Assembly: GCA_023249635.1 (NCBI GenBank)
Contig: JAHFCH010000010.1
Location: 1-32,343 of the forward strand
Length of the DNA: 32,343 bases
Direction: 5' to 3'
From: Fibrobacterota bacterium
GTDB taxonomy: Bacteria; Fibrobacterota; Fibrobacteria; UBA11236
Both the position numbers and the translations under genes were made by a program. Each line of letters starts with the position of its first letter. The stretch's first letter is position 1. This document shows positions 1 to 32,343 of this stretch, one piece after another. The notes beneath the pieces were generated by a model. That model was given only the letters and a program-made list of their open reading frames with translations, was not told where the DNA came from and searched no databases.

Positions 1-850
1 GGACGTAGTCGACGGCGTTGCGGAAGATGCGGATGCCTTCGCCTTCGCCCTTCAACCCCAGCTTTTGCCATTGGGGATGATTGGTTGCGAGCATGTGGGC
101 CTCGGGATGAGGCATCAGGCCGAAGCTCAGGCCATCGGCGCTGCAGAGGCCGGCGATGTGATCCGTGGACCCGTTGGGGTTGATCGGGTAGCCGGCCTTG
201 CCTTCGGCAGGAGTGGCGCCCGTGGACGTGCAATAGCGCAGGCTGATTTGGCCGTTGCGCTTGAGTTCGGCGAGAGAGTCCGCATCGCGCGGGATGAACT
301 TGCCTTCGCCGTGTCGGATGGGCAGGTAGATGCGCTCGATGCCTTTGGTCCAGATGCACTTGGAGGCCAGGTCGCGCGCCAAGTAGCACCAGCGATCCTC
401 GAAGCGGCCCGAGTCGTTATAAGTCAGGGTGGCGGATTGCGTGAAGGGTCCCGCGCCGGAGGCGGAGGGCGTTGTCGCCGAGGCGGTAGTAGCGGCAACG
501 GCAGCGGCGGCGCCGGAAGAACCCGGAAGCAGGCCCAGCTTCACCAGCACCTGGAAACCGTTGCAGATTCCGATCATGGGCACTTTGCGTTCGGCGGCGC
601 GGGCCAGATCCTCGGCCAGGGAGGCTTTGAGCTTGTTGGCGAACACGCGGCCGCTGGCGATATGGTCCCCGAAAGAGAAGCCGCCCGGCACGGCGATGAT
701 GTCGAATTCTGACAGGGCCGGCTTGCGTGCGATGAGATCGTTGATGTGGACGCGGCGCGGATCGCCGCCTGCAAGGGCGAAGCTGTGGGCCAACTCGTTG
801 TCCGAGTTGATCCCGTATCCGGTTATCACTGCGATGCGGGGCTTGGCCAT
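1..850 (-). CDS. purQ: PurQ, glutaminase subunit of FGAM synthase (partial, 3' end outside window)
   Basis: This is the class I glutamine amidotransferase that supplies ammonia to PurL for converting FGAR to FGAM in purine synthesis. The 283 visible residues read MAKPRIAVITGYGINSD at the N-terminus. The nucleophile elbow is GICNGFQ with Cys96, and the His/Glu pair is PHPEA with His248 and Glu250. The oxyanion-loop region VPGGFSFGDHIASGR is intact. The ATG lies one base past the purL stop, so the two genes are surely co-transcribed and probably translationally coupled. Between the Cys loop and the next conserved block, residues about 110-136 form an Ala/Thr/Ser-rich low-complexity insertion that is not part of the usual fold. 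The C-terminus is cut by the window edge. Identification is firm; the role of the insertion is unknown. Confidence 0.95.
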   Translation of the reverse strand, partial: MAKPRIAVITGYGINSDNELAHSFALAGGDPRRVHINDLIARKPALSEFDIIAVPGGFSFGDHIASGRVFANKLKASLAEDLARAAERKVPMIGICNGFQVLVKLGLLPGSSGAAAAVAATTASATTPSASGAGPFTQSATLTYNDSGRFEDRWCYLARDLASKCIWTKGIERIYLPIRHGEGKFIPRDADSLAELKRNGQISLRYCTSTGATPAEGKAGYPINPNGSTDHIAGLCSADGLSFGLMPHPEAHMLATNHPQWQKLGLKGEGEGIRIFRNAVDYV

Positions 851-851
851 G

Positions 852-3800
852 TTACCAGTCCAGGGGGCGGCGCCAGCATTCGAACATCTCGTCGAGTCCG
901 GCGGAAAGGAGTTGGGCCTTGCCGTCGCGGATGTCCAGCGAAGGGGCGGCGGTGATTTCGCCCAGGCGGCCGCAAGCGGATCCCGCGAGGGCGGCTTCGA
1001 AAGCGGGGCGGTTCTGGGGCGTCACGGTGACGACGAAGCGGCTTTGGCTTTCCGAGAACAACTTCGCGACGGGGGAGAGGCCGGCATCGGCTGAACGGCC
1101 CACTTCGGCAGCCGGACCCGCAGTGACGGGCAACGCGGCGAGATCGACGGTAGCGCCAAGGCGTCCGGCCATGCAGACTTCGGCCAGGGCGACGAACAAT
1201 CCGCCGTCGGAGCAATCATGGGCGGAACGGACCAGGCCCGCGGAAATCGCGGCGGCCAGGCGTTTGTACAAAGCAAGAGCCGAGACCGCGTCCACCTTGG
1301 GTACGTTGTTACCCGTAACGCCGACGATACCGTAATATTCCGAGGCGCCGAGCTCGTCATGGGTGGGGCCCAGCACGTAGACCGAATCGCCGGCGGATTT
1401 GGCGTCCATGGTGATGGCTTTTTCCACGTCGTCCAGGCGCCCGATGACGGTGAACAGGAGCGTGGGGGGTACGGAGATGCGTTCCTTGCCGCGCCCATAG
1501 TCGTTCTTCATCGAGTCTTTGCCCGAAATCAGCGGCAGACCATAGGCCACGCAGTAGTCGTATAGGGCCTTGTTGGACCGCACCAGCTGGGCCATCTTGT
1601 ATTGGCCGTCGGGCGTGTGCTCCGATTCCACGGGGTCGGGCCAACAGAAATTGTCCAGGCCGGCCAGGTAGCCCGGGGCCGCGCCCACCGCCACCGCGTT
1701 CCGTACGGCTTCGTCCACGGCGCAGGCAGTCATGTGATAGGTGTCGATATCGCTGTAGCGCGGCACGATCCCGTGGGAAACGGCCAAGCCTTCTTTGCGA
1801 TCGTACAAAGGCCGGATCACGGCCGCATCGCTGGGGCCGTCCCCGCGTTCGCCCACGAAAGGCTTCACCACGCTCATGCCCTGCACTTCGTGGTCGTACT
1901 GCCGCACCCAGCTCTCTTTGGAGCAGATGTTCAAGGCGCCCAACAAGGCCAGCGCATCGGCCCGCAAATCGCGCGCGGCCAACGAAGCCGCCGTCGGCTC
2001 TTGATGCCGCGGGGGCGACCAATGGGCCTTGAGGCTAAGCTTGGGATTGCCCTCGTGCAGGAAATGCATGTCCAGGGAACAGACGAGTTTCCCCTGGAAG
2101 AAGGCTTCGAAGAGTCCGTCGCCCGAGAATTCGCCCAGGTCGGTCGCTTCCACGCCCCGGCGGCGCGCCAACTCCAGGAAGGCTGTCAATTTCTCCGGGG
2201 GCACCGCGAAAGACATGCGCTCCTGCGCCTCGGACACCAGGATTTCCCAGGGGTCCAGGCCCGCGTACTTGAGCGGGGCCTTGTCCAAATGCAACTTGCA
2301 GCCACCGCCGGCCCCGGAAGGACCCTTGGTCTCACGCGCCATCTCGCCCAACGACGAGGACAATCCGCCCGCGCCGTTATCGGTCACGAAGCGGTACAGT
2401 CCCTGGTCGCGCGCCTCCAACAGGAAGTCGGACATCTTCTTCTGCGTAATCGGATCGCCGATTTGCACCGCCGACGTAGGCGAGGCTTCCGTCAGCGCCG
2501 CCGAAGAGAAGGTGGCCCCGTGGATGCCGTCCTTCCCGATACGGCCGCCCGCCATCAGGATACGATCACCTGGCAAGATGGTCTTTTGCCATGAGGGCTG
2601 ACCGTTCACCTTGGCCGGATGCAATCCGCCCGTGCCGCAGAACACCAGGGGCTTTCCCAGGTAGCGATCGTCGAACACGATCGAGCCGTTCACGGTGGGA
2701 ATGCCGCTCTCGTTGCCGCCGTCGCGCACGCCGCGATGCACTTCCTTGAAAATGCGCCGGGGATGGTGGAGCTTCTCGGGGATGGGCTTGGAATAGAAGG
2801 GCGACGCGAAACAGAACACGTCGGTATTGAATATCGGGCGGCTGCCCATGCCGCTGCCCAAAATGTCGCGGTTCACGCCCACGATACCGGTCATGGCCCC
2901 GCCGTACGGGTCCAAGGCGCTGGGCGAATTATGCGTCTCCGCCTTCATGCTCACGTCCCAGTCTTCCGTGAACGCGATGATGCCCGCGTTGTCGGTGAAT
3001 ACGGACTTGAGCCAGGGCGCCTGCGGCCGTACCTTCTCGGTCGCCGCCTTGATGAAGGTCTTATACAGGGAACGGATGTTCTCGCGGTTCCCGGTCTCGT
3101 CGACGTACTCCACGTCCGCCGCGAAAATCTTGTGCTTGCAATGCTCGCTCCAGGTCTGGGCGATCACTTCCAGCTCCACGTCGGTGGGGGAGGAGGGTAG
3201 GCCGGCCATTTCTCGCCGCGCGCGAACCGGGCCATCGGTGTAATGACCCTTGATGGCCCGCATCTCCGGGACGGTCAGCGCCAAAACCTTCTCATCGGAA
3301 AGCTTCTGCAAGGCTTCGTCGCTCTCCGGCAATTCCACCGCGCGCGTCTCGGGCTTATGCGCCACGGCCATCTTTCCCGAGAGCTTCGGCAACGAAGGGG
3401 ACGAACGCCATTCCTCCGCGGAACGGATCAGGTACGTCTCGATCAAGGGATTGGCCAGCAACTTGGTGGCGATGGTTTCCGCATCGGCCCGGGTCAGCTT
3501 CCCCGAAAACAGGAATTGCCGTCCCGTGAAAACCTGATCCGCATCGCTCAGGGTCCGGCCCAGCAAGTCAGCGATGCCTTCGCGGCTGGAGCGGCCCACG
3601 TTATCGGTCACGCCGGGCTTGTAACCTACTTCAATGAGGAAGTCAAAGCCGGGAGCCGCGCCCCCAGCGACCGGCACCCCGTTGGCCAAGTGCGTATCAA
3701 TGGCGAAAGTCTCCGTAATGGGATCCGCCAACAACTCCCGCGCGATGCGCGTTTTTTCCGCGTCCGCCAAGTCCAATTCCAGCGTATACACCGAAATCGC

Positions 3801-3911
3801 CGTAGCCTTCGCGACGGGAAGCCGGAAGGTTTCCAGGATAGTGGCGATGATTTTTCGGGCGGGGGAATCGGTGGCGGGGGATTTCTGTCCGACTTCGATG
3901 CGAGTAAGCAA
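852..3911 (-). CDS. purL: PurL, FGAM synthase synthetase subunit with N-terminal duplicated PurS-like region
   Basis: This is phosphoribosylformylglycinamidine synthase, the ATP-dependent fourth step of de novo purine synthesis. Its 1019 residues are longer than small PurL (about 740) and shorter than the long fused enzyme (about 1300). Residues about 3-72 and 90-165 are two related PurS-like repeats (IEVGQK...DPITETF and IEVGYK...NPLIETY). The synthetase half follows, with TWSEHCKHK at 253-261, ETHNSPSA at 325-332, GGRIGKDGIHGATFSS and GKDSMKND. No glutaminase domain is present; the next gene, purQ, provides it. The motif reads ETHNSPS, not the ETHNHPS of small PurL. I chose the TTG at 3911 because GAGG lies five bases before it and no ATG or GTG is close upstream in frame. 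Such PurS-PurL fusions are, to my knowledge, known from some deltaproteobacterial-type lineages. Confidence 0.94.
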   Translation of the reverse strand: MLTRIEVGQKSPATDSPARKIIATILETFRLPVAKATAISVYTLELDLADAEKTRIARELLADPITETFAIDTHLANGVPVAGGAAPGFDFLIEVGYKPGVTDNVGRSSREGIADLLGRTLSDADQVFTGRQFLFSGKLTRADAETIATKLLANPLIETYLIRSAEEWRSSPSLPKLSGKMAVAHKPETRAVELPESDEALQKLSDEKVLALTVPEMRAIKGHYTDGPVRARREMAGLPSSPTDVELEVIAQTWSEHCKHKIFAADVEYVDETGNRENIRSLYKTFIKAATEKVRPQAPWLKSVFTDNAGIIAFTEDWDVSMKAETHNSPSALDPYGGAMTGIVGVNRDILGSGMGSRPIFNTDVFCFASPFYSKPIPEKLHHPRRIFKEVHRGVRDGGNESGIPTVNGSIVFDDRYLGKPLVFCGTGGLHPAKVNGQPSWQKTILPGDRILMAGGRIGKDGIHGATFSSAALTEASPTSAVQIGDPITQKKMSDFLLEARDQGLYRFVTDNGAGGLSSSLGEMARETKGPSGAGGGCKLHLDKAPLKYAGLDPWEILVSEAQERMSFAVPPEKLTAFLELARRRGVEATDLGEFSGDGLFEAFFQGKLVCSLDMHFLHEGNPKLSLKAHWSPPRHQEPTAASLAARDLRADALALLGALNICSKESWVRQYDHEVQGMSVVKPFVGERGDGPSDAAVIRPLYDRKEGLAVSHGIVPRYSDIDTYHMTACAVDEAVRNAVAVGAAPGYLAGLDNFCWPDPVESEHTPDGQYKMAQLVRSNKALYDYCVAYGLPLISGKDSMKNDYGRGKERISVPPTLLFTVIGRLDDVEKAITMDAKSAGDSVYVLGPTHDELGASEYYGIVGVTGNNVPKVDAVSALALYKRLAAAISAGLVRSAHDCSDGGLFVALAEVCMAGRLGATVDLAALPVTAGPAAEVGRSADAGLSPVAKLFSESQSRFVVTVTPQNRPAFEAALAGSACGRLGEITAAPSLDIRDGKAQLLSAGLDEMFECWRRPLDW

Positions 3912-4046
3912 ACGGTCCTCTGGTTCCGGCCCGGACGGCCGTGAGGCCCGGGAATCCGGCTATGCGACCGGGCGGAAAGCGGCGGCCGTGCCGGTTAATT
4001 TAGTACCCTGCGCCCCAAAGGCCAATGGCCCTGACGGCCAATCAAA

Positions 4047-4610
4047 TCAAGGCCCAATGGCCTCTGGCCGCGCCGAATCGGCAATTCCCAGGGCCAGGGA
4101 AAGGCCCTGCGCCTGTCCGACCAGGGCCAGCGCGTAGGGAATCTCCTCCCGCAGGCCCGCGGATTCCCAGGGAACCTCGACCAGATCGCTCGGACCGGCG
4201 CCGGCGCCCCGCCCGGTTTCGCCAACCAAGCGGTTCCAACGATAGAACGCGATCACTTCCTCCACGGTCACGAGCTCCTGCCCGTCGAAGATCCCCAAAT
4301 CTGCCTCGCGTAGGGCCCGTGGCCGCCGCCGTACATGCAGCCCGTCGCCCAGGGGAGTTTCCTGCACCGCAAAATCCCGCGCAAGCGTCTTCAGCACCCG
4401 GGCCATGCCTCGCGGCGAAGGTCCCATCAGACCCCGGCGATAGGTCTGCCCGGTAATCGGGGTACCATGCTCGCGGAAATGCAGGAAATCGGATTGAAAC
4501 AAAATGCGTTCCAGCAGGAAAGGATCGAAATCGTCCCAATCCGCGCATCGCGCGGAAACGTGCAGGATCAATTCCTTAAGTCGCGCGTCATCGGGGGAAA
4601 AACTGCTCAT
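4047..4610 (-). CDS. Panacea / SocA-like (DUF4065-type) domain protein
   Basis: The 187-residue protein carries the block LLERILFQSDFLHFREHG followed by PITGQTYRRGLMGPSPRGM. This matches the core of the Panacea domain (SocA/GepA, DUF4065), in which a 'K-L-L-Y-F-A-D' helix is followed by 'G-x-P-I-T-G-x-x-Y--GP-P'. Members are antitoxin-like partners of diverse toxins or proteolytic adaptors, as SocA is for ClpXP. I see no obvious toxin beside it: downstream is purL and upstream is the pentapeptide-repeat gene, both on the same strand. The ATG at 4610 is preferred because GGAG (4620-4623) sits nine bases before it; an ATG at 4625 and a TTG at 4646 are in-frame alternatives. The family call is fairly sure; the biological role here is open. 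Confidence 0.7.
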   Translation of the reverse strand: MSSFSPDDARLKELILHVSARCADWDDFDPFLLERILFQSDFLHFREHGTPITGQTYRRGLMGPSPRGMARVLKTLARDFAVQETPLGDGLHVRRRPRALREADLGIFDGQELVTVEEVIAFYRWNRLVGETGRGAGAGPSDLVEVPWESAGLREEIPYALALVGQAQGLSLALGIADSARPEAIGP

Positions 4611-4644
4611 GGCGTGTCGCTCCATGGAAACAAAATAGCTGTCC

Positions 4645-4673
4645 AATATATCCAGGGGTTTTCGGTCAGGTAA
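4645..4673 (-). promoter_or_regulatory. candidate sigma70-type promoter for the Panacea gene
   Basis: On the minus strand a TATATT -10 element (4645-4650) lies 17 bases from a weak TTACCT -35 element (4668-4673). It would start transcription near 4638, ahead of the ATG at 4610. The -10 box is good and the -35 box poor, so this is only a candidate. Confidence 0.35.
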
Positions 4674-4728
4674 CGGATTGTATCAACCGGCGTTCATCGC
4701 GCCCCGGCGGCCCGAGCATCCTCAAATT

Positions 4729-5760
4729 TTAAACGCCCGCCGCCTTGAGGAATGCCGCATCACCGTCGATGTTCAACCCGGAAAAATCCAGGTCCTTGAA
4801 TTGCCGGTCCCGCAGCGTCACGTTCTTGATGACGCAATCCACGAAGCGGCAATTGGAAAGGAGTACCTTCTCGAAAGTGCAACCCTCGAAGCGCACGTCC
4901 TTGAACCCGTGCCTCTTCCACGACCACTTCACGTTGGCCGAGAACACGGCATCCTCGAACGAGCATGCCGAAAAGCTTGTCTTGCGGGCGCATAGGGAGC
5001 GCAGCATCAGGTTACGCGCTACGCAATCCGTCAGGTTAAAATCGCTCAAGGCGGAATTCTGGATTTCGGAATCCGAAATCCGCGAACGCAGGATGCGCGC
5101 ATCCGCGATGGTGGAACCGTTGATCAGCATATCCTTGGCTTGGCTTTCCTCGCCGAAATGGAAATCCTTCACCGACGCGCCCTGGATACGCACTTTGCGC
5201 ATTTCCGAGCCCGCCCCGCAATGGAAATCCGACACCTTGGAGCCCTGCACCGATAGGTCTTCCAGCACCGCCTCGTCCACGTGCCAATCCTCCACCGAAC
5301 TCGCGCGTATCTCGCACCCGTTCAACTTCCCGTCCTGGATGCGCAGGTCGTCCGCCTTGCTCATGTCTATCGTGTTACCCGTCATCTCCGAGCGCTGCAT
5401 ACGCAAATCCTTCACCGAGGACATACGGATGGCGTTGCCCGTGAAGACGATGTCCTTGCCTTCGGGATAATCGAAGCGCGACATATGAATGGCGTTGCGC
5501 GCCCCGTCCTGCACAAAGGCCGAGCCGCGATAACCGGAGGCGCCGCCGTTGTCCCACGCGAACGCCGAGTCCAACGCGTACTTCAAGGTATCGTTCACCT
5601 TGGACACGATGGGCTCGACCAATCCGCTGCGATCCCAATCGCGCCCCGCATAACGCCCGCTGTCCTTGCGCGCCAGCTCGGCCAACAACTCCGCGGCCTG
5701 CGCGTCCGTCAAGGTGCCTTCCTTGTTCATCTTCAGCACTTGCTGGATTTCCTCTTTCAT
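4729..5760 (-). CDS. pentapeptide-like repeat protein with N-terminal SHOCT-like helix pair
   Basis: Residues 1-32 (MKEEIQQVLKMNKEGTLTDA, then QAAELLAELARK) form a short helical module like the SHOCT-like segments found with DUF2089 and DUF4097 proteins. From about residue 85 to 335 the protein is a run of degenerate five-residue-periodic units (for example VKDLRMQRSEMTGNTIDMSK and FSACSFEDAVFSANV), the pattern of a right-handed quadrilateral pentapeptide beta-helix. No signal peptide or membrane segment is visible, so it is probably cytoplasmic. It starts 14 bases after the DUF2089 gene on the same strand, so the two are likely one operon, with DUF2089 as regulator or binding partner. The function is not known; pentapeptide folds often serve as binding scaffolds or DNA mimics. 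Confidence 0.75.
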   Translation of the reverse strand: MKEEIQQVLKMNKEGTLTDAQAAELLAELARKDSGRYAGRDWDRSGLVEPIVSKVNDTLKYALDSAFAWDNGGASGYRGSAFVQDGARNAIHMSRFDYPEGKDIVFTGNAIRMSSVKDLRMQRSEMTGNTIDMSKADDLRIQDGKLNGCEIRASSVEDWHVDEAVLEDLSVQGSKVSDFHCGAGSEMRKVRIQGASVKDFHFGEESQAKDMLINGSTIADARILRSRISDSEIQNSALSDFNLTDCVARNLMLRSLCARKTSFSACSFEDAVFSANVKWSWKRHGFKDVRFEGCTFEKVLLSNCRFVDCVIKNVTLRDRQFKDLDFSGLNIDGDAAFLKAAGV

Positions 5761-5774
5761 GTCCGCTCTCCGGT

Positions 5775-6203
5775 TCAGGTTTTCGCCCGCAGGCTCTTAA
5801 TCCGTCTCATGGCTTCGTCGAAGGGAATCTTCCCCGCTTGCAATTGCTCCAGGATGGCGCCTACGCCCGCCGGTTCTTGCGCCGCCGTCGCCGCTTTGGG
5901 CTGCGCGTCCGCACCCTCGGCTTCCGCATCGTCCGCATCCCCGGCCAGCTTATGCTTCAATGCCGTGAGTCGCGCGCGGATGGTGGGATAGGAAAGGCCC
6001 AGCGCCGCCTCCATGTCGCGGATGCGCCCTTCGCAACGCACGAAGATGCGCAGGAAGTGGAGGTCGTCTTGCGCGAGGGTGGCGAACTCATTGAGTTGAA
6101 AAGGCCCCTCGACCTTGATGTCGCATGCCGGGCAAACCAGCAGCTTCGGCTGCAATGCCGTCTGGCAATTCGGGCAACCCAGGTTGGAGTCAATTAACTT
6201 CAT
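5775..6203 (-). CDS. DUF2089 family zinc-ribbon / HTH protein
   Basis: The 142-residue protein begins with a zinc ribbon of two cysteine pairs (CPNC and CPAC), followed by the family block VEGPFQLNEFATLAQDDLHF and a helix-turn-helix segment in which MEAALGLSYPTIRARL is the recognition-like part. An acidic Ala-rich linker leads to a C-terminal SHOCT-like helix pair (ILEQLQAGKIPFDEAMRRIK). This is the DUF2089 architecture; members are thought to be transcription regulators. The same kind of helix pair opens the next gene, which suggests the two products meet or share a partner. No clear Shine-Dalgarno sequence precedes the ATG, and the upstream bases are A+T-rich, so a leaderless or weakly initiated message is possible. 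Confidence 0.85.
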   Translation of the reverse strand: MKLIDSNLGCPNCQTALQPKLLVCPACDIKVEGPFQLNEFATLAQDDLHFLRIFVRCEGRIRDMEAALGLSYPTIRARLTALKHKLAGDADDAEAEGADAQPKAATAAQEPAGVGAILEQLQAGKIPFDEAMRRIKSLRAKT

Positions 6204-6298
6204 GGATTAAACAATACTTTAACCTATCAAATAAAGCTACCCAAATTTTTATTCAGGCTAAAATCAGATTTACAGAGACTTGCGAAAATTGGGCTTTC

Positions 6299-6328
6299 TT
6301 GCCCCATACGGAGAAGCCCGCCTATAAC
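6299..6328 (+). promoter_or_regulatory. candidate promoter of the tRNA-Arg gene
   Basis: TTGCCC (6299-6304) and TATAAC (6323-6328) are separated by 18 bases and lie about 54 bases before the tRNA. The spacing and the -10 box fit a housekeeping promoter. Nothing else supports it. Confidence 0.35.
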
Positions 6329-6381
6329 AAAGGGCTAAATTCCTAACTTTGACCCCTGCTTCGAAACGCCGCGGGTGACGT

Positions 6382-6457
6382 GTTCCCATAGCTCAACAGG
6401 ATAGAGCATTAGTTTCCTAAACTGATGATCCCCGTTCGAGTCGGGGTGGGGACACCA
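6382..6457 (+). tRNA. tRNA-Arg (anticodon CCU)
   Basis: A complete 76-base cloverleaf can be folded. The acceptor stem GTTCCCA pairs with TGGGGAC. The D-stem GCTC pairs with GAGC. The anticodon stem TTAGT/ACTGA encloses loop TTCCTAA with anticodon CCT at 6416-6418, which reads AGG codons. A four-base variable loop follows, and the T-arm is CCCCG-TTCGAGT-CGGGG. The discriminator is A and the 3' CCA is encoded (6455-6457). I saw no second copy of the 3' end in the window, so there is no sign that it served as an integration site here. Confidence 0.97.
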
Positions 6458-6621
6458 CCCGCCGGCTTTTGGCCTACCCCTCTCCTCCAGTTCTCGGATT
6501 GAAAACACATTCTGAGGCCTTGCACGGCACCTCCACGCGCGCGCAACCCGGATATCAACTAAGATGGTGGAAATCATGGGTAAGGAATCCGGGATGCTTT
6601 TTTCAAAAAGGTGGGGGGCGG

Positions 6622-8922
6622 GTGAAAGGATATACAAGAGGGGTCCATAAGATCGCAGGATGGATTCGCGCATCCGGGCTGGTCGTCCTGACATTGATGG
6701 CGCAGGCGGTTTATAGTCAGATAAAAGTTTCGTGCATCGGCAACAGCATTACCCAAGGTTATCGGCCCAACGGTAATCCATCCTATGTCGATACGCTTGG
6801 CATCCTGCTCGGGTCCGGCTACAGCGTGGAGAACGACGGCGTCAGCGGAACCACCCTGATTAAGGTAGGCGACTACCCTTACTGGGTCCACGGCAAGCTG
6901 CCGCAGGTGTTCGCGTTCAAACCCGACGTCATCACCATCAAACTCGGCACCAACGACGCTAAGCATAACCCGGCGCTGGTTGATAATTGGAAATACGGCA
7001 GCCAGTATGAGCCGGCCTACAACGCCCTGCTCGACACGCTCTACGCGACGCTCGGCTACAAACCGAGGATCTTCCTCATATTTCCGATCGCGGCTTTCGC
7101 GGGCAATGGACTCGGGGTCTCCGATACGACTTATACGAAGGAAATGATCCCCGCCATAAAGCGTGTCGCGGCGAAGCGCGGCCTTCCCACCATCGATGCG
7201 CATACGCCGTTCCTCGGCCACCCTGGATGGGTGACCGACGGCATCCATCCCAATTTCGAAGGTGCCGATACACTGGGAAGCATCATCTACCGCGCTCTGA
7301 CCACGATCGCACTGCTCGCTTTTCCGGCCACGCTCGACTTTACGGTCATCCAGGGCGCGAGCGAACCGGTGGCGGCGAAGATGGTCACCGTATCGAACGT
7401 CGCGGTAACCGGCGCCCTGCAGCCGGTTACCGCGTCCTCGAAAAGTTCCTGGCTGCAGACCAAGGTCAACTCCGCGGTTGCAAATGCCCAGGTCATTACG
7501 AACACGCTCGTCGCAGGCTCCATCCCAACGGAGGCGGGAATCTACCGCGACACCGTCACCCTATCGGCGTCGAATGCCGCGCCTACCAGCCTAACCTATG
7601 TCGTGACCCTGGCGGTGACCGCCGGCGCCTGGGCCCATTCCAAAGTGGTGGCGACAATCAATACGACAGCCTCTGGTGCGAATGTGGCATCCACCCTGGT
7701 TGATTTTCCCTATGTGGTCCGGTTGCATGCGCCCGATTTCGACTTCAGCCAAGCCATGAAATCCGGGGACGACATCGCGTTCACCCGGGGAGACGGCACG
7801 GTCCCGCTGCCTTTCCAGATCGAAGCATGGGACAGCGCTGGTGCGAACGCCGTTGTCTGGGTCAAGGTCGATACGATTTTCCCGAACAGTTCCGACCAGT
7901 CGCTCAAGATGCATTGGGGCAGGAAAGGTTCCCGCAGCGCATCCAAAGGGAGTGACGTCTTTACGCCGGCAAACGGGTTCGCGGGGGTGTGGCACTTGTA
8001 TCGCGGAGGCGAGGATGCGTCCGGAAACGCTTTCAATGGGATGGACATCGCCACCGGAGATGCTCCCGCCTGCGTCGCGAATGGCAGGAGCTTTTCCGGC
8101 ACGGGCAGCTATATCACCATCCCGACTCCATTCCCCGTCATGCCCTCCGCCGTCACCTATTCCGCGTGGATAAAACCGAATTCGCTGAAAGCGGGCAGCC
8201 ATACGATGCTGTATACGGGGAGCAAAGGTGAAGTATGGCTTGAGCATGATGCCGACAGCCTGGTTTTCAGCGTCAAGTTCCCGGTGGCCGGATGGATTTC
8301 GATCCGGACAGGGCCGGTGCTTGAGACCGGAAAATGGTTCCATGTGGCCGGAGTCTGGCGCAAGGGGGTCGATCTCACCCTGTACGTGAACGGAGTAAAG
8401 TCCGGGAGTATTGCCGCGCCGAATGAAGACTTGAATAATCCGCCGGGATACTACGGCCCGACGATCGGGGCTTATAATGGGGGATACGGCTTCCCGTTCG
8501 ATGGCGCCATCGATGAGGCCGAGATTTCCACGGTCGCCCGCTCCGCCGATTGGATCCGCCTCAGCTATTCCAACCAATCGCCGGAGGTTCCGGCCGTCAT
8601 CCAAATTCCCGCTGCCAGGTATGCTGGCGACCCTGCGGCATATGGTCTGTCCGGATTCGCGTCGGGCCGAATCTTCTTTTCGATCTCTTCGCTGCACGGC
8701 ATCCGGGAGGCCATATTCACCGTTTACAGCCTGCAAGGCAACGTCGTCTGGTCGGGCTCCGTGGGTGCCGGCAGTTTAGTACCGGGAAGGCAATCCATTG
8801 CGCTCGGGCAGAAGGGCGGAATCGACAAGTCGGCATCGGGAACGTATCTGATTGAAATGAAGATCGTGGATGAGTCTTCGAACGTGCGCTTTCAAAAGCG
8901 CGCCAGATCCACGCTCATGTGA
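6622..8922 (+). CDS. secreted SGNH hydrolase with DUF2341 and LamG-like domains and C-terminal sorting-like tail
   Basis: I start the gene at GTG 6622, behind a G-rich Shine-Dalgarno stretch; this gives 766 residues with a signal peptide ending near AQAVYSQ. Residues 35-230 form an SGNH/GDSL esterase: CIGNSIT with nucleophile Ser42, NDGVSG, GTND with Asn111, and DGIHP with Asp206 and His209. An Ig-like (BACON-type) segment spans about 238-333. A DUF2341-like domain lies at 337-435 and a concanavalin/LamG-like domain at about 455-650 (FAGVWHLY, TYSAWIKPN, VAGVWRKGVDLTLYVNG, FDGAIDEAEIS). The last 90 residues hold the VYSLQG motif seen in other secreted proteins of this window. Likely role: deacylation of a polysaccharide outside the cell, with LamG aiding binding. 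The domain calls are good; the substrate is a guess. Confidence 0.85.
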   Translation: MKGYTRGVHKIAGWIRASGLVVLTLMAQAVYSQIKVSCIGNSITQGYRPNGNPSYVDTLGILLGSGYSVENDGVSGTTLIKVGDYPYWVHGKLPQVFAFKPDVITIKLGTNDAKHNPALVDNWKYGSQYEPAYNALLDTLYATLGYKPRIFLIFPIAAFAGNGLGVSDTTYTKEMIPAIKRVAAKRGLPTIDAHTPFLGHPGWVTDGIHPNFEGADTLGSIIYRALTTIALLAFPATLDFTVIQGASEPVAAKMVTVSNVAVTGALQPVTASSKSSWLQTKVNSAVANAQVITNTLVAGSIPTEAGIYRDTVTLSASNAAPTSLTYVVTLAVTAGAWAHSKVVATINTTASGANVASTLVDFPYVVRLHAPDFDFSQAMKSGDDIAFTRGDGTVPLPFQIEAWDSAGANAVVWVKVDTIFPNSSDQSLKMHWGRKGSRSASKGSDVFTPANGFAGVWHLYRGGEDASGNAFNGMDIATGDAPACVANGRSFSGTGSYITIPTPFPVMPSAVTYSAWIKPNSLKAGSHTMLYTGSKGEVWLEHDADSLVFSVKFPVAGWISIRTGPVLETGKWFHVAGVWRKGVDLTLYVNGVKSGSIAAPNEDLNNPPGYYGPTIGAYNGGYGFPFDGAIDEAEISTVARSADWIRLSYSNQSPEVPAVIQIPAARYAGDPAAYGLSGFASGRIFFSISSLHGIREAIFTVYSLQGNVVWSGSVGAGSLVPGRQSIALGQKGGIDKSASGTYLIEMKIVDESSNVRFQKRARSTLM

Positions 8923-8944
8923 AAAAAGTCGGGTTGTGAAATGT

Positions 8945-10105
8945 TTAAGCGGGAAATTTTCCGGCGGAGGCAAGTTCCGTGAGCGGAATCGCTTCCACGG
9001 ATTTGTGGAGCGGAAAGCGTTTTGAACCTGCATGGACAACCCATACTTTGGGCAGTTCCAGATCGGTCAGTGCGGTCAGCATCGAAGGCGTAAGTCCAGG
9101 GGAGTCGGATAGCTTGAATTCGACCCCGATCCGTTTACCGCCTTTGAACATCAACAAATCCAGCTCTGCGCCATTGTGCGTCCGCCAGAAATAATGTTGA
9201 TCCGGATTGATGATCCGTAGGGTTTCTTCCAAAGCGAAGCCTTCCCAGGAGGCTCCCACCTTGGGATTCCCTTCCAATTCCGCGCGGGTCCTGACTCCGA
9301 GCAATTGATGGAGCAAACCGGAATCCCGTAAATAAATCCGCGGGTGCTTGACCACACGCTTGGCGAGGTTGCCATGGTAGGGTTGGATTTGCCGGACCAT
9401 GAAAAGACCGTCAAGGTAATCCAAGTACCTGCGGGTGGTGGCTTCATTGACTCCGAGCGAGCGCGAAGGTTCCGCGGCATTCCAAATCTGGCCGTGCCAA
9501 TGCGCCAGCATGGTCCAAAACCGCATCATGGCGACGGCGGATATGCCGATTCCCAACCGGGGAATATCCCTTTCCAGTACCGTATTGATGAAATCCCGAC
9601 GCCACGCAAGTGAATCGGTTTCCGTTTTCGCAAGATAGGAGCGGGGGAAACCACCCCGGATCCACAGCCGACGGAAATTTTCCGGGCCGGTCTCAACCAT
9701 ACCGAATCCCGAGACCTGAATCGACTCCATGCGCCCAGCCAGGGATTCCGAAGCGCCTTTCATCAGTTCCGGCGAGGCGCTCCCCAGAATGAGAAACCGG
9801 GTCTTTACCGGAGTGCGGTCGGCAAGTACGCGTAAGATGGGGAACAGGTCCGGTTGTCGTTGGATTTCATCGATAACCAGGATACCTTTCAAATCGGCCA
9901 ACGCGAGCATCGGCTCCTGCAGCCGACGAAGGGAGGCGGGATCTTCCAAATCGAAATAGTTGCCGGAATCCGGAGAGAGGAATTCCCGGGCAAGCGTGGT
10001 TTTACCGCTTTGCCGGGGACCCAGCATAGCCACGATCCGGCTGCGCTTCAGGCCTGTGCGAATCTTCGTGAGAAGATCGCTTCGAAGTAAGGTTGCTTTC
10101 ACCAT
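8945..10105 (-). CDS. AAA_14 / DUF4143 family ATPase
   Basis: The 386-residue protein has a Walker A motif GPRQSGKTT at 29-37, a Walker B motif ILVIDE at 75-80, and the sensor-like block FLILGSASPELM. The second half holds the DUF4143 region (RDSGLLHQLLGV, GASWEGFALEE), then an endonuclease-like fold signature with HNGAELDLLM and GVEFKLSD. This is the widespread 'ATP-binding protein, DUF4143' family, whose cellular role is unsettled. It is often found in defence or mobile neighbourhoods and resembles archaeal-type ATPases. No partner gene is evident: it converges on the SGNH gene with a 22-base gap and diverges from the lipoprotein gene. CAGG lies six bases before the ATG at 10105, and a convincing promoter sits upstream. 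Confidence 0.92.
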   Translation of the reverse strand: MVKATLLRSDLLTKIRTGLKRSRIVAMLGPRQSGKTTLAREFLSPDSGNYFDLEDPASLRRLQEPMLALADLKGILVIDEIQRQPDLFPILRVLADRTPVKTRFLILGSASPELMKGASESLAGRMESIQVSGFGMVETGPENFRRLWIRGGFPRSYLAKTETDSLAWRRDFINTVLERDIPRLGIGISAVAMMRFWTMLAHWHGQIWNAAEPSRSLGVNEATTRRYLDYLDGLFMVRQIQPYHGNLAKRVVKHPRIYLRDSGLLHQLLGVRTRAELEGNPKVGASWEGFALEETLRIINPDQHYFWRTHNGAELDLLMFKGGKRIGVEFKLSDSPGLTPSMLTALTDLELPKVWVVHAGSKRFPLHKSVEAIPLTELASAGKFPA

Positions 10106-10120
10106 GAAATACCTGCATTA

Positions 10121-10150
10121 AGTATAGGAATATCCTGGTGTGGAAATCAA
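10121..10150 (-). promoter_or_regulatory. candidate promoter for the DUF4143 ATPase
   Basis: On the minus strand TTGATT (10145-10150) is followed after 18 bases by TATACT (10121-10126), which ends 15 bases before the ATG at 10105. Both boxes resemble the sigma70 consensus. Confidence 0.5.
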
Positions 10151-10249
10151 GGAAACATGTTTTTTGGGGTGAAAATGACAAAAATAGCTACCTCGCCTTC
10201 TCTTGGGACCTCATCCATGCTAAGATTGCCTATCCCTAGGAGAACCTAC

Positions 10250-11278
10250 ATGCACCGCAGAGGATTTTTGGTCGTACCTGCCCTGGCCGCATTGTTGCTG
10301 CTGCAATGCTCGCCGCTACCCAACCAAATCGCCATCCTTCCCCAGCACGTGGCCGAGGATTACGAGACCCAGATTCCGCTGATGCTCGACACCGCGCGCA
10401 TGAGCCACACCGTGCCCGCTCCCATCGACTTCAACGAAGATCTTCTGGTGTTGCCCGTGGTCTACGAATTCGCTTCCGCCAGCTCAGGCCCCAACCGCAT
10501 CCTCGCGGAATGGTGGCAACCTGGTCCGCAGGTGGGGGCCGTGCGCACCATTTGCAACGACGCCTATGAAATGATCCTCAAGCGATTGCAGGACGAAGGC
10601 TTCGCGGGACGCAACACCGCGGACATGAAGAACGCGCGCGGCAAGGTCGAGGACCTGGCCGTGAAACACGTGCCTGAGCCGGGTAAAGATGCCACGGGCA
10701 ACAAGATTCCCGCCTACACGTATTCCTCATGGAACCTGGGCGAATGGCCCGTCCGCGACATCATGAAATACAAGCAGGCCATGCCCAACGTGGGCGGCGT
10801 GCTGCAACTGGTCTCGCACGGAACCTGGATCTACCAGGGACACGTGGCGATGAACAACGAAGGCGTCGCCGTCTTCAACGTCGAGCATTGGCATACGGTC
10901 ACCTTTTGCCGCCGCGACGCGTGCACGGAAACGCGCATCCCCAAGACCGGCGGGTTGCATACCATGATGACCATGCCCGCCTACGAAGCCATCGACAAGC
11001 AGCGCCGCGCCCTGAACGACCAGAGCTCCTGGCGTTTGGTCGCCAAGATCAATAGTGAAATCGCCATGCTGGCGTTCAATGAAATGGTCAAGCCCTTGGC
11101 GGTGGGAATCCCGGGAGCGATCTACCAGGTCGGGGACAAGGTGCTGGTTGCCTGGGGCGGCGCGTGGTACCGTTCCGATATCCTGGTGGCGGACCAGGAT
11201 CGTTACAAAGTGGTTTTCGAGGGGCAGACCGTCGATAAGGCCCTGTGGACCTCGGCGCGATTGATGAAGAAGCCGTAA
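10250..11278 (+). CDS. lipoprotein of unknown function with Tudor-like C-terminal domain
   Basis: The ATG at 10250 has AGGAG eight bases upstream and yields 342 residues. The N-terminus MHRRGFLVVPALAALLLLQC is a lipoprotein signal with lipobox LLQC, so the product should be anchored in the envelope. I do not recognise the central 230 residues (GPNRILAEWWQPGPQVGAVR, SWNLGEWPVRDIMKYK). Residues from about 285 to the end (QVGDKVLVAWGGAWYRSDIL, DRYKVVFEG) resemble the small Tudor/Agenet-like barrel seen in some bacterial secreted proteins, where 'WxGxWYxAxVL...Y.V.Y.G' is typical. It stands alone between divergent and convergent neighbours. The call as a lipoprotein is sure, the barrel likely, the function unknown. 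Confidence 0.8.
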   Translation: MHRRGFLVVPALAALLLLQCSPLPNQIAILPQHVAEDYETQIPLMLDTARMSHTVPAPIDFNEDLLVLPVVYEFASASSGPNRILAEWWQPGPQVGAVRTICNDAYEMILKRLQDEGFAGRNTADMKNARGKVEDLAVKHVPEPGKDATGNKIPAYTYSSWNLGEWPVRDIMKYKQAMPNVGGVLQLVSHGTWIYQGHVAMNNEGVAVFNVEHWHTVTFCRRDACTETRIPKTGGLHTMMTMPAYEAIDKQRRALNDQSSWRLVAKINSEIAMLAFNEMVKPLAVGIPGAIYQVGDKVLVAWGGAWYRSDILVADQDRYKVVFEGQTVDKALWTSARLMKKP

Positions 11279-11314
11279 CGCGGAAGCCACGCCCGAGGCC
11301 TCGTGCGCGCCGAA

Positions 11315-11536
11315 TCAGACTCCGGCGATCTTATCCACTTCCAGCTTGTACTTGGCCGTCAACGCGATCACCGAACGCGGCACGTCCGGGCACACGGACA
11401 TTTCCTTACCCATGTTCTCGAAGAGCGTGTCCATTTTGGCGCGCTTCATGCCGCTGGAAAAGACGTTCTTGCCGTCGGCGTACTCGGTGATCTCGGTGCG
11501 GATACCGGCCTTAGTGTTGGGTAGGGGAGGGGGCAT
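11315..11536 (-). CDS. small hypothetical protein (73 aa)
   Basis: The ATG at 11536 is preceded by AAGGA at a good distance, which makes this start better than upstream options. The product is hydrophilic with no signal peptide (NTKAGIRTEITEYADGKNVF, MSVCPDVPRSVIALTAKYK). It does not match a family I recognise. Codon use resembles the neighbours. It lies between the convergent lipoprotein gene and the double-SGNH gene upstream on the same strand. Confidence 0.55.
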   Translation of the reverse strand: MPPPLPNTKAGIRTEITEYADGKNVFSSGMKRAKMDTLFENMGKEMSVCPDVPRSVIALTAKYKLEVDKIAGV

Positions 11537-11632
11537 GGAAATCCTTCGTGTTGTTCGCCCCAAAGGTAGCAAGGCCGCGGCCCGCCCATGGCCGCAATGC
11601 GGCAGAAATGCCCTAGCGGGCCACAACCGGCT

Positions 11633-13990
11633 TCAATGAGCTTCGGGAAGCACTTCGGGAAGCCGTTTTCCCGCTGGGGAATACGACCTGGGCGTACCGG
11701 ATTCGACCCGGATGAAGGCCGGAACCGGGAAGGAACCGGATTGACGGACCGCGGGGGCCCGTGTCTCGGCCCTCTCAACCCTATGGCCCGGGAGGGCCAG
11801 GGTTGGGAACATCTTGGTAAACACCGGCAACGCAGCATTGTAGATGGACACATGCCCACCCGCGGTGGGATGCTGCCCATCCGCCGTGGCAAAGGTAATC
11901 GTCCCCAAGTCCACCGGGTACGCGCTCGTGTCCTTGGAATCGGACTTATAGGTGGTGAACGCCGCGGTTACCTCGGCCCGGGCCCTTCCCGATACCGGAA
12001 TCATCACCATGATCTTGGTCGCCGCCACTACGCGACTCCGCAACTTGACCAGGGAATTGATGACATCGGCCGCCGCCGGCACGCCGTTCTCGCCCAGAGT
12101 AATGAGAACCACGTCGGGCGTGGGCACCAGCTTGCTCCCGGTCAAGCGCGGAACCGTGCTGGTGATGCTGTCGATCAAGGTCGTCAGCTTGGCCATGCCG
12201 CCATTGCCGCCCCAATTGTAACCGCCGTAGGCCAAACGCGACTCGCGATAGCCGAAATGGGTGGCCAACAAATACCCGTAACTCGCGCGCCCATCATCCG
12301 AAGCCGCCCACACGTCATCGGGCGGGCGTCCCGCCCCGGAGGCATACAAGGCGGCATCCCCGGACTCGATGGAGTTACCGATGGTCATCCACACCTTGGC
12401 CGGGAAATCCTGCGCGACCGTCTTCGCGCCCGCATCCACGCTGAATCCGGTAATCTTCACGGAGTTTTCCGGCGCATCCCCCAGCCAGCGGTTCTCGAAG
12501 GGCGAGAAGCCCCGGCAATACAAATCGACCACGGGATCCACGGTGCCGGAATCGAGCAGCACGGTGGTTTCACCTTGCGCCAGTTGATGCGAGCGCAGCG
12601 TGCCCTTATTGATGCTCCAGGCCAGGATAGGATAGCGAGCTGCCGTGGCGGTCTTGAAGATTTTCGTATCCACGTTCAGCTTCAGCACGCGCGTGCCCGT
12701 GAAGCCCACCTTAAGCGAAGCTGCGCCGATAGAGGATGCGATGAAATCCGGCTTGCGTACCCAATTGAGCGGGGACAATCCTGAAAGCAGATTCGCATCC
12801 GTTACCGGAATCAAAGTGGGATCCGGTTTGGGTTTGATGAGCAAGCCCGACATCTGCTGCGCGTACCAGCGGTGCAGGAAATCGTTGGGATGGTTGATGT
12901 TGTTGCCGGTCATGTCCCGGTAGGCCTTATGCTTGAGCAGTTCCTGATGCACGCCGGTCATGTCCACCACATCCACACCGGCCCCGATCAAAGTCTGGAG
13001 CTTCGCTTTATATAGTGCCTGGGAACCCGAGAAGCCGGATTCGGGATTGGCAAGCATAGGCGCGAACAATATGAACTCCGCCGCCGAATTCGAGGCGCGT
13101 ACGTCGGCGATGATGGCTTTGATTTGCACCAAGAAGGTATCCGCCGGAATATTACTACTGCCATCGTTCATACCGAACGAAATGACCACCAGATCCGGAT
13201 TTTCCGCGGTGACCAAGGTATGCGCGTTTGCCGCGCCCCAGGACGCGAGCTTGCCCGCGATCGCCACGTTCTTGACGGTAATGACGGAAGCGAAATTGGC
13301 GCGCAGATTCTCGGCCGCCAATTCCCCATACACGGGCATGAGCGGCGCCGCTCCGGTGAACTTGCTGGAATTGTATCCCGCCGTGATGCTGTTCCCCAGC
13401 AGTACCAACTTGATAGGCTGCCCTTTAGCCAACTTGTCCAGGGTACGCGGCAAAGTCGTCTCCGCATACTTGGGAACGGGCCCCTTCCAGAGATTGCGCG
13501 CATGGGTATAAGTGACCGCCAATTGCCGATCGTGGAAATAATGGCCTTCCTGGAACAACACGTACCCGCCTCCGACTTTGGGCATGTCCCAACCCGGAGT
13601 GGAAGTGGCGGGATACAGCGCTGTCGTGGTGAGGAACGCCGCCTTGGAACCGGTCATCAGTTTGAGCTTGCCGTTGGCATAGCTCCAATCCACCCCTGGC
13701 TGGAACACGGTATCCAGGTTCGCGCTCTTGACGGACAGGATAGTGGCGGGAGGAAAGAGCAGGGCGGCCTCTGCGGCCTTGCCGGAATCGGAAACCATCA
13801 GCACCGATTCGTTGTACATGGTATCGGTGTCCCAATACGGCGTGACATACTCCCGCAGGGAATAACCCGCCGCCGCCGCCCAACCCGGAAGGCCGCATAG
13901 GGCCAAGGCCGCAAGGCGAAAGGCCGGAAAAACCGGGAAAGCCGTAATGCACGTGAAGGCTGGGAACGATGGTTTGGGAAGGCGATACAT
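11633..13990 (-). CDS. secreted protein with two SGNH hydrolase domains
   Basis: The 785-residue protein has an N-terminal hydrophobic signal (about 20-42). Residues 43-190 form a beta-rich domain often placed before SGNH esterases. SGNH domain 1 spans about 193-385: LLGNSITAG with Ser201, AIAGKLASWG, GMND with Asn275, and NNINHP. In the last, the usual Asp of the DxxH catalytic pair reads Asn364 while His367 is kept. A beta-rich linker follows. SGNH domain 2 spans about 530-730, with TIGNSIESG (Ser540), GENG (Asn635) and DGQHP (Asp704, His707). Likely roles are esterases acting on acylated polysaccharides; domain 1 may be impaired or use a relay without Asp. The C-terminus (SYSPAGKRLPEV) weakly recalls the sorting-like tails of the other secreted proteins. 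Confidence 0.82.
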   Translation of the reverse strand: MYRLPKPSFPAFTCITAFPVFPAFRLAALALCGLPGWAAAAGYSLREYVTPYWDTDTMYNESVLMVSDSGKAAEAALLFPPATILSVKSANLDTVFQPGVDWSYANGKLKLMTGSKAAFLTTTALYPATSTPGWDMPKVGGGYVLFQEGHYFHDRQLAVTYTHARNLWKGPVPKYAETTLPRTLDKLAKGQPIKLVLLGNSITAGYNSSKFTGAAPLMPVYGELAAENLRANFASVITVKNVAIAGKLASWGAANAHTLVTAENPDLVVISFGMNDGSSNIPADTFLVQIKAIIADVRASNSAAEFILFAPMLANPESGFSGSQALYKAKLQTLIGAGVDVVDMTGVHQELLKHKAYRDMTGNNINHPNDFLHRWYAQQMSGLLIKPKPDPTLIPVTDANLLSGLSPLNWVRKPDFIASSIGAASLKVGFTGTRVLKLNVDTKIFKTATAARYPILAWSINKGTLRSHQLAQGETTVLLDSGTVDPVVDLYCRGFSPFENRWLGDAPENSVKITGFSVDAGAKTVAQDFPAKVWMTIGNSIESGDAALYASGAGRPPDDVWAASDDGRASYGYLLATHFGYRESRLAYGGYNWGGNGGMAKLTTLIDSITSTVPRLTGSKLVPTPDVVLITLGENGVPAAADVINSLVKLRSRVVAATKIMVMIPVSGRARAEVTAAFTTYKSDSKDTSAYPVDLGTITFATADGQHPTAGGHVSIYNAALPVFTKMFPTLALPGHRVERAETRAPAVRQSGSFPVPAFIRVESGTPRSYSPAGKRLPEVLPEAH

Positions 13991-14138
13991 GGATGCTTAG
14001 GTCCAATGTATCTAGGCGCCGGCCCCCGTACGCCCCAGTCCCGGGATTTTTCGTTGAGAGTAGGCTGTCAACGTCAAAGGGCTCCAGATGGAGGCAGGGC
14101 TGCGCGCCGCCCGGGCCCAAAAAACGACCGCGACGGGC

Positions 14139-15131
14139 CTAACGGACAACCAGTACGATTTTCCCCAGATGCCCGCCGGCCTCCATCAAGGCATGCGCCT
14201 CGGCCGCTTTGGCCAAAGGAAACGTGGCGGTTACCTGGGGCCGGATGCGTCCCGATTCGAGCAAGGGCCACACGTTGCGTTCCACCGCCGCCGCGATGCG
14301 CCCCTTTTCTTCCACGCTCCGCGGCCGTAGCGTGGAGCCCGTCAGTTTCAAGCGCTTCTGCATCATCTTATGCAAATCCAACTCGCCCTTGGCCCCGCCC
14401 AAGATGGCGATCTGGATAAGGCGGCCGCGGGGAGCCAAGCATTCGATATTACGGGCCAGGTAGGCGCCCCCGACCATATCCAGAATCACGTCGACCCCGC
14501 GATGGCCGGTGGCTTCCAAAGCCAGCGGGACGAAATCCTCGATGCGATAGTTGAAAACATGATCGGCCCCGGTCGCACGGCAGAATTCCAAACCTTCTTC
14601 GCGACCCACCGTGGTGAGGACCTTGGCGTCCATGGCATGGGCCATCTGGATGGCCGTAACCCCGATGCCCCCGGACCCACCGTGGATGAGAACGGTCTCA
14701 CCCGCCTTGAGCGCCCCGTCTTCGAAGAGATTGGTCCACACCGTGAATACGGTTTCGGGCAGCGATGCGGCTTGGACGAAGTCGCAGCCCTTGGGTATGG
14801 GCAGACATTGGACTTCGGGAGCGGTGGCGAACTCGGCATAGCCTCCGCCGGAGAGGAGCGCGCAGACTTTGTCGCCGACCTTCCAGCGGGCAACGCCATG
14901 GCCGCATTCCACGACGATGCCGGCGACTTCTAGACCGAGGATGGGGGAGGCTCCGGGGGGCGGAGGGTATTTGCCCTGGCGTTGCAAACAGTCGGGTCGG
15001 TTGATCCCGGCCGCGTGCACTTCAATGAGGACTTCGCCGGGCCCTGGAAGCGGGCGCGGGGACTCCGCCGGAAGCAAGACTTCAGGGCCGCCGGGGGCGG
15101 AGAGGGAAATGTGTTCCATGGTGGAGGCCAT
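14139..15131 (-). CDS. NAD(P)H:quinone oxidoreductase-like medium-chain dehydrogenase (PIG3/QOR type)
   Basis: The 330 residues match the zinc-independent quinone oxidoreductase branch of the medium-chain dehydrogenase family. The GroES-like N-terminal half has GEVLIEVHAAGINRPDCLQR and ILGLEVAGIVVECG. The Rossmann nucleotide-binding part has VLIHGGSGGIG (Gly-rich loop 151-157), GADHVFNY and GVDVILDMVGG. The C-terminal block MMQKRLKLTGSTLRPRSVEEK is characteristic of the PIG3 group. These enzymes reduce quinones or other activated carbonyls with NADPH in the cytoplasm. The gene diverges from the M32 peptidase gene across a 75-base region. ATG 15131 is used; a second in-frame ATG at 15119 is possible. 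Confidence 0.93.
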   Translation of the reverse strand: MASTMEHISLSAPGGPEVLLPAESPRPLPGPGEVLIEVHAAGINRPDCLQRQGKYPPPPGASPILGLEVAGIVVECGHGVARWKVGDKVCALLSGGGYAEFATAPEVQCLPIPKGCDFVQAASLPETVFTVWTNLFEDGALKAGETVLIHGGSGGIGVTAIQMAHAMDAKVLTTVGREEGLEFCRATGADHVFNYRIEDFVPLALEATGHRGVDVILDMVGGAYLARNIECLAPRGRLIQIAILGGAKGELDLHKMMQKRLKLTGSTLRPRSVEEKGRIAAAVERNVWPLLESGRIRPQVTATFPLAKAAEAHALMEAGGHLGKIVLVVR

Positions 15132-15173
15132 AGGGACAATGTAACCTTACGATCAGGATGCGGTCGTCCGCCC

Positions 15174-15196
15174 GCAAGGTTCTAAGCAAGGTTCTA
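15174..15196. repeat. 11-base direct repeat in the divergent promoter region
   Basis: GCAAGGTTCTA occurs at 15174-15184 and again at 15186-15196, a 12-base period. The second copy runs into TATATATAG, ten bases before the ATG of the peptidase gene. It may be a regulator site or part of the promoter. Confidence 0.6.
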
Positions 15197-15206
15197 TATA
15201 TAGGGC

Positions 15207-16691
15207 ATGGTCGCGCCAATCGACAAGCTGGTGGATGCCTGCCGGCAGATGTCCTCCCTCGCATCGGTACGCGGTTTTCTGCTCTGGGACCAGGAAGCCA
15301 TGATGCCCGCCAAAGGAGTCGAAGGCCGGGCCCGCTCCATGGCGGCCTTGGCGCGGATCGTCCACCAGCAGCAAAGCGATCCCGCCTACGGGGACCTCCT
15401 GGAAACCTGCGCGGCGGCGTCTGATTTGTCGCCCGAGAATGCAGCCATCGTACGGGAACTCAAATACGATCGGGAGCGGAGCGTTAAGGTGCCCGAAGCC
15501 TTGGTGGTGGAGCTTTCGGAAACCTCTACCCGTTCGGAACATGCCTGGGCGGAGGCCAAGGCGGCGAACGCCCCGGAGGATTTCCTCCCCTGGCTCGGGA
15601 AGATGGTGGCGTTGCGCCGCCGCGAAGCGGAATACCTGGGTTTCGCCGACTCGCCCTACGATTCCCTGCTGGAGGACTATGAATCGGGCCTACGGGCCGC
15701 GCCGTTACGTACGCTTTTCGCCGACTTACGCCGGGAACTGGTTCCCCTTCTCGGGGAAATCCTGGAAAAGCGCCCGCCGGAAGAGGATGCCATGTCCGGA
15801 CTCCGCTTCCCCGTCGCAGGCCAATTGGAATTCGTCAAAAAGGTCGCCGGCGACATGGGCCTCGATATGGCCGCCGCCCGTATCGATCCGATCAAGGCGC
15901 ATGGCATCATGGTCGCCCTGCATCCGCAGGATATCCGCATCACGATGCTCTTCAAGGAAGACCACCTGCCGACGGGCCTGCTCGGGACCATGCACGAGGC
16001 GGGTCACGGGCTCTATGAGCAGGGGTTACCTGTGCGTTACTGGGGTACGCCTCTCGCCGAGGCCGCCTCGGTGGCCATCCATGAAAGCCAAAGCCGCCTC
16101 TACGAAAACCAGATCGGCCGTTCTCGGGCCTTCTGGGAGCATTACTATCCCATTCTGGTCTCTTTTTTCCCGGAACAGTTGGGAACAGTCAAACAAGAGG
16201 CTTTTCTCGCATCGCTCAACCGGGTGCGCCCATCCTTGATCCGGACCGAGGCGGATGAGGTGACCTATAACCTGCATATCATCCTGCGCTTCGAAATCGA
16301 GACGGCTTTGTTCAACGGCGGAATGAAGGTAGGGGATATCGAATCGGCCTGGAACGCGGGGATGAAGGATCTGCTGGGCCTGGTTCCCGCCAAGCCCTCC
16401 GAAGGGTTTTTACAGGATATCCACTGGAGCGCCGGGCAGATGGGCTACTTCCCCGCCTACTCCCTGGGCAACCTGCGCGCCGCCCAGTTCCTGGGGGCCG
16501 CCCGCCGCGACCTGCCGGAAATGGAGATGGATATCGGACGGGGCAACCTGCTTCCTTTGAAAGCCTGGCTAAACGACAAGGTGCATCGCCACGGGCGCAG
16601 GTATTCCGGAGAGGAAATCATGGCGCGGGCGACGGGGGAAAAAACCTCCCCGCAACCCTTTCTTGCCTACCTGCGCGCGAAATACCTCTAA
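15207..16691 (+). CDS. carboxypeptidase Taq family (M32) metallopeptidase
   Basis: The 494 residues have the length and motifs of M32 zinc carboxypeptidases. HEAGH at 263-267 provides two zinc histidines and the catalytic Glu264. IHESQSR has the third ligand at Glu293, and DEVTYNLHIILRFEIE is the family's C-terminal signature. The N-terminal helical region (SVRGFLLWDQEAMMPAKGVE) is also typical. These cytoplasmic enzymes remove C-terminal residues from peptides with broad specificity. There is no clear Shine-Dalgarno sequence: only GGGC abuts the ATG, and a TATATA box ends seven bases upstream, so the message may be leaderless. The next gene follows after 30 bases on the same strand and might be co-transcribed. 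Confidence 0.96.
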   Translation: MVAPIDKLVDACRQMSSLASVRGFLLWDQEAMMPAKGVEGRARSMAALARIVHQQQSDPAYGDLLETCAAASDLSPENAAIVRELKYDRERSVKVPEALVVELSETSTRSEHAWAEAKAANAPEDFLPWLGKMVALRRREAEYLGFADSPYDSLLEDYESGLRAAPLRTLFADLRRELVPLLGEILEKRPPEEDAMSGLRFPVAGQLEFVKKVAGDMGLDMAAARIDPIKAHGIMVALHPQDIRITMLFKEDHLPTGLLGTMHEAGHGLYEQGLPVRYWGTPLAEAASVAIHESQSRLYENQIGRSRAFWEHYYPILVSFFPEQLGTVKQEAFLASLNRVRPSLIRTEADEVTYNLHIILRFEIETALFNGGMKVGDIESAWNAGMKDLLGLVPAKPSEGFLQDIHWSAGQMGYFPAYSLGNLRAAQFLGAARRDLPEMEMDIGRGNLLPLKAWLNDKVHRHGRRYSGEEIMARATGEKTSPQPFLAYLRAKYL

Positions 16692-16721
16692 CCCCGCACT
16701 GGAATGACGAGAGGATACCGC

Positions 16722-17225
16722 ATGAAACCGTTCGCAACCTTGTTCCTGCTCCTGCTGACCCCTGCGCTTGCCAAAGAGGCAGCCACGTGGAAAAGCGAAT
16801 CCGATTTCCGCAAAGCCGCGCCCGAGGTCCATCGCAAAGCGGAGTGGCTCGAAGCGAACGCGAATGCCGATGCATGGAGCGATAGCCTCAAATACGTGCT
16901 GGGCTGGGGCCGTGGCGTTCCCTACGCGACCCTGGGGACCACGAAAATCCTGGAGAAGGAAGTGCAGAACCTACCCAAGGACCCGACTGCGGGCCGCATT
17001 TCCACCATGCTCACGGTCGGCTATATCCAACTGGCCACCGAACCGGAATTCAAGAAGGCCTCGGAATTCGATATGGCCAAGGCGGGCATCACCTGCATGA
17101 TCCGCTACTACGAGACCGTCAAACAGGCCAATCCCGACTACTCCATTCCCATCATGGAACGCCTGACCGGTCTCTACCACTCCGATGCCTTGGATGAATT
17201 CATCCAGGCGAAGCTGAGGAAATAA
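16722..17225 (+). CDS. small secreted protein of unknown function
   Basis: GAGAGGA lies six bases before the ATG at 16722, which is preferred over an ATG 18 bases earlier. The 167 residues start with a signal peptide (MKPFATLFLLLLTPALAK). The mature part is helical and moderately charged (VLGWGRGVPYATLGTTKILE, GRISTMLTVGYIQLATEPEF). I cannot assign a family; the pattern of helices could be a TPR-like or all-alpha periplasmic domain. It follows the M32 gene closely. Confidence 0.75.
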   Translation: MKPFATLFLLLLTPALAKEAATWKSESDFRKAAPEVHRKAEWLEANANADAWSDSLKYVLGWGRGVPYATLGTTKILEKEVQNLPKDPTAGRISTMLTVGYIQLATEPEFKKASEFDMAKAGITCMIRYYETVKQANPDYSIPIMERLTGLYHSDALDEFIQAKLRK

Positions 17226-17297
17226 ATCAGGCGCGTCACATAGTTTCTGTGGGAGCGCCCACGTCGATTCTCATTCCGGATTGCTTCCATTTCCGGG

Positions 17298-17860
17298 ATG
17301 TCGAAATTCTGGAATGATCATTGGTCCGAACGCTTTCGCCGCGAGCTGGCCTTACGCAATTACTCCGACGCGACCTGCCGCTCCTATCTCCAGGTGCTTT
17401 CGGCCTTCCTCGCTTCATCTCCCGGCGACCCGCGTAAACAGAATCGGGATAACATTTGCGCATACCTCGGCCTTCTGCACGGGAGTGCCGGCCTTTCGGC
17501 ATCCACCCGTAATCTCCATCGCTACGCCATGACCTTCTTCTTCCGGCACGTCCTGCGCCAAGCAGCCCCCGTTAGCGATCTCCCCCATGCCAAAGGCACG
17601 CAAAAACTCCCCGACGCTCGCTCCAAGCCGTATTCGAAAGCGCCAAAGCCAAGGCAGGCATTTCGGGCCAAGGCGGCATCCACGCGCTGCGCCATTCCTA
17701 CGCAACCCATCTGCCCGAAAACGGAACCGATCTGCGCTACATCCAGGTACTCTTGGGCCACAGTGATTCGAGAACCACGGAACGGTACACGCGCGTGCTC
17801 ACAAGCCACTATCCGAAATTACCGAGCCCGTTGGATTTGCTCAAAAAAGCGCAGAAATGA
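17298..17860 (+). pseudogene. tyrosine recombinase/integrase remnant with central deletion
   Basis: The first frame (17298 to about 17620) encodes the N-terminal SAM-like core-binding domain (FRRELALRNYSDATCRSYLQ, STRNLHRYAMTFFFRHVL). The next recognisable part is in another frame, up to TGA 17858-17860. It encodes the C-terminal catalytic end: [28 protein letters not shown] with the Tyr nucleophile, and the closing SPLDLL seen in IntI-like and solitary integrases. About 95-100 residues that should lie between them are missing, including the first catalytic Arg and the Lys hairpin, so this cannot be an active enzyme. The junction lies near 17612-17625. It directly precedes the toxin-antitoxin pair, which suggests an old mobile segment. 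Confidence 0.8.
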
Positions 17861-17880
17861 AGCCCGAAAAGGTTTCCACT

Positions 17881-17899
17881 TGTTCCCAAATTGGGAACA
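17881..17899. promoter_or_regulatory. palindromic operator of the HigBA pair
   Basis: TGTTCCCAA-A-TTGGGAACA is a perfect inverted repeat with nine-base arms and a one-base centre. It ends 17 bases before the toxin ATG at 17917. HigA-type antitoxins bind such palindromes to repress their own operon. That this one is bound by the adjacent HigA is inference. Confidence 0.75.
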
Positions 17900-17916
17900 T
17901 GCTACCTTTAAGGAAG

Positions 17917-18216
17917 ATGAGAGTTATCGCCGTCAGAACCCTTAAGGAATTTTGGGAAAGACCGGCCCATCGCGATGCGGAGCAGCCACTCAGGGCGTGG
18001 TACGCGGAAGCCAGAGAAGCGGATTGGCGCGGGCCGAAGGACATCAAATCCAAACACCTTTCCGCCAGCATCCTCGGGGACAATCGGGTGGTTTTCAACA
18101 TCAAAGGGAACAAGTATCGCCTTATCGTGGCCGTGAAGTATGACTTCAGGATTGTCTATATCCGGTTCATCGGAACCCACAAGGATTACGATGCTGTGGA
18201 TGCGAGGAGCGTATAA
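17917..18216 (+). CDS. higB: HigB-type toxin (RelE/ParE superfamily mRNA interferase)
   Basis: The 99-residue product starts MRVIAVRTLKEFWER, the usual start of the HigB_toxin family. It contains AWYAEAREADWRGPKDIK, NRVVFNIKGNKYRLIVAVKY and VYIRFIGTHKDYD, all hallmark blocks. These toxins cut mRNA on the ribosome. ATG 17917 is chosen because homologues begin there and AAGGAA lies just before it. Earlier in-frame ATGs at 17857 and 17899 would place the operator inside the gene. The toxin-first order and a one-base overlap (TAATG) with the antitoxin gene are typical of higBA. Confidence 0.93.
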   Translation: MRVIAVRTLKEFWERPAHRDAEQPLRAWYAEAREADWRGPKDIKSKHLSASILGDNRVVFNIKGNKYRLIVAVKYDFRIVYIRFIGTHKDYDAVDARSV

Positions 18217-18599
18217 TGAACATTAAACCGATAAAAACGAATGCCGATTACAACTCAGCCCTCGCACGAATCGATTTCCTTTGGGATGCCGAGCCGAATA
18301 CCAAAAAAGGCGATGAACTTTCGATCCTGGCAATCTTGGTCGAATCCTATGAAGCGGAGAAATACAAGATCCTTCCCCCGGACCCGGTCGAGGCCATTCG
18401 TTTTCGAATGGACCAACTCGGCCTCAAAAAAACGGACTTAGCGAAGTTCCTAGGGGGACGGAATAGATCGACGGAGATACTGAACCGAAAGCGCTCCCTA
18501 TCGGTACGAATGATGCGGGCCCTTCATCATAAATTGAAAATCCCCGCAGCGTCCCTTCTCGCGGAAAAGCCGATATCAACGAAAAAACGAGCCGCCTGA
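18216..18599 (+). CDS. higA: HigA-type antitoxin (XRE family HTH)
   Basis: The 127 residues contain an N-terminal toxin-binding part and an HTH domain at about 66-118 (IRFRMDQLGLKKTDLAKFLG, then NRSTEILNRKRSLSVRMMRA). This is the standard HigA arrangement. It should neutralise HigB and repress the operon through the palindrome upstream. Its start overlaps the toxin stop by one base, so translation is probably coupled. Both genes look intact, so the module may still be active even though the neighbouring integrase is broken. Confidence 0.93.
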   Translation: MNIKPIKTNADYNSALARIDFLWDAEPNTKKGDELSILAILVESYEAEKYKILPPDPVEAIRFRMDQLGLKKTDLAKFLGGRNRSTEILNRKRSLSVRMMRALHHKLKIPAASLLAEKPISTKKRAA

Positions 18600-19158
18600 T
18601 TCAATCAATCGGGCGCTCGGTTCGATGTTCCCGTCTACGCGCCTCCAAGGAGCCATTCCATGCCACCATTGTCCCCCCTGCTTCCTTTTCCGTTCCTCTT
18701 ACTGGCGTTTTCGACCGTCCATTCCTTGGATAAGGGATGTGAACTCTCGAAAATGGGCAAAGGCCAGAAGAATTTCCTAAATCGATTTCAATCGCATCCG
18801 TCCTCAAGGCGACGGGAATTCCGGAGAACATCTGCGGCATAGCCATGCGGGAGTGGCCGCAAAGAAAAGGCAGCGAAGAAATCCCGATTTCTTTCCCTGC
18901 TGATTTCAGATTTCACCTCCGCTTTTGGACCCGCATCCGTTCTCAAAGCAAAAGCCTCTTCCTGGACAGGAGGAGGCTCGGAACAAACTCACTTTGTGGT
19001 GTATTTGTATTTTCAGGCTTGCGTACCCCACTATGCAAAATACGAAAGGGGGGACATAAGCCCCACTCCGATCCCGTGCTCGCAATTCGGGCAAGCTCTA
19101 AAACCAACTGCGCCCTGCGGGCACGTTGCAACCCACATTCCGAATCCCGTTCCGTTCC
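18600..19158. other. gene-poor stretch with a possible decayed secreted-protein gene
   Basis: Between higA and the SnoaL-like gene there is no convincing intact gene. A short reading frame from ATG 18660 (see its own entry) could be the start of a decayed gene whose continuation lies in a second frame to about 18930. The rest (about 18930-19158) shows no codon pattern, RNA fold or repeat that I could recognise. Confidence 0.5.
18660..18842 (+). pseudogene. possible remnant of a small secreted protein gene (frameshifted)
   Basis: AAGGAG lies seven bases before ATG 18660, and the first residues (MPPLSPLLPFPFLLLAFST) look like a signal peptide. After about residue 31 the frame loses protein character. 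Another frame then reads more naturally (SISIASVLKATGIPENICG, then GSEEIPISFPADF) until about 18930. A one-base slip near the A-run at 18750-18755 would join them. This is weak evidence, and it may be chance. Confidence 0.3.
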
Positions 19159-19587
19159 CTAATTCAGTTCATGCTCGCACGGAGATTCCCGACTACGCTC
19201 GATGATCGGGTTGATCGTGGCGCTGTCGACATACTGATCGAAGCGAACGATCCTCCCCTCTGAAATATCGAGCACATGGACTACTGCCGCGCGCACGCTC
19301 TTGCCCGTCGTCTTGCCCTGGGCGACGTAGTGGCCTTGCATGACGACCACGTTTCCGGCTTCGAGCAGTCGCTCGATGCCGATCGAGAAAGACTCGAAGT
19401 CCTGTGGGATCTTCGAAAAAACGTTCTGGAGGATGGCATCCGGGCCTCGGTAGATCCCCCCGTACTTGTAGCCGGCCGTTACGGTCCATTGGATTTGCGG
19501 ATGCATCGAGCCGAGCACTTTCGGGACGTCCCCGACGTTGAACGCCGCGTAAACGCTTTTCACTAAGTCCAGGTTATTCAGGGTCAT
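19159..19587 (-). CDS. SnoaL-like / NTF2-fold protein
   Basis: The 142-residue product (start ATG 19587, GGAGA seven bases upstream) has the SnoaL/NTF2-like pattern. An N-terminal helix (LDLVKSVYAAFNVGDVPKVL) is followed by MHPQIQWTV, then GGIYRGPDAILQNVF, and a beta-sheet with VVVMQGHYVAQGKTTGKSVR and GRIVRFDQYVDSATI. Such proteins are small cone-shaped barrels that act as isomerases, hydrolases or binding proteins; this one resembles the 'nuclear transport factor 2 family / ketosteroid isomerase-related' group. It lies downstream of the interrupted ATPase regulator on the same strand, separated by 117 bases that hold a palindrome and a hairpin, so it may be that regulator's target. The substrate is unknown. 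Confidence 0.85.
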   Translation of the reverse strand: MTLNNLDLVKSVYAAFNVGDVPKVLGSMHPQIQWTVTAGYKYGGIYRGPDAILQNVFSKIPQDFESFSIGIERLLEAGNVVVMQGHYVAQGKTTGKSVRAAVVHVLDISEGRIVRFDQYVDSATINPIIERSRESPCEHELN

Positions 19588-19604
19588 TTGCTTTCTCCAG
19601 GGTG

Positions 19605-19626
19605 CGGAGAGGCCGCCGCCTCTCCG
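19605..19626 (-). promoter_or_regulatory. leader hairpin before the SnoaL-like gene
   Basis: CGGAGAGGC (19605-19613) and GCCTCTCCG (19618-19626) form a nine-pair stem with a four-base loop, 17 bases before the start codon. No run of T follows it on the minus strand, so it is not a simple terminator; it may affect RNA stability or translation. Confidence 0.5.
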
Positions 19627-19669
19627 TAAGTTTGCTTCCACGAGTAAGGCGTTCGGTCTGGCCCGGTTG

Positions 19670-19690
19670 CCGTTCGTTCGGAACGAACGG
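19670..19690. promoter_or_regulatory. perfect 21-base palindrome, probable regulator binding site
   Basis: CCGTTCGTTC-G-GAACGAACGG has ten-base arms and a one-base centre. It sits 14 bases after the stop of the ATPase gene and about 80 bases before the SnoaL-like start. No T-run follows, and the spacing resembles TetR-type operators, so an operator is more likely than a terminator. No TetR gene is present in the window. Confidence 0.6.
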
Positions 19691-19704
19691 GCCGGATTTA
19701 GGAT

Positions 19705-20796
19705 TTAGGTCGACCAGATGACGTGGGTGCGCGGCTCGTAGCAGCAGGAGACTCCGGTCGCGATCGAATCGCCCAAGTGCGCTGCCAGCTCCGGAAGCGC
19801 GGTCGAGAGCTGGCTGATGGCGTGGCGGATCGTCCGCGTCACGTTGAGCCGCGCCTTCTCCGTTGGCGAGCCCATCGGCCGCGGTTTGCCGCCAAGACCC
19901 GTGGCCCGCGCGAGCTCTTTGAGCAGCGCCTCGCGCTCGGCGCTGCGCTTGTCATGGCGGGTGATGTCCTGTTTGGCTTCGGCGTCGTCGAGGTCCTCGT
20001 CCAACTCGAGAAGCCGGTTCCGGTACTGCCGGAGCGCTACGCGATCGAGCATGGACCCGGCGTCGCCAATCGGAAGCGGATCTTCGCTGGGTGCGGCGAT
20101 CAGGGAGAGGGCCAGAACGGGTGAATGGGGGCGGGAAACCAGCTCGCGCAGGTGCCAAAGTCCCTTCATGTCCTGCACGTGGGCGTTTCTGTCGTTGAAT
20201 GCGATGTGCCAGACGCCGCCCGTGGGTCGGAGGGTCGCGTTCTGCACGGGTTCAACGCGCGACGTCTGCGTGAGCAGATCCACTATCTTCCGAGCGGTCG
20301 CTTCGTCGCGGATAGCGTGCGCGATAGGCAGGGCCTCCCGCAAAAGCGTCGACGCCAGCGAAAGCTCACCTTGTTTTGCCGTCACGCGCGCCAATGCGAG
20401 CAGGTTCCGCGGCATCGAACCGTGGATGGTCCTGAAGTTGACCGCGTTAATCTCCCGACGGCATCGAAGCGCTCGTTCCCAATACCTACGGGCTTCCGGA
20501 AGGGAGGCGCGCTCCTCCCAGATTTCACCCAGACTATTGCAGGCGACCATTTCCCCGACGCGGAAACCTTTGCGGTGGAACAGCTCGGCGCACTCGCTGA
20601 AGACCGCGATGGCGGTGTCCACGTTCCCCTGGGTGCGCTTCGCGTTGCCCACGTTCCACAGGCCGAACCCTTCTGCCCACGTGCCGCGCGCCTCCGCGTG
20701 GCGGCGCACGACCGCCAGTCCAGCCTCGGTGCGAGCCACCGCCGACGGCACATCGCCGTTGTAGACGTCGCACTCCCCTCTCAGGCAGAGGAGCAT
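19705..20796 (-). CDS. distal (TPR and C-terminal) part of an interrupted STAND ATPase regulator
   Basis: This frame continues the upstream ATPase gene: the codons from 20871 to 20797 are open and in phase, and only the TAG at 20872-20874 separates the two parts. It carries TPR-like helical repeats (GLWNVGNAKRTQGNVDTAIA, CNSLGEIWEERASLPEARRY, LALARVTAKQGELSLASTLL). A coiled-coil/helical tail follows, and the C-terminal block RTIRHAISQLSTALPELAAH, then GVSCCYEP, common at the end of large 'predicted ATPase plus TPR' regulators. ATG 20796 has no clear ribosome-binding site, so independent translation is doubtful. The piece alone lacks any catalytic motif. Confidence 0.7.
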   Translation of the reverse strand: MLLCLRGECDVYNGDVPSAVARTEAGLAVVRRHAEARGTWAEGFGLWNVGNAKRTQGNVDTAIAVFSECAELFHRKGFRVGEMVACNSLGEIWEERASLPEARRYWERALRCRREINAVNFRTIHGSMPRNLLALARVTAKQGELSLASTLLREALPIAHAIRDEATARKIVDLLTQTSRVEPVQNATLRPTGGVWHIAFNDRNAHVQDMKGLWHLRELVSRPHSPVLALSLIAAPSEDPLPIGDAGSMLDRVALRQYRNRLLELDEDLDDAEAKQDITRHDKRSAEREALLKELARATGLGGKPRPMGSPTEKARLNVTRTIRHAISQLSTALPELAAHLGDSIATGVSCCYEPRTHVIWST

Positions 20797-20871
20797 TCCG
20801 AAGATCGGTGGCGGCTCGCTCGCGTCGGCTAGGAGCCCTATCCCTAAGTCGCATGACCGGGCAGCGGTCGT

Positions 20872-22314
20872 CTAGTCCTCCGTTTCCTGCGCGATCATGA
20901 ACCCATGGGCGAATTGCGCCGTGGCCAGCAGTTCGGTGGGGGCCTCCGGCGCGGCAGCGATCGCTTGCTCGAGCCAGCCAATGCCTTCGCGGAGCCTGGC
21001 GCGTACCCACCAAGCAGGAAACAGCGTGGCGGCCAGCTCCAGCGCGGCCACACGATCGATCACGAGCAAATGGGCGAGGGCGACCCGTAGGTTATCGTCG
21101 ATGCGGGTGAGCACGTCGATGTGGGGCCGCTCGAATTCAGTCATCAATCCGGCGCAGGCCTGGAGCGCGACCCCTTGGTAATAGCGTGCGTGCCGTTCGC
21201 GTACGGCGTCGTTTTCGCTGCCCGTTTTCCCGTCCGTTTCGCCGTCCGCTTCGAGCGGCTCGACGCAGTACTGCCGGATGGTTTCGAGCGATTGATACCC
21301 TTCGCCATTGCCGAGCTTCAGGAGCAGCGATTTCTCGACGAGCCGGGCGGTAAGATCGGCGACTCGCGCAGCCGTCTGGCCCTCGCTGGCGCAGACTTCC
21401 TTGATGGCGCCTAAGTCGAACCTGCCTGAGAAAACGCCCATGCGCCGAAGCAAGCGCCGCTCTTCCACGGTGAGGAGCGCATCGCTCCACTCCACGGTGG
21501 CGCGCAGGGAGCGCAGGGCCCCGTCCGCGCGCCGTGCACGTTGCGGGAGCAAGGTGAACAAATCGTCAAGATGCGACGCGATGTCCTCCGGATCCAGGCC
21601 GACCACGCGCGCGGCGGCAAGCTCGATCGCAAGCGGGAGCCCGTCAACGCGGCGGCAGATGTCGCCGAGGAGGCGGCAGGCGCGCTCATTATCGAGCGCC
21701 ACCGCCGCGCGGGCGCCGGCGCGCTCCCGGAACAATCGTACTGAGGCGCTGGCGGCGACCTCCTCAAGGCTTGCGTCCGGGCTCACCACGCCAAGCGGGG
21801 CGAGCCGGTAGGTCACCTCGCCATCGAGCCATAACGGCTCTCGACTGGTCGCCAGAACCCGTAGCCGCGGCAGTCGCCCCGTCAAGCCGGAGACGAGATC
21901 CGCAACGGCGGAAACGACGTGCTCGCAGTTGTCAATCAGGAGCAGCACATCGCGTTCGGTTAACCAGACGCTGAGCGCATCCTCGAAGGACTGCCCCCCC
22001 GACCTCGGCAAGCCGAATTGGGCGGCGACCTCAGCCGCGACCAGATCCGCTGATCGGAGCGAGCCGAGCCAAACGACGGTCACGCCGTCCGAAAAGTCCG
22101 GTTCACATGCCGCCGCAACCGCGATCGCGAGCGAGGTCTTGCCCACGCCTCCGGGTCCAAGCAGGGTGGTAACCTGGGCCGACGTGACGCTCTCACTGAC
22201 GTCGCGAATCTCTCTTTCCCTGCCGACGAGTCGCCGCGGGCGCAATGCCATCGTGATCGGATTCGACCCTCTAAGGTGTGTTTGCCCGGAAATGCCGTCT
22301 TTACGCATCCCCAT
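20872..22314 (-). CDS. STAND/NB-ARC-type ATPase regulator (N-terminal part, ends at an amber codon)
   Basis: The 480 residues form a signal-transduction ATPase of the AfsR/MalT-like kind. Walker A is GPGGVGKTS at 53-61, Walker B is VLLLIDNCE at 123-131, the sensor block is LATSREPLW, and GLPLAIELAAARV is the conserved helix. A winged-helix-like region (ATVEWSDALLTVEERRLLRR) and the first TPR-like helices follow. There is no N-terminal DNA-binding or cyclase domain, which such proteins often have. The frame stops at TAG 20872-20874 (QETED-stop), but reading continues in phase for 389 more codons to 19705. The whole would be an 869-codon gene, so this is probably a recent nonsense mutation, a sequencing error, or read-through. 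ATG 22314 has AGGT eight bases upstream. Confidence 0.82.
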   Translation of the reverse strand: MGMRKDGISGQTHLRGSNPITMALRPRRLVGREREIRDVSESVTSAQVTTLLGPGGVGKTSLAIAVAAACEPDFSDGVTVVWLGSLRSADLVAAEVAAQFGLPRSGGQSFEDALSVWLTERDVLLLIDNCEHVVSAVADLVSGLTGRLPRLRVLATSREPLWLDGEVTYRLAPLGVVSPDASLEEVAASASVRLFRERAGARAAVALDNERACRLLGDICRRVDGLPLAIELAAARVVGLDPEDIASHLDDLFTLLPQRARRADGALRSLRATVEWSDALLTVEERRLLRRMGVFSGRFDLGAIKEVCASEGQTAARVADLTARLVEKSLLLKLGNGEGYQSLETIRQYCVEPLEADGETDGKTGSENDAVRERHARYYQGVALQACAGLMTEFERPHIDVLTRIDDNLRVALAHLLVIDRVAALELAATLFPAWWVRARLREGIGWLEQAIAAAPEAPTELLATAQFAHGFMIAQETED

Positions 22315-22438
22315 AATCTACCTGAAGAGTGTGCTCACGATGTAACTGCTGTAAGTCCCTTAAATTAAAGATAATTGCAATTCATGTTTCTTTTGGGTAG
22401 CATGTAGCGCTGGCGAAAAGTTTTGATAAAGGATCCAA

Positions 22439-23065
22439 ATGGAAATTGGTGAATTGCCGCTTGACATGCAAGAGCTCGTTCTTGGCGAGGTGCGCAACGA
22501 AGAAAAATCGATTTGGGCAGACCAGCCGGATCCCAATAAATCCATAGTTTCAGGAATACCCCCGGTACTTCTCGGAATACCATTGGTAGCCTTTGCATGC
22601 TATTTAGTGCACGGTTCTTCTATCATGTTATACCACGCATCTGGATTTCCCCAGTTTAAAACGACCGTTCCTTTTTTCATATTCATAGCGCTTTTTGGAA
22701 TACTAGGCGGAATACTGTCCTTTCTCTTTGGCTTAGGCATGTTCGCCACTCCATACTTGAAAAAGCTAGGCGCGTTGAAAACCGTGTATGTGCTCACGAA
22801 TAAAAGAGCGATCTGTTTCAATAAAATCGGACTGTTCCATAAACGTTTCAAGGGCTACGAAATACTTTCATACTATCCCGATAAATTGATCAACATGCAC
22901 AAAGTCGTTCGTGAAAATGGATCGGGGGATTTGAGATTTGTGGAAGTCCCGATACGCAGTCCCGGACCGGACCCTTTTTTAAGTTTTAGAAAAGTCGGAT
23001 TTCTATCCATCAAAAATGTGAACAACGTCGAAGACCTTATTCGGAAGACGCTTTTAGAAAAATAG
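22439..23065 (+). CDS. bacterial PH-domain membrane protein
   Basis: AAAGGA lies just before the ATG. The 208-residue product has two hydrophobic segments at about 37-60 (SGIPPVLLGIPLVAFACYLV) and 75-102 (VPFFIFIALFGILGGILSFL). A beta-rich domain with VYVLTNKRAICFNKIG follows, the hallmark of the bacterial PH (YdbS/DUF304-like) domain where 'Y.lT..R.i' opens the barrel. Such proteins sit in the inner membrane with the PH-like domain in the cytoplasm; their function is largely unknown. The gene and its flanks are clearly richer in A+T than the surrounding DNA, which suggests separate origin. It stands alone, divergent from the ATPase regulator. Confidence 0.75.
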   Translation: MEIGELPLDMQELVLGEVRNEEKSIWADQPDPNKSIVSGIPPVLLGIPLVAFACYLVHGSSIMLYHASGFPQFKTTVPFFIFIALFGILGGILSFLFGLGMFATPYLKKLGALKTVYVLTNKRAICFNKIGLFHKRFKGYEILSYYPDKLINMHKVVRENGSGDLRFVEVPIRSPGPDPFLSFRKVGFLSIKNVNNVEDLIRKTLLEK

Positions 23066-23119
23066 GATAGGCAATGCTCCGCCATATTCCTCGCTCATCG
23101 CGCATGCTTTCTTCAAAGC

Positions 23120-24163
23120 CTATTTAAGAAACTTCTTCTTGGTCCCATGGCGCCATATCCGCCGCCCCCTCAAATCAAGCATGGTATGGACCTCACTCCC
23201 AAGGATATTCGACGAAGAAACGACTTCCAAATATCCGCCGCGCAGGGTGTAGGACCTAGCCTCGGTAACTTGCATCCGAGGCCCGGTGATGAAAACCGGA
23301 ATCGGCTGGTACTCAAAGGCCCCCAAGTCCACCGCCTTACCAAAGACACGGGAATACCCATCGAGGTCCTTGGCGGAGGCCCCCGTGTTCAACGAATCGA
23401 CGAGGCCGGTGTCTTTGGCCGGAGAGTTTTCTCGCAAGTGGTAATTGCCCGCCGAGGCATCGATGAACAGCGATTCCGACCCCATGCAGTGGTCGAAGTA
23501 GACATAGTTGGTTGGAGGCCCCTTGAACTTCTTCAGGCTGTCCACGAAGGCGCAGTTCTTGAATTGGATGCTGACGGCCTGGGTGGCGGCCGATATGGCC
23601 CGGGGATCGAGGCCGCGGGCGAAGGTGCAGTTGAGGAGATAGCCGCTGCTGCCGTAATTGTTTTGGATGGAATTGACGGACATGAAGACGGAGTCGGGGA
23701 AGAGGGTGTTGTAGAAGAAGAATCCCGCGCCCGATGCCGCGTAGATGGATTTCGCGCGGACGATGGAGGTTTTGACCGTCACGGGCCCGTCCAGCGATGA
23801 GACATCGGCCATCGTGGCATGGGAGATGTTGACTCTTCCTTTCGTGGAGATCTTTCCCAGTGAGCAATAGTCCAGGATGCCGAGCTCCACCGTGAGGCTC
23901 GATAAGGAGTCGAACCGGATGGGGTCCTTGGCCGTGCCTATGGCGGTCAGGTTGCAGAAAGAGACTCTGCCCTGCCCCTTGAAGGTGGTGCCGGGCAGGA
24001 TATCGACCACGCTTTCGACGGTATTGCTCAGAGAACCGGATACCGTAATGGTGCCGGCCAGGACCGCGGGGCCTGTCAGGGTTCCCGTGAGGCTGGTATC
24101 CCGGTAGGTGATGGACCAAGCCGAGCCGGCCATAAGCAGGCCTATGCAGACAAGGTTTTTCAT
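23120..24163 (-). CDS. secreted right-handed beta-helix protein (choice-of-anchor Q type)
   Basis: A signal peptide (MKNLVCIGLLMAGSAWS) is followed by a parallel beta-helix of short strands (GRVSFCNLTAIGTAKDPIRF, VSIQFKNCAFVDSLKKF). Near residue 240-290 is the 'choice-of-anchor Q' signature (NYHLRENSPAKDTGLVDS, then DLDGYSRVFGKAVDLGAFEY), common on extracellular proteins. The C-terminus has MLDLRGRRIW, like the sorting-like motif of other secreted proteins here, but only about ten residues follow, fewer than in the others. Its ATG overlaps the stop of the upstream GLUG gene (ATGA), so the two are co-expressed and translationally coupled. The ligand or substrate is unknown. Confidence 0.82.
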   Translation of the reverse strand: MKNLVCIGLLMAGSAWSITYRDTSLTGTLTGPAVLAGTITVSGSLSNTVESVVDILPGTTFKGQGRVSFCNLTAIGTAKDPIRFDSLSSLTVELGILDYCSLGKISTKGRVNISHATMADVSSLDGPVTVKTSIVRAKSIYAASGAGFFFYNTLFPDSVFMSVNSIQNNYGSSGYLLNCTFARGLDPRAISAATQAVSIQFKNCAFVDSLKKFKGPPTNYVYFDHCMGSESLFIDASAGNYHLRENSPAKDTGLVDSLNTGASAKDLDGYSRVFGKAVDLGAFEYQPIPVFITGPRMQVTEARSYTLRGGYLEVVSSSNILGSEVHTMLDLRGRRIWRHGTKKKFLK

Positions 24164-26925
24164 AGTGTCACCTTCCTTATGAAGCGTGCGATGCGGCCTG
24201 TATGCAGGTCTTCGACCCGCAGGGCCGAGAGATAGATGCCTGGAGCCAGTCCGGGCAGGGTCAGGTGCGCCCAGTCGTTCGCGCCGGTGGAGGTTTCCTG
24301 ATCGGAGATCATGGACCCGGAGGCGGAGTAGAGCTGGAGACGGATGCGGGCCGCATATCCGGTCTTGACCCGGATTCCCGAGCCGAAGTCCGCGAGGAGG
24401 GTGACTCCGGGCGGCGCGGGGGCGGGCTGGAAGTGGTCCCAGACCCGGACCGGGAATCGGGTGAAGGCTTTCAGGTAGGGATAACCGTCGTTGATGGCGG
24501 GGGAGAGGGACCAGATATCCTGGGTGGCGGTGTCATCGTTGGGTTTGCCGGCGAAGTCCCAGGGAGTGTCCAGGCCGGTCGTGCCGATGCGGGTGAAGGT
24601 GGCGAGGTCCTTCATTTCGTCGGTGCTTTTTCCGGTACCGGCGGCGGAAAAGATCATGACCGAGGTATGCCGATCCCAGAAGGAGTTGAACACCCGGTCT
24701 TTCACGGCCGTGCCGATGAGGCCGCCATAGGTTCCCGTGGAGGTGTACTTTTTGATGAGTCCCGTGGAATAGCAGTTCTCCACCCAAGAGGAATCACCCT
24801 TCAGCTCCTGTATCAGTCCGCCCGAATAGTAATCGCCGGCCACTTCTCCCCGCGCGAAGGAATTGGATATCCTGGCTTGTTCGGCTACTCCGATGAGGCC
24901 GCCCGCCCGGTAGTTCTTGAGGGTGACGAAGGCGAAGGTATTGGAAACGGGACAGCCGGAGACACTGCCCGCAAGACCGCCGGCGTAGTTGGAACTGCCC
25001 TCGATTTTCCCAGTCACATAGACCCGGGAGATTTCTCCTTTGCTCGCGGGGCCGGTGCCGCAGTATGCGCTTCCCACCAGGCCACCCAGGTAACTGTTTC
25101 CGGTAAAATCAAAATTGACGACACCGAGATTCTTGAGGGTGGCTTTGGACACGGTGCCAAAAAGTCCTTGGGCCTGACCGTTCGGTTTCAACTTCAACCC
25201 GGAGATTTCATGATCGCCTCCGTCGAAACTGCCCTGGAAGGTCGTGTCTTGCTTGCCGATGGCCCGGAACCCCTCGCCCTTGTTCTCGAAGGCGCCGCCC
25301 GCGGCGAAATCGGCGGCGGTGAAAGCGATATCCGAAGTGAGCAGGTAGTGCAGGTCCGCTCTCCATTCACCGGAGTTGGTGCTCAGGAAGCCAAGGTCGG
25401 CCTTGTTGACGATGCGATAGGGGTCCGCCTTCATGCCGGAACCTTTATACGGGTGGGTGAGGATGAACAGCTGTTGTCCATATGCCACCCCGCTATCATT
25501 CCTGGCGAAGGCTCGTACATAGTACCGGGTGTTGGGCAAGAGCCCGGTGGGGGTATGTGAAAAGGATGGGAACGCCGAGGCGGTTCCGAAATCCTTTTCC
25601 GGATCCTTGCCTCTTTCCGGCATGCCCGTGGTATTCCAGACGAAGCCATAAGCGGTGATGCCCGTTTTTCCGATATCCAGGATCCTTCCCGTGACCGTGA
25701 AACAGGTATCCAGGGCCCCGAAGATGTCCCGAGTGGAGACGGCCGGAAGGACTGGAAGTGATTGCCATTGGAAGATGGGATATCCCTGGTTCGCGATGGC
25801 GGAAAACGTCCAGGTATTTGTGAAGCTCCATCCGGCGCTGATATAGATGGTCTGGGCCTTCATCTCGGCCGTGGATTTGCCCGCTCCTCCTCTTGAGGCG
25901 CCCAAGCCGCTGGCCGCCGTGTCCCAGAAGGAATTCTCGCTACGTTGCGCGGTATCCCTTCCGATCAATCCGCCCGTGGTGGTTGGTACGTCATTCACCG
26001 GACCGGTGGAGTATCCCCGGAGGACCTTGCCTTTCAAAATGTCCCCGACCAGCCCGCCGCAGGAGATCTTGGCCTGGACCTTCCCCATGGCGTAGACATC
26101 GTTCAGTTCTCCATTGGCGAGGTATCCCACCAGGCCCCCCACGCCATAATTGCCCCGGACAGTGCCGGTCGCGAAGGAGATCGCCAGGGAGGGCCGGCCA
26201 CTTACCCACTCATCCTGATGCCCGATGAGCCCGCCGATCTGGTTATCTCCCACCACATCGGAGGTGGAGGAGGATTTCTGCACCAAGGTGTCATAGGGAT
26301 GCGAGACGGCGACACCCTCGCTGAACCCGATCAGCCCGCCTACCTCTACCAGGCCTTGGACCGAGCCGGCCGAATGGCAGCCTGTCACCCAGCCCCGGTT
26401 ATATCCGATGAGCCCGCCGACGCGTTCGCCCCGGCCCGTTCCTTCCACGGCTCCCGTGACCATGCAATTCGTGACCTTGCCCCGGTTGAGGCCGGCCATG
26501 CCGCCGGTCCGCGAACTGCCCTGGACGCGCACGTCGAGAAGGCGGAGATTCCTGATCGCAGCGCCGGTATCGAGGGTTCCGAAGAAACCCCAGGCGGAAT
26601 CGTAGCCGGAGTTCGCCACCAGTTTCCGCATCCGCAAGCCCGTGATGCTGTGTCCTTCCGCGTCATAGCTTCCCCGGAAGGCCCAACCGAAGGCGGTGCT
26701 TGAACCTATGGGCAGGAAGTTGGCGGTGTCGAGAAGGATATCGGCCGTTTGCCGGAAGTTACTGGCCCAATCGGCCGTAGTCGCGGAGAGGAACCTCAAG
26801 TCGGCCGGGGTGGCGATACGATAGGGATCGGCGGGGGTACCTGCGCCACCGGAGTAGGCCTGGGCGCGAAGAGGAGCGACGACGGAGATGGCGAGCATGG
26901 ACAGCACCGTCAAGGCTTTATTCAC
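24160..26925 (-). CDS. large secreted GLUG-repeat protein with C-terminal sorting-like domain
   Basis: The 921 residues start with a signal peptide (cleavage near LRAQA). Residues about 24-390 and 494-830 are two blocks, each opening with 'ADPYRI...ADL.FLS' and followed by GLUG-type units (GGLIGYNRGWVTGCHSAGSV; NYAGGLAGSVSGCPVSNTFA). These fold as a beta-helix. Between them, about 395-490, lies a fibronectin III-like domain (YGFVWNTTG, LLPNTRYYVRAFARNDSGVA). Residues 850-921 carry the sorting-like tail with LYSASGSMIS and a terminal FIRKVTL. Such proteins are usually adhesins or surface-exposed binding proteins. It is the first gene of a two-gene operon with the beta-helix protein and diverges from a small envelope gene. 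Confidence 0.87.
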   Translation of the reverse strand: MNKALTVLSMLAISVVAPLRAQAYSGGAGTPADPYRIATPADLRFLSATTADWASNFRQTADILLDTANFLPIGSSTAFGWAFRGSYDAEGHSITGLRMRKLVANSGYDSAWGFFGTLDTGAAIRNLRLLDVRVQGSSRTGGMAGLNRGKVTNCMVTGAVEGTGRGERVGGLIGYNRGWVTGCHSAGSVQGLVEVGGLIGFSEGVAVSHPYDTLVQKSSSTSDVVGDNQIGGLIGHQDEWVSGRPSLAISFATGTVRGNYGVGGLVGYLANGELNDVYAMGKVQAKISCGGLVGDILKGKVLRGYSTGPVNDVPTTTGGLIGRDTAQRSENSFWDTAASGLGASRGGAGKSTAEMKAQTIYISAGWSFTNTWTFSAIANQGYPIFQWQSLPVLPAVSTRDIFGALDTCFTVTGRILDIGKTGITAYGFVWNTTGMPERGKDPEKDFGTASAFPSFSHTPTGLLPNTRYYVRAFARNDSGVAYGQQLFILTHPYKGSGMKADPYRIVNKADLGFLSTNSGEWRADLHYLLTSDIAFTAADFAAGGAFENKGEGFRAIGKQDTTFQGSFDGGDHEISGLKLKPNGQAQGLFGTVSKATLKNLGVVNFDFTGNSYLGGLVGSAYCGTGPASKGEISRVYVTGKIEGSSNYAGGLAGSVSGCPVSNTFAFVTLKNYRAGGLIGVAEQARISNSFARGEVAGDYYSGGLIQELKGDSSWVENCYSTGLIKKYTSTGTYGGLIGTAVKDRVFNSFWDRHTSVMIFSAAGTGKSTDEMKDLATFTRIGTTGLDTPWDFAGKPNDDTATQDIWSLSPAINDGYPYLKAFTRFPVRVWDHFQPAPAPPGVTLLADFGSGIRVKTGYAARIRLQLYSASGSMISDQETSTGANDWAHLTLPGLAPGIYLSALRVEDLHTGRIARFIRKVTL

Positions 26926-27057
26926 GGGAGCTCCCGGGTTCGCAAGGGTGTCTGGAACTTAAGGCGCGAGCGCCAAAAGATAGTCTATTTTTGGAACCTC
27001 TAATATATGGGACCAAATGACTCCGCCCGGTCGTCACACCAATGATTTGGATTAAGT

Positions 27058-27504
27058 ATGAAGCATAGGAAACTGGCAGCTTTCATTCTGATCATTCTCT
27101 CCTCCCAGTCTTTGGTAAATGCAAACGACGGCAACGGATTCGTGTCACTAGAGGCGTCGCTAATCTCATTTGTTGATTTTAACATGGGACTGTTTTTCAT
27201 AAATGGAGGTTCAATTCGAGGAAAGGGATTCGACATTTCACTCAATCCGGGCCTCGCTTCGAGCAATATCCAATTCGGTTATGGGCATTACGAGGATGGA
27301 GGTTCATGCGGTCTTCCCTCCATAATCTCGGGCGATGTATTACTCGGGAGAACCTATATATTCAATGGAATAATTGACAAAAATGAATTTTATGCAGGAC
27401 TCCAAATAAAACTTTCGCTTACCATAGCGGCATTAAGGCTGGGCGTGATAGTTTCAGATCAAAAAGAAATCCGTCCCAATCTTGGTATTGGCGTGGGTCT
27501 CTAA
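27058..27504 (+). CDS. small exported protein, possibly an outer-membrane beta-barrel
   Basis: The 148 residues begin with a signal peptide (MKHRKLAAFILIILSSQSLV, cleavage near VNANDG). The mature part is made of alternating short strands rich in Gly and aromatic residues (SLISFVDFNMGLFFINGGS, SSNIQFGYGHYEDGG, KNEFYAGLQIKLSL) and ends with GIGVGL. This fits a small barrel or beta-sandwich, but no family is recognised. The region is A+T-richer than its neighbours. It diverges from the GLUG gene; the next gene follows after 53 bases. Confidence 0.6.
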   Translation: MKHRKLAAFILIILSSQSLVNANDGNGFVSLEASLISFVDFNMGLFFINGGSIRGKGFDISLNPGLASSNIQFGYGHYEDGGSCGLPSIISGDVLLGRTYIFNGIIDKNEFYAGLQIKLSLTIAALRLGVIVSDQKEIRPNLGIGVGL

Positions 27505-27557
27505 AATAATCAATTGGCCAAGTTGAACTTGAGGGGATAGGGAGGATCCGAGGTAGC

Positions 27558-28070
27558 ATGGGCAAACGAACTTTGTTTCGTGGTATTTTTGGGTTGGGCG
27601 CGCTCATTGTCGCCAAGGTTCAGGCGATTCCAGCCAAAGACATTCTCCTTACGGTCCCATATATGGTCAAGGCGACGGGCACCCTGACCCTCTGCGGCTA
27701 CATCCGGCATGGGACCACGGTTCATGAGGTGGTGCCTAATATTCTCCTTCCCGCTACCCTGACCGCGGCCATTGCCCTACCAGACCTCATAACAATCGGG
27801 ACGCTGGCCTTTGGCAGCGGAAATGCTTTACGTGGCGTGCGCCGCTACGCTTATGGATCAGAGATGGTTGTCGGGGGCCTTTCGATGCTTATCGGTATGT
27901 ACAGCCTTTCCCAAGGCGGTCACGGAAGCGAGATGGGCTTCATTCCGGTAGGGGTTGGTTTGCTCGTTCTGCTCGCTGCTCAGACGGACGCGATTCCGTT
28001 CGGTTCCGAAAAGACGGGCGGCAGTACCACGCCTTCTATACCGGTAGCCAATCTCACAATTCCATTCTGA
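27558..28070 (+). CDS. hypothetical membrane protein
   Basis: GAGG lies four bases before the ATG at 27558. The 170 residues have an N-terminal hydrophobic signal or anchor (MGKRTLFRGIFGLGALIVAK) and further hydrophobic stretches (LLPATLTAAIALPDLITIGT; VGGLSMLIGMYSLSQ; FIPVGVGLLVLLAAQ). The tail is Ser/Thr/Pro-rich. It is probably an integral membrane protein of unknown function. It may be co-transcribed with the small exported protein before it. Confidence 0.6.
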   Translation: MGKRTLFRGIFGLGALIVAKVQAIPAKDILLTVPYMVKATGTLTLCGYIRHGTTVHEVVPNILLPATLTAAIALPDLITIGTLAFGSGNALRGVRRYAYGSEMVVGGLSMLIGMYSLSQGGHGSEMGFIPVGVGLLVLLAAQTDAIPFGSEKTGGSTTPSIPVANLTIPF

Positions 28071-28437
28071 TCTGCCTTAACCGATCTTCATCGCGCGCAA
28101 CCGGAGCTCGTTCCGGGAGCTTTTGCCCCACTCCACTCGCATCCTCGCGCAACGGGTATGCTCTCGCTGCCCACTTCCTATTGGCGCAAACGTAAAGCAA
28201 AATTTGGGATTGGTAGGAGTTGCCCTTAAAAGGGGAAATCAGATAAAAAAATGTTTACGGGAAGGGTTAAAAAAGGCCATGTAAGAAATACCGACATCAC
28301 AAAATTGATAAGCCGACTTCTAATCACAATCCTCACATTACATTAGCTTCGTCTTCTGCCAAAAACCAATGGTAACTCTGGTATCACTCTGATCAAGTGG
28401 CTACCAACGGGGGGATATCATTCTGTTCAGAAAATGG
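28071..28437. other. intergenic region with no recognised gene
   Basis: This stretch of 367 bases between the membrane protein and the glycosidase gene has no convincing reading frame. It holds one weak inverted repeat (CCGGA...TCCGG near 28100) and A+T-rich bases from about 28200, which may contain the promoter of the glycosidase. I see no RNA fold that I can name. Confidence 0.5.
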
Positions 28438-31020
28438 ATGTTAAACGGGATTCTGATGTGTTCGGTGCTGCTGCAATCGGCCGCAGCAACCGCAGATGAT
28501 TGGGGTGAACTACAATCGATACTATCGGGCATCGTAGGCAGGTATACGGCACCGCCTCAATTGAGTGATGTCGTAACAAACGGATATACGGCCGGGCAAT
28601 TGCTGGGTAACGGTGATATTGCCGTTACCGCGGACGCACGCAATCATACGCATAGGTTTTACATCGCCAAATCGGGATTTTTCAATCCCGCCACCCAAAA
28701 ATTGACCTTTGGATCAGTTGCGATTATGGGACCGAATTCCGCCCCAGATCCTTCCGAAAAAATTCTTCAGGAACAGGACATCTTGAATGCGGAAGTCCGT
28801 TCTACCATCGTTATCGAAGGCCAAACCGTCACCATGAAGACATGGGTGGTTGAATCGGAGAACTTATTGGTTACCGAGCTCATAACGGCCTCGAATGCGG
28901 CAACGATTCCGATTATCGTCAGCGTGCAAATCCCTTCCAATGCAAGTTACCCGGCGACGAGCCTTGCGGGAACGGGGATTGCATCGGTGACACGAACCAG
29001 CGCGGCTGCTCCGGGCAACAATGCGTGGTTTTGCCAGGCCGCCGCTTCTACCGGGGTTATCGGCGCTACGGCGACTGCATCGGCGCCAAGCGCCAATGAA
29101 GCCCGATTGCAGTTTTCGCTGTCTCCCAATACTTCCGTTCAAATAGTAACGTCGATAAAAGGCGATGCCCGGCCGCATACGGCTGCTACTCCCGGCGTTA
29201 CCACCTATCGGAATTCAACGGTTCAGCGGGTGGCAGGACTGACCATGGGTACGCTTACGACCTTACATCAGGAGCATCTTGACTGGTGGAAAAAATTCTG
29301 GCTGAAGTCTTATGTCAAGTTGAATGACGCCGCATTGGAGAAGTTCTATTACGGTGGGCTGTATGCGCTGGGAGCCTCAATCCGTGAGGGCTTTATCATA
29401 CCGGGTACCTACTCTGCCTGGAGTAACAACGATTCCGCTACTGCGAAATATTACCTGAATTACAACTATGAAGCGCCGATGTATGGCGTTTTCACCGGCA
29501 ACCGGCCCGAGTTGGCAAAGCCTTATTATGCCCCGATATTGTCGGAAGCACCCTATTCGCAGAACAAAACCGCAGCAGCAGGTTACAAAGGAGTATGCTT
29601 CCTTAGATCTTTTGCTCCCTTAAACATTTATGGCCCGGCACCGGCATTGAATCCCATCGCTTCCGCAAAAGATTTCACCAAGCTTCCCTCCGACCAGAAA
29701 ACCAACGGCACTTTTGCGGCAATACCGTTTATCTGGAATTATGAATACATGGGCGATACGGCTTTCTTTTCCAGTACTACGTATCCGTTCCTGAAAAACC
29801 TGGGCGAGTTCTGGATGGATTACCTGGCAAAGAACGCCGCCGGGCGGTATATCGTTGAACATACCGCCGTCAATGAGGGCGGTCACGATTTGAATTCCGC
29901 TTATGACCTGGGATATATCCGTCTGCTTTTCAAATCATTGCTCAAAGGAAGCCTGGATTTGGGCGTGGATGCGAATAAAAGGGCTGCCTGGCAGGATATA
30001 GTGGACCATCTTGTCGATTATCCGACGGGTACCATGAGCGGATTCAATAAGCAGGTATTTTATCTGGCCGAAACCATCAACAATTCCACCAAGGGTAATG
30101 CGCTTTTGAATATCGGCGATCAGCCGATTAATCTGGAGGGCATTGTTCATCCCGGTGACAATTATACGATTGGTTCCGATGATACAAAGCTGCAGCTTGT
30201 CAGAAACACCCTTGAATATGTGAATCCGTTTACTCCCGGGAGCAGGGGAGCATCCATGAATGGATTTCCGAAGACCTTTACCATCGCCGCTAGAGCGGGC
30301 TGGCCCGCCGAAGATTTAATCAGCAAATTCAAAGCGGCGATCAGTTATGGCTGGCGGGAAAACCTTACCGTCAAGCAAGGCGGCGGCGCACATGAAACTT
30401 CCGGGGCGATAGAAACCATAAACTCCATGCTGCTGCAGACCAACGGAACCGTCACCCGGGTATTCCCTTGCTGGCCAACGGCCAGGAATGCGAAGTTCGT
30501 AAGGCTTCGCGCCAAAGGAGCATTCCTTATTTCAAGCGAAATGAACAACGGCGGAATATTGTATGTCGACATAACCAGTGAGAAGGGGAATCCGATAACG
30601 CTGATGAATCCGTTCGCGTCGGGAAAAGCGGTAACGCTCTTCCGCAACGGCGTGAAGAAAGGCTCACTTACCGGCGATACCCTGAGCCTCACCACTTCGA
30701 CGAATGAAGTTATCGAGCTGACGCCCGATGGCATCGGGGCGGGACGTCCCGGACTTTCGGCAGCTGAGAGAGCCGCTTACCGGATCGTGCCGGCCGCCGG
30801 AGCGATTGTCGTCGAATTTCCGGCTCGGCTGTGCCATTCCGTTTCGCTGTTTTCACTGGGTGGAAAGAGTGTGTATTCGTGCCGGGTACCGGCCTCCGGC
30901 CGTGCGAGGATTCCCCTGGCCGCCGTGGGGCCCGGGGTATTTTTGGTTCGCGTGGATCGCTTGGGCGGCAATGGCCTGCCGGTCTGGTCGTGGAACGAGC
31001 GCGCCACGTTCATGAAGTAG
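28438..31020 (+). CDS. secreted six-hairpin glycosidase, GH95-like (possible alpha-L-fucosidase/galactosidase)
   Basis: The 860 residues begin with a short hydrophobic signal (MLNGILMCSVLLQSAAATA). Residues 40-275 form a beta-sandwich (GNGDIAVTADARNHTHRFYI). A helical linker (HQEHLDWWKKFW, 277-288) leads to an alpha/alpha barrel at about 290-680. Blocks resembling GH95 are NYNYEAPMYG at 340-349 (Asn340 and Asn342 at the sites of the GH95 Asn pair), AVNEGG with Glu480 where GH95 has its general acid, and GAIETINSMLLQTNG near 625-640. The Asp of the GH95 'DGNFG' motif is not obvious, so the assignment is to the wider six-hairpin clan with GH95 the best guess. The final 75 residues carry the LFSLGG sorting-like motif. 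The ATG at 28438 lacks a clear ribosome-binding site. Confidence 0.65.
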   Translation: MLNGILMCSVLLQSAAATADDWGELQSILSGIVGRYTAPPQLSDVVTNGYTAGQLLGNGDIAVTADARNHTHRFYIAKSGFFNPATQKLTFGSVAIMGPNSAPDPSEKILQEQDILNAEVRSTIVIEGQTVTMKTWVVESENLLVTELITASNAATIPIIVSVQIPSNASYPATSLAGTGIASVTRTSAAAPGNNAWFCQAAASTGVIGATATASAPSANEARLQFSLSPNTSVQIVTSIKGDARPHTAATPGVTTYRNSTVQRVAGLTMGTLTTLHQEHLDWWKKFWLKSYVKLNDAALEKFYYGGLYALGASIREGFIIPGTYSAWSNNDSATAKYYLNYNYEAPMYGVFTGNRPELAKPYYAPILSEAPYSQNKTAAAGYKGVCFLRSFAPLNIYGPAPALNPIASAKDFTKLPSDQKTNGTFAAIPFIWNYEYMGDTAFFSSTTYPFLKNLGEFWMDYLAKNAAGRYIVEHTAVNEGGHDLNSAYDLGYIRLLFKSLLKGSLDLGVDANKRAAWQDIVDHLVDYPTGTMSGFNKQVFYLAETINNSTKGNALLNIGDQPINLEGIVHPGDNYTIGSDDTKLQLVRNTLEYVNPFTPGSRGASMNGFPKTFTIAARAGWPAEDLISKFKAAISYGWRENLTVKQGGGAHETSGAIETINSMLLQTNGTVTRVFPCWPTARNAKFVRLRAKGAFLISSEMNNGGILYVDITSEKGNPITLMNPFASGKAVTLFRNGVKKGSLTGDTLSLTTSTNEVIELTPDGIGAGRPGLSAAERAAYRIVPAAGAIVVEFPARLCHSVSLFSLGGKSVYSCRVPASGRARIPLAAVGPGVFLVRVDRLGGNGLPVWSWNERATFMK

Positions 31021-31059
31021 CCGGTCCTGAAATAGGGGTTGCCTCTCTCGCGCTGATCC

Positions 31060-31092
31060 GGGGGCGGCCTTTCGTGGCCCCCTCTTTAGCCT
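31060..31092 (+). terminator. candidate Rho-independent terminator after the glycosidase gene
   Basis: A G-rich arm with GGCC (from 31060) pairs with GGCCCCC (ending near 31083) around the loop TTTCGT, with one bulged C, and is followed by TCTTTAGCCTTT. The T-run is short, so confidence is moderate. Confidence 0.45.
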
Positions 31093-31167
31093 TTATCATA
31101 TCCGCAATACGAATTATCCTTTTATCAAAATAATTGTAATGTCTCAAAACTCCTGGAGGGGAGTTCC

Positions 31168-32343
31168 ATGAAACTTATCCAAGCGTTCTCGATTACATTG
31201 CTGTTCATGCTCGCCTCAGCTAGAGGCCAAGCCTGGGAATCGATCCGCCCCCCCGGGACCTATACCTATTTCAGCTCCACTCTCGACTCCCTGGGCGTGG
31301 TTACCGTAATAGGGGATGGCGGCACATACTGGTCCGCCGACGGGGGCAGGAAATGGACCGGCGAAAGCCCCAGCCAATTCACCAAGTCCACGGTCGTGTT
31401 CAATTACAATGGGACCAAGATCGCTAACGCCGGCATGGTCCGGCTGGGAGCGGGCCAGGATTTCGTCGCCTTCCCGAACGGGGACTTGTATTGCGTAGGG
31501 GTACTAAACCTTTCCACCCTCACCGTGTTCCGTTCCACCGATCATGGCTTTACCTGGAACAACACCATGGACTCCTTGCCGGAGTTCGCCACGGTCCGCT
31601 TTGGAAAGTCGGAAAACCTGATCGCCACCCCGAATGGGAATCTCTTCTTGTTCATCCCGGGCGCCGCATCGAAAACGGATCTCTATGTTTCCACGGACCA
31701 CGGCAAAACCTGGCAACCGAAAGGGAACCTGGTCGTGTACGTCGCCTGCGCCTCGGATTCCGCAGGCCAGGTCTATTGTTCGGCCACCGAGATCCCCAAC
31801 TCCCTTTCGGCATCCCTTTTCCAATCCCAGGACACCGGCTCAACTTGGAAAAAACTCGTCAAAATGGATTTGTATTTCATGGTCGCCGCGAACCAAAGGG
31901 ACCGGATCGCGATCGCAGGCAGCAAGTATATCGCGGTCAAGGCTCCCGGCGACACCGGATTCACGATCGGCACCCCCGGCGTGGACATCAACCTGGGTTC
32001 CGATATCGCCATAACGCCGAGCGATGAGATCATGGCCGGCACCTCGAAAGGCATCGTCCGCATCAACAAGAAACTGGATGGTTTCGAAACCCTGAATACC
32101 GGATTGAAAGCCGATTCCGTTATCAAGTCCTGCAAATTCCAATACGACATGCAAGGAAACCTGTACCTGCACGTGAATAACGGGTTCTACGTGATGCGTA
32201 ATCCCAACGCCGCCCTCTTTCCGGTTCGGAAAATTCAGACAAGCATGCCTGGGCAGATATATTTCGACCTGAACGGGCGCAAACGAATGAGAAATCCGCT
32301 CCGGGTATTTCCCGAGTTGGGATTAATCGGGGTTTTCGATCCA
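31168..32343 (+). CDS. secreted Asp-box (BNR) repeat protein (partial, runs off the right edge)
   Basis: GGAGGGGAG lies just before ATG 31168. The 392 visible residues start with a signal peptide (MKLIQAFSITLLFMLASARG). Four Asp-boxes of the form S-x-D-x-G-x-x-W are seen at residues 56-63, 123-130, 175-182 and 220-227 (for example STDHGKTW). These mark a beta-propeller like those of sialidases, xyloglucanases and Vps10-type binding proteins. The Asp-boxes are structural, and I see no catalytic set that would tell which it is. Residues 365-373 (YFDLNGRKR) begin what looks like the same C-terminal sorting-like tail as in the neighbouring secreted proteins, so only a few tens of residues are probably missing. 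Confidence 0.83.
   Translation, partial: MKLIQAFSITLLFMLASARGQAWESIRPPGTYTYFSSTLDSLGVVTVIGDGGTYWSADGGRKWTGESPSQFTKSTVVFNYNGTKIANAGMVRLGAGQDFVAFPNGDLYCVGVLNLSTLTVFRSTDHGFTWNNTMDSLPEFATVRFGKSENLIATPNGNLFLFIPGAASKTDLYVSTDHGKTWQPKGNLVVYVACASDSAGQVYCSATEIPNSLSASLFQSQDTGSTWKKLVKMDLYFMVAANQRDRIAIAGSKYIAVKAPGDTGFTIGTPGVDINLGSDIAITPSDEIMAGTSKGIVRINKKLDGFETLNTGLKADSVIKSCKFQYDMQGNLYLHVNNGFYVMRNPNAALFPVRKIQTSMPGQIYFDLNGRKRMRNPLRVFPELGLIGVFDP

Follow-up and report, generated by a model that had tools for sequence, protein, structure and literature searches.

Does the long open reading frame that continues beyond an internal TAG codon in this Fibrobacterota genome belong to the gene in front of it, and, if so, how is the stop codon best explained? 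The window analyzed here, a stretch of 32,343 nucleotides, comes from a draft genome (341 contigs, 6.75 Mb, 95.35% complete, 1.6% contamination). On its minus strand, 480 codons are read from an ATG at 22314 to a TAG at 20874-20872 (ORF and translation; the plus strand reads CTA at 20872-20874), and the same frame then runs through 388 sense codons up to TAA 19707-19705 (389 codons with the stop), the earliest ATG, GTG, or TTG beyond the TAG being the ATG at 20796, 25 codons on. The initial annotation had all of these numbers right (the ATPase part ending at the TAG, the 389-codon continuation, and the distance to the next ATG), and its frame and coordinates stand, although it omitted that the gene lies on the minus strand. 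Apart from the TAG, no further stop or frameshift is present in either half. The features of the locus are collected in Table 1.

Table 1. Features of the split gene and its surroundings, in window coordinates.
Feature	Position	Strand	Evidence or description
N-terminal fragment, 480 codons: STAND/NB-ARC-like ATPase, helical region after the ATPase, first helix of a TPR-like pair	20872..22314	-	ORF, translation, sub-cut-off Pfam matches, homology
In-frame TAG; aligned codon TGG (Trp) in 5/5 close homologues	20872..20874	-	Codon alignment
C-terminal fragment, 388 codons + TAA: TPR superhelix and conserved C-terminal domain	19705..20871	-	Pfam, AlphaFold, PDB matches, homologues
SnoaL-like small protein, adjoining the split gene downstream	19159..19641	-	Pfam SnoaL_2, 54.5 bits
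Phage-type tyrosine integrase remains	17298-17857	+	N-terminal SAM-like part and C-terminal catalytic part in different frames, middle missing
HigB-type toxin gene, then probable HigA-like antitoxin gene	17857-18599	+	HigB Pfam 108 bits; antitoxin by eye, no Pfam match

Homology and domain order across the TAG

An open frame behind a stop codon is weak evidence by itself in this organism. Nine of 246 ORFs of at least 150 amino acids in a 356-kb sample of the same genome have an in-frame extension longer than that of the split gene, and these are taken as the next gene lying in the same frame or as a frame shadowing a gene. Since the genome is GC-rich and long post-stop frames are not rare, the case for a single gene must rest on homology. 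A homologue scan of a genome collection (84,980 species), which used two peptide patterns and an alignment of the far half with two relatives from Actinomycetes, returned eight relatives, four of which span the far half nearly completely (57-73% identity) and four of which (Nonomuraea, Actinomadura) match in the C-terminal domain only (31-38%). A pattern scan of genome contigs with the whole frame gave 21 stretches that matched the pattern, none of them encoding a relative. The close full-length homologues number five, from Deltaproteobacteria/Sandaracinaceae metagenome-assembled genomes (MAGs; L029, L030), Acidimicrobiia MAGs (L031, L032), and a genome of the same order as that of L029 (G686, locus L054), the last found among 183 genomes of that order with the best five candidates per genome scored. 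Among 395 genomes of the class of L031, with the best two candidates per genome, just the two already known were recovered.

Each of the five close homologues is one continuous ORF, 854-868 codons long (L029, 856; L030, 854; L031, 868; L032, 860; G686, 856), is 64-77% identical to the joined window frame, and aligns to it from residue 9-25 through residue 869. Because each crosses both halves in one ORF, the two halves are, on the evidence of sequence homology, one gene rather than a gene followed by a chance open frame, as the initial annotation had proposed. Homologues that end near residue 480 and are followed by a separate downstream gene were sought among the five, and the one-gene reading stood. 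The CAG-to-TAG change that had been offered as an example is unsupported, as the column holds a Trp codon in all five close relatives. A more distant Streptomyces homologue (L024, ~33% identity) is likewise a single 899-aa coding sequence, annotated 'AAA family ATPase', with Leu at the TAG column. Inside the ATPase half, a 12-base imperfect tandem repeat lies at 21207-21248 (minus strand), at a point where, by eye, the window protein (DGETDGKTGSEND) has extra length relative to the four homologues compared.

The proposed order of ATPase, TPR, and C-terminal part was borne out, and is shared by the close homologues. The N-terminal half contains GPGGVGKT, DNCEH, TSREP, and GLPLAIELAAAR blocks, of which the first corresponds to the P-loop and the others include a GLPL-type block, in the motif terms of STAND/NB-ARC proteins. 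Pfam matches of this half to STAND, AAA, and NB-ARC models are weak and all below cut-off (NB-ARC 20.6 bits, cut-off 23.5), and the NB-ARC model scores above cut-off in two of the five close homologues (L054, 27.6; L029, 23.9) and below it in the other three (L031, 23.4; L030, 22.2; L032, 19.1); the protein is thus likely to be a P-loop NTPase of the STAND clade. In the C-terminal half, TPR_12 (32.5 bits, cut-off 30.1) and TPR_10 exceed their Pfam cut-offs. These repeats share the frame of the ATPase in the window, beyond the stop, and form one polypeptide with it in the close homologues. The AlphaFold model of the far half alone (mean pLDDT 82.4) shows a TPR superhelix, which matches TPR structures in the PDB, followed by a separate C-terminal domain, the conserved part of the family at approximately residues 690-869 of the joined frame. 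No solved structures related to L029 by sequence were found. The full-length L029 model (mean pLDDT 59.4 overall, 83-94 in the local block) was used for the local helix pair only; there, Trp468, the residue at the TAG column, opens helix 468-482 directly after helix 447-465, so that the TAG is predicted to separate the paired helices of a TPR-like unit and not to lie at a domain border.

Pfam and NCBIfam models identified no DNA-binding or effector domain in either window half, and Pfam identified no DNA-binding domain in the five close homologues or in the Streptomyces homologue. The label "regulator" in the initial annotation consequently reflects resemblance only. An anti-phage defence role was considered and dropped, as the one match of a PADLOC search with three proteins paired the far half with a generic TPR model.

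Gene neighbourhood and origin

Neither half found a second copy in its own genome that might substitute for the gene, and the near half had no match in five congeners. A search of the phylum with the joined frame (167 genomes, own genome included, best five candidates each) gave only two strong matches, the gene itself and a tail in the congener G004; among the same best candidates, five further matches were weak (E 1.9e-4 to 9.3e-4) and all to the N-terminal region. The G004 piece (L015, G004:C81, 10990-11180) carries the final 38 codons of this gene together with the following stretch, as a 198-column DNA match of 92% identity to window 19622-19818, and the sequence around it has no other DNA match to the window. 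A palindrome lies at window 19681-19705, shortly past the TAA, and a 7-base tandem duplication near it is absent from the G004 copy.

The SnoaL-like ORF is called from a GTG at 19641, and its conserved part begins near residue 17, so that the true start probably lies inside the called ORF. By tblastn, two of the five loci (L030 and G686, the latter as L056) have a homologue of this gene (67-76% identical) directly behind the ATPase-TPR gene, and no match was obtained in the examined stretches of L029, L031, and L032. Because the order is common to the window, L030, and G686, the two genes probably moved together. DNA matches to all or part of the stretch 17878-18594, within the toxin-antitoxin region, occur in four of the five congeners. 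The remains of an integrase and the hairpin after the gene suggested an integron cassette array, a candidate that was rejected because no repeated attC-like family was seen among the repeats listed or by eye. On the other side of the split gene, at 24160-26925 (minus strand), lies a GTG-started ORF of 921 codons whose product contains GLUG motifs (Pfam 64 bits over the entire protein) and may be a large surface protein.

Given its sporadic presence in the phylum, its nearest kin in Deltaproteobacteria and Acidimicrobiia MAGs, and the broken integrase nearby, the split gene looks horizontally acquired, and the sporadic presence and decayed neighbourhood fit a failed transfer. The Sandaracinaceae MAG holds a second copy of the ATPase half (L055, G168:C161, 5157-6052) that has a frameshift around query residue 155 and breaks off around query residue 310, where what appears by eye to be aldehyde-dehydrogenase-like sequence continues in frame. 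Decay of such ATPase genes is therefore not unique to the window genome.

Age of the stop and competing explanations

If the stop were old and the far half no longer translated, relaxed constraint would be expected beyond it. On a fixed topology the window branch measures 0.20 in the N half and 0.26 in the C half, a ratio of 1.29 that lies inside the range of the other five tips (0.84-1.76). Compared with L029, the window has dN 0.12 and dS 0.98 in the N half and dN 0.16 and dS 1.79 in the C half, from a set of half-gene YN00 estimates in which 3 of 14 failed and dS was near or past saturation. Codon changes unique to the window comprise 21 silent and 11 replacement changes in the near half and 13 silent and 8 replacement changes in the far half, whereas the other five tips, pooled, show 43 silent and 14 replacement changes in that far half (Fisher p 0.27; p 0.21 over the whole gene, window versus other tips); the replacement share of the window is somewhat above that of the others in both halves, without significance. 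An unconstrained far half would be expected to contain a second stop (95% probability) after ~0.08-0.10 substitutions per site. Neither the branch-length ratio nor the replacement share relative to the homologues revealed relaxed constraint in the far half. Free trees of the two halves, built without support values, disagree, placing the window beside L029 and G686 in the near half and outside L029, G686, and L030 in the far half. The saturated dS, the failed estimates, and the conflicting half trees make these tests of constraint coarse.

A far half without excess decay implies that the stop is young, is an error, or is tolerated because ribosomes pass it. The explanation judged probable is the first, namely a real and young nonsense allele in an acquired ATPase-TPR (STAND-type) gene of approximately 869 codons. 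A horizontally acquired ATPase-TPR gene would have suffered a single nonsense substitution at a conserved Trp codon on this lineage, and we infer that the change either became fixed recently or is a strain-level allele that entered the consensus; in both cases the absence of relaxed constraint is what youth predicts. Of the four options initially offered, a young mutation, polymorphism, and sequencing error remain, and programmed read-through has no support other than the preserved far half, which is explained as well by youth.

It is unlikely, though worth weighing, that the TAG is a consensus or base-call error and that the gene is intact in the organism. The source is a fragmented draft, and the rest of the gene looks intact and constrained, as an error would leave it; however, the change is of a naturally occurring substitution type, and substitution errors are rare in deep short-read consensus sequences.

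There is a smaller chance that the stop is tolerated or read through in a programmed manner, some ribosomes passing the TAG and making the full 869-residue protein in lowered amount. A functional read-through gene would likewise keep the 388 codons beyond the TAG constrained, and many internal stops in bacteria are argued to keep dN/dS under 1 (PMC7918605). Against this, the TAG occurs at this place in none of the five close homologues, and the codon serves as a stop in this organism. Release factor RF1 is encoded in the genome (484.7 bits, above the curated cut-off). ARAGORN assigned ordinary anticodons to all 43 tRNA genes, with Trp as CCA only and no CUA anticodon, in a genome whose 95.35% completeness means that a tRNA gene could be missed. 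In the 356-kb sample, TAG is the stop codon of 63 of the 246 ORFs that reach 150 aa and of 42 of the 157 that reach 300 aa; in the window it ends 5 of the 12 ORFs checked, including the glycosidase at 28438-31020, whose TAG end had already been noted as a sign that the codon is a real stop, a point that the RF1 and the sampled ORFs confirm. A reassigned TAG code was rejected on the same evidence (RF1, the 43 tRNAs, and the sampled ORFs). The base after the TAG is A, and the 80 nt that follow fold no better than shuffled sequences (z 0.26). An exact 20-base pattern spanning the site had no matches in viral contigs. In a still more remote variant, which we consider very improbable, the TAG is standing and selected, with low-level UAG read-through setting how much sensorless 480-residue ATPase is made relative to the full ATPase-TPR protein; if true, a STAND protein would be under a translational switch in a bacterium whose code is otherwise standard.

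The last alternative, a genuine split into two genes with the downstream one starting at ATG 20796 (363 codons), draws on the open frame from that ATG and on distant relatives in which the C-terminal domain occurs with no ATPase part detected. Six of these, on plasmid records (L025, L026) and in genomes (L033-L036), match from query residue 605 or later at 31-38% identity; tblastn found no ATPase match in any of the six stretches, and Pfam found no ATPase model in L025, L026, and L033. Nevertheless, their frames extend hundreds of codons ahead of the match and none starts at the place of the stop, while a seventh (L027) has an ATPase domain by Pfam within the same 1140-codon frame, so the ATPase-less forms are read as domain shuffling in the wider family that sets no precedent for two genes at this locus. 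Moreover, ATG 20796 is an internal Met in all five close homologues and has no obvious ribosome-binding site by eye, the lone promoter-like match in 19100-22500 lies at 19229-19202, outside the C-terminal part, and no start signal for separate synthesis of the far half was seen by eye. With the TAG also cutting a predicted helix pair, the close homologues and the structure led to the rejection of two natural genes, a reading that scarcely retains any probability.

Comparison with known systems

Taking the young nonsense allele as the preferred reading, the gene as written could give no more than a 480-residue ATPase, which would be without the TPR sensor and the C-terminal domain and would end inside a helix pair. 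The alignment shows one mark of a pseudogene, a disabling change where the relatives are intact (TAG versus TGG in 5/5), and the product is most likely unstable or inactive, making this a putative loss-of-function allele. A deregulated truncated ATPase is conceivable but less likely, by analogy with the TPR-sensor STAND proteins MalT and PH0952, in which the sensor touches the core of the ATPase and contributes to holding it closed (PMC6468293).

The feature is thus most likely real but ordinary, a nonsense allele in an acquired gene with no exotic reading of the code. It offers a clean small example of the apparent early decay of a transferred gene, with the reading frame almost perfectly preserved so far, and it cautions that gene callers would report two proteins at this locus that look unrelated. 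If strains were found to have kept the stop with the far half constrained, the locus would provide a natural test of whether read-through can be functional in a bacterium with the standard code.

Among known systems, the split gene resembles the ATPase-TPR STAND proteins of the AfsR/MalT type. As in those proteins, a likely N-terminal P-loop NTPase with NB-ARC-like blocks precedes the TPRs, in the window as one frame across the stop; unlike them, the window halves show no SARP, LuxR, or other DNA-binding domain, the gene ends in a distinct C-terminal domain, and the window copy is interrupted. The uninterrupted homologues (L029-L032 and G686) share nearly the same length, the same domain order, and their identity nearly end to end, and differ in having Trp where the window has TAG. 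Young internal stops and failed-transfer pseudogenes of bacteria, as described in PMC7918605 and PMC522871, differ from the window allele in that the latter is known from one genome alone. They resemble it in the single nonsense change with constraint still visible, and in a sporadically distributed acquired gene with the remains of a mobile element nearby.
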